Below are positions 1-64,000 of a stretch of 64,000 bases of DNA, one piece after another. The stretch comes from Candidatus Lutacidiplasma silvani (lineage in GTDB: Archaea > Thermoplasmatota > Thermoplasmata > Lutacidiplasmatales > UBA184): NCBI GenBank assembly GCA_022750295.1, contig JAKIVZ010000001.1:197651-261650 (forward strand), written 5' to 3'. Position 1 is the first letter of the stretch, and the number at the start of each line of letters is the position of its first letter. Both the position numbers and the translations under genes were made by a program. Under the pieces are notes generated by a model that was not told the DNA's origin, made no database searches, and was given only the letters and a program-made list of their open reading frames with translations.

Positions 1-498
1 ACCTGGAAGGAGTACTACGACCCGACGACCGGGTTCATCGTGGGGTACCTCTACACGGAATCGGATTCCGACGGCTCGGGGGACGGGTTCACCTTCACCG
101 ACGCCCTCGGGGTCACGTCCACCTCCTACGCGCTCACTGCCGGGGTCGCCCCGCCCCCGTCGACGGGGAGCTCGTCGAACGGGACGTCCGCGGCGATCGT
201 CGCGGTCGTCGTCATCGTCGTCGTGCTCATCCTCGTGGTCGGGATCTACCTCCTCGTCCGGTCCCGTCGGTCCCCGGCGCTCCAGACGCACTCCCGCCCG
301 GGGGCGGTCGGATACGCCCCGCCTCCTCCCCTCCCTCCGGGAATGGCCCCCCCGCCGCTCAACATGAACACCGGCGGTCAGCCGGCGGTCCAGCAGATCG
401 TCGTGCGGGAGACGGTCAAGGTTCCGTGCCGGTACTGCGGCACCCTGATCGATTCGACGGCGACGGTCTGCCCGAAGTGCGGAGCCCCCCGGACGTAG
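1..498 (+). CDS. C-terminal part of a membrane protein with a zinc ribbon (5' truncated)
   Basis: The reading frame is open from the first base, so the gene starts before the window. What remains is an extracellular-looking segment rich in Thr/Ser/Gly, one strong membrane helix (roughly residues 63-86 of the visible part, very Val/Ile-rich), a basic stop-transfer stretch, a Pro-rich linker, and a C-terminal zinc ribbon with CRYC and CPKC pairs. The same design (membrane helix, Pro-rich linker, terminal zinc ribbon) recurs in two other proteins of this window (53496-53828 and, reversed, 27200-27862). The topology suggests that the ribbon is cytoplasmic and the N-terminal part external. The substrate and role are unknown. 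Confidence 0.75.
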   Translation, partial: TWKEYYDPTTGFIVGYLYTESDSDGSGDGFTFTDALGVTSTSYALTAGVAPPPSTGSSSNGTSAAIVAVVVIVVVLILVVGIYLLVRSRRSPALQTHSRPGAVGYAPPPPLPPGMAPPPLNMNTGGQPAVQQIVVRETVKVPCRYCGTLIDSTATVCPKCGAPRT

Positions 499-508
499 GC
501 GATCGGGC

Positions 509-1279
509 TCAGGCCCGGACCGACCGGTAGATCTCCCCGACCCTCCGCATCCCCCCGGCCTCGGCGATCGCCCGGGAGGGGAGGTTGTGGTCGGAGATCT
601 CCGTCAGGACGTCCCGGGCCCCGGCGTTCCGCGCCCAGGCGACGCGCGCCTGCCAGAGGTCGGTGCCGACGCCGGTCCGCCGGTAGCGCGGTCGCACCGT
701 GAGCGAGTGGAGCCGGGCGGACCGGCCCGCGACCGAGACCCACCCCGTCCCGGCGAGCTCGGAGGCGCCATCGACCACGAAGCACGTCTCTCCTTCGCGG
801 AGCAACGAAGCGAACCACCGTTCATCCACGACGCCGTGGACGTTTCGCATCAGCCCGAGGACGTCGTCCCGGTCGGACTCCTCGGCCGCCCGGACCCGGT
901 GGGAGTACCGATGGGGGTCCGGAGAATCGTCGAGCGACGCCCGGTACATCCCGAACACCTCGCTCGAGGGGCCGAACGGAAAATCGGAGAAGATCGAAGC
1001 GCCGGGATGGAACGTCGAGAACGCCTCCGCGATGGCCGGGGAGAGGGTGAAGATCGACCCGAACCGCTCCGACGCCACGTAGAGGAACAGGCCGTCGATC
1101 CCGACCTCGGACCGGGAGACCCAGACCTCGCCGCCGACCCTCAGCGTATCGATCGCGAACGGGACCAGGAACGGGTCAAAGAACTCCGAGAGGTGGCCGA
1201 ATTCGGCGGGCTCGACCTCGCCGGGATCGCCGATCCGCCCGATCCCGGGGACGACCGACGAATCCGTCACCATCGTCAT
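509..1279 (-). CDS. GNAT-family N-acetyltransferase
   Basis: The protein is about 256 residues from the ATG at 1279. Its C-terminal half carries a GNAT fold signature: the acetyl-CoA loop VRPRYRRTGVGTDL, then a helix and the segment around GARDVLTEI and NLPSRAIAEAGGM. The N-terminal half is an extra domain of about 120 residues without a motif I recognise. Such two-part GNATs are common, but their substrates cannot be read from sequence. A longer frame reaches 1396, but its first 39 residues are Arg/Gly-rich and overlap the divergent neighbour, so I prefer 1279 (1273 is also possible). The gene is divergent from the M29-like gene. Confidence 0.75.
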   Translation of the reverse strand: MTMVTDSSVVPGIGRIGDPGEVEPAEFGHLSEFFDPFLVPFAIDTLRVGGEVWVSRSEVGIDGLFLYVASERFGSIFTLSPAIAEAFSTFHPGASIFSDFPFGPSSEVFGMYRASLDDSPDPHRYSHRVRAAEESDRDDVLGLMRNVHGVVDERWFASLLREGETCFVVDGASELAGTGWVSVAGRSARLHSLTVRPRYRRTGVGTDLWQARVAWARNAGARDVLTEISDHNLPSRAIAEAGGMRRVGEIYRSVRA

Positions 1280-1357
1280 TCTGGGGGAGGGGCCCGGCCC
1301 CATGAGAGTTCTCCCGGAACGCCCGCCGCGCTTCCCGTTGTCCCCGGCGCGGTTCGG

Positions 1358-1368
1358 GGTACATATGG
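1358..1368 (+). promoter_or_regulatory. TATA-like box for the M29-like gene
   Basis: An AT-rich stretch, TACATATG, sits in GC-rich surroundings and is centred about 26 bp before the ATG at 1390. That is the spacing expected for an archaeal box A serving a leaderless transcript. Confidence 0.5.
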
Positions 1369-1389
1369 GGGTACCCCGATGGGGTCGAC

Positions 1390-2493
1390 ATGCCAAGCGA
1401 TTCTCTCACTCCCGACGACCGGGCGCGCGTCGCGAAGTCCGTCCTGAAGAACAACCTCCAGCTGAAAGCCGGGGAGCAGGTCGTCATCGAAGCGTGGACC
1501 CACACGCTGCCGTGGGCGGTGGCGTTCGCCCGCGAAGCCCGGCGGATGGGCGCGAGCCCGCTCGTTCCGTACGAGGACGAGGCAGCGTTCTGGGATTCCG
1601 TCGACGCCGGGGAGGAGCGGGTCCTCGGGAAGGCGGCCGCCCACGAGTGGGCCGCGCTCGGGAAGACCGACGTGTACATTCACATGTGGGGCCCGGGCGA
1701 CCGGGTCCGCCTCCGTGCCCTCCCGGCCGCACGTCGGGATCGGCTGTTCGCGTTCAACAACGGATGGTACGAGGCCGCGAGGAAAGCCGGCGTGCGGGGC
1801 GCCCGGCTCGAACTCGGCCGGCCCTACCCGACCCTGGCGAAGGCGTACGACGTCGACGAGCAGGTTTGGGTCGACCAGCTGGTCAAATCGACCCTCGAGG
1901 ACCCTCGTGCGATCGCCCGCCGGGGCGCGCCGATCGCCAAGGCGCTCACCCAGGGGAAGAAGCTCCGGATCCGGGACGACCGGGGGTCCGACCTCACCCT
2001 CGGACTCCTCCGCAAACCCGCCAAGTCGGAGTACGGCCGGTCGGACCCGGCGGAGCGGAAGAAGCCGTTCAGCTCGTTGTTCTACCTCCCGGCGGGAAGC
2101 CTGCGAGTCCCGCTCGACATGGGCGTGGCCGATGGGACGCTCGTCGGGAACCGGACGAACTACTACGAGGACGGGGTCGCCTCGGGCGGGACGTTCCATT
2201 TCGAGAAGGGGAAGCTCACGGAAGCGACGTTCGAGCACGGCGGCGACCGGTTCGACGCCGATTTCAAGACGGGCGGGAAAGGTCGGGACCGCCCCGGCCA
2301 GCTCGGGATCGGACTGAACTCGGCCCTGCACGACACCCCCCAGATGGAGGACCGCGAGCTCGGCGCCGTGATGGTCTCGGTCGGCCAGAGCAGCTTCTAC
2401 GGCGGCCCCAACAAGTCGCCGTTCTTCGGCTGGCTGATCAGCGCCGGCGCGACCCTCGAGGTCGACGGGAAGCCGCTGCCGCTCGGGACCTGA
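1390..2493 (+). CDS. M29-family (aminopeptidase T/S-like) protein, metal site apparently degenerate
   Basis: The protein is 367 residues. The N-terminal part (leader LTPDDRARVAKSVLKNNLQLKAGEQVVIEAWT, seen in segments) and the C-terminal part (VDGKPLPL end, N-x-S loop) follow the layout of M29 metallo-aminopeptidases, which are usually about 410 residues. In the family as I recall it, the last third carries a His in a HIALG-type segment and an H-W-D triplet after N-x-S. Here the corresponding segments read MVSVG and NKSPFFGWLI, so the expected His/Asp ligands are not visible. It may be a divergent or non-peptidase member. The gene has its own TATA-like box. Its 3' end overlaps the tail of the convergent nth gene by 56 bp. 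Confidence 0.6.
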   Translation: MPSDSLTPDDRARVAKSVLKNNLQLKAGEQVVIEAWTHTLPWAVAFAREARRMGASPLVPYEDEAAFWDSVDAGEERVLGKAAAHEWAALGKTDVYIHMWGPGDRVRLRALPAARRDRLFAFNNGWYEAARKAGVRGARLELGRPYPTLAKAYDVDEQVWVDQLVKSTLEDPRAIARRGAPIAKALTQGKKLRIRDDRGSDLTLGLLRKPAKSEYGRSDPAERKKPFSSLFYLPAGSLRVPLDMGVADGTLVGNRTNYYEDGVASGGTFHFEKGKLTEATFEHGGDRFDADFKTGGKGRDRPGQLGIGLNSALHDTPQMEDRELGAVMVSVGQSSFYGGPNKSPFFGWLISAGATLEVDGKPLPLGT

Positions 2494-3265
2494 CCGGCGT
2501 CCCCGAAGCGAGCCGTCGGCCCGGACCGGCCCGTCGCCCGGCTCGGGCCATCGGCCGATTCCCGGGCGCCCGGCCGGGACCGTCGGCCGGTCGGGGCGGC
2601 GCGCGTCCCTTCGCGAGCGCCCGTCCCGTGGCGCAGAGCGATCGCACGGGGCATTCCGGGCACTTGGGGTGGATCGGTCGGCAAAGGTTCTGGCCGTGCT
2701 GCACGAGGAGCGGGTTGACCGGGATCCAGTACCGCTCGGGGACGGAGGCGCGGAGCGCCGCCTCGGTCTCCTCGGGCGTGTCGGTCCGGACCACCCCGAG
2801 CCGGTTGGAGATCCGGTGGACGTGGGTGTCGACCGGCATGCCGGGGATCCCGTACCCGAACACGAGGACGCAGTTCGCCGTCTTCGGCCCCACGCTCGGG
2901 AGGGTCGTGAGCTCCTCGAGGGTGCGGGGGACGACGCCCCCGAACCGGTCGAGGATCTCCTGGGCGCAGGCGCGGATCGCCCGGGCCTTGGTGTGGTAGA
3001 ACCCGGTCTCCCGGATCAGCGGCTCGATCTGCCGGGCCGTCGCGCGCGCGAGGGTCCGGGCGTCGGGGTACTTCGCGAACAACCGGGCCGAGGCGGTGTC
3101 GGTGTTCTCGTCCCGGGTCCGCTGGGAGAGGATGGTTCCGATCAGCACCTGGAACGGGTCCTCGGCGTGGTCGCGCAGGTACGGGACCCGCCAGTCGCCG
3201 ATGTGGTAGAACGCCCCGAGACGGTCGAGGAACGCCTCCCAGTCGAACGGGGGGTCCGTCGTCAC
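2438..3265 (-). CDS. nth: Endonuclease III (DNA glycosylase/AP lyase)
   Basis: This enzyme removes oxidised pyrimidines from DNA and cleaves at the abasic site. It is 275 residues from a GTG at 3265, which overlaps the folC stop codon (GTGA). The helix-hairpin-helix LPSVGPKTAN contains the catalytic Lys (K128), and PVDTHVHR contains the catalytic Asp (D146), 18 residues later as in E. coli Nth. The iron-sulphur ligands follow the standard C-x6-C-x2-C-x5-C pattern (CRPIHPKCPECPVRSLC). After the cluster comes an unusual basic Arg/Pro/Gly tail of about 60 residues, whose last part is encoded antisense to the 3' end of the M29-like gene. A second Nth-like gene lies at 30413-31171. Confidence 0.93.
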   Translation of the reverse strand: MTTDPPFDWEAFLDRLGAFYHIGDWRVPYLRDHAEDPFQVLIGTILSQRTRDENTDTASARLFAKYPDARTLARATARQIEPLIRETGFYHTKARAIRACAQEILDRFGGVVPRTLEELTTLPSVGPKTANCVLVFGYGIPGMPVDTHVHRISNRLGVVRTDTPEETEAALRASVPERYWIPVNPLLVQHGQNLCRPIHPKCPECPVRSLCATGRALAKGRAPPRPADGPGRAPGNRPMARAGRRAGPGRRLASGTPVRSRAAAASRRPRGSRRR

Positions 3266-4677
3266 GGGCCGGCCTCCCCGGGGGCCGCGCCGAGCCCCGG
3301 GTCGGAGAGGTCGGGCTCGTCGGCGGGCCGGCCTTCGACGTGGGCGATCAGCTCGCCGACCAGGTAGTCGCTCCCGGTCACGAGAACGAACCCCTCGGGG
3401 TCGGCCGCGGCCCGGGCGAGCTTCCACGCCGTACCGACGTCCGGGGCGACGACGATTCGCGGGAACCGCCCGACGGCGCTGCGGCGCATCGCCTCCGCGG
3501 CGAGCGCCCGGGCCGAACGGACGCGGACGACGACGACGGTCGTCGCGAGCGGGGAGAGCGATTCGAGGATCTCGTCGACCCGCTTTTCGGCGAGGCAGCC
3601 GAACACGACCACGTTGCCGGCGGGGTCGGCGAGCGGGGAGATCTCCGCGAGCGACTGGGCGAGGGCCCGGGCGCTCTCCGGGGTGTGGGCGACGTCGAGC
3701 CACCCTTCGGGGCGGGTCCCGAATCGCTCGAGCCGTCCCCGCCACCGAACGGCGTCGAGCCCCTTCTGGACGTGGCGCTCCGTGAGGGTGCGGTCGACCG
3801 CCTCCTGGAACCGCTCCACCGCGGCGACGGCGAGGACGGTGTTCGTCGCCTGGACGCTTCCGTGGAGGGGCAGCCGGAGGCTCGGATACGTCCGGTGCGG
3901 GGTCGCGACCCCGAACGTCTGCCCCTCTTCGTCGAGGGAACGCGGTCCGACCGCAAGCTGGGCGCCGAGCCGCCAGACCGGCACGCCGAGCGGGTCGAGG
4001 ATCCGGCCGATCTCCGCGAGCGGCTCGGCCTTCGTCTCCCCGACGATCGCCGACATCCCGGCGTGCAGGATTCCGGCCTTCTCCCGGGCGATATCGGTGA
4101 GGGTCGGGCCGAGGACCTCGGTGTGCTCGAGCTCGACCGTGGAGATGACGCCGACCGGCGCGTCGAGGACGTTCGTCGAATCGAGCCGGCCGCCGAGGCC
4201 CACTTCGACGACGGCGGCGTCGACGCGCTGCTCGCGGAACCAGTCGAAGGCGAGCGCGGTCGTGACCTCGAAGAACGTCGGCTCCCGGTCGATCGCCCCG
4301 CGCCGGAGGAGCTCCTTCGTCAGGACCTCGATCCGCTGAAGGCCCGCGACGACCCCCGCCGGGTCGATCGGATCGCCGTCGACCGCGATCCGCTCCCGAT
4401 AGCTCACGAGGTGGGGGGAGGTGAATCGACCGACCTTCGCGCCCGTGGCAGTGAGGATGCTCGCCGCGATCGCCGTGACCGACCCCTTCCCCTTGCTGCC
4501 GGTGACGTGGATCGACCGGAACGACCGCTGGGGGTCGCCGAGGCCATCCAGGACCGCCCGGATCGTCTCGAGCCCCGGGCGCATGCCGAACCGCCGCCGC
4601 TCGGAGAGTTGGCCTACGGCCCGGGCGTACTCGGAATCGGAGGGGGCGACCTTCGCTTTCGCGGCGCGCCTCGGCAT
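3262..4677 (-). CDS. folC: Folylpolyglutamate synthase / dihydrofolate synthase family (Mur ligase fold)
   Basis: FolC-type ligases add glutamate to dihydropteroate or to reduced folates using ATP. The 471-residue protein has the P-loop VTGSKGKGSV near residue 60, the family segment RFTSPHLVSYRERI, the acidic/His centre segments (EVGLGGRLDSTN, VELEHTEVLG, AREKAGI), and a C-terminal Mur-ligase domain ending in LVTGSDYLVGELI. It is followed at once by nth (overlapping stop and start). The upstream neighbour is methylmalonyl-CoA mutase, 19 bp away on the same strand. Substrate choice (folate or another C1 carrier) cannot be decided from the sequence. Confidence 0.9.
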   Translation of the reverse strand: MPRRAAKAKVAPSDSEYARAVGQLSERRRFGMRPGLETIRAVLDGLGDPQRSFRSIHVTGSKGKGSVTAIAASILTATGAKVGRFTSPHLVSYRERIAVDGDPIDPAGVVAGLQRIEVLTKELLRRGAIDREPTFFEVTTALAFDWFREQRVDAAVVEVGLGGRLDSTNVLDAPVGVISTVELEHTEVLGPTLTDIAREKAGILHAGMSAIVGETKAEPLAEIGRILDPLGVPVWRLGAQLAVGPRSLDEEGQTFGVATPHRTYPSLRLPLHGSVQATNTVLAVAAVERFQEAVDRTLTERHVQKGLDAVRWRGRLERFGTRPEGWLDVAHTPESARALAQSLAEISPLADPAGNVVVFGCLAEKRVDEILESLSPLATTVVVVRVRSARALAAEAMRRSAVGRFPRIVVAPDVGTAWKLARAAADPEGFVLVTGSDYLVGELIAHVEGRPADEPDLSDPGLGAAPGEAGP

Positions 4678-4696
4678 CGTCGGTCGTCCCGGCGGC

Positions 4697-6415
<1,719 letters not shown>

Positions 6416-6436
6416 CGGCCCGTCCACGGACCCCCG

Positions 6437-6446
6437 GCCTAAAAGG
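6437..6446 (-). promoter_or_regulatory. TATA-like box for the mutase gene
   Basis: Read on the minus strand, CCCCTTTTAGG is centred about 27 bp before the mutase ATG at 6415, consistent with leaderless transcription. Confidence 0.45.
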
Positions 6447-6472
6447 GGTATCCGTCGGCTCGTCGGGGGAGC

Positions 6473-6481
6473 CGTTAAGTT
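6473..6481 (+). promoter_or_regulatory. TATA-like box for the FAD-dependent oxidase gene
   Basis: CGTTAAGTT is centred 26 bp before the ATG at 6503. Together with the minus-strand box at 6437-6446 it forms a compact divergent promoter region of under 90 bp. Confidence 0.5.
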
Positions 6482-6502
6482 CCGCGGCCCCGCTCGACGG
6501 CG

Positions 6503-7615
6503 ATGCCGGTCCGGGACGTCGTTGTCGTCGGGGCCGGGGTCGTGGGCCTGGCGATCGCCCGGGCGTACGCGTCCGACGGCCGCGAGGTGACGATCGTCGA
6601 GCGGCATCCGAGCGCGGGTCGAGAACAGTCGACGCACAACAGCGGCGTGGTCCACTCCGGAGCGTTGGTCCGACCGGGAACCCTGCGGGCGCAGCTGAAC
6701 GTCGCGGGGTCGCGGCTCCTCCCTCGCGAGGCGGCGGCCCTCGGAGTCGCGACCGACCGCTGCGGGACCCTGGTCGTGGCGTCGCGGCGCTCGGACCTTC
6801 CGAGGCTCTCGGAGTACCATGCGTGGGCGTCGCAGAACGGGGTGCCGGACGTTCGGTACCTCTCCGCCGACGAGGCCCACGAGATCGAACCGCACCTCGG
6901 GCCGTGCGAGCGGGCCCTCTTGGCGCCGACCGGCGGTCGGGTGGACGCCGCCGAATTGGTCCGAGCGCTCGACTCGGATCTCGCGCGGGCGGGAGTCGAG
7001 CGCCGATTCGATTTCGAGGTGGTTCGGGCCGGCCGAGCGAAGGACGGTTGGACCCTGTACTCGGCCCGGGGGGCGGTGGTCGAGGGCCGCACCGTGATCA
7101 ATTCCGCCGGGGTCGGAGCGGGCCATCTCGCGGAACACCTCGGGGCGCCGGGCCATCGCGTGTATCCGTGCCTCGGGGAGTACGCCCGGGTGACGGGAGA
7201 CCGCCGGAACTGGGTGCGGACGATGATCTACGGGTTTCCGCCCTCCGGGTACCCCGGGATCGGCGTCCACCTGACCCGGACGATCGCGGGCGACCTCCTC
7301 ATCGGCCCGACCGCGACGTACCTCGACTCCCCGGTGGCGCCGGCGCTGCCGATCACCCCGCTCGCCACCTTCGCCGAGCTCGCGTCGGCGTACGTCCCCG
7401 GGATCTCCGAGCGCGACCTCGAGGTCGCCGCTCCCGGGATCCGAGCGAAGACCGTCCCGCCGGGTTCGGGCGAAGCGTTCGGCGAGTTCGAGATCGTCGA
7501 GGAACCGCCGGGCTCCGGCGCCGTTCACCTGTTCGGGATCGAGTCGCCGGGGCTCACCGCGTCGTTCGCAATCGCCCGGTACGTCGTCGACCGGTGGCCG
7601 GCGGACCGTCCGTAG
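6503..7615 (+). CDS. lhgO: L-2-hydroxyglutarate oxidase/dehydrogenase-like FAD protein
   Basis: This is a member of the DAO family of FAD-dependent oxidoreductases. The 370-residue protein starts with a Rossmann dinucleotide motif (VVVGAGVVGLAIAR, residues 5-18), then the ERHPSAGREQSTHNSGVVHSG-type segment typical of LhgO (STHNSGVVH seen), a central TVINSAGVGA, and a C-terminal GIESPGLTASFAIA FAD-contact region. LhgO oxidises L-2-hydroxyglutarate to 2-oxoglutarate and passes electrons to quinone. Related members act on other hydroxy acids, so the exact substrate is inferred. The gene is divergent from the mutase. Its 3' end overlaps the convergent methyltransferase gene by 62 bp. Confidence 0.82.
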   Translation: MPVRDVVVVGAGVVGLAIARAYASDGREVTIVERHPSAGREQSTHNSGVVHSGALVRPGTLRAQLNVAGSRLLPREAAALGVATDRCGTLVVASRRSDLPRLSEYHAWASQNGVPDVRYLSADEAHEIEPHLGPCERALLAPTGGRVDAAELVRALDSDLARAGVERRFDFEVVRAGRAKDGWTLYSARGAVVEGRTVINSAGVGAGHLAEHLGAPGHRVYPCLGEYARVTGDRRNWVRTMIYGFPPSGYPGIGVHLTRTIAGDLLIGPTATYLDSPVAPALPITPLATFAELASAYVPGISERDLEVAAPGIRAKTVPPGSGEAFGEFEIVEEPPGSGAVHLFGIESPGLTASFAIARYVVDRWPADRP

Positions 7616-8351
7616 GGACTCGCAGACCGACCAGGTCCGACCTCCCGCACCGTACGACCGGGGCGCCGAGCGACTCCGCGAACCGGTCGAACGCGCGACC
7701 GGTCCACGTCGTGTTGTCCGCCATCACCACCGCGCCGGGTGCGAGGCGTGGGGCGATTGTCGCGAGCTCGAAGGCGAGGTGGCGGGGCGTGTGGAGGCTG
7801 TCGTGCAGGAAGACGCCGATCGTCCCGGCGTCGGTCGCCGCGCCGGGGAGGAGGGTCTGGCTGGGACCGATCCGAAGGTCCCACCGTCGGCGGAGCCGGT
7901 CGGGGACCGCCCACCCCGTCGATCGGCCGGGCGGCAGGGAGACCGGAGATTCGCGGGCCCCGAGCTTCGGACCCCGCTGGCGGGTCGGAAGGTCGATCGA
8001 GAAGAGCCGGCCGCGACGGCTGTCCTGGAGCGCCATCAGGAAGTGCGCCGAGGAGATCCCGGAGGAGACGCCGGTCTCGACGACCGCGTCGGGTCGGGCG
8101 AGGCGCGCGATCGCGTAGAGGTCGAGCGGCGAGCGGATCTGCGCGTAGAACGAACGGCCCCCGTCGTGGAGACGCTGGTGGATCTCGGTTTCCTCCGCGA
8201 CGTGCCGGTCGATGTCGCGGAGCGCGCGTGCGACCTCGGGCCCGGACGCGCCGGTGAGCGCGGCGACCCACTCGGGGTGGGGGTGCGCGCGCCGGTCGTG
8301 CCGCTGAGCGAGCGCGATCGCTCCGGAGTGGCCCGCGCCGGAACTCGACAT
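7554..8351 (-). CDS. Class I SAM-dependent methyltransferase (Methyltransf_24-like)
   Basis: The protein is 265 residues from the ATG at 8351. SAM-binding motif I appears as VVETGVSSGISSAHFL, with an acidic motif II (LFSIDLPT) and a later IGVFLHDSLHT segment followed by LAPGAVVMADNTTW. These are hallmarks of the O-methyltransferase/Methyltransf_24 group. The substrate is unknown. It is the last gene of a minus-strand run purS-purL-dph6-methyltransferase, lying 23 bp after dph6, so it is probably co-transcribed. The Arg/Pro-rich C-terminal residues are encoded antisense to the end of lhgO. Confidence 0.78.
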   Translation of the reverse strand: MSSSGAGHSGAIALAQRHDRRAHPHPEWVAALTGASGPEVARALRDIDRHVAEETEIHQRLHDGGRSFYAQIRSPLDLYAIARLARPDAVVETGVSSGISSAHFLMALQDSRRGRLFSIDLPTRQRGPKLGARESPVSLPPGRSTGWAVPDRLRRRWDLRIGPSQTLLPGAATDAGTIGVFLHDSLHTPRHLAFELATIAPRLAPGAVVMADNTTWTGRAFDRFAESLGAPVVRCGRSDLVGLRVPTDGPPATGRRRTGRLRTTR

Positions 8352-8374
8352 CGGCGCGGGGACGGACTCTTCGT

Positions 8375-9058
8375 CTATAGGGGTACGCGTCGCGGGCCGA
8401 GGTGGGCGCCGAGGATCGTCATCCGGGTCGCCCCGCCCCGCCGCTCGACCTGCTCCCCCTCGAGGACGAGCGGGGCGCGGAAGAACGGGGCATCGACGAC
8501 CAGCGTCTCGTACTCGCCGCCCTCCCCGGCGACCTGGATCGGGCGAACGTTCGCGCTGATCCGCTCGAGCTCGGCGAGCGCGCCGAGGTCGAGACGGCGG
8601 CCGACCCACTCGGGGCCGAGCGGCTCGGCGGCGACCTGGACGATCCGGATATCGAGTCCCGCTCCGACCTCCTCGCGGACGACCCGTCCGGCTTCCTTTC
8701 CCCAGAGGGGCGCGTACAACGGTCGACCGAGCTCGAACGTCAGCCGCTCGAGCCGGCTCCACTGGTATGCGGAGGCGATCGCCCCGGCCACGACGGGTCC
8801 CCTCGATTCGGAAAGCGCCGTCCGGAGCGCCGCGGTCTCGACCTCCTCCCCCGCCCCATGCACGGGCACGATCCGGTGCCGCTTCCCCCACGCTTCGGCG
8901 ATCCACCGGACGAGGCCGACGTTGGGTGTGTGGAAGAGGAACGAGTCGGGGTCGTCCGGGGCGATCGTCAGGAGTTCGTCGACGGCGATCCCCTGGGTCT
9001 CGGCGAGGTACGCCGAGTAGACGGAATCTTTCCCCCCGGAGACGAGCCCGGTGGTCAT
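8375..9058 (-). CDS. dph6: Diphthine--ammonia ligase (ATP-pyrophosphatase fold)
   Basis: This enzyme catalyses the last step of diphthamide synthesis on elongation factor 2, ATP-dependent amidation of diphthine. The 227-residue protein begins with the PP-loop LVSGGKDSVYSAYLA (residues 5-19), continues with the family segments GAIASAYQWSRLE and PLWGKEAGRVV, and ends with the GEGGEYETLVVDAPFF signature typical of archaeal Dph6 proteins. Its ATG overlaps the purL stop codon (ATGA), so it is translationally coupled to purL. The function is well supported at family level. The link to purine synthesis is positional only. Confidence 0.88.
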   Translation of the reverse strand: MTTGLVSGGKDSVYSAYLAETQGIAVDELLTIAPDDPDSFLFHTPNVGLVRWIAEAWGKRHRIVPVHGAGEEVETAALRTALSESRGPVVAGAIASAYQWSRLERLTFELGRPLYAPLWGKEAGRVVREEVGAGLDIRIVQVAAEPLGPEWVGRRLDLGALAELERISANVRPIQVAGEGGEYETLVVDAPFFRAPLVLEGEQVERRGGATRMTILGAHLGPRRVPL

Positions 9059-11394
9059 CGACGGCCGAGCCCGTCGAACCCCGCGCTCCAGCGTCCGTAG
9101 AGCTCGTGCAGGTGCAGCGTGGCGAGCGACTTGCTGCGCCACAGAAGTTCGCCTCCGCCCTCCGTGACCTCGCCGAGCGCGCGGACCGGGAGTCCCCGCA
9201 TCGCGCGCTCGAACACTTCTCCGGCGTCGGCCGACACCTCCACGACCCAGCGGGACGACCCCTCGGCCGCGAGGGCGATCCCCGGACCCGCGAGCCCGGT
9301 CGCCTCGAGCGAGACGCGGAACCCGAGCGCTCCCCCGAACGCCATCTCCGGAAGGGCGACGGCCAGGCCGCCATCGGAGACGTCGTGGGCGGCACGGACC
9401 CATCCTCGCGCCATCGCACCAAGGAGCCGCTCCCCCATCCGGCGAACGAGCGCCGGGTCGGTCGGGGGGATCGGGATTCCGACCACTCCCCGTCGGCGGG
9501 CGTAGAGCGAACCGCCGAGCGTCGCGGACGAGCGTCCGACGAGGTAGATCCGGTTCCCGACCGTCTTCAGGTCGGACGTCACCGCGTGGCGGAGGTCGTC
9601 GAGGAGCCCGGTCGCGAACAGGACCGGCGTGGGGGGGATCGCGATCCCCATTCCCTCGTTGTAGAAGCTAACGTTCCCGCTGGGAACCGCCATCCCCAGG
9701 AGCCGGGCGGCCCGGGCCAACCCGTCGACCGCGGCGACGAAGTCGCCCATCACGAGCGGGTCTTCGGGGTTCCCAAAGTTGAGGCAGTCGGTGAGCGCAT
9801 CGGGCCGGGCGCCCACGGCGTAGAGGTTGCGGGCGGCTTCCTCGACCGTCCACTCGGCGCCCCGCCCCGGGTCTTCCCGGCACGTCCAGGGTTGCGAGGC
9901 GACGGTCGCCGCGATCGCTCGCCAGCTCTCCGGTCGCGGGCGCACGACCGCCGCGTCGCCGTGCGACGGAGATTCGACGCGGCCGTGGAGCGGGGGGACC
10001 ACGGTGTGGCCCTGGACGGTGTGGTCGTACATCCGCAGGATCGATTCCCGGGAGACCGAATCGGCCGCGAGGAGGAGCTCCTCCACGAGCGCCGCCGGGT
10101 CGTCGGACGGAACGCCGGGGGTGCGTCGCTTCGTCCGGCGGCGCGCGCGGCGGGGCCGTGTGAGGAGCGGAGGGTCGACGCGGAACGCGAGACGGAGCTT
10201 CCCCGCGGGAGCGCCGTTCCACCGGACCTCCTCGTACGGCCCGGCGGTCACCGTCCCCACGTCGGTCGCCGGAACGTCGTACCGTCGGAAGATCGCGAGG
10301 ACCGCCTCGAGGTCCTTCGGACGGACGTCGAGGATCATTCGTTCTTGCGACTCGGAGATCCAAACCTCCCATGGCGCGAGGCCGTCTTCCCGGACCGGGA
10401 CCTGGTCGAGGTCGATCGTCATGCCGAACCCGCCGGCGTACGCGAGTTCGCCGGCGGCCGTCGCGAGCCCGCCCCCGCCAAGGTCCTTGACGCCGCGGAC
10501 CAGCTCGCGGTCGAACGCCTCGAGGCAGGCATGGATCAGCGGCTCCTTCATGATCGGGTTGCCGAGCTGGACCGCTCCGCGCGACTCGTCCTCGCTCCGC
10601 GAGGTGAGCTCGCGGCTCGCGAACGCGACCCCGCCGATCCCGTCTCGCCCGGTGAGCCCTCCGGCGAGGACAAGTCGGTCGCCGACCCGGTCGGCCCGGT
10701 TCGGTTCGAGCCGGCTCCGCGGGAGGAACCCGAGGCACGCGACGTTGACGAGCGGGTTCACCGAGTACGACGGGTCGAACGAGACGCTCCCCGCGATCGT
10801 CGGGACCCCGACCCGGTTGCCGTAGTCGCGGATCCCGGCGACGACGCCGGACATCAGCCACCGCGCGGGGCGCACCCCCTTCGGGAGCTTCTCTCCGGTT
10901 CCGTCGATCGGACCGAAGAACAACGGGTCGGCGAGCGCGATCGGTTTCCCGCCGACGGCGAGGACGTCCCGCAGGATCCCGCCGATCCCGGTCGCGGCGC
11001 CGCCGTACGGCTCGACCGCGGACGGATGATTGTGGGACTCCGCCCGGATCGCGTAGGCGTACCCCTCGTCAAACACGAGGACGCCGGCGTCGCCGGTGCC
11101 GAGAACCTTCTTGGGCGGATTGAGTCCGCGGAACGCGCGCTTCAGCCAGACTTTGGAGCTCTTGTACGAGCAGTGCTCGCTCCAGCTCTGCGCGAGAGCC
11201 GCGAGCTCGACGTCGGTCGGGTCGCGGCCCTCCGCTCGGAAGTACGCCCGGAGCCGGGTCCATTCGGCCGGCGAGAACATCAGCCCCCGGCCCACCCCCG
11301 ATCGCGCGACGGACGCGATCGTGCCGGTCCGGATCGGAAGTTGCGAAACGGCGTCGGACCACTCGTCGGGCGACGGCTCGGTGCGTCGCGGCAT
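9055..11394 (-). CDS. purL: Phosphoribosylformylglycinamidine synthase subunit PurL
   Basis: The ATP-dependent synthetase subunit of FGAM synthase (purine pathway step 4), working with PurS and PurQ. The 779-residue protein has the expected small PurL length and features: LAQSWSEHCSYKSSK near residue 70, the AESHNHPSAVEPYGGAATGIGG segment (in parts), and the second-half repeats GDASDG-like HDVSDGGLAVALPEM. It lies 4 bp downstream of purS on the same strand and overlaps dph6. The glutaminase purQ, usually next to purS/purL, is not in the window. Confidence 0.95.
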   Translation of the reverse strand: MPRRTEPSPDEWSDAVSQLPIRTGTIASVARSGVGRGLMFSPAEWTRLRAYFRAEGRDPTDVELAALAQSWSEHCSYKSSKVWLKRAFRGLNPPKKVLGTGDAGVLVFDEGYAYAIRAESHNHPSAVEPYGGAATGIGGILRDVLAVGGKPIALADPLFFGPIDGTGEKLPKGVRPARWLMSGVVAGIRDYGNRVGVPTIAGSVSFDPSYSVNPLVNVACLGFLPRSRLEPNRADRVGDRLVLAGGLTGRDGIGGVAFASRELTSRSEDESRGAVQLGNPIMKEPLIHACLEAFDRELVRGVKDLGGGGLATAAGELAYAGGFGMTIDLDQVPVREDGLAPWEVWISESQERMILDVRPKDLEAVLAIFRRYDVPATDVGTVTAGPYEEVRWNGAPAGKLRLAFRVDPPLLTRPRRARRRTKRRTPGVPSDDPAALVEELLLAADSVSRESILRMYDHTVQGHTVVPPLHGRVESPSHGDAAVVRPRPESWRAIAATVASQPWTCREDPGRGAEWTVEEAARNLYAVGARPDALTDCLNFGNPEDPLVMGDFVAAVDGLARAARLLGMAVPSGNVSFYNEGMGIAIPPTPVLFATGLLDDLRHAVTSDLKTVGNRIYLVGRSSATLGGSLYARRRGVVGIPIPPTDPALVRRMGERLLGAMARGWVRAAHDVSDGGLAVALPEMAFGGALGFRVSLEATGLAGPGIALAAEGSSRWVVEVSADAGEVFERAMRGLPVRALGEVTEGGGELLWRSKSLATLHLHELYGRWSAGFDGLGRR

Positions 11395-11398
11395 CGGG

Positions 11399-11668
11399 TC
11401 AGCCGCCGCGGGCCGGCGAGATCGTGACCCGGTGGATGACCGGGTTGGCGAGCAGTCGATCGACCGCGCGGGCCGCGAGCCGCTCGGCCTCCGCGTGCGA
11501 GACGCCGGAGAATTGGAGCCGGTACACCCGCGCGGTCGCGACGTGCGCGACCTCGGGGATCCCGAGGAGCCCGAGCGACTTCTCGATGCTCGCCGCCTCG
11601 GGATCGAGGATTCCCGGCTTGAACTCGACGCGGACTTCGACGGTCGAGGTGGAGTTCGTTTCCGTCAT
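11399..11668 (-). CDS. purS: Phosphoribosylformylglycinamidine synthase subunit PurS
   Basis: This small structural subunit bridges PurL and PurQ in FGAM synthase. From the ATG at 11668 it is 89 residues, the normal PurS length, with the pattern VEVRVEFKPGILDPEAASIE, a central LG-rich helix and an R-x-x-R-hydrophobic strand (ATARVYRLQFSG). The frame stays open to 11797, but the extra 43 residues have no PurS character. A minus-strand GGTTATCC about 38 bp upstream of the ATG could be the operon promoter. It is the first gene of purS-purL-dph6-methyltransferase. Confidence 0.9.
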   Translation of the reverse strand: MTETNSTSTVEVRVEFKPGILDPEAASIEKSLGLLGIPEVAHVATARVYRLQFSGVSHAEAERLAARAVDRLLANPVIHRVTISPARGG

Positions 11669-11938
11669 GAAAGTCGCCGGTCGATTCGTACTCGACGGGA
11701 CGGATAACCCTGACGTTCCCCTCTCGGAGTTCCGGCGAACGGAGGCCCGATTCTGGAGTTCGCCGGCGACGGAAACCGGGTCGAACCGGGCGGGCACCGT
11801 TTCACAATTTCGCGTGCAAAAAATGGGGTTTCACGGACGATTGATTGAGTACGTTCGGGAGAGCGCTAGAAGAATCGAGGCGAACTCAAAGCGCTCGAAG
11901 GCGGGAAATAGTGTCCGTGCTTGGGGGATTCCAGATCC
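11669..11938. other. 270-bp intergenic region between purS and the tiny lysine-rich gene
   Basis: No coding frame of convincing quality is seen on either strand. The stretch is more AT-rich than its flanks (for example the CAAAAAATGG and GATTGATTGAG segments around 11815-11850). It must hold the purS promoter on the minus strand and the promoter of the small plus-strand gene. A GGGAAATAGTG box at 11903-11913 is the best plus-strand TATA candidate, 31 bp before the ATG at 11939. Confidence 0.5.
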
Positions 11939-12019
11939 ATGGCGGGAAAGGCAAAGCCAGCAGGAAAGAAGGCCGGACGAAAGGGCGCGAAGAAGGGTGG
12001 GAAGAAGTCCCGGAAGTAA
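11939..12019 (+). CDS. 26-residue lysine-rich basic protein
   Basis: ATG at 11939, TAA at 12017-12019. The 26 residues comprise 10 Lys, 2 Arg, 6 Gly and 5 Ala, plus single Met, Pro and Ser, with no acidic, aromatic or branched residues; it opens MAGKAKPAGKK and ends KKSRK. A TATA-like GGGAAATAGTG lies 31 bp upstream, and a perfect 10-bp GC hairpin plus a T7 tract lie downstream, so the unit looks like a free-standing transcript. The composition resembles histone H1-type or ribosomal-protein tails and suggests nucleic-acid binding. The size equals that of bacterial ribosomal protein Thx, but I see no sequence similarity to it. It could be missed by gene finders because of its length. Confidence 0.55.
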   Translation: MAGKAKPAGKKAGRKGAKKGGKKSRK

Positions 12020-12032
12020 ACCCTCGCGCGGT

Positions 12033-12104
12033 GGGAGGGCGCTGTGCGCCCTCCCCGTAAGTCGTGTCCCAATTCTCGACGCTCCCAACTCCCTCGATTT
12101 TTTT
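12033..12104 (+). terminator. Hairpin plus T-tract after the lysine-rich gene
   Basis: GGGAGGGCGC (12033-12042) and GCGCCCTCCC (12046-12055) form a perfect 10-bp stem around a TGT loop. A run of seven T follows at 12098-12104. The oligo-T is the usual archaeal signal. The hairpin starts 13 bp after the stop codon and could stabilise the mRNA 3' end. Confidence 0.5.
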
Positions 12105-12209
12105 CGTTCCCCGTCGCAGCCCACGACGCACGTCGCTCGATGCGCGGCGATCCACGGAGCCACGCGCCGACTCCCACAGCCCAGGTCGGTCGGTCTCGAA
12201 CCCCGGAGA

Positions 12210-12219
12210 AACTCATAGG
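12210..12219 (+). promoter_or_regulatory. TATA-like box for the VOC gene
   Basis: AACTCATAGG is centred about 27 bp before the ATG at 12242, consistent with a leaderless start. Confidence 0.4.
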
Positions 12220-12241
12220 CCGCGACCGGTTCGGGCGGGCG

Positions 12242-12682
12242 ATGCCGAAGTCCATCTTGGAACCGCGAGTGACGCTCGTCACCCTGGGTGTGAAGGACCT
12301 GCCCCGATCGATCCGGTTCTATCGGGACGTCGTGGGCTGGACGACGAGCGCGGCCGAGACCGACCCGGTCGCGTTCTTTCCGCTCCGCGGGATCGTCCTC
12401 GGTCGATTCGGCGAGCGGTCGCTCGCGGCCGATGCGAAGACCCGGCCCCGGACCGGGGGGTTTCGCGGGGTGACGCTCGCGTACAATGCGCGGAGCCGGG
12501 CCGCGGTGGACCGGATCTTCGCGAGCCTCTCCGAGCGCGGCGTCCGCATCGTGAAGCGGCCGCAAGTGGCGGACTGGGGCGGGTACAGCGGGTACTTCGC
12601 CGACCCCGACGGGCATCTGTGGGAGGTCGCGCACAACTCATTCTGGAAGCTCGACCGGGGCGGTCGGGCCCTCGTGACCTGA
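12242..12682 (+). CDS. VOC-superfamily (glyoxalase/bleomycin-resistance fold) protein
   Basis: The 146-residue protein has two beta-alpha-beta-beta-beta halves. It opens with VTLVTLGVKDLPRSIRFYRDVVGW, the typical VOC start, and ends with YSGYFADPDGHLWEVAHN, the typical second-half signature with a metal-ligand Glu. VOC proteins include lyases, dioxygenases and binding proteins, and the substrate cannot be read here. The start ATG is supported by a TATA-like box 27 bp upstream; an open frame continues further upstream but lacks VOC character. A second VOC protein is at 55426-55848. Confidence 0.8.
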   Translation: MPKSILEPRVTLVTLGVKDLPRSIRFYRDVVGWTTSAAETDPVAFFPLRGIVLGRFGERSLAADAKTRPRTGGFRGVTLAYNARSRAAVDRIFASLSERGVRIVKRPQVADWGGYSGYFADPDGHLWEVAHNSFWKLDRGGRALVT

Positions 12683-12730
12683 GCCGGGCCGGGGGCCCTG
12701 ACGGCGAGCGACCGGCACTCCCCGCTCGGT

Positions 12731-15700
12731 CTACCGCGGCGGGTCGGGGACGATCGTCACGGGTTCTTCTGGGGCCCCGTCGTCGGTCGGCACCGACTCG
12801 TCCTGGGCGGGCGGGCGGCGCCGTCGCAGCAAGAGCCAGGCGAGGAGCGCGGCCACGACGACGGCGATCACGATGCCGATCCCTGCCTCCTCCAAGAGGC
12901 TGAGGCCGGAGGTCCCCGGGCTCGGCGGCGCGGGGCCGAACGACACCGTCAGGTTCGTCGACGTGCCCGCGATCGTCACGGAGGCGGGAACCCCGGACGC
13001 GACCTGGCCGTTCGCCGACGGAACCGAGAGGGGGTAGGTCCCGTTGGCCAGGCCGCCGACGGTCACGACCGCGCCGGTCGAGGCGTACGAAGTACCGCCG
13101 ACGACCGCCGTCCACCCAGCGCCCGCGACCAAGCCGGAGGCGGTGAGCGTGAGGGTGTAGGTCGCGGGGTTCCACCGGACCTTCGAGACCGCGGTCGCGC
13201 CGGCGACGTCGACCGAAACGTTGTACGAATCGGCCCGCCACCCGGGCACGTTCGAGAGGTTGAACGTCGCCGTCCCGTTCGGCGCGGAGAACTCGATCCA
13301 CGCCGTCGTGGAGCGCGTCGTGGTCCCCGCGTACGTGAGCGCCCAGGTGGTTCCGGAGGGGAGGCCGACCTCGGTCACGTTGACCGTGTAGGTGAGGGTC
13401 GTCCAATCGATCGTCGCGCCCGTCGGTCCGTCTTCGACGTCCAGAACGCCCGAATACTGGCTCGCGTGGAATCCGGACACGCTGCCGATCGTGTACTCCG
13501 CGGTGCCGTTGCCGGCCTCGAACACGATCGAGGGGGCCGTGGAGAACGTCGAAGCGCCCCCGTTCAGCGTAGCGGACCACTCAGTGCCGGTCGGGAGGCC
13601 GGACTCGGTGAGCGTGACCGCGAACTGGTTCTGGGTCCAGAAGAGCGGGACGTCCGCGGCGCCGCCGCTGACGTTGACGAGGCTGGAGTACTCGCTCGCG
13701 CGCCATCCCGGGACGTTCCCGACGGAGAAGTCGAACGAGCCGTTCGGTTCGGAGAGGAAGAGCGTCGAGACCGATCCGGCCGACGTCGAGTTCCCGATGG
13801 TCACCGACCAGTTCGTGCCGAGGGGCAGGCCGAGCTCGTTGAACCCGACCGAATACACCGTCCGCGCGAACGAGACGTTGACGGTCCGATTCGCCCCGGA
13901 CACCACGACTCCTCCCGTGTAGGCGTCGGCCCGCCACCCGGGCACGTTCCACACGACCCAGCCGAAGTCTCCATTCGGAACCTCGAACCCGATCCCGGGC
14001 GTGACCGAGAAATTGAGCGAACCGTTGAGCGTGACCGCCCAGTACGTCCCCGGGGCGAGTCCGGTCTCGTTGAACTCGACGAGGTAGCCGTGGGTGAAGT
14101 TGACGACCAGCGACTGCGCGGCCCCGCTCACGGTGACGGTACCGCTCGCCGGCACTGGCGCGAATCCAGGTGCCCCCGCGACCGAGTAGTTGTACGTCCC
14201 GTTCGGAAGCTCGAATCCGGCGCTCCCGTTCGTGGTTCGGTTGGCGGTCCCGTTCACGATGACGGCCCAGGACCGACCGGCGGGCAGGCCCGATGAAGTG
14301 AAGTTCACGGCGTAGAGCGCCGGTGTCCACGTGAGGTCGACGGTGGCGTTCGCCCCAGCGACGAGCAGCGAACCCGCGTAGGACGATCCCCTCCAGCCGG
14401 GAACGTTCGCGATCTGGTACGGGTACGTCCCGTTGGTGACCGCGAACGTAGCGGAAGTTCCGGTGGTCGTGTTGACCGTCCCGTTCAGCGTAACCGACCA
14501 GCTCGTCCCCACAGGGAGTCCGGTTTCGTTGAACGTCGCGGTGAATCCGCGCACGAACTGGATCGTTTGGTTCACGGGGGCGCCCGCCACGGTCACGTTG
14601 CCAGAAACGGGGGCCGCCACGAATCCCTGGAGGGGGCTCACCGAGAATGGGTAGGTCCCGTTCGCTTCCTCGAACGTCAGATTCGAGGCCGTGGTGCTCT
14701 CGAGGACCCCGCCGAGCGTGACCGACCACCGGTGTCCGGCCGGGAGACCGGACGCTGTGAACTCGACCGCGTACTGCGGGGAGGCCGTGAGGAGCGTGAC
14801 CGTCCCGGAGTTGTAGTTCGGGAGGAAGGCGTCGCCGGTGAGCCCATCGGCCGCGCCTCCGAGGGTCGTGATGCCGACCGGGAAGGTGGCCACCACGGTG
14901 TCGTTCGCCAAGCTGACGAGGCTGACGTTCTGCGAGAACAAGTTATCGACGACAACGACGCCGGCGGTCGGGTCGACGACAAGCCCCCTCGGGACCTCGC
15001 CGACTCCCACCGAGGCCACGATCGAGCTCGCGCTCGCGTTGATGACGAGGAGGGTTCCATTGTTGCCGGGCGTCGTGGCGGCCACGAGGGTGTCTCCGGA
15101 GGTCGGGTCGATCGCGATCGCGTTGGGGAGAGTCCCGGTCGAGAAGATCATGCCCGTTCCCATGGTGTTCGACGAGCCGTTCACGACGAAGAGGGCCCCC
15201 TGTCCCATCGCGACGACCGACCCGATGACCTGGACGTCCTGCGAGACCGGGTCGTAGGTGATCTCAGTCGCGCCGTAGGAGCCGAACCCGAGGTTCGCAA
15301 CGACGAGGTCGGTGTGGGCGTCGATGACGCTCACGTTGCCGTTCAGGTGGTTGATCACGAAGACCTCGGCAGAAGCCGGGTCGAGCACCATCTGGTTCGG
15401 GTAGACGCCGACGGCGATCGTGGCGACGACCGCGCCGGTGGTCCCGTTCAGTACGGAGACGTTCTGGCTCAGCGTGTTGATCACGAAGACCCGGTCGTTG
15501 GATGGGTCCCACAGAACTCCCTCGGGGGAGTTCCCGACGGCCGTCGTCGAAACGACGGTGTTCGTCGACAGGTTGAGGCCGCTGACACTGTCGTCCTCCG
15601 AATTGTCGACGTAGAGCCGGTTGTCGTGGGAGTCCAGCGCCATCACCGTCGCGCCCGCCCCGGTCGGAACCGTTGTGACCTCGCGAGAGGTGCTGGAGTT

Positions 15701-17068
15701 GTAGACCACGACGGCCCCCGCGTCGGACTCGCTGACGTAGACGAGTCCCGTGGCGTTGTCGATTACCACGTCGGTCGGCTCGGCGCCGACCGATACGTTC
15801 CCGAGAAGCCCTGTGCCGTTCGCGACCTGGACCATGTCGCCGCCCAGGCTGGGCACGAAGAACGTTCCCGTCGCGGAGTCGAGGGTGAGGTCGATGGAGT
15901 TCCGGGCGACGGTCACGTTGCCGGAGACTTGGTTCAGAACCGGGGAGATCAGAGCGACCTGGCCGGGGGTGTACACGAGGGCGAGCACGAACCCGAGGGG
16001 CCCGTCCCAGGTCAGGGCCCCGGGGGCGGGACTGACCGAGAGGTTCGTGACCCACGAATCGTTGGTCGTGGAAAGGACCCCGACCCCGCCGGAGAGGCCG
16101 TTCGAGACGAACAGCTCGTCCACGGTGGGGACGAAGGCGAGCGAGGCGACGTTGTAGGCGCCGGTGTCGTACAGGGTGGACGTCACGACCGACTCGTTCG
16201 TGCCGTTGATGACCGTCAGATTGGCCCCCAGGACGTACACGGTATCCGGGGAGGGCTCGACCACGATCGTGGACGGGCTGGCCCCGACCGGGACCGTCGC
16301 GAGGAGCGAGTCGTTCGAGTCGCTGAGGACGCTGACGTTGCCGGAGCCGTAGTTGGTCACGTACAGGTCGCCGTCCGAGGGATCATCCACGATCGAGTTG
16401 GGGTGCGCACCGACCTCGGTTTCGCCGGTGACCGTGTTCGTGGCGAGGTTGATCATGCTGACGCTGTCGTTCGCCGGGGTCAGGTTCCCGCTCGCGGTCA
16501 CGAACGCGACGATCGCCGGTGTGGGGAGGGCGATGGCGTTCGGAGACCCCCCGACCGGAATGTAGGTCACCACTTGGTTCGAGCTCGTGTTGATCACCGC
16601 AACGCTCGCCGTGGCCTGGCACACCGCGTAGAGCCGGTCAAGGCCGGGCGCGACCGCGAGGGCCACCGGTTGGACGAGCCCCGGGCCGAGGAGGACGTTG
16701 GCGACGAGGGTGCGCGAGGTCCCGTTGATGACGTTCACCGTGCTGTTCGAGTACCCCCCCGTTCCGAGAGTGTAGACCATCCCGTTTCCGGAGTCGAACG
16801 CGACGGCGCCCGGGTCGTACCCCTGTACGGGAAGATCGTTGCCCGGGACGACGGTCTGGTTGAGCAGGTTGAGCGTCTGCTCCGAAAACCCCGCCGCGGG
16901 CGGGGGCCCCGCGGGTCGGGGCCCGCCCGCGTGGGTGGCCGACGCGGCGCCTCGGGCGGACGCCGCGGGTTGGGCGGAAACGGGCATCGCCCCCGCGGTG
17001 GAGACGAGGAGAAGTACGGTAAGGATCGCGAGGGGCGTCGCCAGGGAACGTCGAGCTCGAGTCGTCAT
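12731..17068 (-). CDS. Giant secreted surface protein: YVTN-type beta-propeller repeats plus eight C-terminal repeats
   Basis: The 1445-residue protein has a signal peptide (basic start, hydrophobic LAILTVLLLVSTAG, cleavage region near VSAQPA). About 700 residues of YVTN-like propeller repeats follow (motifs such as NPSNDRVFVINTLSQNVSVL and VGSPNAI). Then come eight tandem units of 70-85 residues, each opening with a pattern like FNETGLPVGTSWSVTLNG and often containing NGTYPYSI and VPGWR. It ends in a Pro/Ser linker, one membrane helix (GIVIAVVVAALLAWLLL) and RRRR. It is very rich in N-x-S/T sequons, so probably heavily glycosylated and anchored in the S-layer region. The biological role is unknown; adhesion or cell-wall structure is a guess. 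Confidence 0.85.
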   Translation of the reverse strand: MTTRARRSLATPLAILTVLLLVSTAGAMPVSAQPAASARGAASATHAGGPRPAGPPPAAGFSEQTLNLLNQTVVPGNDLPVQGYDPGAVAFDSGNGMVYTLGTGGYSNSTVNVINGTSRTLVANVLLGPGLVQPVALAVAPGLDRLYAVCQATASVAVINTSSNQVVTYIPVGGSPNAIALPTPAIVAFVTASGNLTPANDSVSMINLATNTVTGETEVGAHPNSIVDDPSDGDLYVTNYGSGNVSVLSDSNDSLLATVPVGASPSTIVVEPSPDTVYVLGANLTVINGTNESVVTSTLYDTGAYNVASLAFVPTVDELFVSNGLSGGVGVLSTTNDSWVTNLSVSPAPGALTWDGPLGFVLALVYTPGQVALISPVLNQVSGNVTVARNSIDLTLDSATGTFFVPSLGGDMVQVANGTGLLGNVSVGAEPTDVVIDNATGLVYVSESDAGAVVVYNSSTSREVTTVPTGAGATVMALDSHDNRLYVDNSEDDSVSGLNLSTNTVVSTTAVGNSPEGVLWDPSNDRVFVINTLSQNVSVLNGTTGAVVATIAVGVYPNQMVLDPASAEVFVINHLNGNVSVIDAHTDLVVANLGFGSYGATEITYDPVSQDVQVIGSVVAMGQGALFVVNGSSNTMGTGMIFSTGTLPNAIAIDPTSGDTLVAATTPGNNGTLLVINASASSIVASVGVGEVPRGLVVDPTAGVVVVDNLFSQNVSLVSLANDTVVATFPVGITTLGGAADGLTGDAFLPNYNSGTVTLLTASPQYAVEFTASGLPAGHRWSVTLGGVLESTTASNLTFEEANGTYPFSVSPLQGFVAAPVSGNVTVAGAPVNQTIQFVRGFTATFNETGLPVGTSWSVTLNGTVNTTTGTSATFAVTNGTYPYQIANVPGWRGSSYAGSLLVAGANATVDLTWTPALYAVNFTSSGLPAGRSWAVIVNGTANRTTNGSAGFELPNGTYNYSVAGAPGFAPVPASGTVTVSGAAQSLVVNFTHGYLVEFNETGLAPGTYWAVTLNGSLNFSVTPGIGFEVPNGDFGWVVWNVPGWRADAYTGGVVVSGANRTVNVSFARTVYSVGFNELGLPLGTNWSVTIGNSTSAGSVSTLFLSEPNGSFDFSVGNVPGWRASEYSSLVNVSGGAADVPLFWTQNQFAVTLTESGLPTGTEWSATLNGGASTFSTAPSIVFEAGNGTAEYTIGSVSGFHASQYSGVLDVEDGPTGATIDWTTLTYTVNVTEVGLPSGTTWALTYAGTTTRSTTAWIEFSAPNGTATFNLSNVPGWRADSYNVSVDVAGATAVSKVRWNPATYTLTLTASGLVAGAGWTAVVGGTSYASTGAVVTVGGLANGTYPLSVPSANGQVASGVPASVTIAGTSTNLTVSFGPAPPSPGTSGLSLLEEAGIGIVIAVVVAALLAWLLLRRRRPPAQDESVPTDDGAPEEPVTIVPDPPR

Positions 17069-17089
17069 CTTAGACGGTTCCTTGCTCGG

Positions 17090-17100
17090 TGCCTATGAAG
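17090..17100 (-). promoter_or_regulatory. TATA-like box for the giant surface protein
   Basis: On the minus strand, CTTCATAGGC is centred about 27 bp before the ATG at 17068. Confidence 0.4.
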
Positions 17101-17174
17101 AACTTTCCTCGGAGCGGGCCGCCCGAAACGACCCGCTTCCGGGCCTCGGGCCCCCTCGGTCGCACGACAGACCG

Positions 17175-17190
17175 AAAGCATAAATAGGGG
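17175..17190 (+). promoter_or_regulatory. Strong TATA box for the 57-residue protein / RAM-domain operon
   Basis: AAAGCATAAATAGGGG is the best box A match in this region and places transcription start near 17208, about 20 nt before the GTG at 17229. It is the probable promoter for the 57-residue, RAM-domain and UPF0147 genes. Confidence 0.6.
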
Positions 17191-17228
17191 GCCCAAGTGG
17201 GCCGACCGGCTCGGGGGGGCCGCCGTCA

Positions 17229-17402
17229 GTGGAGGAACTCATCTGCAGCGTCGAGTTCTTGCGCGGTAGCGCCGAGCTCGTGGCCCGCGTCTCGAGCGAG
17301 GCCGGAGGGGTGCGCGAATATCGCGCTCCGTCGGCCGGGGCCGTCATCGACCAAGTGATCAACGACCTCCAAGAGGAGTTCGAGTCGGCCCCGACGAGCT
17401 AG
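17229..17402 (+). CDS. 57-residue acidic small protein, unknown
   Basis: A GTG start at 17229 and a TAG at 17400-17402 give 57 residues, beginning VEELICSVEFLRGSAELV and ending LQEEFESAPTS. It has one Cys and an acidic C-terminal helix (VIDQVINDLQEEFE). I do not recognise a family. Support comes from the strong TATA box just upstream, codon choice like the neighbours, and its place as first gene of an apparent operon with an Lrp-type RAM-domain protein 50 bp downstream. The start codon is uncertain because no clear Shine-Dalgarno site precedes it. Confidence 0.55.
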   Translation: MEELICSVEFLRGSAELVARVSSEAGGVREYRAPSAGAVIDQVINDLQEEFESAPTS

Positions 17403-17452
17403 CCGAGGGCTACCGTTCGGGCATTCGCGTCGAGGTTCAAAGGGAGTTCACG

Positions 17453-17794
17453 ATGGAGAGGTCCGGAGAAGGAAAGGGCGGGTCGAGCAAGGCCGTCGAG
17501 AACACCTTCGCCAAGGTGTGGGGCGACGACCATGTCGTGGCCTTGATCGCGTTGAAGGTGGAGACGTCGGAAGCCGACACCGTCGCCACCGAGGTCGCGC
17601 GGTTCGAGGAGGTCCAGGACGTGTTCCTCGTCACCGGCGACACCGACATCTTCCTCAAGGTCCGATTCCCCCACTACGACGAGCTGAAGGAGTTCGTCCT
17701 GCACCGACTTCCGGCCGTCAAGGGGATCCGGGAGACGAAGACGCTCCTCGTCGTCACGGCGTACAAGGAGAACGGGGAGACCCGGCGCCCATGA
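17453..17794 (+). CDS. Lrp/AsnC ligand-binding (RAM) domain protein without HTH
   Basis: The 113-residue protein consists of one ferredoxin-like RAM domain: VALIALKVETSEADTVATEV, then FEEVQDVFLVTGDTDIFLKVRF and LPAVKGIRETKTLLVV, the classic Lrp/AsnC C-terminal pattern. There is no helix-turn-helix. Stand-alone RAM proteins bind amino acids and can pair with full-length Lrp regulators, so it is probably a ligand sensor or partner subunit. GGGAG stands 6 nt before the ATG. Its stop overlaps the ATG of the next gene (ATGA). Confidence 0.85.
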   Translation: MERSGEGKGGSSKAVENTFAKVWGDDHVVALIALKVETSEADTVATEVARFEEVQDVFLVTGDTDIFLKVRFPHYDELKEFVLHRLPAVKGIRETKTLLVVTAYKENGETRRP

Positions 17795-18096
17795 GCGCCC
17801 AGGGCGCCTCCCTTCCGGACGCGGCTCCGGCGGTCGCCACCGACCCGAAGAGCCTCGCCCTCGAGGCGACGTTCGCGACGCTCACCGAGCTCGCCGACGA
17901 CGCGTCGGTTCCGCGGAACGTCCGCCGGGGCGCGCAATCGGCGAAGGACGCGCTCGGCAAGCCCCGCGTGGCGCTCGACGTCCGGATCGCGAGCGCGGTG
18001 TACGCGCTCGACGACCTCGCGAACGACCCGAACCTGCCGACGCATGGGCGGACGGCGATCTGGTCGATCATCAGCCAGCTCGAGAGCCTGCAGTGA
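17791..18096 (+). CDS. UPF0147-family protein
   Basis: The 101-residue protein has a short Ala/Pro-rich N-terminus, then the helical UPF0147 core: LTELADDASVPRNVRR, AKDALGKP, DVRIASAVYALDDLANDPNLP and RTAIWSIISQLESL. The family is widespread in archaea and has no established function that I can name. The ATG overlaps the stop of the RAM-domain gene, so the two are coupled. It ends 60 bp before the tRNA-Lys gene. Confidence 0.85.
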   Translation: MSAQGASLPDAAPAVATDPKSLALEATFATLTELADDASVPRNVRRGAQSAKDALGKPRVALDVRIASAVYALDDLANDPNLPTHGRTAIWSIISQLESLQ

Positions 18097-18177
18097 GTTT
18101 TCCGGGGAGAAACGTGAAATACGCCCCCATAGTCGGTTCGCCTCGGAACGGGGGCGGGCCCGTAGCTCAGGTAGGTT

Positions 18178-18207
18178 GGTCGACGGCGGCCGCCGCCGGC
18201 CCTACAG
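18178..18207 (+). other. tRNA-Lys intron 1 (D loop, position about 20a/21)
   Basis: This 30-nt insertion folds into a hairpin. Central helix GTAGG (18171-18175) pairs with CCTAC (18201-18205). The 5' bulge is TTG (18176-18178) and the 3' bulge AGA (18206-18208). The inner stem runs from GTCG to CGGC with one A-C mismatch and continues through CGGC/GCCG. Cutting after the second bulge base on each side, as archaeal splicing endonuclease does, yields a canonical D loop. Confidence 0.8.
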
Positions 18208-18246
18208 AGAGCAACCGGCTTTTAACCGGTTGGTCGGGGGTTCGAA

Positions 18247-18278
18247 CGGCAGGCTCCTCGACGGTGCCTTCCCGAGAC
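18247..18278 (+). other. tRNA-Lys intron 2 (T loop, position about 59/60)
   Basis: In this 32-nt insertion the outer helix is the T stem GGGGG/CCCCC. The central helix is TTCG (18241-18244) with CGAG (18273-18276), including one T-G pair. The bulges are AAC (18245-18247) and ACT (18277-18279). The inner stem contains GG/CC and AGGC/GCCT. Cutting after the second bulge base on each side gives the standard loop TTCGAAT. Confidence 0.8.
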
Positions 18279-18313
18279 TCCCCCCGGGCCCGTTCCGCTC
18301 CCGAGGAAGTTCC

Positions 18314-18676
18314 ATGACCGCCCCCAAGCGCACGAGCGCCGCGAAGTCGAAGGCCAAGGGGAAGGGCAAGGCCGGGGCCGCCGACGCCCCGGTGGTCCCT
18401 CCCCGCCCATTCCAAGCGAACGCCCTCACTCCCCCTCACGAACTTCTTTCGATCGCCGAGACCGACGAGACCCTGAAGACCCTCGGGATCACGATCGACC
18501 GGCTGCCCAAGATCCTCGTCACCGACCCCGGCCTCAAGACCGACCCGAAGTACGTCGCCGCCCGGGACGCCCGCGAGGCGCTCGCCGGCCGGCTCGTCCG
18601 GGTCCGCCGCCCGTCGCAGACCGCCGGTGAGGCGATTGCGTACCGGGTCCTCATCCAATCGAGCTCGGGGGACTAG
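18314..18676 (+). CDS. rpoH: DNA-directed RNA polymerase subunit H (Rpb5 C-terminal domain)
   Basis: This is the jaw subunit of archaeal RNA polymerase. The 120-residue protein ends with the conserved H core: PPHELLS, DRLPKILVTDPGLK, LVRVRRPSQTAGEAIAYRVLI. Archaeal H is usually near 75-85 residues. Here a Lys/Ala-rich extension of about 40 residues (APKRTSAAKSKAKGKGKAG) precedes the core. GAGG lies 7 bp before the ATG. It is first of rpoH-rpoB-rpoA1-rpoA2-L30e-NusA-like and begins just after the tRNA-Lys gene. Confidence 0.95.
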   Translation: MTAPKRTSAAKSKAKGKGKAGAADAPVVPPRPFQANALTPPHELLSIAETDETLKTLGITIDRLPKILVTDPGLKTDPKYVAARDAREALAGRLVRVRRPSQTAGEAIAYRVLIQSSSGD

Positions 18677-18688
18677 GAGTTCCATTCC

Positions 18689-21600
18689 ATGCGAGAGATC
18701 GTCGACAGCTTCTTCCGGGAGCGATCCATCGTCAACCACCACCTGGCCAGCTTCAACGACTTCCTGCCGACGCCGGACAATCCGAACTCTCGGATGCAAC
18801 GGATCGTCGACGAATCCCGGGTCAGCGAGGACACCGGGGAGCGGGGCGTCATCCGGCTCGACGTCCAGAAGACGAAGAGCTCGATCTACGTCCGCGTCGG
18901 CCGCCGCCGCGACCCGCGGACCGGGCAGATCTCCCCGACCGCCGAGCCGACGATCTTCGTCGGGCAGCCGTTCGTCAAGGAGCCCGTGGGCTCGAAGCCG
19001 ACGCTGACCCCGATGGAGGCCCGCCTCCGCAACCTCACGTACCAGGCCCCGATCCATCTGAACGTCACCGTCGTCGAGAACGGGGTCGAGCGGGCCCCGG
19101 AGCAGGTCCACATCGGCGACCTCCCGATCATGGTCAAGAGCCGCCCGTGCAACTTGAACCGCGGGAACATCGAGCGCGACTCCGGCTTCCCGCTCTCCGA
19201 CGAGGAGTACCGGGCGAAGCTCGTCGAGTACGGGGAAGACCCCCTCGACCCAGGCGGGTACGCCATCATCGGCGGCACCGAGCGGGTCATCATCAGCCTC
19301 GAAGACCTCGCGCCGAACCGGATCTTCGCCGAGTTCAACGAGCGGTACGGCACGCCGATCGAGTCCGCGAAGGTGTTCAGCCAGCGCGGCGGCTACCGGT
19401 CGCTCACCGTCGTCGAGAAGAAGAAGGACGGGATCCTCCAGGTCTCGGTCCCGACCGCCTCCGGCCAGATCCCGCTCGTGGTCCTGATGAAGGCCCTCGG
19501 GATGAAGAACGACGAGGAGATCTTCCAGGCCGCCCTCGGCGAACTGCTCCCGATCGACGAGCCGTTCGTCCAGACGATGAAGCACCTCCTCAACGTCAAC
19601 CTCGAGGAGTGCACGTCGAAGAAGCTCTACCCCCCCGAGGGGATCCTCACGACCGAGGACGCCCTCCTCTACCTTGAGAAGAAATTCGCGACGGGCCAGG
19701 CGAAGGAGTACCGCCAGCGGAAGGTCGACGGGATCCTCGACCGGTCGCTCCTCCCCCACCTTGGCGACACGAAGGGCGACCGTCTGAAGAAGGCGCTCTA
19801 CCTCGCGCGGATGGCCCGTACCGTCCTCGAACTCCACCTGAAGGTCCGGGGCGAGGACGACAAGGACCACTACGCGAACAAGCGGCTCAAGCTCGCCGGC
19901 GACCTCATGGAGGACCTGTTCCGGGTCGCGTTCACGCTCCTCCTGAAGGACCTGAAGTACCAGCTCGAGCGGTCGTTCGCCCGGAAGAAGGACCTCCGGA
20001 TCGCGAGCGCGATCCGACCGGACCTCCTCACGCAGCGGCTCGTCCACGCGCTCGCCACGGGCAACTGGGTCGGCGGCCGCGCCGGCGTGAGCCAGGTGCT
20101 CGACCGGACCAGCCACATGTCCACCATCTCCCACCTCCGCCGCGTCACGAGCCCGCTGACGCGCAGCCAGCCCCACTTCGAGGCGCGCGACCTGCACCCG
20201 ACCCAGTGGGGGCGGCTCTGCCCCAACGAGACCCCCGAAGGTCAGAACTGCGGCCTCGTCAAGAACTACGCGCTCTGTGTCGACGTTTCCGAAGGGGCCG
20301 ACGAGGACGAGGTGACCCTCATCCTCCGCGACTTGAACACCCGCGAGATCGGGCCCGAGGTGTTCCAGGAAGGGTCCGGGACGAAGGGGAAGCGGGCCGC
20401 CCGGGTCTACGTGAACGGGAACCTGATCGGACTCCACTCGAACCCGGTCGACCTGATCCGCGAGATCCGCGACCGCCGCCGCTCGGGGACCCTCTCCCCG
20501 ACGCTCGGCGACAAGACGTACGAGATCAACGTCCGCTACGACGAGCAGATGAACGAGGTCATCGTCCACTGCGACCCGGGCCGGCTCCGCCGCCCGCTCA
20601 TCGTCGTCAAGAACGGCGTCCCGAAGGTCACCCGCGCCGACCTGGACGACCTCGCGCGCGGCACCCTCTCCTACACCGACCTGGTCCGCCAGGGGAAGAT
20701 CGAATGGACCGACGCCGAGGAGGAGGAAGACACCCTCATCGCCGTCGAGGCGTACCAGCACCCCGAGCGGTGCCCCAAGTGCGAGCGGGCGCTTTCGCGC
20801 GGGGACGTCCGGTGGCTCTCGGCCGGCGAGAAGGGCGAGGCGGCGCTCGTCCAGTGCGGGCGGTGCGGCCACGAGTTCGACAGCCCGACGCTCCTCACCG
20901 GGCAGCACACCCACCTCGAGATCGACACGAACCTCATGCTCGGCGTCTGCACGGGATTGATCCCGTACCCCGAGCACAACTCGACGCCGCGGAACACGAT
21001 GGGCTCGGCGATGGCCAAGCAGGCGCTCGGCGTCGAGTCGGTGAACTACCGGCGTCGGCCCGACACCCGCAGCCACCTCCTCCACTACCCGCAGGCGCCG
21101 CTGCTCCGCACCCAGACGATGCGGTACGTCCACTTCACCGAGCGACCGGCGGGCCAGAACTTCGTCGTCGCGGTCCTCTCGTACGAGGGGTACAACATGC
21201 AGGACGCGCTCGTCTTCTCGCGCGCCGCGATCGACCGCGGCCTTGGCCGCTCGTCGTTCTTCCGGACGTACCGGGGCGAGGAGCGGAAATATCCGGGCGG
21301 TCAGGAAGACCGGTTCGAGATCCCGCGCCCCGACGTCGCCGGCGCCCGCGTCGACACGGCGTACCGGAACCTCGGCGAGGACGGCCTGATCTTCCCCGAG
21401 ATGGAGGTCGTCGAAGGCGACGTCCTGATCGGGAAGACGAGCCCGCCCAGGTTCCTCGAGGAGAAGACCGACCTCCTCACGCCCCAGAAGCGCCGGGAGA
21501 CGAGCGGTACCGTCCGGTACGGCGAGTCCGGCTGGGTCGACAACGTGATCCTGACCGAGGGGGAGAACATCTCCAAACTCGTCAAGGTCAAGGTCCGCAA

Positions 21601-22363
21601 CCAGCGGGTGCCGGAGCTCGGCGACAAGTTCGCGAGCCGGCACGGCCAGAAGGGGGTCATCGGCCTCATCGTGAACCCCGAGAACATGCCGTACACCCGC
21701 GACGGCATCACTCCGGACCTTCTGATCAACCCGCACGCGATCCCGTCGCGGATGACGGTCGCCCACGTCCTCGAGATGCTCGGGGGCAAGGTCGGCTCGC
21801 TCGAAGGACGGACGATCGACGGCACGGCGTTCTCCGGCGAGCGCGAGGAGGCGCTCCGGGAGAGCCTGAAGGCGCTCGGCCTCCACCCGTCCGGCCGTGA
21901 GACCCTGTACGACGGGATGACCGGTCGCCGCCTCGAGGCGGAGATCTTCGTCGGCGTGATCTACTACCAGAAGCTCCACCACATGGTCGCGGGCAAGATG
22001 CACATGCGCTCGCGCGGCCCCGTCCAGATCCTGACGCGGCAGCCGACCGAGGGTCGGTCCCGCCAGGGCGGTCTAAGGTTCGGTGAGATGGAGCGCGACT
22101 GCCTGATCGGCCACGGCGTCGCGATGGTCATCAAGGACCGTCTCCTCGACGAGTCGGACGGGACGATCCAGTACGTCTGCGGCAACCCGGAGTGCGGCCA
22201 CATCGCGATCCCGGACACGCGCGCCGGCTCGCTGCGGTGCCCGAGCTGCGGGAACACCTCGTCGATCTACCCCGTCGAGATGAGCTATTCGTTCAAGCTC
22301 CTCCTCGAGGAGCTGATCAGCCTCGGCGTGATCATGCGGCTCCAGCTCGAGGAGATGCGGTAG
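18689..22363 (+). CDS. rpoB: DNA-directed RNA polymerase subunit B (unsplit)
   Basis: This is the second-largest, catalytic subunit. The 1224-residue protein is a single chain that carries both halves (B'' and B'), as in Thermoplasma and Crenarchaeota and unlike most methanogens. Visible landmarks are the N-terminal [19 protein letters not shown], the fork region [34 protein letters not shown], a first zinc site (CPKC plus CGRC, about residues 694-730), [32 protein letters not shown], and a C-terminal zinc ribbon (CGNPEC and CPSC). AGGAG precedes the ATG by 10 bp. It starts 12 bp after rpoH. Confidence 0.97.
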
Positions 22364-22371
22364 GAGGAACC

Positions 22372-25161
22372 ATGGCGACCGGACTCTCGAAGAAGATCAA
22401 GGCCCTCCAGTTCGCCTTCCTCTCGCCGGACGAGGTCCGGCGGATGAGCGCGGTGAAGATCATCACCGCCGACACGTACGACGACGACGGCTACCCGATC
22501 GAGATGGGCCTGATGGACCTCCACCTGGGGGTCATCGAGCCGAACCTCCGGTGCCGCACGTGCGGCGGCCGCGTCAACGAGTGCCCCGGCCACTTCGGGA
22601 TCATCGAGCTCGCCATGCCGGTGATCCACGTCGGCTACGCGAAGGAGATCAAGCGTCTGCTCCAGGGAACGTGCCGCGCCTGCGGCCGGAAGCTCCCCGA
22701 CGCCCCGTCGATGCGCGGCGACGCGTTCGCCGACACCGAGGACGCCCCCGCCGCCCCCGTCCGGCGCGAGCCGAAAGAGGAGCGGCTCTGCCCCCACTGC
22801 CACGAGGTCCAGCAGCGGATCATCCTCGACAAGCCCACGACGTTCCGCGAGACCGGCCACAAGATCACCCCGAAGGAGGTCCGCGCCCGCCTCGAGCGGA
22901 TCCCCGACGACGACGTCCGCGCGATGGACCTGAACCCGAAGTTCGGTCGGCCCGAGTGGATGGTCCTGACCGTCCTCCCCGTCCCGCCCGTCCAGGTCCG
23001 ACCGTCGATCACCCTCGACTCGGGGGAGCGGAGCGAGGACGACCTGACCCACAAGCTCGTCGACGTCCTGCGGATCAACCAGCGGCTCCGCGAGAACCGC
23101 GACATGGGCGCTCCCCAGCTCGTCGTCGAGGACCTGTGGGAACTCCTCCAGTACCACGTCACGACGTACTTCGACAACCAGACGTCCGGGATCCCCCCGG
23201 CCCGCCACCGCTCGGGACGCCCCCTGAAGACCCTCAGCCAGCGGCTGAAGGGGAAGGACGGCCGATTCCGGTCGAACCTGTCGGGCAAGCGGGTCAACTT
23301 CTCGGCCCGTACGGTCATCTCGCCGGACCCGCTGCTGTCAATCAACGACGTCGGGATCCCGGTCGAGATCGCCCGCGCGCTCACCGTCCCGCTCGAGGTC
23401 ACCCCGCACAATCAGGAGATCGCGAAGGGGCTCGTCAAGCGCGGTCCGGCGCCCGGCCCGAGCGCCGCCGGCACCTACCAGTGCGGCGTGAACTACCTGA
23501 TCCGGGAGGACGGCCAGCGGATCAAGGTCATGGACAAGAACTCGGAGGCGTGCGCCGAGCTCGTCGCCCCGGGATGCATCGTCGAGCGGCAGTTGATCGA
23601 CGGGGACATCGTCCTGTTCAACCGGCAGCCGTCGCTGCACCGGATGAGCATGATGGCCCACTTCGTGCGGATCCTCCCCCACAAGACGTTCCGGTTCAAC
23701 CTCTGCGACTGCCCCCCCTACAACGCCGACTTCGATGGGGACGAGATGAACCTCCACGTGCTGCAAAGCCAGGAGGCGAGGGCCGAGGCGAAGGTCCTCA
23801 TGAAGGTCGAGGAGCACATCCTCTCCCCCCGGTACGGCGGCCCGATCATCGGGATGCTCCACGACCACATCACCGCGGCGTTCCTTCTGACGTACCAGAA
23901 CCCGACGTTCCACCGGGCGGAGGTCACCTACCTCCTCTCGAAGCTCCGGTTCCCGACCCCGCCGCCGGCGGGGGTCGACAAGGACGGGGAGCCGTTCTGG
24001 ACGGGGAAGCAGCTGTTCAGCCTCACGCTCCCGAAGGATCTGACGATCGAGTTCCGGTCGAACATCTGGAACCGGTGCGATTGCCCGCCGATGAACTGCA
24101 AGCACGACTCGTTCGTCGTCGTCGAGGAAGGGATCCTCAAGGCCGGGACGATCGATGCGAAGGCGATCGCGTTCCAGAAGGGCGCGATCTTGGACGCCAT
24201 CGCCCGGAACAACGGGATGGCCCGCGCCCGCCAGTTCCTCGACGAGATGAGCCGCCTCTCGATCACGGCCATGGGCCTCAAGGGGCTCTCGACCGGGATC
24301 GACGACGAGGACGTTCCCGAGACCGCCCGGAAGGAGATCTCGAAGGCGCTTTCCGAGGTCCGCGTCCAGGTCGGCGAGCTCGTCGAGCAGTACCGCCAGG
24401 GGAAGCTCGAGCAGATGCCCGGCCGGTCGGTCGAGGAGACCCTCGAGGTTGTCGTACGCCGCGAGCTCGGCAAGGCTCGAGACACCGCCGGTGACATCGC
24501 GGGCCGGTACCTCGGTCTCGAGAACCCCGCCGTCATTCTCGCGAAGTCGGGCGCCCGCGGCTCGATGCTCAACCTGACGCAGATGGCCGGGGCCGTCGGC
24601 CAGCAGTCGGTCCGGGGCGAGCGGCTCCTCCGTGGCTACTACAACCGGACCCTCCCGCACTTCGCCCGGGGCGATCTGGGCGCCGACGCGCGCGGGTTCG
24701 TGTCGTCGAACTACAAGCAGGGGCTTTCGCCGACGGAGTACTTCTTCCACTCGATGGGTGGACGGGAAGGTCTCGTCGACACGGCGGTCCGGACGAGCCG
24801 GTCCGGGTACATGCAACGCCGGCTGATCAACGCCCTCGAGGACCTGAAGGTCGTCGAGGACGGGACGGTCCGGAACACCGCGGGCACGATCATCGAGTAC
24901 CGGTACGGGGAGGACGGAATCGACCCGACCCGGTCGTTCCAGGGAGCGGCGGTGCCGCTCGACGAGGTCATCCAGGGCGTCCTCGGCCGCCGGGCGAAAC
25001 CGCTCGTCGACATGAAGGGCGACCTCATCGGCGCGCCGCCCGTCAGCGAGGAGGAGATGGACCTCCTCGCCGAGGCGCAGTCCGAGGAAGAGGGCGAAGA
25101 CGAGGAAGGCGACGACGCGGCGACGCCCGAAGAGGGCGGCGGCGAGTTCGGAGGCGAGTGA
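22372..25161 (+). CDS. rpoA1: DNA-directed RNA polymerase subunit A' (Rpo1N)
   Basis: The N-terminal part of the largest, catalytic subunit. It is 929 residues from the ATG at 22372, preceded by TAGGAGGAACC (GGAGG 4 nt before the start). The catalytic Mg motif is [13 protein letters not shown] (metal Asp triad). Zinc sites appear as CRTCGG with CPGHFG near residue 60 and CRACG/CPHCHE further on. The [13 protein letters not shown] segment and the bridge-helix region ([10 protein letters not shown]-like, here SGARGSMLN) are intact. The C-terminus is strongly acidic ([19 protein letters not shown]). The stop overlaps the start region of rpoA2. Confidence 0.97.
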
Positions 25162-25163
25162 AG

Positions 25164-26429
25164 ATGGCGGAGGAGAAGAAGGCGGCCGGTCACGAGGGGT
25201 TCGTCGACAAGATCCGCGAGATCGCGGGCCACGCCCACGTCAACCTCCCCCCGATGGTCGTCACCGAGATCTCCGACCACCTCAAGGTCGTGAAGCCGTC
25301 GCCGGCCGAGGCGACGAAGGTGATCAAGGAGATCGTCGACCGGTACCGGAGGGCGCAGGTCGACTCGCACGAATCGGTCGGGATCCTGGCGGCCCAGTCG
25401 ATCGGCGAACCCGGGACCCAGATGACGCTGCGGACGTTCCACTACGCCGGGGTCGCCGAGATGAACGTCACGCTCGGCCTGCCACGGCTCATCGAGCTCG
25501 TCGACGCCCGGCGGGTCCCCTCGACCCCGATGATGACCGTCCACGTCGAGAGGAAGCTCCGCGCCGACCGCGAGGCGGTCGAGCGGATCGGGCTCCTGAT
25601 CGAAGTGACGACCCTCCCCGATGTCGCGACCGTCGGGACCGTCGTCGAGGAACTGATCGTCGTCATCACCCCAAGGACCGACCTGATGACCGCCCGAGGC
25701 GTCCACCGGGCCGACATCGAGAAGGGGCTCGTCGAGAACCTCGACTCCCGGTCGTTCACCCTCTCGAACGGCTCGGGCTCGGGCGAGGGACGGTCGTTCC
25801 AGATCCACCTCGCCGACCCGGCGAACGCGCCGAAGCCGAAGAAGGACGAGGTCGTCGACGAGCGTCCGTTCAAGAAGCTCCTCGAGGCGTCCGAAGAGGC
25901 GAAAGGGATTCGGATCAAGGGCGTCCCGGGGATCAAGCGGGCGCTGATCAAGAAAGAAAAGGACGAGTACGTGATCTACACCGAAGGGTCCGCCCTCGAC
26001 GGCGTTCTCGAGATCGTCGGCGTCGACGCGGCCCGGACGACCACGAACTCGGTTTTCGAGATCTACAAGGTGTTCGGCGTCGAGGCGGCACGGGCCGCGC
26101 TCATCCTCGAGGCATCGCGGACGCTGTCGGAGCAGGGGCTCGGGGTCGACATCCGGCACCTGATGCTAGTGTCCGACGTCATGACGAACGAGGGCGACAT
26201 CCGCGCCATCGGCCGCCACGGCATTTCGGGGAAGAAGACGAGCGTCCTCGCACGGGCCGCGTTCGAGATCACCGCCGCCCACCTGCTCCGGGCCGCCATC
26301 ACCGGGGAAGCGGACGAGCTGAAAGGGGTCGCCGAGAACATCATCGTCGGCCAGCCGATCACGCTCGGGACCGGCGCCGTGAACCTCGTGTACCGTCCGC
26401 CCGACGCCGAAGTCAAGGCGGAGGAGTAG
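25164..26429 (+). CDS. rpoA2: DNA-directed RNA polymerase subunit A'' (Rpo1C)
   Basis: The C-terminal part of the largest subunit, with the trigger loop and jaw. It is about 421 residues. Key segments are [28 protein letters not shown] (read in pieces; trigger-loop region), the [12 protein letters not shown] strand and the C-terminal [27 protein letters not shown] and [14 protein letters not shown]. The ATG at 25164 follows GAGG at a good spacing. A GTG at 25158 overlapping the rpoA1 stop would add two residues. Confidence 0.96.
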
Positions 26430-26433
26430 GCCG

Positions 26434-26724
26434 ATGGACCTCGCGCACGCCCTGAAGGTCGCCCTGCAGACGGGGAAGGTCCGCCTCGGACTCGAGGAGA
26501 CGCTCCAGAGCGCGAAGGACAAGAAGGCGAAGATCCTGATCGTCGCGAAGAGCTGCCCCGACACTTCGCTGCTCGAGAAGAACCGGTTCGACCGGATCCC
26601 GATCTACCACTACGACGGCTCGGCGGTCGACCTCGGCGCCGCCTGCGGGAAGCCCTTCCCCGTGTCGGCGCTCGCGGTCCTCGACCCCGGCTCCTCGGCG
26701 ATCCTTTCCCTCGAGACCAGTTAG
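26434..26724 (+). CDS. rpl30e: Ribosomal protein L30e
   Basis: The 96-residue L30e/L7Ae-fold protein has ALKVALQTGKVRLGLEETLQSAKDKKAKILIVA (in parts), then SCPDTSLLEKNR, PIYHYDGSAVDLGAACGKPFPVSALAVLDPG. This is the stand-alone L30e found after rpoA2 in many archaea. The start is 4 bp after the rpoA2 stop, with GGAG inside the end of rpoA2 as likely ribosome-binding site. Confidence 0.94.
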   Translation: MDLAHALKVALQTGKVRLGLEETLQSAKDKKAKILIVAKSCPDTSLLEKNRFDRIPIYHYDGSAVDLGAACGKPFPVSALAVLDPGSSAILSLETS

Positions 26725-26755
26725 GTCCGATCCAGGGGGGACGCCAACCTATTCC

Positions 26756-27181
26756 ATGCCGGACATCACCCTCGACACCGAGACGATCGCCTACATCCGG
26801 CTCTTCGAGGAGCGGACGGGCGCCGCGGTGAAGGACTGCCTCGAATCCGAGGACAAGCTCGTCTTCCTGGTCGCGCCGGGCGAGATCCACAAGGCAGTCG
26901 GTCCGGGCGGCGTCCTGATCGACCGGCTGAAGGGGCTCCTCCACAAGGAGATCGTCGCGGTCGAGTACTCCGACGACCCCGAGACGCTGGTCAAGAACAT
27001 CTTCTTCTTCTACAGCCCCCGGAAGGTCGAGTTCGCGCCGAAGGGCCAGGGCCGGCACGCGTCGGTCACCGTCGACCCCGCCTGGAAGGCACGGGCGATC
27101 GGCAAGGCCGGGAAGAACCTCAAGATCGCCCGGGCGATCCTGATGCGGCACACCGACATCGTCAGCGTCAGCGTGGCGTGA
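26756..27181 (+). CDS. nusA: NusA-like transcription factor (KH domains)
   Basis: The 141-residue protein is the archaeal short NusA, which consists of two KH RNA-binding domains and lacks the S1 and acidic parts of bacterial NusA. KH landmarks are GPGGVLIDRLKGLLHKEIVAVEYS and GKAGKNLKIARAILMRHTDI. It lies 31 bp after L30e. In many archaea S12, S7 and EF-2 follow; here the next gene is convergent and unrelated, so the operon ends. Confidence 0.92.
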   Translation: MPDITLDTETIAYIRLFEERTGAAVKDCLESEDKLVFLVAPGEIHKAVGPGGVLIDRLKGLLHKEIVAVEYSDDPETLVKNIFFFYSPRKVEFAPKGQGRHASVTVDPAWKARAIGKAGKNLKIARAILMRHTDIVSVSVA

Positions 27182-27199
27182 GCCGTGCGCGAGGGGCGC

Positions 27200-27862
27200 T
27201 CAGCTCGCCGACGTCACGTCGAGGTTGACGTCGAGGGTCCCCGAGAATGTCGAGTCCGGCGTCTGAATCTTCAGCGTGAAGGTCGCCGAGCCGCCCGCCG
27301 CGACGGTCAGCGGGGCGTTGTCGGAGACGACGGAGAAGCCGGTCGAGTCGGCGGTCGCCCGCACGATCACGCACGAGCTCGTGCCGGTGTTCGAGACTGT
27401 CGTGGACGTCGTGCCGTCGGCCCCCCCGTAGACCTTGAACCCGGAGCCGCCGAACTCGGGGAGGCACGAATTGGGCTCGAACTCGATCGCGTTCACCTGC
27501 ACCGTGGGGTTCGTCGCGTTGTCGGCGGGGGGAGTGGCGGGGGTCTGCGGGGCCGTGGCCGGAGCGAGCTCGAGATTGATCGCGTAGATCCCCAGCCCGA
27601 GCGCAACCACCAGCCCGACGACGAGGACGACGGGCCAGTATCGAAGACGGCGCCTCCGTAGGGGCGTGGACGGGCTGGCCGCGGCCCAGCTCGCCGCCGT
27701 CGAGAGCGGAGGAGGAGGAGGCGGCGGAGCCGAGAAGGTTCCCGGGAGCGGAGGAGGCGGAGGGATCAGGGGTCGACTGCAATGTTCGCAGTTGCGGGTC
27801 CCCTCGACGTTCGACGTCCCGCAGTTCGGGCACATCCAATATGCGGACTCAGACCAGGCCAT
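27200..27862 (-). CDS. Zinc-ribbon, proline-rich, single-pass membrane protein
   Basis: The 220-residue protein has an N-terminal zinc ribbon (CPNCG and CEHC, residues 11-31), a Pro-rich linker with runs of 5-7 prolines, a basic stretch RRRRLR, one membrane helix (WPVVLVVGLVVALGLGIYAI) and an external beta-rich domain with two Cys (C in EFEPNSCLPEF, C in TSSCVIVRATA) likely to form a disulfide. It ends with an AGGSATFTLKI segment as in Ig-like/BACON-type domains. The role is unknown. It lies tail to tail with nusA, and its start overlaps the end of the vsr gene by 14 bp. Confidence 0.75.
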   Translation of the reverse strand: MAWSESAYWMCPNCGTSNVEGTRNCEHCSRPLIPPPPPLPGTFSAPPPPPPPLSTAASWAAASPSTPLRRRRLRYWPVVLVVGLVVALGLGIYAINLELAPATAPQTPATPPADNATNPTVQVNAIEFEPNSCLPEFGGSGFKVYGGADGTTSTTVSNTGTSSCVIVRATADSTGFSVVSDNAPLTVAAGGSATFTLKIQTPDSTFSGTLDVNLDVTSAS

Positions 27863-28475
27863 GTTCGAAGACCCTGAGATTGGTTCGGGAGTAAGAAGCC
27901 ACTTCCAGGGGCCCCGGGTCTTCGGGGACAGGTAAGGGCGGAGCAGCCGGTCGGCCCGACGGCCTCCGACGAGATCTGACCGCTCGGATCACGCGCATAG
28001 CCGCGCGCCCCGAGTTCTGTCTGACCTCGTGTTCCCATACGATGACCACAAGCCAGCCTTCGGAGCGGAGTACTCTCGAGACCCGCCGGTCTCTCTCGGC
28101 GTTGGCCGCGAAATTCCCCTCCCAGAATTCAGAGTGGCTCTTCGGGCGACCAATCGCGCACTTAGGACACCTGTGCCAGAAACACCCGTGGACGAACACC
28201 GCAATGCGGGGCCCGAAGTACGCGATATCCGGTCGACCTGGGATTGCTCGCGAATGTAGACGGTATCCCGCGCCCCCCGTATCTCGCAGTGACTGACGGA
28301 GCAGTAGCTCTGGGGAAGTGTCCTTGCCCCGGTTCGCGCGCATGACGAGCGAGGTCGTGCGCGAACGGGGGATGGGCGCCCTTCCGTCGCGGAGAAACTC
28401 GGTCCCGCCCGAGCGGCGGGGCGCCCTGTCCGGTCGAGAGGCGGGAGGTCCGTCTTGGCGTCTCGAATCGCTCAA
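27849..28475 (-). CDS. vsr: Very-short-patch mismatch repair endonuclease (Vsr family)
   Basis: Vsr nicks DNA at T:G mismatches left by deamination of 5-methylcytosine. The 208-residue protein has the family core: RGKDTSPELLLRQSL, YRLHSRAIPGRPDIAYF (metal Asp D83), VFVHGCFWHRC (H96 and H101), EFWEGNFAANAERDRR and GWLVVIVWEHE. Zinc ligands look like C98, C103, C106 and H149, whereas the usual set is Cys, His, Cys, Cys. The start is uncertain: the frame opens with TTG at 28475, and the next ATG (28343) would cut into the conserved region. It is divergent from the cytosine methyltransferase, its expected partner. Confidence 0.88.
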   Translation of the reverse strand: MSDSRRQDGPPASRPDRAPRRSGGTEFLRDGRAPIPRSRTTSLVMRANRGKDTSPELLLRQSLRDTGGAGYRLHSRAIPGRPDIAYFGPRIAVFVHGCFWHRCPKCAIGRPKSHSEFWEGNFAANAERDRRVSRVLRSEGWLVVIVWEHEVRQNSGRAAMRVIRAVRSRRRPSGRPAAPPLPVPEDPGPLEVASYSRTNLRVFEHGLV

Positions 28476-28530
28476 AAGGTCGACCTCGGGCCCGGCCCAG
28501 ACCTACAGGGAGTGAACGATGGGGATCGTG

Positions 28531-28541
28531 CCTTAATTAGG
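28531..28541. promoter_or_regulatory. Palindromic TATA box shared by vsr and the cytosine methyltransferase
   Basis: CCTTAATTAGG is an 11-bp near-perfect palindrome centred 26 bp before the methyltransferase GTG at 28562. It can serve as box A for a leaderless methyltransferase transcript and, on the other strand, for vsr with a leader of about 35 nt. Confidence 0.55.
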
Positions 28542-28561
28542 TCGGGTAGCTCGGAGAGTCC

Positions 28562-30409
28562 GTGCGGCCGCTGACCGCCGTCGATTTCTTCTCTGGGGCC
28601 GGGGGGCTCACCGAGGGGTTCCGCCAGCAAGGATTCGAGGTCCTCTACGCACTCGACAGCTGGAAGCTCGCTCTCGAATCACATCGGGTCAATCACCCGG
28701 AGACGGCCGTCTCCTCGGAGGACGTGCTCGAGGTCCAAGAGGCGGACATCCCCCGCGCCGACCTCGTCGTGGGCAGCCCACCGTGCACGCAATTCTCGTA
28801 TGCAAATCGGGGAGGCGGGGGAGACATCGAGCTGGGGATGAGATTCGTACTCCGTTTCCTCCGCCTCGTTCATGAGCTGAGGCCGCGGTATTGGGTGATG
28901 GAGAACGTGCCACGTCTCCTCGACACGCTCCCGGAGCGAGTTCCCCTTCGTCGTCTCGGGCTCAGTGAGCCTGGATTCCTCGAAATACCTCAAAGAAGAG
29001 TCCTCAATGCGGCCGATTTCGGTGTCCCGCAGGCTCGACTGCGACTCTTTTCGGGGAAGTTCCCGGATCCGACGCCTACCCACGCCCGCCCTGACACGAT
29101 CGAGTCCCATATGGGACGCGCACCTTGGAGAACGGCCAAGACCGTCATCGAATCGCTCCCAAACCCGCTTGGAGAACCTTCGCTCGAGCGCGTTGTCGAG
29201 GATCCCAACTACCCGGGCCTCCGCGTGCCGGAGTCGAGGCTCGCAGACCAGTTCATGGACACTCGACTCACGCCTGAGGAGGCCGAGCAATGCCGCCGTT
29301 CCAAGGCCGATCATTCCTGGTACGGTCGCATGAGCTTCCCGGATCGTCTCGACCGGCCGGCTCGTACCGTTATGGCCACCCAAAGTGGAGTATCTCGGGA
29401 AACATTTGTGATTAAGGTTCCAGGCCGGGACGAAGCGACGTTCAGGCGCCCGACCGTTCGGGAGTGTGCTTCGTTCCAGGCCTTTCCCCTCACGTACCAG
29501 TTCGCCGGCGCGACCTCGGAAGCACGACTGAGGCAGATTGGCAACGCGGTCCCGCCCCCATTGGCAGGAGCGGTGGCCCGTGCGATCTGGGTAGGTTCAG
29601 GGCGGCCTGCCACACCTCGACCCATCGTCCACGCCCAAACCGATGCGTCCATTCTCGCAGCCCCTCCTCCGAGGCACGCTGGTCGCCGACCGATTTTTCC
29701 GATCGGCCGACCATATCGCGATCATCTTCCTGGTTCCAGGGCGGCTGGCGTTCGCGTCGATTTCGACAATCTGGCGGGAGCGAGGGTAGGAACCCACCCG
29801 GATCGGCAACGTCGGTCTGTGAGCTGGAGCGGAAGGTTGTACTGCGGCTCGGGCAAGACCGTCCGAGTCGCGCGGCCATCCCTTTCTCAGTCCGTCGCGG
29901 CCTTGGACCTCGGACTGGAAACCCACGGCGATCGTGCGCGACTCGTTCGCTTCCTCGCTGAGCTCGAGACTGCTCTCGGCTCGCTCTCGCCGACGAGGGG
30001 CGGACTTCAACGGGCCTGGACGGGGCGCGCGCAGCCGGGCGAAGTCTCTCCGCCGGTGGTGGTCAAGGAACTTTCGGCGATCGTTGAGGTTGCCTTCCCC
30101 TCAGAAGACTGGGGAAATCGAATGATTCCGCTGCCCGCGGGCTTTCCCCCGGTAGGAAGGAATTCTATTCCTGTCCGTGCGGCCGCATTCCTAGTCGCGG
30201 CGACGATGGCGGCTGCCATCGCGAACTCCCCCCGCGGGCCACGAGGTGCGCCGACTCCGGCTATCCCGATCCCCGCCCAGGCTCCTGATTCCCTGTCACG
30301 AACGATCCCAGTCGAGGTAGGGCTGCTCATCCACGCCGTAAACGGCCGGGGCCGCGCACCCGGGCGGAAGCTTTCTGGCCGTACGTTGACGGCGTATGCC
30401 GAGTCCTGA
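28562..30409 (+). CDS. DNA cytosine-5 methyltransferase with a long C-terminal extension
   Basis: The 615-residue protein starts at a GTG. The C5-methyltransferase motifs are all present: motif I FFSGAGG (about 9-15), motif IV GSPPCTQFS with catalytic C75, motif VI ENV (114-116), motif VIII QARLRLF, motif IX VRECASFQAFP and motif X QIGNAVPPPLA, near residue 325. The target-recognition region between VIII and IX is short. Another 270 or so residues follow, with a basic segment, a helical part (DRARLVRFLAELETALG) and the segment GRNSIPVRAAAFLVAATMAAAI; I do not recognise this domain. Codon use and base composition are less GC-biased than in the core genes, which suggests transfer. The target site is unknown. 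Confidence 0.9.
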   Translation: MRPLTAVDFFSGAGGLTEGFRQQGFEVLYALDSWKLALESHRVNHPETAVSSEDVLEVQEADIPRADLVVGSPPCTQFSYANRGGGGDIELGMRFVLRFLRLVHELRPRYWVMENVPRLLDTLPERVPLRRLGLSEPGFLEIPQRRVLNAADFGVPQARLRLFSGKFPDPTPTHARPDTIESHMGRAPWRTAKTVIESLPNPLGEPSLERVVEDPNYPGLRVPESRLADQFMDTRLTPEEAEQCRRSKADHSWYGRMSFPDRLDRPARTVMATQSGVSRETFVIKVPGRDEATFRRPTVRECASFQAFPLTYQFAGATSEARLRQIGNAVPPPLAGAVARAIWVGSGRPATPRPIVHAQTDASILAAPPPRHAGRRPIFPIGRPYRDHLPGSRAAGVRVDFDNLAGARVGTHPDRQRRSVSWSGRLYCGSGKTVRVARPSLSQSVAALDLGLETHGDRARLVRFLAELETALGSLSPTRGGLQRAWTGRAQPGEVSPPVVVKELSAIVEVAFPSEDWGNRMIPLPAGFPPVGRNSIPVRAAAFLVAATMAAAIANSPRGPRGAPTPAIPIPAQAPDSLSRTIPVEVGLLIHAVNGRGRAPGRKLSGRTLTAYAES

Positions 30410-30412
30410 CCG

Positions 30413-31171
30413 ATGGGGTGGGAGCCCGCGGTCGGGGTAGGAAGACCATTCCCCGCTCACACGCGAAACCCCAACAGCGCATTGAGTCGGGGACAGGCTG
30501 AGCCCTTTCCCTGGGGGCGAGTTCTGCACGTCCTCGCGCGCCACTATGAGAATGGAACCTGGAGAGTTCCCCGGCTCCGGGAGCGGGGCGCGCCGGCATT
30601 CGCGGTGCTAGTCTCCACACTGCTCTCTCGGAGGACACGAGACGAGATCGTCGAGATCGCCACTCTCCGCCTATTGGAACGATACCCGGACCCCTCGTCA
30701 ATGGCCCGGGCCTCGATCGCTCGAATTGTTCGACTGATCCACGGCGTCGGGTTGGAGCGCTCGAAGGCGGAGGGCATCCGTGGGGCCGCCCGGATGATCA
30801 CATCCCGGTTCGGCGGTAAAGTTCCGGTCACCGAGTCCGCCCTCCTCCAACTGCCGAACGTCGGGCCCAAGACCGCCCACGCCGTGCGCGTATTCGCCTA
30901 TCGCAAGCCAGGAGTCCCGGTCGATGTGCACATGCTGAGAGTAACGCGCAGACTCGGAGTAGTCCGAGGGGCGACTATAGCCAGCGCGCAGGTCGAGCTT
31001 GCCCGCAGCGTTCCTGTCCGGCTTCAAGGATTGTTGAATCCTGTGCTCGTGCAGCATGGCCAGAACATCTGCCAAGCACGGCGGCCGCGCTGTCCGGATT
31101 GTCCCATCTCTGCCCTCTGCCCCAGGATGGGGGTAGACGACCCGGGAGTGGTTCCAGGGAGGGATTCCTAG
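30413..31171 (+). CDS. Nth-like DNA glycosylase, second copy, in the restriction island
   Basis: The 252-residue HhH-GPD protein has LPNVGPKTAHAV with Lys K153 and PVDVHMLRV with Asp D171, 18 residues apart as in Nth, and the iron-sulphur pattern CQARRPRCPDCPISALC. It keeps the catalytic Lys of endonuclease III rather than the Tyr of the thymine-mismatch glycosylase Mig.Mth or the Ser of MutY. It starts 4 bp after the methyltransferase stop, so the two are coupled. By position, repair of T:G mismatches or oxidised bases in the methylated sequence is likely. It is clearly diverged from the housekeeping nth at 2438-3265. Confidence 0.88.
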   Translation: MGWEPAVGVGRPFPAHTRNPNSALSRGQAEPFPWGRVLHVLARHYENGTWRVPRLRERGAPAFAVLVSTLLSRRTRDEIVEIATLRLLERYPDPSSMARASIARIVRLIHGVGLERSKAEGIRGAARMITSRFGGKVPVTESALLQLPNVGPKTAHAVRVFAYRKPGVPVDVHMLRVTRRLGVVRGATIASAQVELARSVPVRLQGLLNPVLVQHGQNICQARRPRCPDCPISALCPRMGVDDPGVVPGRDS

Positions 31172-31926
31172 CGATTCGGTCTGACTGCGTGAATAGGCAC
31201 CATCACCGGTGCCGGCCGAGGCAAGCCGGACCGTTCTTCGTAGATATCGATTTCATCGACCGGGCCGGACTGTGCCCCGTCGGCCCAGTCGAGACCGAAG
31301 ATTACCATCGGGGCGGGAAGGACCCACTTCATCTTCGGCAGGAGGGTTCGCAGTCGCTCGTACGTACCGACGGCGGAGTCCATTCGTCGATCCTTTCCGG
31401 GGCCCTTCAGATGGTCGGTCCCAATGATGATCGCTCCGATGTCAATTCGGGACCCGCGGGTCACCGTCTCGGCCTGATAGGCCAAGGTGGGGCGGATGAG
31501 CGTCCAGGGGAGGGCCTCGGCGTGGTTGAAGGTGACCTCGAGGCCGACGCCGTACCGAAGCGACGGGAACTGCTTGTGGAAGTCGATGGTCCAAACACCC
31601 TTGTCAGTACCCTCGTCGGCGTCGAACACCTGAACTTCGGTTCTCCAACCGTGCTCCACCCGGGCGAGCGTCTCGCGTATGGCCGCGTTCAGGCCGGACT
31701 GAATTCCAGCCGTTCGCTTCGCCCCTTTCGCGGTCATGCTCGCTTGGCGGTGCCGACGCCGCGCATCGATGTCGGCGATGGAGATGGACCCGAGGACCGC
31801 TGCCAACTCGTCGAACGCGCCCGCTCCCTTGAGAGCGACCATACCGCCGCGGTACGACGCGACGCGAAACTGCACGGACGACCAAGAGCCGGCGCCGATA
31901 TCAAACTGGCGCCGATGCGGAATCAC
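31168..31926 (-). CDS. BglII-like type II restriction endonuclease (probable)
   Basis: The 252-residue protein starts at a GTG. Its middle matches the layout of BglII-family enzymes: a helical SGLNAAIRETLARVEHGW, then EVQVFDADEG, then the active-site strands VWTIDFHKQF (D115) and GVGLEVTFNHAEAL (E130, with Thr at 132 where BglII has Gln), then RPTLAYQ and SRIDIGAIIIG. This is the variant PD-(D/E)xK site D...E-x-(Q/T) of the BamHI/BglII group. The recognition site is unknown; the family mostly cuts six-base sites around GATC. It lies downstream of the MutH-like gene on the same strand and is convergent with the Nth-like gene, which it overlaps by 4 bp. Confidence 0.7.
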   Translation of the reverse strand: MIPHRRQFDIGAGSWSSVQFRVASYRGGMVALKGAGAFDELAAVLGSISIADIDARRRHRQASMTAKGAKRTAGIQSGLNAAIRETLARVEHGWRTEVQVFDADEGTDKGVWTIDFHKQFPSLRYGVGLEVTFNHAEALPWTLIRPTLAYQAETVTRGSRIDIGAIIIGTDHLKGPGKDRRMDSAVGTYERLRTLLPKMKWVLPAPMVIFGLDWADGAQSGPVDEIDIYEERSGLPRPAPVMVPIHAVRPNR

Positions 31927-31963
31927 CCGCCGTTCGCCGCTTCGCCAATCCGGCCGTCGAGGT

Positions 31964-32665
31964 TCAGGGCGATCGGACCGAGCGGAGTTCTAACCGAAGG
32001 TTCTCGCCCACCAGCTGCTGCGTAAACGATTCCCGGAGCATCCACGCCCGAGGGGGGAGACTCACGACCTCGTCGCCGACTTTGTATTTTCGTCGAGCGG
32101 CCGAGTTCTTCGCCGCCGGCTTCGGGTGCAGACACACGCCTTGCCCGTTCGGTGGCTTGGCGGAGGAGATTCGTTCGAACTCGCCACTCCGCACGAGGGT
32201 CCGAACGGAATCGTAATCCTGCTTGAACTTGGATAGGATCGAGAACGACGGGAGCCAGAGGAAGGGGTGTCGAATGAACCACTCGTCGGGTCGTTCGGTC
32301 TCAAACTTGACGATTGGGACGAAAAGAACCGAGCGCAGCTTGTGGAAGGGGTCGGACTCCCACCATTCTGTTCCGTACAGGTCTCCGTAGTTGAGCATCG
32401 TGACCTTCGTTGGCTGGAGGACCTTCGGACCGATGCCAATTGGGATGGTCTTGACCTCGATTCCCAGCTTCGTCAAATCCGGCTCCGGCAGGTTGCCGGC
32501 GTCACTCCCGATCAGCCGATCCACGAGATTGCCGGCCCAGCCCTTGTTTTGCGTTGCGGTCCCTCGCCAGAGGACCCCAAGCGCGCCGCCAAGCTCCCCG
32601 AACGGCACTCCCACAATCTGATTCAACCGATGGGTGAGCTCCTCGAACGTCTCCACCGAATTCAT
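31964..32665 (-). CDS. MutH/Sau3AI-family endonuclease
   Basis: The 233-residue protein is close to the MutH length (about 229). The active-site block KGWAGNLVDRLIGSDAG followed by PEPDLTKLGIEVKTIPI gives D49, D63, E70 and K72, matching MutH E56/D70/E77/K79 spacing (D to E seven, E to K two). A downstream LRSVLFVPIV strand also fits. MutH nicks and Sau3AI cuts at GATC. Because mutS/mutL are not in the window and a C5 methyltransferase, Vsr and a BglII-like nuclease are, a restriction role is more likely than mismatch repair. It is first in a two-gene minus-strand unit. Confidence 0.85.
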   Translation of the reverse strand: MNSVETFEELTHRLNQIVGVPFGELGGALGVLWRGTATQNKGWAGNLVDRLIGSDAGNLPEPDLTKLGIEVKTIPIGIGPKVLQPTKVTMLNYGDLYGTEWWESDPFHKLRSVLFVPIVKFETERPDEWFIRHPFLWLPSFSILSKFKQDYDSVRTLVRSGEFERISSAKPPNGQGVCLHPKPAAKNSAARRKYKVGDEVVSLPPRAWMLRESFTQQLVGENLRLELRSVRSP

Positions 32666-32916
32666 GTCACAGAACTCCGAAGGCTCGGCTCCCGACCCCC
32701 CGGGGCTTCGTGCAGCTTCACCGAAGGGAACTCCTTAAGGAGCGCGGGGGGAGGGAGCACGGAGAGCGCACCCTCGCCTATCGCGGGGCCGGGACCGCGC
32801 GGGTTGCCAAGTCCGCCACCGGACCGAGACGAGATCCAAAGTACAACTCGATGGAAACTGATTAGAGGCCGAGGCGAGGAGCCCGGGGCGAATCGCCTCG
32901 CGCGGGAGGATGCTGA
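32666..32916. other. Intergenic region between the MutH-like and HAD genes
   Basis: Divergent 251-bp spacer. A minus-strand CTCCTTAAGGAG palindrome at 32731-32742 may be a TATA element for the nuclease pair, with a leader of roughly 45 nt. A plus-strand CTGATTAGAGG at 32857-32867 may serve the HAD gene. No convincing coding frame is seen. Confidence 0.4.
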
Positions 32917-33627
32917 ATGAGATCCGCCGGGGCGGGTATTCGCGCGATCGAAGCGGTCCTGTTCGATCTAGGAGGAACTCTGATTGACACCAGAGACTTC
33001 GGGGGCTGGGCCGAGAGTGGGCGCAGCCTCGGTCTCGATGTTGATGCCGAATCGATCGCGGCGGCCTGGGAATCGGCTCGGCCGTGGGAGAATCGTCGTG
33101 AGGATTCTCCCGAGGAACTCTGGGCCACGGTCCTTTCCGTCGCCTCGTCGGTCGAGGTCTCCTCAGCGCTGGTCGGTCGGTTCCTCGAGCTCCAGAGGGC
33201 GAAACCACTGTACGGCTCTCTCTTCTCGGACGTCAGACGGTGTCTCGACCGCCTGCAAAGGAGTGGGAAGCGGCTGGCAATCGTCTCCAATTCCAGGTCC
33301 GAGCCGGCAGTCCGCGAATTGCTCGTGGCCATCGGCATTGACTCGGTATTCGAGACGGTCGTGTCGTCCGGGACGGAACGGGTCCGAAAGCCCGACCGGG
33401 AGATTTTCGTTCGTGCTCTTTCCCGACTGAACGTTCAACCCACTGCCGTGTTGTTCGTGGGCGATGATCTGGAGAACGATGTACGTGGCGCCACGCGTGC
33501 GGGCCTACACGCGATTTGGTTGAATCGGACGGGAACTGGGGAGGACGCCGGGTCGCCCGAGATACTCAGCCTCTCAGAGGTCCCCAGGATCGTCCGGCTT
33601 ATCGAGGCAGGCGCGCCCGTTAAATAG
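32917..33627 (+). CDS. HAD-superfamily hydrolase
   Basis: The 236-residue protein has motif I as VLFDLGGTLIDT (nucleophile Asp; the second Asp is replaced by Gly), an alpha-helical cap, motif II AIVSNSRSE, motif III Lys in RVRKPDREIF, and motif IV VLFVGDDLENDVRGA. This is the IA phosphatase/dehalogenase-type layout. Loss of the second Asp in motif I is common in the DLGGTL subgroup and makes classic phosphatase activity less certain. GGAGG stands 7 nt before the ATG. It is at the edge of the accessory island, before the 16S leader. The substrate is unknown. Confidence 0.85.
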   Translation: MRSAGAGIRAIEAVLFDLGGTLIDTRDFGGWAESGRSLGLDVDAESIAAAWESARPWENRREDSPEELWATVLSVASSVEVSSALVGRFLELQRAKPLYGSLFSDVRRCLDRLQRSGKRLAIVSNSRSEPAVRELLVAIGIDSVFETVVSSGTERVRKPDREIFVRALSRLNVQPTAVLFVGDDLENDVRGATRAGLHAIWLNRTGTGEDAGSPEILSLSEVPRIVRLIEAGAPVK

Positions 33628-33630
33628 GCC
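33618..33630 (+). promoter_or_regulatory. Candidate TATA box upstream of the 16S gene
   Basis: CCGTTAAATAGG at the very end of the HAD gene is a strong box A match. If used, the transcript would start near 33650 and give a leader of about 330 nt before mature 16S rRNA. Confidence 0.4.
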
Positions 33631-33981
33631 AGCTAGGTCTCATCCCGCACCGCGCGAACCCAGCCTCACGGTTGGGCTTGCAAGGGACGCCTCCACGGCG
33701 GGCCGCGGACCCATGATGCGGCCATTTCCAGGGGGCGCCACAGGGCCCGATGGGGCATGGAGCCCCGAGATCCCCTTCCCGGAGACGGGAAGTGACCTCT
33801 CGGGACTGACGGGGGAGAGTCAGATATGCGTAAACGCGAAAACAGCTCAGTTGACGTGTCAAGAGCAATAGATGCTCCGCCAGTCAAGTGAAGTCGATCA
33901 CGACCGTTACTCGATAATGAGTTCGAGAAATGTAACCCATAAGGATCGTCAGAAGCCAGAGACAAACGAAGATGTGCCTAA
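33628..33981 (+). other. 354-bp gene-free leader before 16S rRNA
   Basis: No protein-coding frame is supported. The first two thirds are GC-rich and full of short inverted repeats (for example CCCAGCC/GGTTGGG near 33660, CCGGAGACGGG near 33780). The last 160 bp are AT-rich with a CAGATATG box at 33821-33828. AGTCAA at 33882-33887 and TCGATC at 33894-33899 are complementary to TTGACT (35503-35508) and GATCGA (35489-35494) after the 16S gene, which suggests a pre-16S processing stem. Confidence 0.55.
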
Positions 33982-35451
<1,470 letters not shown>

Positions 35452-35488
35452 AGAACGCCTACCCCATGTGGGCGTCAGGACGGCTCGC

Positions 35489-35508
35489 GATCGATTCGCA
35501 GTTTGACT
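35489..35508 (+). other. 3' strand of the putative pre-16S processing stem
   Basis: GATCGA (35489-35494) and TTGACT (35503-35508) are complementary to TCGATC (33894-33899) and AGTCAA (33882-33887), with an asymmetric unpaired stretch between the two helices. Archaeal pre-16S is normally cut at such a stem by the splicing endonuclease. Confidence 0.45.
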
Positions 35509-35530
35509 CACCCTTCCCAAAGGGCCTATC

Positions 35531-35541
35531 AACCCCTTTTT
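35531..35541 (+). terminator. Oligo-T after 16S rRNA
   Basis: AACCCCTTTTT, with five T at 35537-35541, lies about 85 bp after the mature 16S end. It is a plausible intrinsic archaeal terminator. Confidence 0.35.
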
Positions 35542-35555
35542 GAGTAGCTACCATT

Positions 35556-35566
35556 TCCTTATTAGC
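35556..35566 (+). promoter_or_regulatory. TATA-like box for the riboflavin operon
   Basis: TTCCTTATTAG is centred about 29 bp before the ATG at 35591, supporting that start as leaderless. Confidence 0.5.
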
Positions 35567-35590
35567 CACGCCGGTTTTCAACCGCCTGGG

Positions 35591-37214
<1,624 letters not shown>

Positions 37215-37265
37215 GGTCGATCGGTCGACCTCGTTCCATCGCAGTCCAGGAGTGAATCACGAACC

Positions 37266-37709
37266 ATGCCGAAAGGGAATGCCGAGGGAGCCGGAATGCG
37301 GATCGCGCTCGTGGCGAGCGAGTTCAATTACGACGTCACGTACGCGATGCTCGAGCGCGCGAAGGAAGAGGTCACGTTCCTCGGGGCGAGGCTCGGCCCG
37401 GTCGTGAAGACGCCTGGCGTCTACGACATGCCGCTCGTTGTGAAGGTTCTGTTCGACCGCGGCGACGTCGACGCCGTCGTCACGCTCGGCGCCGTCATCG
37501 AAGGAGAGACGAAGCACGACGAGGTCGTGATGAACCAGGCCGCGCGGAAGCTCGTCGACCTCTCGGTTGAGTACGGCAAGCCCGTCGGCCTCGGCATCTC
37601 CGGCCCCGGCGAGACCCGCCTGCAGGCGCAGGACCGGATCGAGAACGCCGCGAACGCGGTGCGGGCCGTCGTCAAGCTCGGGCAACGGATCGCCGAAATT
37701 CGGAAGTAG
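37266..37709 (+). CDS. ribH: 6,7-dimethyl-8-ribityllumazine synthase
   Basis: The 147-residue protein makes the lumazine precursor of riboflavin. It has IALVASEFNYDVTYAMLERA, VKTPGVYDMPLVVKVL, VTLGAVIEGETKHDEVV (phosphate-binding GxxIxGETxHD) and GKPVGLGISGPGETRLQA. The true start may be the internal ATG at 37299, because the first 11 residues are atypical. It lies 51 bp after ribC. Riboflavin kinase and the GTP-derived branch are not in the window. Confidence 0.93.
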   Translation: MPKGNAEGAGMRIALVASEFNYDVTYAMLERAKEEVTFLGARLGPVVKTPGVYDMPLVVKVLFDRGDVDAVVTLGAVIEGETKHDEVVMNQAARKLVDLSVEYGKPVGLGISGPGETRLQAQDRIENAANAVRAVVKLGQRIAEIRK

Positions 37710-37730
37710 CCGGACGGCTCGCGTCGGGGT

Positions 37731-39509
37731 ATGACCTCCCCCGCGACGTCGTCCGGCCGCCCCGACGCATCGACCACCGCCCCTTCTGAGGCGGACGCCG
37801 GGCGGTTCCTTGTCGCTGCCGAGGGGAAGCTCCTCGACCTCTACATCGAGACGTCGAAGGTCGAGTGGGTTTACAACACGTACATCACCGCCGACACCGA
37901 GTTCCTGAGCGCGAAGGCGAACGCGCGGTACCTGCGCGAATCCGCCCAGTACGCGAAATCCACGGTTCACTGGGACCCGAAGCGACTCTCCCCGGTCGAC
38001 GCCCGCAAGGCGCTCCTCCTCCGTCTCGGCCAGCCGCTCGCCGCCCCGGACGACCCGAAGGCGGCCGGCGAGCTCACCGGGATCGTCGCGGAGATCCAGG
38101 GGATGTACGCGAAGGGCCGCTACACTCCGAAGGGACACTCGGGGTCGCTGGACCTCGAGGCGCTCTCGAAGATCCTTCGGGAGAGCCGCGACCCGGGCGA
38201 GATGCTCGACGTCTGGACGGGCTGGCACACGATCTCCCGCCCGATCAAGGCCGGATACGTCCGGTTCGTGGAGCTCGGAAACCAGGGCGCCCGGGACGCC
38301 GGATTCGGCGACCTCGGGGAGATGTGGCGCGCCAAGTACGACCAGACTCCGGAGGAGTTCTCCCGGACGGTCGAAGGGCTCTGGCAGCAGGTTGCGCCCC
38401 TCTACAAGGAACTCCACGCGTACGTCCGACGGAAGCTCCGCGAGGCGTACGGCGACACGGTCGTCCCGAAGGACGGCCCGGTCCCGGCGCATCTGTTCGG
38501 CAACATGTGGGCCCAGAGCTGGGAGCACCTGTTCCCGATGCTCGCACCGGCCGGCGCCGACCCCGGCTTCGACCTCACCCCAATCCTCCAGAGCCGCAAC
38601 ACCGACCCCGTCGGGATGGTGAAGTACGCCGAGCGGTTCTTCGTCTCGCTCGGCCTCGACCCGCTCCCGTCGTCGTTCTGGGAGCGGTCGATGCTCTCCC
38701 GTCCCCGGGACCGGGACGTCGTGTGCCACGCGAGCGCGTGGGACGTCGACGGCGACAACGACCTCCGGATCAAGATGTGCATCGACATCACCCAGGAGGA
38801 ATTCCACGTCATCCACCACGAGCTCGGCCACAACTACTACCAGCGCGCGTACCGCGAGCAGCCGTACCTCTTCCGCGACGGCGCCCACGACGGGTTCCAC
38901 GAGGCGGTCGGCGACACGATCTCCCTCTCCGTCACGCCGGAGTACCTGAAGGCGGTCGGTCTCCTCGAGACCGTCCCCGGCCCCGAGAAGGACCTCGGCC
39001 TGCTCCTCCACAAGGCGCTCGAGAAGGTCGCGTTCCTCCCGTTCGCGCTCCTGATCGACCGGTGGCGGTGGGACGTCTTCTCCGGCAAGGTGGCGCCGGA
39101 CGAGTACAACGCGAGCTGGTGGCGCCTCCGGCGGGAGTACCAGGGGATGGTCGCCCCGGTCCCGCGGACCGAGGTCGACTTCGACCCCGGCGCGAAGTTC
39201 CACGTGCCGGCGAACACGCCGTACATGCGGTACTTCCTCGCCGCCATCCTCCAGTTCCAGTTCCACCGGGGGCTCGCGAAAGCGCTCGGATGGTCCGGCC
39301 CGATCCACCGGTGCTCGATCTACGACCAGAAAGAGGCGGGGAAGCGGCTCAACGCGATGCTCGAGATGGGCGCGAGCCGACCCTGGCCGGACGCCCTCGA
39401 GGCGGTCACCGGCGAGCGGGCGATGGACGGGACCGCGATCCGGGAGTACTTCCGTCCGCTCGAAGAGTGGCTCAAGAAGGAGAACCGGTCGGCGCCGGTC
39501 GGCTGGTAA
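37731..39509 (+). CDS. M2-family (ACE-type) zinc peptidase
   Basis: M2 enzymes are peptidyl-dipeptidases related to angiotensin-converting enzyme. The 592-residue protein has HHELGHNYYQRAYR, with zinc ligands H363 and H367 and catalytic E364, and the third-ligand segment DGFHEAVGDTISLSVTPEYL, which follows the ACE pattern closely. GNMWAQSWEHLF, TEVDFDPGAKFHVP and a C-terminal YILAAILQFQFH-like helix (YFLAAILQFQFHRG) also match. No signal peptide is seen, so it is probably cytoplasmic. The sequence starts 21 bp after ribH but is functionally unrelated to it. The substrate is unknown. Confidence 0.9.
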   Translation: MTSPATSSGRPDASTTAPSEADAGRFLVAAEGKLLDLYIETSKVEWVYNTYITADTEFLSAKANARYLRESAQYAKSTVHWDPKRLSPVDARKALLLRLGQPLAAPDDPKAAGELTGIVAEIQGMYAKGRYTPKGHSGSLDLEALSKILRESRDPGEMLDVWTGWHTISRPIKAGYVRFVELGNQGARDAGFGDLGEMWRAKYDQTPEEFSRTVEGLWQQVAPLYKELHAYVRRKLREAYGDTVVPKDGPVPAHLFGNMWAQSWEHLFPMLAPAGADPGFDLTPILQSRNTDPVGMVKYAERFFVSLGLDPLPSSFWERSMLSRPRDRDVVCHASAWDVDGDNDLRIKMCIDITQEEFHVIHHELGHNYYQRAYREQPYLFRDGAHDGFHEAVGDTISLSVTPEYLKAVGLLETVPGPEKDLGLLLHKALEKVAFLPFALLIDRWRWDVFSGKVAPDEYNASWWRLRREYQGMVAPVPRTEVDFDPGAKFHVPANTPYMRYFLAAILQFQFHRGLAKALGWSGPIHRCSIYDQKEAGKRLNAMLEMGASRPWPDALEAVTGERAMDGTAIREYFRPLEEWLKKENRSAPVGW

Positions 39510-39539
39510 CGACCGGGCGGGTCGATCGCCCCGGCCTCG

Positions 39540-39923
39540 TCAGCCGAGCCAGTTCCAGAAGTCGTCGCGCCAGTAGTCGACGGGCTCCTCGAGCCGCCGG
39601 AGCGGAACGAGCTTCAGGCCGTTCCCTTCGGCCGACTTGAGCCGCGCGTGGAGTTGCTCGGGGGTCTCGTCGGAAAGGTCGTCGAGGAGCCGACCGAGTT
39701 CCTTGTGGAGTCCGAAGTCGAGGACCCGCTCGGGATGGCGGATGACGAGGCGGAAGTGGTACTGCCCCGGACTCGTCTCGATCCGGAGGATCTGCCACTG
39801 CAGCTGCTCCTGGCGGGACCGACCGAGCTCGAACCCCGCCAGGTTCCCCAGCGCCGTGGCGATGAAGATTTCGTCGGCGAGGCCCGGACGGAGATGGAGG
39901 CCGACCTCGAGACCCTTCGACAC
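39540..39923 (-). CDS. Conserved-looking hypothetical protein, 127 residues
   Basis: The protein starts at a GTG (39923) with a TATA box 25 bp upstream. It is a mixed alpha/beta soluble protein with QWQILRIETSPGQYHFRLVI and FGLHKELGRLLDDLSDETPEQ segments, ending in an aromatic DYWRDDFWNWLG. There is no Cys, no membrane helix and no motif that I recognise. It is convergent with the M2 peptidase gene. Confidence 0.65.
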   Translation of the reverse strand: MSKGLEVGLHLRPGLADEIFIATALGNLAGFELGRSRQEQLQWQILRIETSPGQYHFRLVIRHPERVLDFGLHKELGRLLDDLSDETPEQLHARLKSAEGNGLKLVPLRRLEEPVDYWRDDFWNWLG

Positions 39924-39941
39924 GATCCCGAAACCCGCCGA

Positions 39942-39953
39942 CGGTTAAATCCG
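39942..39953 (-). promoter_or_regulatory. TATA box for the 127-residue gene
   Basis: Minus-strand GGATTTAACCGT is centred 25 bp before the GTG at 39923; this fixes the leaderless start. Confidence 0.5.
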
Positions 39954-40057
39954 AGCCGGGGGCCCGGGAACTCCCGGGCCCGGGGCGAATCCATCGTGGT
40001 TCCGGAGAGGTGCCGCCGTGCCGTCTTGTACCGGAACCCCGTCGGGGAGGTGCGGAC

Positions 40058-40294
40058 ATGGTGGGGAACCCCCCGAGCCCGACACCGTGGCGGTACCTGA
40101 CGACGCTCGCCGCCAGCCTCGCGCTGACGCTACTCGCGCAGTTTCTCGTCTGGGAACCGTGGTTCGGTGTGCCGTGGCTTCTCGTGCTCGCTTTGACCGG
40201 GATCGGGGTGGTTCTTCTGGGGGGTACGGTCGTTCTTCTCTACCGGGACGACGAAGTTCGGGCCCGCACGCGTTCGATCTTCGGCGGCGGCTGA
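40058..40294 (+). CDS. Small two-helix membrane protein
   Basis: From the ATG at 40058, preceded by GGGGAGGTGCGGAC, the protein has 78 residues. There are two hydrophobic helices (LTTLAASLALTLLAQFLVW and PWLLVLALTGIGVVLLGGTVVLL) and a short charged C-terminus. No family is recognised. It is convergent with the MoxR operon, whose last gene ends 64 bp downstream. Confidence 0.6.
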   Translation: MVGNPPSPTPWRYLTTLAASLALTLLAQFLVWEPWFGVPWLLVLALTGIGVVLLGGTVVLLYRDDEVRARTRSIFGGG

Positions 40295-40358
40295 GCGAAC
40301 GGAGTTTCTCGGCTCGACCCGCGGCCGGGTCGTCGGTCCGGAGGGGCGAGACCCGGGG

Positions 40359-41249
40359 CTACCGTCCGGTGTTCGAGCTGGGGACGGCCGCGGGGTGTGC
40401 TGCTCGATCGCGGGGGGAATTCGCCGGGCGTCGCCGCCACGGGAGTCGGGTCCAGGGTCTCGCGAGCGCCACGACCCGAATGGCCACGACGGTCGCAAGC
40501 GTTGCGACCGCGAGCCCGAGGAGCGCGTACGTCGGCGCCCGAGCGGCGACGAGCTCGAACACCGCGACGGCGTCGACGGCGACGAACACCGGCACGAGGA
40601 CCGACACGGCGTCCCGCCCGCTCGCGGCGCCCTTCACGGGCTCCGGCAGGAACAGTGCGAGGAACGCTCCGACGATCGAGAGCAACATCAGGAGCGCGAA
40701 CGTCGGGTCGGTCACGGTCTGGAGCGGAAGAGAGGCCGACCGGCTCCCGAGGAGCAGGCTGCCGATCGCGCCCACCTGGCTCGAGGTCGTGGCCCCCATC
40801 GCGACCGCGAACGCCCCCGGGGTCGGCACGGTGCCGGCCCCGGCGATCGCGGAGAGGGCGGCCCGCATCGTCAGGAGGTCGACGAGCCCGAGGAACGTCA
40901 GCGGGAGGGTCAGTGCGGCGTCCCGACGCGTCCGGACGATGGCGGCGGCGAAGGCGACCGGCGAAGCGAGCGCGACCCCTCCGAAGATCGCCATCCCGAC
41001 CGAGCCGGTCGCGAAGTTGGCCGGCGCCGCGGTGAGGAAACCGGCCGCGAGCGCCCCCGCCGGGGCCGCCCACGGGAGGAGGGAGCCTCGGGCGGGCAGG
41101 CACGTCACGAGCGGAAGGGCGGTCAGCGCCGCCCCGAGGACGGCCCACCCGGAGACCTGGCGGAGGGAGATCAGGGCGAACGCGAACAGGTAAGCGAATA
41201 CCGGGACCGCCAACCACGCCGCCGGGGCCCGCGTCTCGGGCTCGCTCAC
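40359..41249 (-). CDS. Multi-pass membrane protein, last gene of the MoxR/DUF58 operon
   Basis: The 296-residue protein starts at a GTG that overlaps the DUF58 stop (GTGA). About eight hydrophobic helices are visible (for example WLAVPVFAYLFAFALISL, FALLMLLSIVGAFLALFL, VSVLVPVFVAVDAVAVFELV), ending in a basic Arg-rich tail. No known family motif is seen. By position it probably works with the MoxR-DUF58 pair in envelope assembly or maturation. Confidence 0.7.
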   Translation of the reverse strand: MSEPETRAPAAWLAVPVFAYLFAFALISLRQVSGWAVLGAALTALPLVTCLPARGSLLPWAAPAGALAAGFLTAAPANFATGSVGMAIFGGVALASPVAFAAAIVRTRRDAALTLPLTFLGLVDLLTMRAALSAIAGAGTVPTPGAFAVAMGATTSSQVGAIGSLLLGSRSASLPLQTVTDPTFALLMLLSIVGAFLALFLPEPVKGAASGRDAVSVLVPVFVAVDAVAVFELVAARAPTYALLGLAVATLATVVAIRVVALARPWTRLPWRRRPANSPRDRAAHPAAVPSSNTGR

Positions 41250-42565
41250 GCGACCCCCTGGGCGCGGAGCCGGGAGTACGTGGTGAGGACCTGGACCGTC
41301 GCGCCCCGCCGGTCGTATGGGAACACCGGGATTCCCTGGGACCGCATCTTCGCGATCCCCCGGTGAAGGCTCGCGGTCTCCTCCGCCTCCGCCCACTTCC
41401 ACGCCGACGCCGCCGGGTGGGTCGCGGGGAGGTCGACGTACATCTGCGCCCGGTTCGGGGGAAACAGGTACAGCCGATGGCCCCGGGCGCGGAATCTCGC
41501 GTACGCCGCGGTGAGCGGGTCGAGGGGGCCGTCCATCGCCGTGAACGCGAGGACGTGGGTGTTCCGGACGAGCCGTTGGGTGCAGACGTCGAGAGCGCCC
41601 GGAAGGTCGAACGTGCCGGGCTGGGTCCGGAGGTAGGCCAGGTTCTCCGCCATCCGGCGGAAGTGGACCTCCCCGCGGCTGGGTCGGAGGTATTGGCGAG
41701 GCTTGTCGGCGTGGGTGAGGAGGCCCACGCGGTCTTCCCCGGTTCGGGCGACGGCGGCCACGACGAGGGCGGCGGCCTCGACCGCCCGATCGAGCGCATT
41801 CTCGCCGGGCAACCCGGCGGCCATCGCCGGAGTGATGTCGAGGAGGAGGACGAACTCCTGCCGACTCTCCTGGTCGAACTCCCGGACGTACCATTGCCCG
41901 GGCCGAGATCGTTTCCACGCGACGTGGCGGAGGTCGTCGTCGAGCTGGTAGGGCCGCAGCGCACGGAACTCGGTGCCGAATCCCCGACGTCGGAGGGCGA
42001 GCTGGCCCTGCACCCGGGTCAGGAGCGCCGGGGTGATCCGGTGGGTCCGGGCGATGGGAGCCGGCGGGACCACGCGGATCGGGCGGTTCGTCGACGGGAG
42101 CGTCCACTGGACCCACGCGAGCTGGTGCGGGGAGTCGACGGTGACGGCCACGGGGCCGACGACATGGCTCCCACGGTTCGTGGCGCGAAGCCCGTACCGG
42201 AGCCGGACCGTTTCGCCCGGGGACCAGCGGCGCCGTTCGCTCGCCCGTCCGGCGATCCGAACGAGTGAGCGCGGGACGAGGTCGCCAACCTCCGCCACGA
42301 CGGGCCGGTCGCCGGTGTACCGGACGGTCACCTCGACCGTGAACTGCGAGCCGGGCGAGGCGGCATGGGGGATCTCGGTCCGGGCCGCCTCGAACGGGAC
42401 GGTCGTCGAGGTCGGAGGGACCAGGTGGAACGCCAGGAGTTCGACAGCCAGCGCGGCGAAGCAGGCGATCGCCCCGGCGAGGATCAGGAGGTTCAGCGTG
42501 TACGCCCCGATCAGGAGCCCTCCGGTCCCGGCCCCGAGGGCGACCCAGCCCCGTCGCGAGATCAC
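41246..42565 (-). CDS. DUF58-domain protein (von Willebrand A-like) with two N-terminal membrane helices
   Basis: The 439-residue protein has two hydrophobic helices at the start, a beta-rich segment (YTGDRPVVAEVGDL), then the DUF58 signature FRALRPYQLDDDLRHVAWKRSRPGQWYVREFD-type block (seen in parts) and a VWA-like half with LLLDITPAMAAG (MIDAS-like D-x-(S/T)-x-(S/A) pattern incomplete). DUF58 proteins are standard partners of MoxR ATPases. It ends in overlap with the downstream membrane protein. Confidence 0.88.
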   Translation of the reverse strand: MISRRGWVALGAGTGGLLIGAYTLNLLILAGAIACFAALAVELLAFHLVPPTSTTVPFEAARTEIPHAASPGSQFTVEVTVRYTGDRPVVAEVGDLVPRSLVRIAGRASERRRWSPGETVRLRYGLRATNRGSHVVGPVAVTVDSPHQLAWVQWTLPSTNRPIRVVPPAPIARTHRITPALLTRVQGQLALRRRGFGTEFRALRPYQLDDDLRHVAWKRSRPGQWYVREFDQESRQEFVLLLDITPAMAAGLPGENALDRAVEAAALVVAAVARTGEDRVGLLTHADKPRQYLRPSRGEVHFRRMAENLAYLRTQPGTFDLPGALDVCTQRLVRNTHVLAFTAMDGPLDPLTAAYARFRARGHRLYLFPPNRAQMYVDLPATHPAASAWKWAEAEETASLHRGIAKMRSQGIPVFPYDRRGATVQVLTTYSRLRAQGVA

Positions 42566-42583
42566 CGACGCACCCGCTCGGCG

Positions 42584-43615
42584 TTACCGGGGGGCCTTCA
42601 CGGCCTCGGCCCGACGCTCGATGACCTCGCGGAGGAGCGGTTCGACCCCGTTCGTGCCGGCGACGTACCGCTGGGCGAGGAGGTCGGGGTGGAGCAGGAT
42701 CCGGTGGTTGAGGACCTCGAAGACGATGCTCTTCACGTCGCCGGGGGTCACGTACGACCGGCCGGCGAGAAGGGCGGCCGCCTTCGCCGCCCGCAGGAAC
42801 TGGACCCCGGCCCTCGGGGAGGCGCCCATCAGGATCCGCGGGTCTTCCCGCGTGCTCCGGATCAGCTGCATCACGAAGTCGAGGACCTCCGGGGTCATCC
42901 GGACCTCGAGCGCCTCCTGGCGGAGCCGCTCGAGGGTGCCGGCGTCGAGCGGGAGGCCGGACGCCTGCGCGACCGGGGCGTCGCTGTGCCGCTGGAGGAG
43001 CGTCCGCTCATCGGCCTCGCTCGGGTATCCCATCAGGATCCGGAAGAGGAACCGGTCGAGCTCCGCCTCGGGGAGCGGGTACGTCCCCTCCTGCTCGATC
43101 GGGTTCTCGGTGGCGATGACGATGAACGGGCTCGGCAACGGGTAGCCGATCCCGTCGACGGTCACCTGGCGTTCCTGCATCGCCTCGAGGAGCGCCGACT
43201 GGACCTTCGGCGGCGCCCGGTTGATCTCGTCGGCGAGGATCACGTTCGCGAACACGGGGCCGCGCCGGTACTCGAACTGCTGGTTGACCGGGTTGAGGAC
43301 GACGGTCCCGACGATGTCGGACGGGAGCATGTCCGGCGTGAACTGGATCCGCTTGAACGAGAGCGAGAGCGCCGCGGCGAACCGCCGCACCAGCATCGTC
43401 TTGGCAATTCCCGGGACCCCCTCGAGGAGAACGTGGCCCTCGCTGCACAGCGCGATCGCGAGCGCCCGTACGGTGACGTCGGACCCGATCACCGACTCGC
43501 CGACCGACCGGCAGAGCCGGTCGAGGACGGTCGGAGCGTCGGACGACCCGGGGGCCGGGGCGACGGGGACGTTCGGGACGGTCGGAGCGGGTGCGGTTCG
43601 GTCGGTTGCCTTCAT
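42584..43615 (-). CDS. MoxR-family AAA+ ATPase
   Basis: The 343-residue chaperone-like ATPase has Walker A LLEGVPGIAKTMLVR, a sensor/insert block QFTPDMLPSDIVGT, Walker B VILADEINRAPPKVQSALLEAMQE, and the lid PEAELDRFLFRI and SPRAGVQFLRAAKAAALL. The ATG at 43615 overlaps the end of the preceding gene, and DUF58 follows 18 bp later. MoxR proteins prepare metal- or fold-dependent partner proteins carrying VWA domains. Confidence 0.93.
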   Translation of the reverse strand: MKATDRTAPAPTVPNVPVAPAPGSSDAPTVLDRLCRSVGESVIGSDVTVRALAIALCSEGHVLLEGVPGIAKTMLVRRFAAALSLSFKRIQFTPDMLPSDIVGTVVLNPVNQQFEYRRGPVFANVILADEINRAPPKVQSALLEAMQERQVTVDGIGYPLPSPFIVIATENPIEQEGTYPLPEAELDRFLFRILMGYPSEADERTLLQRHSDAPVAQASGLPLDAGTLERLRQEALEVRMTPEVLDFVMQLIRSTREDPRILMGASPRAGVQFLRAAKAAALLAGRSYVTPGDVKSIVFEVLNHRILLHPDLLAQRYVAGTNGVEPLLREVIERRAEAVKAPR

Positions 43616-44220
43616 GGGGTGAATCCAAGACTCGTAAGCTGGCGGTCGACGACGGAGAGCCGTTCCGAGAGCCGGGCCTGGAACCGGGCCCGCGACGACT
43701 CCTGGGTCCGCCAGAAGTCCCATCGAAGCGGGCTCCCCGTCTCGAGGGCGACCGCCCAGACGATCAGCGAGTTGAGCGCGTCCCGGCTCTGCCTCAGCCC
43801 CTTCGGATCCGGGAGGCCGAGGCGGCGGGCCGACCCATCGGTCCAGGGGATCGTCCGGAGGTGGCAGTGGGACTTCGCGTCCACGGCCCGGTCGAGACGC
43901 TCGAACGTCGTGTCGAGGACCTCGGAGTACGCGCCGTTCCGGAGCGCGACGTAGGTTCGGGAGACGGGGTCACCGTCGGGGGCCCGCTCCGCCGGTTCGC
44001 TCCTCCGTCGGACCGGCTCCCGGCTGGGCCGCCCGGCGACCCAGAGAACGAAGGCGAGGAGGAGCAGGAGGACGGGAATTCCGACCCGCGGGTCCGAGAG
44101 AAGGTCGAGGAGTTCCGAAACTAGGGTTGCCAGGGCGATTCCTCCTCCACGGGTTCCATCGCTTCGTCGCGCTTCGGGGCCGGGGCCGCGTCGAGGCTCG
44201 GGGTGACGTACAACCGCCAC
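43612..44220 (-). CDS. Single-pass membrane protein of the MoxR operon
   Basis: The soluble part (TYVALRNGAYSEVLDTTFERLDRAV to LSVVDRQL) follows one membrane helix (GIPVLLLLLAFVLWVAG). No family is recognised. The given start is a GTG at 44220, which would overlap the upstream gene by 100 bp and add a low-complexity Pro/Arg/Gly stretch. A CTG at 44133, 7 nt after GGAGGAGG, gives a neater start just before the membrane helix; no ATG or GTG lies in between. The start is therefore unresolved. Confidence 0.6.
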   Translation of the reverse strand: MAVVRHPEPRRGPGPEARRSDGTRGGGIALATLVSELLDLLSDPRVGIPVLLLLLAFVLWVAGRPSREPVRRRSEPAERAPDGDPVSRTYVALRNGAYSEVLDTTFERLDRAVDAKSHCHLRTIPWTDGSARRLGLPDPKGLRQSRDALNSLIVWAVALETGSPLRWDFWRTQESSRARFQARLSERLSVVDRQLTSLGFTP

Positions 44221-44591
44221 ATCGGCTCGGCGCTGTACAGGCTCTGGAGCAGCTCGAGCACTTCGTCCCCCGCCTCCGGAGCCGGACCGGTCCCGAACCG
44301 GGCGGGCGCGTACAGGGCGTAGAGCCGGTCGAAGAAGTCGAGGAGCGGGGCCATCTCCGGCGTGAATCCCCGGTCGACGATCTCCTCGTGGGAGAACCCC
44401 TCGGGGATCGCCGTACCGTAGGCGCGTGCCAGGTCTTCGAGGACCTTCGGATACGCGTACCGGAGGGCCCCCGGCACGTCCCCCCGGACGAGGTGGCGCT
44501 TCGCCTCGGTCAAGACCGGAACCTCGACGGCCCGGATCCGGTCGACGACGATGGGCTCCGGGCCGTCGTCCGGACGGGATCTCCAGCTCAT
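44121..44591 (-). CDS. DUF4129-like protein of the MoxR operon
   Basis: The 156-residue protein starts at an ATG that overlaps the surface protein stop (ATGA). The segment ALRYAYPKVLEDLARAYG, then GFSHEEIVDRG and LLDFFDRLYALYAPARFG, matches the general pattern of DUF4129, a domain usually found beside transglutaminase-like and MoxR/DUF58 genes. The match is by eye and tentative. It has no membrane helix and an acidic tail. Confidence 0.6.
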   Translation of the reverse strand: MSWRSRPDDGPEPIVVDRIRAVEVPVLTEAKRHLVRGDVPGALRYAYPKVLEDLARAYGTAIPEGFSHEEIVDRGFTPEMAPLLDFFDRLYALYAPARFGTGPAPEAGDEVLELLQSLYSAEPMWRLYVTPSLDAAPAPKRDEAMEPVEEESPWQP

Positions 44592-47083
44592 CCGGTCCCC
44601 CGGCGGGCGGGCGGGGCCGGCGGCGAGGAGGAGCGCCCCCGACGCGGGGCCACGACGACGTATGCGAGGCCGGCGAGCAGGAGCGCGGCCGGGGTCCCGA
44701 ACACGATCAACGTCGTCACGGTCCCCCCGTTCAAGTACCCGAACGCCGGCGGTGAGGTTCCCGTGACGCTCGTGAGGCAGCCGGGGGAGCCCGGGCACGG
44801 GGGGAGGAGGGTGAGCAGGACCGGGAACGGGGCGATGACCGACCCGTACGTCACGGAGACGAACGTGAAGTTTGACCGGTAGCCGGCGGCGCTCGCGATC
44901 AGCTCGTAGAGCGCGGGGGGCTCCACGCCCGTGAAGTTCGCCCAGCCGTCGGAGCTCGACGACCGGTTCCCGAACGTCACCAGCTCGACGAACGCCCCGC
45001 CGATCGGGTCCCTCGTCGAGGAGCTCCGGACGAGGACGTCGAGCGTGCCGCCCAGGAGCGGCACGAGGCGGACGACCACCACCTGGGAGTCGATCCAGAC
45101 GTGGTCGAAGGCGGTCACGTTCGACCCGTACCCGAGGAGCATTGACGTCACCGAATAGTTCCCGGCGACCTCGCGGGAGAAGTTGTGCCACCCGTTCGCC
45201 CCCGAGGTGAACGAGAGGAATCCGGGCCCTTCCAGGTCGACGTCCTTCAGCTGGGCCGACACGTTGGCGAGCGGCTGGCCCGTCGAGTTGCTGACGAATT
45301 CGACATCAAGCGGCCCGGCGGCGTCGAGGGTCAGGTTCGCCCAGACGTGGCCGGAGAACGGGACCTGCACCCCGGTGCTCGCCTTCGAGTAATTCGCCAG
45401 GATCCCGAGGATCGTCGCCGGTCCCTGCGGGAGTTGGAGAACGGAGAGGTTGAACCAGCCGCCGAAGTTGGTGGTTCCGAGCACCTCGAACGTCCCGTCG
45501 ACGACCGAGACGTTGTCGAGCGGGGCGAGCGAGGTTGCGTTCTGCCCGAACGCCCGGACCGTGATCGACGGGTACGGGGAAAGGTCGATCGTGATGATGT
45601 TCGACGTGTTCGGGAGGAACTCCGCTTCGATCGTCCGCGACCGGTACCCCGGGGCGCGCGCCGTGAAGTTCAGCACGTCGGGCGCGGGGAGCGTGACGTC
45701 GACTTCCCCGTAACGGTCGGTCTGCACGACCTGGTTCGCGATGCACCCGCCGGTGAACGAAACCGTCGCGTTCGGGATCCCGACCCCGGTGAGGTTGTTG
45801 TCGACCCGGATCTCGAGCGGTACGCTCTGGACCGAGCACGGGGGCGGGGGAGGGGAGCCGCCTCCCGAGATCAGATTGGGGAAACAATTCAACGACGGCT
45901 CGCCGGCGGGGGAGAGGACCGAGGCGTTCAACGGGGGGCCGAGGAGCGCGGTGTTCCCTCCCACGGTGAGGAATCCGACGCACCCCGGGAAGTCGGCCCA
46001 CGTGTTGGGGGCGTCGTACACCGGGCCCGGACCCCCGATCGCCTGCAGAACGCTCCAGCTGTCGGTCAGCGGGGCGAACAGGTAGTCGGTGCCGAGCGCG
46101 ACTGCCCCGGCGTCCCCCCAGGCGAAACCTCCTTCGAGGATCCCGACCCCCTGGTCCCGGTCCCAGACGAACGCCGCCGAGCCGCGGGCCGCCGGGGTTC
46201 CGCTCGTGGACACGGTGGCCCAATCTCCGGGGGCCCCGGAGAACGTCCAGAGGTTGGAGGAGCACTCGAGCGCGCACCCTCCGAACAGGTCGTACCGGTG
46301 GGTCGCGTTCTGCCAGATCAGGGACGAGCCGTAGAGCGGCGGGGGCGCGGACGCGGGGTGGAGCTGCGTCCACGTAAGGGTGGTGAGGTTCAGCGACCAC
46401 GTGTCGTTCCAGAACACCGTCGCCGGCGAGCCATTGATCGTCGCCGACGGGTCCCAGCCTCCCTCGAGGAGCGCCGAGGGGCCCGAGCCGTTCACGGCGA
46501 ACGCCGCCCCCTCCCGGGCCGGCGGGGCGATGGCCTGGGTCACGTTGCGCCATGTTTGGTTGTCGAAGTAGTACACCCAGGTGTCGTTGGTCGTCGTTTG
46601 CGTGGTCAGGTTGGTCAGGCCTCCGAACAGGACGGCGAAATCGGACGCCGGGTCGGAGCCGAACGAGGCGTTCGTCCGGGCCGTGGGCCCCGGGAGGATG
46701 TCGGTGACGTTGAACGAACCAGTCGAATAGTTGTAATTCACCGTGTAGTTGATCAGGCCCCCGGACCCCTCGCCGCCGAACGTCGTGATGTTCCGCGTGT
46801 GGTCATCGGTGACCATCGCGGCCCCTTCCCCCATGAAGTGGGTGGAGTCGTCCCCCGGGCCGTACAGGATGAACGCAAGCCCCCAATCGAAGATCGGCAG
46901 CGAGCTCGTGGCGGCGACGGGGGCCGCGACCTCCGCCGTACCGGTCGCCGGGGGGATCGGCGTTGGCGCGGCCGACTGGGTCGACGGGGTGGAGGTGGCC
47001 CCCGGAAGGCTGGTGACGGCCATCACGAAGGCGAGGCCGAGAATGAGCGCCGTCCGCCCGGCCCGACCGCGGAGGCGCCGCAC
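44588..47083 (-). CDS. Secreted surface protein: Kelch-like N-terminal half, carboxypeptidase-regulatory-like repeats, C-terminal membrane anchor
   Basis: The 831-residue protein starts at a leaderless GTG (TATA 26 bp upstream). A signal peptide (RTALILGLAFVMAVTSLPGA) precedes Kelch/galactose-oxidase-like repeats (MVTDDHTRNITTFGGEGSGG, FGGCALECSSNLWTFSG, AFVWDRDQGVGILEGGF). From about residue 415 there are four or five Ig-like CarboxypepD_reg/PEGA-type domains (GVGIPNATVSFTGGCI, PIGGAFVELVTFGN). It ends in a membrane helix and a basic tail. N-glycosylation sequons are frequent. It heads the operon with DUF4129-like, MoxR and DUF58 proteins, which may help to assemble it. Confidence 0.8.
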   Translation of the reverse strand: MRRLRGRAGRTALILGLAFVMAVTSLPGATSTPSTQSAAPTPIPPATGTAEVAAPVAATSSLPIFDWGLAFILYGPGDDSTHFMGEGAAMVTDDHTRNITTFGGEGSGGLINYTVNYNYSTGSFNVTDILPGPTARTNASFGSDPASDFAVLFGGLTNLTTQTTTNDTWVYYFDNQTWRNVTQAIAPPAREGAAFAVNGSGPSALLEGGWDPSATINGSPATVFWNDTWSLNLTTLTWTQLHPASAPPPLYGSSLIWQNATHRYDLFGGCALECSSNLWTFSGAPGDWATVSTSGTPAARGSAAFVWDRDQGVGILEGGFAWGDAGAVALGTDYLFAPLTDSWSVLQAIGGPGPVYDAPNTWADFPGCVGFLTVGGNTALLGPPLNASVLSPAGEPSLNCFPNLISGGGSPPPPPCSVQSVPLEIRVDNNLTGVGIPNATVSFTGGCIANQVVQTDRYGEVDVTLPAPDVLNFTARAPGYRSRTIEAEFLPNTSNIITIDLSPYPSITVRAFGQNATSLAPLDNVSVVDGTFEVLGTTNFGGWFNLSVLQLPQGPATILGILANYSKASTGVQVPFSGHVWANLTLDAAGPLDVEFVSNSTGQPLANVSAQLKDVDLEGPGFLSFTSGANGWHNFSREVAGNYSVTSMLLGYGSNVTAFDHVWIDSQVVVVRLVPLLGGTLDVLVRSSSTRDPIGGAFVELVTFGNRSSSSDGWANFTGVEPPALYELIASAAGYRSNFTFVSVTYGSVIAPFPVLLTLLPPCPGSPGCLTSVTGTSPPAFGYLNGGTVTTLIVFGTPAALLLAGLAYVVVAPRRGRSSSPPAPPARRGTG

Positions 47084-47103
47084 CCTCGTGCGGAGCGGGG
47101 GAG

Positions 47104-47114
47104 GTTAGATAACG
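47104..47114 (-). promoter_or_regulatory. TATA box for the surface-protein/MoxR operon
   Basis: Minus-strand GTTATCTAAC is centred 26 bp before the GTG at 47083. Confidence 0.5.
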
Positions 47115-47127
47115 GCTGACCCCCGTC

Positions 47128-47484
47128 TCAGAGGCCGAGACGGGAGCGTAGGAACTGGAACGCGGTCTGTCCTTTGCTCGTGTGGGGGATCACCTCGAGC
47201 GGACCCGGTGGGACCAGGTCCCGATTGCGGGTCGTGAGCGCGACCCGGAGTCGCTCGAACGGGATCTTGAGCGTGACATCGGGCGGGGCGGCGACGCCGG
47301 CGACCGCCGAAACCCGGCCCGTCGGGTCGACGACGAGGCTGGCGGTCTCGGACTCGGTGACGAACACCCACCGCTGCGGCAGGTAGGGCCGGACGAGCAT
47401 GGCGGTAAAGCCGGTCAGTTGCGCGCAGACCCGAGCCTCGAGGTCGGGGGCGACCGAGGCGAGAAGTTCGAGGAGCGTGGTCAC
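47128..47484 (-). CDS. SCP2-like hypothetical protein, 118 residues
   Basis: The GTG start at 47484 has a TATA box 26 bp upstream. The alpha/beta pattern, with WVFVTESETASLVVDPTGRV, DVTLKIPFERLRVALTTRN and a C-terminal TSKGQTAFQFLRSRLGL, resembles a single SCP2-type lipid-binding domain; this is a tentative reading. It is the only gene in its transcript and lies between two membrane or surface proteins. Confidence 0.6.
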   Translation of the reverse strand: MTTLLELLASVAPDLEARVCAQLTGFTAMLVRPYLPQRWVFVTESETASLVVDPTGRVSAVAGVAAPPDVTLKIPFERLRVALTTRNRDLVPPGPLEVIPHTSKGQTAFQFLRSRLGL

Positions 47485-47504
47485 GAGCGACCGACGGCCC
47501 CCTG

Positions 47505-47515
47505 TTGAGATAACG
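47505..47515. promoter_or_regulatory. TATA-like box between the SCP2-like gene and the divergent membrane protein
   Basis: TTGAGATAACG reads as CGTTATCTC on the minus strand, 26 bp before the GTG at 47484. On the plus strand it would start a transcript near 47537 with a leader that includes GGGAGG before the ATG at 47581. Confidence 0.4.
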
Positions 47516-47580
47516 CTCCCCGGCCGCCGGGGCGTCCTCCCGCCTCTCGGCGCGAGGGGTTTTCTTCGGGCGGGAGGTGG

Positions 47581-48591
47581 ATGGCCGCGATGGGCACTCC
47601 CCCGCCGGCTCCCCCTTGGCCACCCCCGCCGCCCCCGGGCGCTTCCCCGCCCTGGGGCGCCATCGCCCCCATCGGCCCTTCGATCTCCTCCCCGACCCCG
47701 GCGTATTGGGGATACCGGCCGCCCCCCCTTCGGGAGCCGATTGGGCGAGTGCACGACGGGGTCCGGTGGTATCTCGTCACGCTCCTCCTCCAGGTCGTCG
47801 TCGGTGTCCTGACGGCCGCGTTCTCGGGGTTCGTGCTCGGGGCGTTCTTCTCCGCCGGCGACCTCACCAGTACGACCACGGCCGGCACGGACCTCGAAGG
47901 GCTCGTTACGCTCCTCGGCTTCCTCGCCCTCCTCCTCACGCTCGTCGCCTGGCTGAAATGGCGTTCGGGAGTCCTCGCGCTGCGCGACAGCGCCGGGGAA
48001 AGCGGCCCGGCGTACCAGCAGGCGGCCGACTCGGCGCGCCGGGACTACGGAAGGTCGCTCTGGTCGTTCCTCTCCATCATCCTCGCGTCGATCGTGTTCT
48101 CGATCGCGCTCGCCGCGTACGTGTTCGAGCGGATCGCGGCGGCGTGCCCCGCGGCGAGCGGAGGGGTGAACCCGAACTGCCCCGCCAACGTCGCTCCTCT
48201 CACCCTCGTCGGGACCAGCGAGGCGATCGTGGCGTTCGGCCTCGTCGCGGCGGTCCTCCAGTTCCTCGTGTACTACTACGCGTCGCGGAGCCTCGTCGAC
48301 GCGCTCCGCCCGCTCGTCGGCTCGACGGAACAGCGCCGCCTCGACCGGGGCCGGCTCGTGATGGTCGTCGGCGCCGCTCTGACCCCCGTCGGCATCCTCA
48401 ACGCGGGTCTCGGCCTCCTCGGGATCTCGTTCCTCCCGCTGGCGTTCGCCGGGCTCGTCACGCCGATCCTTCTCCTTGCCGGTCTGTATCAGATTTATGC
48501 GGCGTACTCCGCCTGGCTCGGCCGACCCGGACCGCCGTTCGCCCCCGCCCCGCCCATTGCCGCCCCGGTGTTCGTTCCACCCCCGCCGTAG
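47581..48591 (+). CDS. Multi-pass membrane protein with proline-rich ends
   Basis: The 336-residue protein has a Pro-rich N-terminus (runs of 5-7 Pro), then about five or six membrane helices (WYLVTLLLQVVVGVLTAAF, LLGFLALLLTLVAWL, FLSIILASIVFSIALAAYVF, AIVAFGLVAAVLQFLVYYY, and later GILNAGLGLLGISFLPLAF), and a Pro-rich C-terminus. The arrangement resembles DUF973-type archaeal membrane proteins, but this is a weak match. GGGAGG lies just before the ATG. Confidence 0.65.
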   Translation: MAAMGTPPPAPPWPPPPPPGASPPWGAIAPIGPSISSPTPAYWGYRPPPLREPIGRVHDGVRWYLVTLLLQVVVGVLTAAFSGFVLGAFFSAGDLTSTTTAGTDLEGLVTLLGFLALLLTLVAWLKWRSGVLALRDSAGESGPAYQQAADSARRDYGRSLWSFLSIILASIVFSIALAAYVFERIAAACPAASGGVNPNCPANVAPLTLVGTSEAIVAFGLVAAVLQFLVYYYASRSLVDALRPLVGSTEQRRLDRGRLVMVVGAALTPVGILNAGLGLLGISFLPLAFAGLVTPILLLAGLYQIYAAYSAWLGRPGPPFAPAPPIAAPVFVPPPP

Positions 48592-48656
48592 CGCCGGCCC
48601 CCGCCGAGCCGACAACTGTTAAGGGCGGGGGTCGCTCCCCGACCCCGGTTTCGCGA

Positions 48657-49394
48657 ATGGCGGTCCGCGTCGCGTTCGACGAACTCGACTCGACGCAGAC
48701 CGAGGCGGTGCGCCGGGCCCGGGACGGGGCGGAGCCCGGCACCTACGTCATCGCCCGCCTCCAACGAGCGGGGCACGGCCGTCTCGACCATGCCTGGTCG
48801 TCCCCCCCGGGGGGTCTCTACCTTTCGTGGATCGGGAGGCCGCCGGACGCCGCGCCCGGACTCGTTCCAATGGCCGTCGGAGTCGAGCTCCGAGCCCGGG
48901 TCCTCGAGCATGCCGGGGTTCGGACCGTCCTGAAATGGCCGAACGACCTCCTCGTCCCCGGCGCGTCCGGTCCTCGGAAGCTGGCCGGGATCCTTGTCGA
49001 CCGGGTCGAGATCCCGAATGGCGGCTCGCGAGTCGTGGTCGGGGTCGGCGTCAACGTCTCGATGGAGCGGAGTTCGCTTCCGCTCGATCTCGCCGAGCGC
49101 AGTGCGATCCTCTCGGAACTCTCCGAGTCCCCGCCGACCGTTCCGACCGTCGCGCGGTGGGTCGTCGAATCGATCGAAAGCGCCTTTGATAAGCTGAACG
49201 CGCCCGGAGGTCCCGCGAGCATCGTGGCCGAGTCCCGGCAACACCTGTACGGCGTGGGAGAGCCCGTCCAGATCGACGGACGCCCCGCCGGGATCCTGCG
49301 CGACCTCGCGGACGACGGCGCGGCCGAGGTCGAGAACGAGGGAACCCGCGTGGCGGTCCACGCGGGCGACCTCACGGTCGGGGTGCCGGCATGA
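48657..49394 (+). CDS. birA: Biotin--protein ligase
   Basis: This enzyme attaches biotin to the carrier protein encoded 3 kb downstream. The 245-residue protein has the catalytic domain and no N-terminal helix-turn-helix, so it is unlikely to repress transcription. Motifs are the biotin/AMP loop GHGRLDHAWSSPPGGLYLS (family consensus GRGRxGR), VLKWPNDLLV, KLAGILVDR and VVGVGVNVS, plus a C-terminal SH3-like domain. A TATA-like CTGTTAAGG is 38 bp upstream. The stop overlaps the ATG of the carboxyltransferase gene. Confidence 0.93.
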   Translation: MAVRVAFDELDSTQTEAVRRARDGAEPGTYVIARLQRAGHGRLDHAWSSPPGGLYLSWIGRPPDAAPGLVPMAVGVELRARVLEHAGVRTVLKWPNDLLVPGASGPRKLAGILVDRVEIPNGGSRVVVGVGVNVSMERSSLPLDLAERSAILSELSESPPTVPTVARWVVESIESAFDKLNAPGGPASIVAESRQHLYGVGEPVQIDGRPAGILRDLADDGAAEVENEGTRVAVHAGDLTVGVPA

Positions 49395-50941
49395 CCGGAG
49401 CGTTCGACCGCTGGGAGCTGAAGCGCCAGCAGACGCGCGAGGGCGGCGGCAAGGAGCGAGTCGCGAAATTCATCGCGGGCGGCAAACTCACCGCGCGGCA
49501 ACGCCTCGAGACGTTCTTCGACCCCGGCACGTTCGTCGAAACCGGCCCCTACGTCACCCACCGGGTCACGACGTTCGGCCTCTCCGAGCGGCGGATCCCG
49601 GGCGACGGTGTCGTGACCGGATGGGGCGAGGTCGACGGCCGAGCGGTGTGCGCGTTCGCCCAGGACGCGACCGTCTTCGGGGGCGCCCTCGGCGAGGCGC
49701 ACGCGGAGAAGATCGTGCGATTGATGGACACGGCGAAGAAGGCCGGGGTCCCCGTCGTCGGACTCAACGATTCGGGCGGGGCCCGGATCCAGGAGGGGGT
49801 GATGAGCCTCGGCGGGTACGGCGAGGTGTTCTTCCGGAACGTCATCCTCTCGGGCGTCGTCCCCCAACTCTCCGTGATCCTCGGCCCGTGCGCGGGCGGG
49901 GCCGTCTATTCGCCGGCGATCACCGACTTCGTCGTGATGGTCCGCGGGCAGGGCCAGATGTTCATCACCGGGCCCGACGTCATCCGCGCGGTGACGGGGG
50001 AGGAGGTCACCGCCGACGCGCTCGGCGGGGCCGACGCCCACGGTCTTGGCAGCGGAGTTTCCCACTTCGCGGCGAACTCCGATGCGGAGGCGCTCGCCCT
50101 CACGCGACGGATCCTCTCCTACCTCCCGCTCAACAACCTCGAGGAGGGCCCGGCGACCGCGGCGGTCGAACCGGCGGCGGGAGCGTCCGCGGAGCTCAAG
50201 GGGCTCGTGCCCGAGGACGCCAACACCCCGTACGACGTCCTCGGGGTCGTCGGCCGGGTCGTGGACCCGGAAACGTTCCTCGAGGTCCAGGCGGGCCACG
50301 CCCCGAACCTCGTGGTCGGCTTCGCCCGGCTCGCGGGCCGACCCGTCGGCGTCGTGGCGAACCAGCCGAGCCACCTCGCCGGGTGCCTCGACATCACGGC
50401 CTCGATGAAGGGGGCCCGGTTCGTCCGGTTCTGCGACGCGTTCAACCTCCCGCTCCTCACGTTCGTCGACGTCCCCGGGTTCTTGCCGGGCACCCAGCAG
50501 GAGCACGGCGGGATCATCCGCCACGGCGCGAAGCTCCTCTACGCGTACGCCGAGGCGACGGTCCCGAAGTTGACGGTCATCCTCCGGAAGGCGTACGGGG
50601 GCGCCTACGACGTGATGTGCTCGAAGCATCTCGGGGCCGACTTCAACGTCGCGTGGCCGACCGCCGAGATCGCGGTGATGGGCGCCGAAGGTGCGGTCAA
50701 CATCCTGTTCCGCCGGGAGATCGACCAGGCGAAGCCCGCCGAGCGCGATGCCGTCCGCAAGAAGCTCGTCCAGGACTATCAGACCGAGTTCCTCAACCCG
50801 TACCTCGCCGCCGAGCGCGGGTACATCGACGACGTGATCGACCCGGCCGAGACGCGGGCGAAGCTCGTCCGCGCGCTCGTCCTCCTCGAGCCGAAGCGGG
50901 AAGACCGCCCGGCGCGCAAGCACGGCAACATCCCCCTCTGA
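49391..50941 (+). CDS. pccB: Acyl-CoA carboxyltransferase subunit (PccB / transcarboxylase 12S-like)
   Basis: The 516-residue crotonase-fold carboxyltransferase accepts carboxylate from biotin onto (or off) propionyl-CoA or acetyl-CoA. Motifs are RQRLETFFDPGTF, the N-terminal oxyanion region NDSGGARIQEGV, GPCAGGAVYSPA, GVVANQPSHLAGCLDI, FVDVPGFLPG and RKAYGGAYDVM. Length and order fit methylmalonyl/propionyl-CoA carboxyltransferases. The residue that sets acyl-CoA choice cannot be judged here. It sits between birA (overlapping) and the 5S-like gene. Confidence 0.93.
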   Translation: MTGAFDRWELKRQQTREGGGKERVAKFIAGGKLTARQRLETFFDPGTFVETGPYVTHRVTTFGLSERRIPGDGVVTGWGEVDGRAVCAFAQDATVFGGALGEAHAEKIVRLMDTAKKAGVPVVGLNDSGGARIQEGVMSLGGYGEVFFRNVILSGVVPQLSVILGPCAGGAVYSPAITDFVVMVRGQGQMFITGPDVIRAVTGEEVTADALGGADAHGLGSGVSHFAANSDAEALALTRRILSYLPLNNLEEGPATAAVEPAAGASAELKGLVPEDANTPYDVLGVVGRVVDPETFLEVQAGHAPNLVVGFARLAGRPVGVVANQPSHLAGCLDITASMKGARFVRFCDAFNLPLLTFVDVPGFLPGTQQEHGGIIRHGAKLLYAYAEATVPKLTVILRKAYGGAYDVMCSKHLGADFNVAWPTAEIAVMGAEGAVNILFRREIDQAKPAERDAVRKKLVQDYQTEFLNPYLAAERGYIDDVIDPAETRAKLVRALVLLEPKREDRPARKHGNIPL

Positions 50942-50961
50942 GCCCGGGAGGTCGCGGTTCG

Positions 50962-52506
50962 ATGGTCGGCATCACCGAGACGGTTCTCCGCGACGGCCAC
51001 CAGTCGCTGATCGCGACCCGGATGCGGACGAAGCACATGGTCCCGGCGCTGGAGCGGCTCGACGCCGTCGGGTACCGGACGATCGAGGCGTGGGGCGGCG
51101 CGACGTTCGACGTCTGCCTGCGGTTCCTCCACGAGGACCCGTGGGAGCGGCTCCGCACGCTGAAGCGCGGGATGCCGAACACCCCGCTCCAGATGCTGCT
51201 GCGCGGGCAGAACCTCGTCGGCTATCGGCACTACGCCGACGACCTCGTCGAGAAGTTCGTCGCCGAGGCGGCCCGGCAGGGGATCGGCGTGTTCCGGGTC
51301 TTCGACGCGCTGAACGACCCGCGGAACATGGAGGTCGCGCTGAAGGCGGTCCAGAAGACCGACGCGGTCGCCCAGGGGACGATCTGCTACACGCAGTCGC
51401 CCGTCCACACGCTCCCGGCGTTCGTCCGGCTCGGCACGACGCTCGCCGAGATGGGCGCCGACGAGCTGTGCATCAAGGACATGGCGGGGTTCCTCCCCCC
51501 CCACGAGGCGTCCGCGCTGACGTCGGCGCTGATCAAGGAGGTCGGCCTCCCCGTCGTCCTCCACACCCACTCGTCGAGCGGGATGTCGACGCTGTCGTGC
51601 CTCGCCGCCGCCGACGCGGGCGCGACGGCGGTCGACGCCGCCCTCTCCCCGTTCGCCGGCGGGACGAGCCAGCCGCCGACCGAGACGCTCGTCGGCGCGA
51701 TGCGGGGGACCCCGACCGACCCGAAGCTCGACCTCGGGGCGCTCAGCGACCTTGCCGACTACTTCCAGAAGGTCCTCGACCACTACCGACCGATGCTGAA
51801 CCTCCGCTCGCTCCAGACCGACCCCGGGATCCTCGTCCATCAGGTCCCGGGCGGCATGCTCTCGAACCTCCTGAGCCAGCTCCAGGAACAGGATCAACTC
51901 GCCCGCCTCCCCGAGGTCCTCCAGGAGATCCCCCGGGTCCGGGCCGACCTCGGGTACCCGCCCCTCGTGACGCCGACGAGCCAGATCGTCGGGATCCAGG
52001 CGGTCGTCAACGTCCTCGTCGGCGAGCGGTACAAGCAGGTGACCCGGGAGGTCCGCGACTACGTCCGCGGTCTCTACGGCACGCCGCCCGGACCGCTCGA
52101 TCCCGCGCTGACGAAGAAGGTCCTCGCCGAGGAGAAGGCGATCTCCGGGCGCCCGGCCGACCTCCTGCAGCCCGAGTTCGCGAAGGCGCTCGCGGACGTT
52201 CGCTCCCTCGTCCCCGCCGCGGACGACGCCGAGGCGCTCAGTTACGCGATGTTCCCGGCCGTCTACAAGGCCTACCGCGCCTCGAAGGACGCGGGGATCA
52301 CGCCCGACGTCCTGACCGCCGCGGCGTTCGGGGTCGTAGGCGCGCTCCGCGCTCCCAAGATTCTCCCGGCGCCGAGCGCCGCGCCCCGCCCCGCCGGGGC
52401 GACCGCCGCCGGGGCCGGCGTCAGCGCCTGGGCCCACGAAGGCCGCGCCCGCTTGCACGCGGGCCGGAGGGCGGTGGATGAAGCTCGCGGTCACCGTCGA
52501 CGGTGA
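50962..52506 (+). CDS. pycB: Pyruvate/oxaloacetate carboxyltransferase subunit (PycB / transcarboxylase 5S-like)
   Basis: This metal-dependent TIM-barrel enzyme interconverts pyruvate and oxaloacetate using carboxybiotin. The 514-residue protein has LRDGHQSLIATRM (metal Asp), WGGATFDVC, FRVFDALND, the carboxylated Lys in CIKDMAGFL, metal His pair in HTHSSSGM, and PFAGGTSQPPTE. The C-terminal domain carries QVPGGMLSNL. The same fold occurs in PycB, OadA and the 5S subunit of transcarboxylase. The biotin domain is on the next gene, which it overlaps by 29 bp. Confidence 0.9.
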   Translation: MVGITETVLRDGHQSLIATRMRTKHMVPALERLDAVGYRTIEAWGGATFDVCLRFLHEDPWERLRTLKRGMPNTPLQMLLRGQNLVGYRHYADDLVEKFVAEAARQGIGVFRVFDALNDPRNMEVALKAVQKTDAVAQGTICYTQSPVHTLPAFVRLGTTLAEMGADELCIKDMAGFLPPHEASALTSALIKEVGLPVVLHTHSSSGMSTLSCLAAADAGATAVDAALSPFAGGTSQPPTETLVGAMRGTPTDPKLDLGALSDLADYFQKVLDHYRPMLNLRSLQTDPGILVHQVPGGMLSNLLSQLQEQDQLARLPEVLQEIPRVRADLGYPPLVTPTSQIVGIQAVVNVLVGERYKQVTREVRDYVRGLYGTPPGPLDPALTKKVLAEEKAISGRPADLLQPEFAKALADVRSLVPAADDAEALSYAMFPAVYKAYRASKDAGITPDVLTAAAFGVVGALRAPKILPAPSAAPRPAGATAAGAGVSAWAHEGRARLHAGRRAVDEARGHRRR

Positions 52507-53029
52507 GACCCGGACCTTCGAGGTCGACCTCGAGCGGGGCGTGATCCGCTGGGAGGGGCGCGAGCTCCCCGCGAAGGTCGTCCAGGACTCGTTCGCGAGG
52601 GTCGAGCTCGAGATCGCCGGCGAGAAGTTCCTCGTCGAAGGGTGGCCCGCCGGACCCACCGACGTTCCCGGGCCGCTCGTCGCGAACGGCGAGCGGTTCG
52701 TGGCGTCGCTCGTCCGCTCCGTTGTCGCCCCGCCTCCCCCGCCTCCGGGGGCGCCGACGCGGCCCGCCCCGACCCCCGCGGCCGAGCCCGCCGCCCCGGC
52801 GGAGGGGGGCACGGTGGTCGTCCCGCCGATGCCCGGCCGGGTCGTCGAGATCCGGGTCCGGGAAGGGGAGGCGGTCGCGAAGGGCCACGTCCTCCTCGTC
52901 CTCGAGGCGATGAAGATGCGGAACGAGGTCCTCGCGCCGGTCGCCGGGACCGTGACCGCCGTGAAGGTCCAGGTCGGGTCGAACGTCCGGGCCCGGGAGC
53001 CGATGGTGGTCCTCGCCCCGGCCGCGTGA
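52478..53029 (+). CDS. Biotin carboxyl carrier protein
   Basis: The 183-residue protein has a short N-terminal beta domain, a Pro/Ala-rich linker (about residues 84-110), and a biotinyl domain with VLEAMKMRNEV; Lys 146 in AMKM is the biotin site. It overlaps the pycB end and closes the birA-pccB-pycB-carrier cluster. No biotin carboxylase gene is present in the window. Confidence 0.94.
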   Translation: MKLAVTVDGETRTFEVDLERGVIRWEGRELPAKVVQDSFARVELEIAGEKFLVEGWPAGPTDVPGPLVANGERFVASLVRSVVAPPPPPPGAPTRPAPTPAAEPAAPAEGGTVVVPPMPGRVVEIRVREGEAVAKGHVLLVLEAMKMRNEVLAPVAGTVTAVKVQVGSNVRAREPMVVLAPAA

Positions 53030-53048
53030 GCGGACGGCGGTCCCCTCG

Positions 53049-53438
53049 CTAGGGTTCGGGCGCCGCCGGCTTCGGCGCGGTGGTCTCGAGGGCGTCCGCT
53101 TCGGCGACCGGGTCGTAGTCGGGGTCGAACTTGTCGACCTCGACCGGGCCGGTCGACGCCCGGGCGGGATCGACCGTCCCCTCGGAGTCCGTTTCGGCCG
53201 CGGTCGCGGCGGGAGCCTCGACGACGGGCGGGCGCGGGGCCGGAGGCGGCCGGTCCTCGGGGCCGGGCAATTTCGCGTACTCCCGGAGGTAGAGGACCGC
53301 GAGCACCGCGACCACGGCGATCGCCACGACGAACCAGAGCCACTCGTGGGTCTTCGCCGAAACGTAGACTCCCGTCGCGGTCCCGGCCGCGAGGATCGCG
53401 AGCGCGGCCACGAACGGGATCCGTTGGAGGACCGACAC
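53049..53438 (-). CDS. Small membrane protein with acidic Pro-rich tail
   Basis: The 129-residue protein has two hydrophobic helices (FVAALAILAAGTATGVYV and WFVVAIAVVAVLAVLYL) and then a Pro/Ala/Glu-rich cytoplasmic or external tail. No known family. It is convergent with the carrier-protein gene. Confidence 0.65.
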   Translation of the reverse strand: MSVLQRIPFVAALAILAAGTATGVYVSAKTHEWLWFVVAIAVVAVLAVLYLREYAKLPGPEDRPPPAPRPPVVEAPAATAAETDSEGTVDPARASTGPVEVDKFDPDYDPVAEADALETTAPKPAAPEP

Positions 53439-53495
53439 GGGCGTTCGGCGTAGCGGCCGGGGGTAGATGAACCCCTGCGAGGCGCCGGTCGAGGC

Positions 53496-53828
53496 TCAGA
53501 CGGGGAGGACCGTCTTGCCGCACACCGGGCACACCGAGGTTCCCGGCGGGAGGTGGGTCCCGCACTTGACGCAGAACCCGAGGTCGACCGGCGAACTCGG
53601 GAGGGGGGTTCCGCTCGGACCGGGCACGACCGGCGGGGGGGTCGGCGTCTTCCCGAACGAGATCGGCCGGTTCATCGCGGGGAGCCGGTAGAGGAAGAGG
53701 CTGAGGACGAACCACGCGAGAACGCCGTAGAAGAGCAGGGTGGAGATCGACGGGACGAACAGCTGGAGGACGAGCGCGACGACGAGCACGCCGATGTATG
53801 CGATCGTGAGGGCCCATCGCAACATCAT
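53496..53828 (-). CDS. Two-helix membrane protein with C-terminal zinc ribbon
   Basis: The protein is 110 residues from the ATG at 53828 (53825 is equally possible). Two helices (LTIAYIGVLVVALVLQLFV and LLFYGVLAWFVLSLFLY) are followed by a Pro-rich linker and a zinc ribbon (CVKC and CPVC). The domain order recalls the truncated protein at 1-498. No function is known. It is divergent from rtcB. Confidence 0.7.
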   Translation of the reverse strand: MMLRWALTIAYIGVLVVALVLQLFVPSISTLLFYGVLAWFVLSLFLYRLPAMNRPISFGKTPTPPPVVPGPSGTPLPSSPVDLGFCVKCGTHLPPGTSVCPVCGKTVLPV

Positions 53829-53919
53829 GGGAGTGCCCGGTAGCGGGCCCGCCCACCCGCGCGGTCGTACAAAGGGTGTTCTCCCGTCGGAAGCCTCGGG
53901 CGAAACGCGCTCGCCCCAT

Positions 53920-53930
53920 CTGAAATACCC
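53920..53930 (+). promoter_or_regulatory. TATA-like box for rtcB
   Basis: CTGAAATACCC is centred about 25 bp before the ATG at 53950, which supports a leaderless start. Confidence 0.5.
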
Positions 53931-53949
53931 CACCCCTCTGCGGCGCGGC

Positions 53950-55401
53950 ATGACCAAGGTCCCGCGTCTCATCGCCCGGGATCCGTTCACCTTCGAGATC
54001 CCGATGGACGAGCAGCCCGGCATGCGGGTGCCGGGGATCCTCTACTCGAGCGCCGCCCTCCTCTCCAGCGTCGACGGCGACCCGTCGCTCCAGCAGCTCG
54101 CGAACGTGGCGACCCTGCCCGGGATCACCCGCGGGGCGTTCGCGATGCCCGACATCCACTTCGGGTACGGGTTCCCGGTCGGCGGCGTCGCCGCGTTCGA
54201 CCTGAACGAAGGGGTCGTCTCCCCGGGCGGGATCGGGTACGACATCAACTGCGGCGTCCGGCTGCTCCGGACCAACCTCACCGTCGACGAGGTCCGACCA
54301 AGGCTCCGCGAGCTCATCGACGCCCTGTACCACGAAGTGCCGACCGGCGTCGGGTCGAAGGGCGGCCTGTCCCTTTCGGGCGGCGAGATCCTCGAAGTCC
54401 TGGCCGGCGGCGCCGAGTGGGCCGTCGCCCACGGCCACGGCCGGTCCGAGGACCTCGTGGTCCAGGAGGAGAACGGCCGGCACAAGGGGGCCGACCCCGG
54501 CCAGGTCAGCGACACGGCCCGGAAGCGGGGGCTCCGCCAGCTCGGGACCCTCGGCTCGGGGAACCACTTCCTCGAGGTCCAGGCGGTCGACGAGGTGTTC
54601 GAGCCGGCGTTCGCCGAGGCGATGGGGCTCCGCCCCGGGCTCGTGACCGTCATGCTCCACACCGGTTCGCGCGGCCTCGGCCACCAGGTCGCGACCGACT
54701 ACATCGGCCGGTTCGACGCCCGCCTCCAGGCCGAGGGGACGGTCCTCGTCGACCGGCAGCTCTCGTGCGCCCCGGTCGCCTCCGAGGACGGCCAGCGGTA
54801 CCTCGGCGCCATGGCCGCGGGCGCGAACTTCGCGTGGGCGAACCGGCAGCTGATCACCGCCGGGGTTCGCCGCGCGTTCCGGACCGTCTTCGGGCGACCG
54901 GACGAGACGATGGACCTCGCCGTCGTCTACGACATCGCGCACAACATCGCGAAGGTCGAGGAGCACCGGGTCGACGGCGGGGAGAAGCCGCTCCTCGTCC
55001 ACCGGAAGGGGGCGACCCGGGCGTTCGCCGCCGGCCGCGAGGAGGTCCCCCCCGCCTACCGGCCGTTCGGCCAGCCGGTGCTGATCCCGGGCGACATGGG
55101 GACCGCGAGCTACGTCCTCGTCGGACTGCCGACCGCGATGGACCGCTCGTTCGGCTCGTCGTGCCACGGGGCGGGGCGGCGGCTGAGCCGCCACGCGGCC
55201 GTCCGGGAATTCCGGTACGACGAGGTGACCCGGTCGCTCTCCACCCGCGGGATCATCGTCCGGGCGGCCTCGCGGGAAGGGGTCACCGAGGAAGCTCCGG
55301 GCGCGTACAAGAACGTCGACGAGGTCGTCAAGGTCGCGGAGGGCGCCGGATTGACCCGACGCGTGGCGCGCCTGGTGCCGCTCGGCGTCGTGAAGGGGTA
55401 A
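53950..55401 (+). CDS. rtcB: RNA-splicing ligase RtcB
   Basis: RtcB joins tRNA halves with 2',3'-cyclic phosphate and 5'-OH ends after intron excision, using Mn and GTP. The 483-residue protein has PDIHFGYGFPVGG, GGIGYDINCGVR, GSGNHFLEVQ, HTGSRGLGHQV, YDIAHNIAKVE (metal/GTP), RKGATRAF and the guanylylated His segment SCHGAGRRLSR. There is no intein. It is directly relevant to the interrupted tRNA-Lys at 18156-18292. Its frame stays open upstream to 53740, but the TATA box fixes the ATG at 53950. Confidence 0.96.
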   Translation: MTKVPRLIARDPFTFEIPMDEQPGMRVPGILYSSAALLSSVDGDPSLQQLANVATLPGITRGAFAMPDIHFGYGFPVGGVAAFDLNEGVVSPGGIGYDINCGVRLLRTNLTVDEVRPRLRELIDALYHEVPTGVGSKGGLSLSGGEILEVLAGGAEWAVAHGHGRSEDLVVQEENGRHKGADPGQVSDTARKRGLRQLGTLGSGNHFLEVQAVDEVFEPAFAEAMGLRPGLVTVMLHTGSRGLGHQVATDYIGRFDARLQAEGTVLVDRQLSCAPVASEDGQRYLGAMAAGANFAWANRQLITAGVRRAFRTVFGRPDETMDLAVVYDIAHNIAKVEEHRVDGGEKPLLVHRKGATRAFAAGREEVPPAYRPFGQPVLIPGDMGTASYVLVGLPTAMDRSFGSSCHGAGRRLSRHAAVREFRYDEVTRSLSTRGIIVRAASREGVTEEAPGAYKNVDEVVKVAEGAGLTRRVARLVPLGVVKG

Positions 55402-55425
55402 GCCCCCCGAACCCGCGCGGGAAGG

Positions 55426-55848
55426 TCAGGCGGCGGCCCGCCGCCGGCGCGATGTCCGCGCGGGCTTCGACGTCGCCTTCGGCGCCGGCATCAGCCAGAA
55501 CTCGTTGTCGTCCGGGTCGAGGAACTTCGCGATCCAGCCCCACGGGACCTCCCGCGGCGGGAGCGAGAAGCGGACCCCCTGCTGCTCGAGCCGCCGGCAC
55601 AGGCGGGGCAACGGCTCCGTCGTCAGCAGGAGGATCCCGGTCGGGCATCCGTCGGTCGGCTTCGGCCCGCGCCGGCGCCCGTGCATCTCGCACAGGTGGA
55701 TCCGCGCGCCGTACCGCCGGCTCCCGACCGTCGTCCAGTGCTCCGGGTCGTCGTCGAGGACCGAGAATCCGAGGACGGTCCGGTACCACTCGGCCGCCTT
55801 CTTCCGGTCCCGGACCGGGACCGCCGCCGAATGGACGTACAGCGGCAC
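55426..55848 (-). CDS. VOC-superfamily protein
   Basis: The 140-residue protein begins HSAAVPVRDRKKAAEWYRTVLGF and ends IAKFLDPDDNEFWLMPAP, the two VOC half-signatures, with a Lys/Arg/Ala-rich tail (PARTSRRRRAAA). The substrate is unknown. It is convergent with rtcB and follows the giant peptidase on the same strand. Confidence 0.82.
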   Translation of the reverse strand: MPLYVHSAAVPVRDRKKAAEWYRTVLGFSVLDDDPEHWTTVGSRRYGARIHLCEMHGRRRGPKPTDGCPTGILLLTTEPLPRLCRRLEQQGVRFSLPPREVPWGWIAKFLDPDDNEFWLMPAPKATSKPARTSRRRRAAA

Positions 55849-55875
55849 CGGCCACGGGGGAGCCGGGGATGGACC

Positions 55876-58800
55876 TTAGGGGTTGTGGGGCGGCTCGGCC
55901 CCCGCCGGGGCGCCGGGCGGCGCCGACCGCCGCGGCCGGAACGCGAACGGGGCGACCACGGCGGCCACGACCCCCACGGCCGTCGATCCGAGGAGGAGGT
56001 CGAGGGAGCGGTCGGGCGGGGGCGGCGCGGCGGTCGCGTTGACGACCAGGAATTCGACGGCGAGTCCGGTGTAGTTCCGGGTGGTCGTGGCGACCGTCAC
56101 CGCGTACGTCCCCGAATCGGCCGGGGCGTCGAGCGGTACCGTCCCGTACCCGGCGGCGTCCAGCGCGACGGGGAAGGTGCTCCGGCCGCCGATCGAGACC
56201 GGCGTCGGCGGCCCGCCGGCCACTGCGAACGTCGCCTCGAGCGTCACGTTCGCCGGGGAGCACCCCGGGGCGGACGTCGGCGTGCAGTTCGGCACGGCCG
56301 CGACCTGGAGGGTGACCGGGGCGCCCGGCCGGGTGACGTTGGGGGCGATCGCGAGCGTCAGGTCCGTGTCGGTCCCGTTGTACACCGAGATCGGATACGA
56401 GGCCGTCGCGACGTTCCCGTTGGTGTCGCGCGCCGTCACGTTCGCGAGGTACGGCCCGGGGTGGAGGTACGTGTGGGCCATCGTCGAATTGTACCCCGAC
56501 GGAGTCCCGTCGCCGAAGTTCCAGCTCACGTTGTACGGCGGCCCACTCCCGCCCGCGACCGAGACGTTGAAGACGACGTGGAAGGGGGCGATCCCGGCCG
56601 AGGCGTTCGAGCCCCCCAGGACCACGACCGTCTGGGGACCGGGGCCACTCCCGTCCACCGCGAACGTCCGGACCAGGACGTCGCCCCCCCCGTCGACGGC
56701 CGTGAGGGTGGCGGTATACTCCCCGTTCGCCTCGTAGCCGTGGCGGATGGGAGAGCCGACCGCGGAACCGCCGTCGCCGAACGCCCACCGAAGGCCGACT
56801 CCGGGAAGGCCGGTCCCGCTGGCCGTGCCGAACACCGTGAACGGGGCGTCCCCGTCGAGCGGCGCGAGGGAGGCCCGCAGCGTGAGGCCGGTGGCGTTCC
56901 CCGCCTCCGCGTCCGGGAGCGCGAGGGGGAGGGATTCGACGGGGGCCCCGCTCGAATTCTCCACCGTCAGACCGACCGAGAGCGGGCAAGAACCGTCGGA
57001 GAGGCAGGGCACGTACGGGAACGCCTCGGAGAGGAGGGTGCCGTATCCGGAGAGCCCGGCCGAGAACGTCCAGTTCACGGAGTAGGGGCCGCCCTCGCCC
57101 GTCACGGAGGCGGAGAACGAGACGAGCGTCCCGGCCGGCACGTGGACCGCGGGCGAGACCGTCGCGGTGACCACGGGGCTCGTGGCCGTTCCGTTCGTGA
57201 CGTCGATCAAGAACGCCTCGCTCGCGTTCCCTTGGTATCCGTCGGACGCGTCCCCGATCGCGAGGTACTCGCCCGGCGCGTCGTACGTGTGATTGACGGT
57301 CGACCCCGTGGCGGAGGCCGTATCGCCGAACGTCCAGAGCGTCGAGTTGGGTCCGTGGCCGCCGGAGACCCCCGAGTGGAACTGGACCAGGAGCGGGGCC
57401 GCCCCGGAGGTGACGTCCGCGCTGAACGTTCCGCGCAGCGCCGGGTACAACGTGACGTTCGTCGAGACGACCGCCTCCTCGTTCACCGAGTCGTTGACGA
57501 ACGCGGTGAGCCGGTGGACCCCGACGGTCCGGAAGATCGCGCAGTCGCAGAGACCGACGTACGGGTCGTCGCTCGTGTACTGAACAGCATAGGGAGGGGT
57601 CCCGCCTGAGATCATCGGATCGAGCGCAAAGTCGCCGGGGAGGTCGCGGGCCGAAGGCGTGAGGTTCAGCGCCGCGACGATCGCCGTGGCGTTCGGACAG
57701 AACCCCGTCGTCGCCCCCCCGACGAGCTCGAGGACCCGGTTCGACCCGCCCCCGTCGTGCGGGTCGGCCGAGTCGTCGACCGCCACGGTGGCGCAGTACC
57801 CGCCCGCGACGGCGTACGCATGGGTCGTGTTCGCGCTCGTCCCGTTGTGGAGGTACGTCCCGTCGCCGAACGACCAGTTGTACGTGTACGGGGCGAGCCC
57901 CCCGGTGACGTTGGCGTCGAACGTGACCGCCTGGCCGATGGTCGGCGACGTCCGCGAGGAGTTCAGCGCGACGGCCAGGGCCGAGCCCCCGACCACGATC
58001 TCGACCGGTTCCGAGACGGTGCTGTTCGCCCCGGCGTCGAACACCGACGCCCACGCGGAGTACGTCCCGTCGATCGGGTAGGTGTGATTGACCAGTCCCC
58101 GCGGCGCGGACCCCGAGGTGGAGTCCCCGAAGTCGACGTTGTAGAACGCGTACGGCGCCGTTCCCCCGGTGGCGGTCGCGTTGAAGTGGACCGTGAGCGG
58201 CGCCGCCCCGAACCGGGGGCTCGCATCGAGGGTCAACTGGAGCGTCGACGGCGCGACCGTCGTTCGGGCGAGCAACGGGACGAGGATCCCCCCGTTGGGG
58301 GAACCGAGACCCGTGACCGGGTCCCACCCCCGGGTCGCGGCGTAACCGTTCGACCCCGACGTGATGTCGTGGAACGCCTTGCCCCCGGACGTACCGGCCG
58401 CGATCGAGTACAGGGTCGGGTCGACGAACCCGAGCGGAGCGCCCGCGTACGAGTCGGCGTCGGTGAGGAGCCCGGCCCAGATCGGACAGGCGACGCTCGT
58501 GCCGAGGGCCGCCGTCGCGCCTCCGCCGTAGTAGGTCAGCACCCCCGACCCGCCGGCTTCCGCCGCGACGTCCGGCTCGCCCCGCTGGGTCTCGTTCCCC
58601 GAGATCCCGGTCCCGGTCTGCCAGTACGGCCGGGGGAACGGGGAGTACCCGCCGGTCGAGCCGCCCTGGTTCTGGCAGCCGGGCGACCTCGCCCCGCTCG
58701 CGTTGCCGCTCCAGGCGACCTCGCTCGACCAGGCGTCCCCGGTGCCGAGCGTGAGCACGGTGCCGCCGACGCCGACGACGTACGGGTCGCTCGCGGGGTA

Positions 58801-60066
58801 ATCGGTCGAGTCGCCGCTCGTCCCCGCCGCCGCGCCGCAGTCGCCGGACGCCGAGAGGACCGTGATCCCCTCGAGCGCGGCCGCCTCCATCACCGGGTGG
58901 AGGAGGTCGTACGACCCGTCGGTCGTCGCGTTGCACGCCGACGGGCACGCCGAAGCGTACGAGTTGTACGTCCCGACGTCGTTCTCCCCCCAACTGAGGG
59001 AGATCACGTTCGCGGCCTGGTGCGCGACGAGCCAGTCGACGCTCCCGTAGAGGCCGGCGGTCGCATCCGGGGCGAACGTCATCTTGAGCGTGGCCGCCGG
59101 AGCGGTGGCCCGGGCCCATTCGATGTCGAGCGCCTCCTCGAACCCCCAGCCGGTCGAGGTGTCGTTCAGGTTCGCCGACGTCGGTACCGGATAGAGGTAG
59201 TCGACCGTCCCGGCGGCGGTCCCGGTCGCGGTGTCGAACGACCTCAGGTCGGCCTGGAGTTGTCCCTGGGGCTCCGAGCCGTCGTAGTCGTCGACGACGG
59301 CGACGGTGAATCCGGTCCCGTTCGCCCCGCCGGCGATCAGCCCGGAGAAATTGTACCCCCGCTCGACCTGGCAGGGGGTAAGTCCGCTGCCCCCGGAACC
59401 GGTGCATCCCGTCGAGGGGGTGGCGAGCGGCGCCGGACCGGAGACCGCCGGGACGATCGGGGTCACGTTGCCGAGCCCCAGGGCGCCGGTCCACGGGAGC
59501 CCGGAGGGCAAGACGGCCGGGGACGGGTGGGAGAAGAACGTCCGGGATCCGTCCCGGTACACCTCGAACGTCGTCCCGAACGCGCGGGCGACGAGGGTGG
59601 AGGGGCCCTGGACCAGGAGCATCGAACGGTCGGGGCTGGTCTGCACGTCGAGGCCGTCGTTCTTGAACTGCCGGACGGCGGAGGCGTACTCCGTTGGAGT
59701 CGGCCCAAACCGGTCGGCGACCTCGGCGGCGCTCAGGTAGTGGTGGTAGAGCGGGGAGCCGGGAGCGTCCAGCAGCGCCAACGTCGACGCCGCGTCGGAA
59801 CTCTTCGGCCCCGCAAGACCGACGGCCACCTCCACCGGGACCGCGGCGGGCAACGCGCCGAGGTCGAGGTCATGGGGACCGGGGACGAACGCGGGGGCGA
59901 TCACGACGCCGGTGGACGAGGGAGGCGGCGCAAGGCCCGCGGCCCGGGAAGCGGCGGGTGGCGAGGGGACGAACGAGATCGCCGGAAGGCCCAGGACGAC
60001 CGCGAGCGCGAGGACGAGCCCGAGGTTCGGACGAGCGGGGAACCTCCGGGGGGCGACGGACCGCAT
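55876..60066 (-). CDS. Giant S53 (sedolisin/kumamolisin) peptidase with PKD-like repeats
   Basis: The 1396-residue secreted protein starts at ATG 60066 (TATA 30 bp upstream). It has a signal peptide (LVLALAVVLGLPAISFV), a pro-domain (YLSAAEVADRFGPT, GTTFEVYRDG), and the S53 domain with the Glu-Asp pair in GFEEALDIEWA (about residues 305-312), oxyanion-Asp region ISLSWGENDVG and Ser in GTSVACPIWAGLL (about 520); the Ca-site region WDPVTGLGSPNGG follows. About seven PKD-like domains (motifs such as WSFGDGTYLHNGTS and WTFGDTASATGS) come next, then a membrane helix and a basic tail. S53 peptidases act at acid pH, which fits an acidophilic or acid-tolerant life style, but this is inference. Confidence 0.9.
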   Translation of the reverse strand: MRSVAPRRFPARPNLGLVLALAVVLGLPAISFVPSPPAASRAAGLAPPPSSTGVVIAPAFVPGPHDLDLGALPAAVPVEVAVGLAGPKSSDAASTLALLDAPGSPLYHHYLSAAEVADRFGPTPTEYASAVRQFKNDGLDVQTSPDRSMLLVQGPSTLVARAFGTTFEVYRDGSRTFFSHPSPAVLPSGLPWTGALGLGNVTPIVPAVSGPAPLATPSTGCTGSGGSGLTPCQVERGYNFSGLIAGGANGTGFTVAVVDDYDGSEPQGQLQADLRSFDTATGTAAGTVDYLYPVPTSANLNDTSTGWGFEEALDIEWARATAPAATLKMTFAPDATAGLYGSVDWLVAHQAANVISLSWGENDVGTYNSYASACPSACNATTDGSYDLLHPVMEAAALEGITVLSASGDCGAAAGTSGDSTDYPASDPYVVGVGGTVLTLGTGDAWSSEVAWSGNASGARSPGCQNQGGSTGGYSPFPRPYWQTGTGISGNETQRGEPDVAAEAGGSGVLTYYGGGATAALGTSVACPIWAGLLTDADSYAGAPLGFVDPTLYSIAAGTSGGKAFHDITSGSNGYAATRGWDPVTGLGSPNGGILVPLLARTTVAPSTLQLTLDASPRFGAAPLTVHFNATATGGTAPYAFYNVDFGDSTSGSAPRGLVNHTYPIDGTYSAWASVFDAGANSTVSEPVEIVVGGSALAVALNSSRTSPTIGQAVTFDANVTGGLAPYTYNWSFGDGTYLHNGTSANTTHAYAVAGGYCATVAVDDSADPHDGGGSNRVLELVGGATTGFCPNATAIVAALNLTPSARDLPGDFALDPMISGGTPPYAVQYTSDDPYVGLCDCAIFRTVGVHRLTAFVNDSVNEEAVVSTNVTLYPALRGTFSADVTSGAAPLLVQFHSGVSGGHGPNSTLWTFGDTASATGSTVNHTYDAPGEYLAIGDASDGYQGNASEAFLIDVTNGTATSPVVTATVSPAVHVPAGTLVSFSASVTGEGGPYSVNWTFSAGLSGYGTLLSEAFPYVPCLSDGSCPLSVGLTVENSSGAPVESLPLALPDAEAGNATGLTLRASLAPLDGDAPFTVFGTASGTGLPGVGLRWAFGDGGSAVGSPIRHGYEANGEYTATLTAVDGGGDVLVRTFAVDGSGPGPQTVVVLGGSNASAGIAPFHVVFNVSVAGGSGPPYNVSWNFGDGTPSGYNSTMAHTYLHPGPYLANVTARDTNGNVATASYPISVYNGTDTDLTLAIAPNVTRPGAPVTLQVAAVPNCTPTSAPGCSPANVTLEATFAVAGGPPTPVSIGGRSTFPVALDAAGYGTVPLDAPADSGTYAVTVATTTRNYTGLAVEFLVVNATAAPPPPDRSLDLLLGSTAVGVVAAVVAPFAFRPRRSAPPGAPAGAEPPHNP

Positions 60067-60089
60067 CGATGGCCGAGCGAGACGGCGCG

Positions 60090-60101
60090 CGCGTATTATC
60101 C
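60090..60101 (-). promoter_or_regulatory. TATA-like box for the S53 peptidase
   Basis: Minus-strand GGATAATACGC is centred about 30 bp before the ATG at 60066; this favours 60066 over the ATG at 60123. Confidence 0.45.
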
Positions 60102-60142
60102 CGCCCCCCGGCGGCGTTCGCATCGACCGATTCCGCGCACGC

Positions 60143-60153
60143 CGTAATTAACC
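60143..60153 (+). promoter_or_regulatory. TATA box for the site-2 protease
   Basis: CGTAATTAACC predicts a start near 60174, 7 nt before the TTG at 60181. Confidence 0.5.
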
Positions 60154-60180
60154 CCCGACTACTCGTGATGACGAGAATCG

Positions 60181-61533
60181 TTGGACGCGTGGGTCGGGTG
60201 GGCGATTCTCCTCGCCCTTATCGTCGGATACACCGCGTTCGTCGTCGTCCTGTACCGGCGCGGTCGGATCGGTCCGGACCGGGCGCTCTCCCTGTACGGC
60301 CCCGCCCTGATGATCAAGACCCAGCGCGGGAAGGGGTTCCTGGAGCGAGTCGCTCGGTTCAACCGGTTCTGGTCGTGGATCGGCGATGCGGGGATCGTCC
60401 TCGCGGCCGCCTCGATGGTGACGATCGTGGCCGTCCTCGTGCTCGACGCCACGGTCGCGCTCCGCGAGCCGGCGAGCTCGGCCCCGACGCCCCAGGAGGC
60501 GCTCGGGATCCCCGGGATCAACCCGTTCATCCCGATCGGCTACGGGCTGATCGCGCTGATCCTCGGGGTCGTCCTCCACGAGCTGATGCACGGGGTCATC
60601 GCCCGGTCGCAGAAGATCGGCGTGAAGAGCATCGGGATCCTGTGGCTCGTGATCCCGGTCGGGGCGTTCGTCGAGCAGGACGACGTCGAGATGAACGCGG
60701 CGCCCCGCCGCAAGCGGGCCCGCGTCGCCGCCGCCGGGGTGTTCGCGAACCTGGTCCTCGCGGTGATCTTCTTCACGCTCCTCGCCGCCGTCGTCGCGAC
60801 CTCGGTCCAGCCGACCGCGAACGGCGTCGGCCTCGTCCAGGTCGTCCCCGGCACTCCCGCCGCCGCGCTCGGTCTCCATCCGGGCGACGTGATCGTCTCG
60901 ATCAACGGCACGGCGACGACGACGACGAACGACCTGTTCAACGCCCTCGCCGCGACCCACGCGAATCAAACCGTCGCGATCTCGTACTTCGACCCCAACC
61001 TCGGCCATACGGTCTCGACCACGGTCACCCTGGAGGCGGAGAGCGACTACACCCACCTCGCCGCCGATCGCGGCAACGGATTCCTCGGCGTCTCGCCGTC
61101 GTTCCTCACGCCGTCGCAACTGCGGACGGTGCTCGCCAATCCGACGGCCGCGCCGGGCGGACCGCTGATCGGGGCGACGTATTGGGTCGTCCTCCCCATC
61201 GCCGGACTGGAACCGATCGCCGGCACGACCTCGAGCTTCTACACGATCTCCGGGCCGCTCGGCGCGCTCGGTCCCACCGGGTTCTGGATTCTCGCGAACG
61301 TACTCTACTGGCTGTCGTGGATGAACCTCCTGCTCGGGATGTCGAACGCGCTGCCGCTGTTCCCGCTCGACGGCGGCCTGATCTTCCGCGACTTCGTCGC
61401 CTCGGGCGCGTCCCGGATCAAGAAGGGATGGGATGTGGCGAGGCTCGATGCGTTCGCCGGTCGGGCGGCGATCGCGTCGTCGATCGCGGTCGTCCTGTTG
61501 CTCCTATGGCAGTTCGTGGCGCCGCACCTCTGA
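60181..61533 (+). CDS. Site-2 protease family membrane metalloprotease (M50) with PDZ domain
   Basis: The 450-residue protein starts at TTG 60181; the frame is closed by a stop at 60169-60171, so this is the first start. Zinc motif HELMH (H133-E134...H137) lies in a membrane helix, and the third-ligand region is LPLFPLDGG. A PDZ domain (VVPGTPAAALGLHPGDVIVSINGTA) is inserted between. About six membrane helices in all. Such proteases cleave membrane-bound regulators. It overlaps priL by 28 bp. Confidence 0.9.
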   Translation: MDAWVGWAILLALIVGYTAFVVVLYRRGRIGPDRALSLYGPALMIKTQRGKGFLERVARFNRFWSWIGDAGIVLAAASMVTIVAVLVLDATVALREPASSAPTPQEALGIPGINPFIPIGYGLIALILGVVLHELMHGVIARSQKIGVKSIGILWLVIPVGAFVEQDDVEMNAAPRRKRARVAAAGVFANLVLAVIFFTLLAAVVATSVQPTANGVGLVQVVPGTPAAALGLHPGDVIVSINGTATTTTNDLFNALAATHANQTVAISYFDPNLGHTVSTTVTLEAESDYTHLAADRGNGFLGVSPSFLTPSQLRTVLANPTAAPGGPLIGATYWVVLPIAGLEPIAGTTSSFYTISGPLGALGPTGFWILANVLYWLSWMNLLLGMSNALPLFPLDGGLIFRDFVASGASRIKKGWDVARLDAFAGRAAIASSIAVVLLLLWQFVAPHL

Positions 61534-62693
61534 ACGAGCGGGCCCGGCTCGCCGACTACCCGTTCCTCCCCGGCGCCGAGTCGCTCGTCGCCGACTCGGC
61601 CCCGTCGATCGGCGACCTTCTGCGCCACGGAGGGTACCAGAGGGCCCGGGAGGTCGGGCGGGCCCGGATCCGGGCCGCGATCGACGACCCGACCGGGGCG
61701 ACCGGGGTCGCGGAACTCGCCCACCTCGACCCGGAGGAACGGTACCTCTCGTTCCAGTACGCGCGGCTCGTCCTTTCCGCCGCCCGGACCCGCGCCCCGA
61801 TCCGCCGATGGGCCGTCGCCGAGGCGAAGGAGGCGACCGGTCGGCTCGCCGAGGAGGACGTCGAGACCGTCCTCGACATCTCCCGGCGGCTCGGCGTTCC
61901 GCTCGAACTCGAGGGGACCGAGCTCGCGTTCCGGCTTCCCGATTACCTGCATCTCGCGACCGCGATCCGCGAGGCCGAGTTCCGGCTCGTCCACCAGGCG
62001 GTGCGAGGCGGCCTCGTGCGGGTCTCGAAGGCCCGGGCGGTTCGGCTCCTGCAGGAGGGGATCCGACGCGAGCTCGGACAGCCGATGGAACTTGCCGACG
62101 CGACCCGGGCGGCCATCGCGGAAGCGGAGGCCGAACTCCTCGCCGACGTCGAGGCCCGGATGCCCGCGCCCACGGCCCGTTCCGGGACCGGGGTCGGGCC
62201 GCTGCGACCGGAGATCTTTCCCCCGTGCATCCGGGCGATGCGCCGGAGCCTCCAGGACGGGGAGAATCTCTCCCACGCTGGGCGGTTCGCGCTCGCGGCG
62301 TTCCTTCACCGGGCGGGCGCCGACGCCGACACGATCGTCGACAGCTACCGCGGCGCGCCGGACTTCGACGAGGCGGTCACCCGGTACCAGGTCGAACACA
62401 TCACCCAGCGCGACGGCGGGCGGGGATATTCGCCGAGCGAGTGCGCCACGCTCCAGACCCACGGGCTGTGCTACAAGGAAGGGGACAAGCAGTCGAAGAT
62501 CGCGGCCGACCAACTGCCGGACCCGCTCTGCCACGAACCGCGGCTCCGCCACCCGTTGCAGTACTACCGGATCCGGGGCGGGAAGGTCGCGATCGACGAC
62601 CTCGGCGCGGACGACGGATCCGCTACGACGCCGGCGGGAGGGCCCGGTACACCCGGAGCGCCCGGGCGACGGCCGTCCACTGCCCGGCGATGA
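61506..62693 (+). CDS. priL: DNA primase large subunit PriL
   Basis: PriL binds the catalytic subunit PriS and holds an iron-sulphur cluster needed for primer initiation. The 395-residue protein has the N-terminal helical domain and a C-terminal cluster domain with Cys 241 (FPPCIRAMRR), 313 (PSECAT), 322 (HGLCYKEGD) and 342 (PLCHEP), plus HPLQYYRIR. The ATG at 61506 lies inside the protease gene. The last 25 or so residues are Pro/Gly/Ala-rich and are encoded opposite the phosphatidyltransferase gene. priS is not in the window. Confidence 0.93.
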   Translation: MAVRGAAPLNERARLADYPFLPGAESLVADSAPSIGDLLRHGGYQRAREVGRARIRAAIDDPTGATGVAELAHLDPEERYLSFQYARLVLSAARTRAPIRRWAVAEAKEATGRLAEEDVETVLDISRRLGVPLELEGTELAFRLPDYLHLATAIREAEFRLVHQAVRGGLVRVSKARAVRLLQEGIRRELGQPMELADATRAAIAEAEAELLADVEARMPAPTARSGTGVGPLRPEIFPPCIRAMRRSLQDGENLSHAGRFALAAFLHRAGADADTIVDSYRGAPDFDEAVTRYQVEHITQRDGGRGYSPSECATLQTHGLCYKEGDKQSKIAADQLPDPLCHEPRLRHPLQYYRIRGGKVAIDDLGADDGSATTPAGGPGTPGAPGRRPSTARR

Positions 62694-63285
62694 CGAAGTA
62701 GACGAGCGCCGCATCGAGGACGGTGAACGTGAGCCCCGCGACGTGGATCCGGGAGAGCGGCGCCGTCGGCGCCCACGGCCACGGCAGCGAGAGGTCGAAC
62801 TCGAGGAGCGCGGCGGCCGCGAGGATCACGAGCCGGTCGGCCCTCGTGAGGAGCCCTCCGTAGAGCCGCCCCTGGCCGACCGCCTGGGCCTGCGTGCCCA
62901 TGTAGCTCGTCAGGAGGAGGCTCACGAGGGCGAGGAGGGCGAGGATCGGGCTCGCGTACGCGCAGACCGCGATCCCGAGGAGGAGGAGGACGTCGGCGTA
63001 CCGGTCGAGGACGTGGTCGAGGAAGTCCCCGCGGACCGACGTCTTCCCCGTCTCCCGGGCGACCTCGCCGTCGAGGACATCGAAGACGCCGGCGAAGAAG
63101 ATCACGAGGCCGACGGGGAGGAACAGGAGCGGCGTCGTCCACCGGACGAGGGCCGCGAGGAGCGCGGCGAGGGCGGCGAGCCCGATCGCCATCCCGCTCA
63201 GCCGGTTCGGGGGCCACCGGAGGAACGGGCGGGCGAGCCGCCGGACGTACGGCTGGACCCGGTCCCGGTACGACTCGGTGACCAT
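62623..63285 (-). CDS. CDP-alcohol phosphatidyltransferase
   Basis: The 220-residue membrane enzyme carries the family signature D-x2-D-G-x2-A-R-x8-G-x3-D-x3-D: DVLDGEVARETGKTSVRGDFLDHVLD. About six membrane helices. In archaea such proteins transfer inositol phosphate, serine or glycerol phosphate to CDP-archaeol; the size and position fit an archaetidylinositol phosphate synthase, but other head groups are possible. It overlaps the end of priL by 71 bp and follows the adenylate-kinase-like gene by 9 bp. Confidence 0.88.
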   Translation of the reverse strand: MVTESYRDRVQPYVRRLARPFLRWPPNRLSGMAIGLAALAALLAALVRWTTPLLFLPVGLVIFFAGVFDVLDGEVARETGKTSVRGDFLDHVLDRYADVLLLLGIAVCAYASPILALLALVSLLLTSYMGTQAQAVGQGRLYGGLLTRADRLVILAAAALLEFDLSLPWPWAPTAPLSRIHVAGLTFTVLDAALVYFVIAGQWTAVARALRVYRALPPAS

Positions 63286-63294
63286 TGGAGCGCG

Positions 63295-63867
63295 CTACGC
63301 CGGCCGGTCCAAAAGGTGCGCGGCGACGCGCGGGTCCGTGAGCCAGTCGATCTTCCGGTCTCGGCGCGGGACCCGCCGGTCGAAGATCTCCGCGACCTCG
63401 GCCGCCACCGCCCGGACCGACCGGTGCGTCGTATCGACCTCCCAGACCCGACGCCGGAGACGGCGGGCCTCGAAGAGCACGAGGTCGAGCGCCTCGGCCA
63501 GGTAGTTTTCCTGCCGGTCCGCGGCGGTTCCCCGTCGGGCGGCGCGGAGGCGACGACGGAGCTCGTCGGGTCGACACCGGAGGACGACGACGTCGCGGAT
63601 CGGGAGCAGGTGGGCGAGGTGGCCGACGACGATCGGTTCCGGAATGCCGCGCGACCCGGCGGAGATCCGGCGGGAGAGCGCGGGGAGGTCGACGTCGATC
63701 CCCCCTCGAGTCCGTCGCCCCACGCCCTCCCGGACGGCGAGTTCGCCGACCTCGACGACCCCGGCGGTCCGGCGAAGAACGTCCCCGACCGCCGACTTGC
63801 CGGTCCCGGGGGTTCCGGTGAGCGCGAGCCGCGCCGGAGAGGCCGAGGATCGTCGACTCGTTCTCAT
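63295..63867 (-). CDS. Adenylate-kinase-like NTPase (Fap7/AK6 type)
   Basis: The 190-residue P-loop protein has LALTGTPGTGKSAVGDVL (Walker A), a DVDLPALS segment, IVVGHLAHLLP, VVVLRCRPDELRRRL and a C-terminal VDTTHRSVRAVAAEVAEI. This matches the archaeal/eukaryal Fap7/AK6 group, which works in small-subunit ribosome maturation and has adenylate kinase activity. A TATA-like CTTAAAGACC lies 27 bp upstream. Confidence 0.85.
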   Translation of the reverse strand: MRTSRRSSASPARLALTGTPGTGKSAVGDVLRRTAGVVEVGELAVREGVGRRTRGGIDVDLPALSRRISAGSRGIPEPIVVGHLAHLLPIRDVVVLRCRPDELRRRLRAARRGTAADRQENYLAEALDLVLFEARRLRRRVWEVDTTHRSVRAVAAEVAEIFDRRVPRRDRKIDWLTDPRVAAHLLDRPA

Positions 63868-63888
63868 CGACGACGGCCACCCCCGAAG

Positions 63889-63900
63889 GTCTTTAAGCAG
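63889..63900 (-). promoter_or_regulatory. TATA-like box for the adenylate-kinase-like gene
   Basis: Minus-strand CTGCTTAAAGAC is centred 27 bp before the ATG at 63867. On the plus strand it could drive a transcript leaving the window. Confidence 0.45.
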
Positions 63901-63910
63901 AGGCTAGTAT

Positions 63911-64000
63911 GCTGCGGCGCTCCCTCTCACCGACGAGAAGGATCGACATTGTCCCCCCGCAGAGTGCGAACCATGGAACCAACACTACCCCTAGTCCGCC
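63911..64000 (+). other. Possible start of a plus-strand gene running out of the window
   Basis: Frames from ATG 63911 and from ATG 63973 (M-E-P-T-L-P-L-V-R) are open to the window end. The visible part is too short to judge, and no clear ribosome-binding site is present. Confidence 0.2.

Follow-up and report, generated by a model that had tools for sequence, protein, structure and literature searches.

The window, the whole stretch of 64,000 nucleotides of Candidatus Lutacidiplasma silvani that was analysed, contains at positions 18156-18292 a tRNA-Lys(UUU) gene with a 30-nt intron in the D loop (20a/21) and a 32-nt intron in the T loop (59/60). This is very probably a functional gene, the only one found for its isoacceptor, with two introns of the bulge-helix-bulge (BHB) type that would be cut by an alpha'2 endonuclease and exons that would be joined by RtcB; its D-loop intron is old and its T-loop intron is one of a set of 14 in the genome. 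The wider pattern of T-loop introns is more interesting than the single tRNA-Lys gene.

Anatomy and neighbourhood of the tRNA-Lys(UUU) gene

The gene lies on the forward strand. Exon 1 (18156-18177) comprises the 5' strands of the acceptor and D stems and the D loop up to 20a. Exon 2 (18208-18246) runs from the 3' strand of the D stem through the anticodon arm (anticodon TTT, 18221-18223) and the variable loop to the 5' strand of the T stem and the T loop up to 59. Exon 3 (18279-18292) holds T60, the 3' strands of the T and acceptor stems and a discriminator G, with CCA not encoded. Exons 1 and 2 were delimited by ARAGORN on the spliced form and an alignment of 24 sequences, and intron 1 (18178-18207) and intron 2 (18247-18278) by comparative folding. 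Removal of both introns yields the 75-nt GGGCCCGTAGCTCAGGTAGGTTAGAGCAACCGGCTTTTAACCGGTTGGTCGGGGGTTCGAATCCCCCCGGGCCCG, a cloverleaf with conserved D and T loops.

ARAGORN identified this doubly spliced 75-mer as tRNA-Lys(ttt) and recognised no other splice form as tRNA-Lys. The unspliced stretch, and the form with intron 1 alone removed, returned no tRNA; with intron 2 alone removed, plain mode returned nothing and intron mode a spurious 'Cys(aca)'. These calls confirm the exact coordinates given in the original prediction for the gene and its two introns and, together with the comparative folds, its uninterrupted anticodon loop. The prediction had also held that plain tRNA searches would miss the gene, and it is indeed absent from the output of both ARAGORN and Rfam (gathering score) over the window; an RF00005 search of the whole genome matched part of it at E=1.55. 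The sole ARAGORN call in the window, a tRNA-Ser(gga) at 48715-48797 (-), was rejected: it has no proper T loop, is absent from the RF00005 matches, and Ser(GGA) is encoded elsewhere (locus L122).

The gene order is Lrp/AsnC-like gene, UPF0147, tRNA-Lys(UUU), rpoH, rpoB. The UPF0147 gene (17788-18096, +, start coordinate provisional; Pfam PF03685, E=1.6e-27) lies 5' of the tRNA, rpoH (Rpb5 C-terminal domain; 18314-18676, +; PF01191, E=2.8e-14) starts 21 nt past it, and rpoB (Rpb2; 18689-22363, +; Pfam) follows. The first 504 codons of rpoB served as the query for related loci and as tree input. Further upstream, 12731-17068 (-) encodes a protein of 1445 aa that, from its translation read by eye, is predicted to be secreted, to contain repeats resembling a beta-propeller and to end in a membrane anchor.

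The genome assembly comprises 2,096,516 bases in 29 contigs and is 90.94% complete; the GC content of the window is 69%. Membership of the Thermoplasmatota, proposed from the sequence, is borne out by an archaeal 16S gene and by the nearest rpoB loci, 95% identical, which belong to the 'Thermoplasmata archaeon' MAGs SubAcS9-61, AcS5-107 and SubAcS15-120. SubAcS isolate names appear in a Lutacidiplasmatales study (PMC9287336), which applied tRNAscan-SE 2.0.5 in archaeal mode and whose main text does not contain the word 'intron'.

An intact second tRNA-Lys(UUU) gene, combined with an absence of spliced reads, had been named beforehand as an observation that would overturn this reading, and no such gene was found in the assembly. 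The trained model R1 scored intronless orthologues at 60.8-77.1 bits, which served as the yardstick, and its own-genome matches below the gene itself were Asn, Lys(CUU) and other tRNAs, with one 16-bit match set aside. With an assembly 90.9% complete and in 29 contigs, an intact gene or a second endonuclease subunit may have been missed.

Splice-site structure and covariation

The original prediction described both junctions as BHB structures with 3-nt bulges, and this holds in full for the T-loop intron. There, the T stem pairs 5/5, the central helix TTCG:CGAG (18241-18244 with 18273-18276) pairs 4/4, and the bulges AA|C (18245-18247) and AC|T (18277-18279) make a strict BHB; the inner helix has one mismatch in the window sequence. 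In the D arm, the 5' bulge TT|G (18176-18178) is strict and the central helix GTAGG:CCTAC has five base pairs (18171-18175 with 18201-18205), but the 3' site AG|A (18206-18208) lies within a 2x3 internal loop adjoining the D stem. The D-loop intron motif is thus a relaxed form rather than a symmetrical BHB.

Folding of the single sequence gave little support: the z-scores were -1.16 for the T arm (27/200 shuffles fold as well), hardly above shuffles, -2.35 for the D arm (5/200) and -2.36 for the whole (2/200). For comparison, 26 two-intron sequences were available (25 loci and the window), of which 24 were aligned; L042 and L085 (identical to L079 over the gene) were left out. Across the 24 sequences, the paired fraction of cells is 94.1%; shuffles give 83.1% and slid structures no more than 54.9%. 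The covariation score is 0.299, against 0.119 in shuffles (0/500 reach 0.299) and at most 0.110 for slid structures, over which a structure taken from the window sequence itself has an advantage.

Eighteen pairs in this alignment change on both sides, some of them across splice sites. The D-loop central helix is 96.7% paired with both-side changes in three of its five pairs; in pair 16-60, which joins an exon base to an intron base, C-G occurs 12 times, G-C seven times and G-U once, with four sequences unpaired. The T-loop central helix is 100% paired, with two pairs invariant and two changing on one side only. In the T-arm inner helix, 73.6% of cells are paired and all six pairs show both-side changes. 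The acceptor, D- and T-stems pair in 24/24 sequences, with acceptor pair 5-151 compensated (CG 21, UA 3). Related genomes have the same gene 5' of rpoB, with identical splice positions and a variable intron interior. Comparison supports the folds strongly, including the pairs that cross splice sites.

Distribution and age of the tRNA-Lys introns

R1 matched 5' of rpoB in 73 of 80 named loci; L061, cut at the locus end, was dropped, leaving 72 loci and the window. The seven loci lacking a match (L043, L046, L050, L052, L071, L088 and L111) include some that are cut near rpoB. Three of them, L046, L050 and L052, one of which is Candidatus Sysuiplasma superficiale, have no tRNA-Lys within 560 bases before rpoB, unlike most relatives.

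Intron states, set from exon lengths and by eye, were as follows among the 73 loci: no intron in 27, D and T loop in 26, D loop, 37/38 and T loop in nine (L100, L063, L067, L064, L066, L055, L060, L075 and L059), T loop only in four, D loop only in four (including L090, with an ambiguous 5' part), and D loop with 37/38 in three (L089, L094 and L065, by eye). The MAG 'Methanomassiliicoccus sp. UBA345' (L051) is among the carriers of the D and T form. On the rpoB tree, the fewest changes that explain this pattern are two for the D-loop intron, three for the 37/38 intron and seven for the T-loop intron; these counts are blind to gain versus loss, and the tree comes from a quick search with 22 of 69 inner branches open and several long end branches. 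Since two changes suffice, the D-loop intron is old in the group.

Across the class, R1 matched at E<=1e-6 in 398 of 400 genomes, a count that includes intronless genes and other tRNAs. Among named loci carrying both the D- and T-loop introns, 33 of 34 score 102.4-138.3 bits (23 of them training sequences) and L059 scores 90.6; loci with fewer introns reach at most 93.4 bits. By hand count from the R1 table, the best match attains E<=1e-20, approximately the level of genes with both introns, in 60/70 genomes of the genus (the present one included), 23/25 of the rest of the family and 3/3 of the rest of the order. In families f8, f15, f19, f27 and f31 the best E value is never under 1e-15, which is where intronless genes lie. 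The 76 genomes from outside the class in a phylum-wide draw of 97 reach at most 99.1 bits; some matches there are 165-172 nt long, and other multi-intron forms may occur among them. The gene had been presented as a single oddity, unusual for a member of the Thermoplasmatota. This does not hold: two-intron tRNA-Lys genes are widespread in the class, and T-loop introns abound in the family.

T-loop introns across the genome

Weak RF00005 matches of the genome proved to be intron-bearing tRNA genes. R2, a T-arm intron model built from 17 sequences that are mostly introns of this genome, gave 14 strong matches in it (E<=4.2e-6), 11 of them training sequences. They are T-loop introns at 59/60 in Lys(UUU), Asn(GUU), Gly(UCC), Arg(UCU), Arg(UCG), Gln(CUG), Glu(CUC), Ala(GGC), Ser(GCU), Ser(GGA), Ser(CGA), Asp(GUC), Leu(UAG) and His(GUG), and so interrupt 14 of the ~45 tRNA genes found, about a third. 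Five weaker matches remained: two (C5:162592 and C16:189067) were inspected and are not tRNAs, and three (E 3-7) stand outside the intron count. No second copy of Asn(GUU), Asp(GUC) or His(GUG) occurs among the 43 RF00005 matches of the genome. With none found for these three or for Lys(UUU), splicing should be essential.

The other genes comprise 25 without a visible intron, four with anticodon-loop introns (Met, Tyr, Leu(UAA) and, by eye, Trp), the iMet gene, interrupted by an intron in the D loop, and the Arg(GCG) gene, whose D arm has a probable insertion. The assembly thus holds 20 introns, or 22 if the doubtful D-arm insertions in Arg(GCG) and Leu(UAG) are counted, which amounts to ~0.44-0.49 per gene; the tRNAscan-SE 2.0 paper gives an archaeal mean of 0.21 introns per tRNA gene and 0.84 for Thermoproteales (PMC8450103).

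Several of these genes have features of their own (the present genome is G000 in the coordinates). The D-loop intron of the iMet tRNA (L113, G000:C16:121169-121523) starts after ...AGTCAGGA and has the central helix TCAG:CTGA. In tRNA-Arg(GCG) (L121, G000:C7:5589-5988), the ends of the D-arm insertion form a nearly continuous helix with no clear BHB. The tRNA-Leu(UAG) gene (L156, G000:C7:83000-83460, -) combines its T-loop intron with a ~27-nt D-arm insertion whose splice sites are uncertain, and it adjoins tRNA-Gln(CUG), which itself has a T-loop intron. The long anticodon-loop intron of tRNA-Trp (L124, G000:C5:166042-166472) contains ATGA and CTGA stretches, which we take to be box C/D-like. 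The tRNA-Ser(CGA) gene straddles the end of contig C8 and the start of C15, which share sequence, so that the assembly breaks inside the tRNA. The odd intronless gene, at L021 1501-1585 (G000:C3:12100-12184), is a type II tRNA-like gene with a long variable arm and an apparent GAA anticodon. Its full-length match is confined to this genome among 41 of the genus, and it was possibly acquired or is a tRNA-like element.

T-loop introns as a family trait

Among 150 class genomes searched with R2 (E<=1e-3), each of the 18 from the same family has 5-14 T-loop introns and the other 132 have 0-4, with at least one in 80 of these; R2, trained mostly on introns of the present genome, is biased towards close relatives. 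Of the R2 matches in nine further genomes of the family, 106/106 are tRNA T-arms with the T stem paired 5/5. After T-loop splicing, ARAGORN named the isoacceptor in 99 of them; for the remaining seven, which are Leu and Lys genes carrying another insertion, the assignment was made on the anticodon loop, in one case (in G115) by eye. All 106 belong to the same set of 14 isoacceptors as in the present genome.

With the present genome included, the T-loop intron is found in 10/10 genomes for Arg(UCU), Asp, Gln(CUG), Gly(UCC), His and Ser(GCU), and in five to nine of the 10 for the other eight isoacceptors. The fewest among the family genomes fetched is eight (G041). Absence of an R2 match is not proof of absence, since G009, G080 and G115 have a strong R1 match for Lys and no R2 match for it.

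The pooled 120 T-loop introns (14 from the present genome and 106 from the nine others) are 23 to 42 nt long, and their junction is fixed. Identity of the intron core is 0.64 between orthologues, 0.60 between paralogues in one genome and 0.60 between unrelated pairs. Because paralogues are no more alike than unrelated introns, there is no trace of recent copying between tRNAs as in Thermoproteales, and this origin was rejected; older copying is beyond such a comparison.

Covariation of exon base 57 with the intron

In the 120 T-loop introns, positions A58, A59 and U60 are invariant (120/120), and base 57 faces the intron as G-C in 47, G.A in one, A.G in 61, A-U in seven, A.A in three and A.C in one. 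G57 therefore faces C in 47/48 cases and A57 a base other than C in 71/72 (Fisher, 4e-31, a value that overstates independence, the introns being related, and should not be read as a true probability). Within the orthologues of Asn, Gly, Arg(UCU) and Asp, G-C alternates with A.G or A-U. All four central pairs are standard in 50 motifs, three in 69 and two in one. Fewer than four standard pairs are thus present in 70/120 motifs, 66 of them through base 57 facing a non-partner. Relaxed forms accordingly make up over half of the T-loop motifs, mostly with an A.G beside the 5' bulge, an element that the splicing endonuclease would accept.

A single detected alpha'2-type splicing endonuclease and an RtcB ligase

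All PF01974 matches of the genome fall in one ORF on contig C10 (L031 721-1779), read as a two-repeat protein of 353 aa. The triad Y284, H299 and K330, the expected Tyr/His/Lys of the C-terminal repeat, is invariant in 28/28 aligned proteins. The AlphaFold model (pLDDT 95.1) best matches 5x89, the fusion enzyme of Methanopyrus kandleri (TMt 0.92, closest), and 2gjw, the alpha'2 enzyme of A. fulgidus; 2ohe (Thermoplasma) and 4fz2 match less well. Inspection by eye of the protein and its 27 aligned relatives revealed no insertion at the CSL place, such as that of the broad-specificity chimera 3p1y, and with PF01974 confined to one ORF, no separate beta subunit or third unit was found in the genome.

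One polypeptide, two tRNA_int_endo repeats and a Tyr/His/Lys triad constitute the alpha'2 architecture, and the features of (alpha-beta)2 and epsilon-2 enzymes were not seen. The enzyme would therefore be an alpha'2 homodimer, as predicted from its architecture. Across 60 class genomes, PF01974 has at least one match in 56 and more than two in none; six have one detected repeat alone. An RtcB RNA ligase, the expected exon-joining enzyme, is encoded in the window at 54094-55398 (+; PF01139, E=4e-170; G000:C16:251744-253048).

Evaluation of alternative explanations

The preferred account is that transcription of tRNA-Lys(UUU) would yield a precursor containing two introns of the BHB type, that the single detected alpha'2-type endonuclease would cut both pairs of sites, and that RtcB would join the exons. 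The Lys T-loop intron would be one of 14 isoacceptor-specific introns gained or kept in the family, all located between A59 and U60, with an intron 3' end predicted to pair with U54 U55 C56 and to face R57. That the insertions are instead kept in the mature tRNA, as expansion segments of the D and T loops, is very improbable. In the alignment of 24 two-intron sequences, splicing brings back the conserved bases of the D and T loops; in other lineages the number of insertions in this gene ranges from none to three; and T-loop intron length varies over the range given above around a constant junction. A decaying pseudogene, with the intact tRNA-Lys(UUU) in the part missing from an assembly that is 90.9% complete, is just as hard to credit: the three stems pair in every aligned sequence, with a compensated acceptor change, and a match of the two-intron level is also the best R1 match in near-complete genomes (e.g. 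G009, 100% complete, E 8.5e-23). A chance fold was rejected on the doubly spliced ARAGORN call, the covariation and the comparison of loci.

The enzyme leaves more room for alternatives. The original prediction proposed a splicing endonuclease with relaxed specificity and pointed to its subunit type as a check; what was found is a single two-repeat ORF of the alpha'2 type without a CSL or ASL loop. Relaxation receives support from the D-loop motif and from the 70/120 T-loop motifs in which at least one of the four central pairs is non-standard. It need not be assumed for the Lys T-loop intron, which has a canonical BHB, a motif on which archaeal endonucleases reportedly act independently of the mature domain (PMC8707768). 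A specially broadened active site, through a CSL- or ASL-like loop or other changes, would fit these relaxed motifs and the closest solved structure, that of M. kandleri, which is classed as 'constrained broad' (PMC6379350). We nevertheless regard it as unlikely, given that the protein and its 27 relatives show no CSL-place insertion by eye and that the same two-repeat architecture is also found in families of the class where T-loop introns are few or absent. An additional nuclease, or an unseen endonuclease subunit, acting on the relaxed motifs is far less probable still: the genome is incomplete, but PF01974 is confined to a single ORF in it and 0/60 class genomes have more than two domain matches. 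Taken together, the observation behind the original prediction is confirmed and its interpretation partly supported.

Relation to known systems

In published accounts, Euryarchaeota with alpha4 or alpha2 enzymes carry introns in under 10% of their tRNA genes, one per gene and canonically placed (PMC4090602). The alpha4 and alpha2 types are described as cleaving only canonical motifs (PMC4033280), the alpha'2 class is given as narrow (PMC6379350), and a missing loop has been suggested as the cause of this narrowness (PMC12397907). Non-canonical tRNA introns are tied to (alpha-beta)2 or epsilon-2 endonucleases, partly with a CSL/ASL loop (PMC4090602, PMC4033280, PMC6379350, PMC12397907). Archaeal endonucleases are also reported to act on the motif whatever the mature domain, homodimers cutting BHL motifs as well (PMC8707768), and a BHL intron at 37/38 is removed by the A. 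fulgidus enzyme (PMC6379350). The rule of alpha'2 narrowness has thus already been softened in print, and the present family exceeds it in where the introns lie and, for over half of its T-loop motifs, in pairing as well.

A similar intron pattern is known from Thermoproteales and other crenarchaea, where short BHB introns likewise occupy 20/21 in the D loop and 59/60 in the T loop, among other positions (Sugahara 2008, Fujishima 2010, in PMC4090602, PMC4033280), with several introns per tRNA and many affected tRNA genes. Those lineages differ in using an (alpha-beta)2 heterotetramer, with introns at many positions and similar introns across tRNAs, whereas the present family has an alpha'2-type enzyme and one T-loop position in 14 isoacceptors. 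ARMAN-1 and -2, with an epsilon-2 endonuclease, share unusual intron positions and a one-polypeptide enzyme; the protein here, in contrast, is a two-repeat polypeptide of 353 aa in which neither a third unit nor an ASL-like insertion was seen, and 4fz2 is a poorer match. Euryarchaeota with alpha'2 or alpha4 enzymes and canonical 37/38 introns share the enzyme class, and anticodon-loop introns occur here too; they differ in the low proportion of intron-bearing genes and the single canonical position given for them in PMC4090602. The M. kandleri endonuclease 5x89, the best structural match, is listed as (alpha-beta)2 and titled a subunit fusion, whereas the present enzyme is a single alpha'2-type protein.

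Multiple-intron tRNAs have been recorded in Euryarchaeota before, in M. kandleri and M. thermautotrophicus (table in PMC4033280) and, with one or two BHB introns, in the tRNA-Pyl of Ca. Methanohalarchaeum (PMC9071458). These earlier examples are apparently single cases, whereas here a class-wide two- or three-intron tRNA-Lys is joined by a 14-member T-loop set in one family. No matching description of tRNA introns in Thermoplasmatota, Methanomassiliicoccales or Lutacidiplasmatales appeared among the titles and abstract starts of the open-licence papers listed for these groups. Databases of the GtRNAdb type may already contain single cases, as the tRNAscan-SE 2.0 paper mentions curated non-canonical introns from Euryarchaeota, with none of these groups named in its text (PMC8450103).

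Significance

RF00005 and ARAGORN score genes with T-loop introns low or miss them in this genome, so the tRNA sets of such genomes may be understated. Archaea of the alpha'2 type with up to 14 T-loop introns per genome stand as a direct exception to the view of a narrow enzyme presented in reviews. A wider reading, offered tentatively and somewhat short of probable, is that a loop-less alpha'2-type enzyme serves this T-loop-intron-rich family, in which more than half of the motifs are non-standard, mostly A57.G, and that co-evolution of base 57 with the intron has centred on an A.G element tolerated by the enzyme. If this is true, the subunit type of the enzyme would set no limit on the position of tRNA introns. 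Protection of T-arm att sites from integrases is a published idea (Randau and Soll, cited in PMC4090602; PMC3293823); within the same tentative reading, the introns may persist by breaking att sites in the T arm and so possibly protect them from viral or plasmid integrases.
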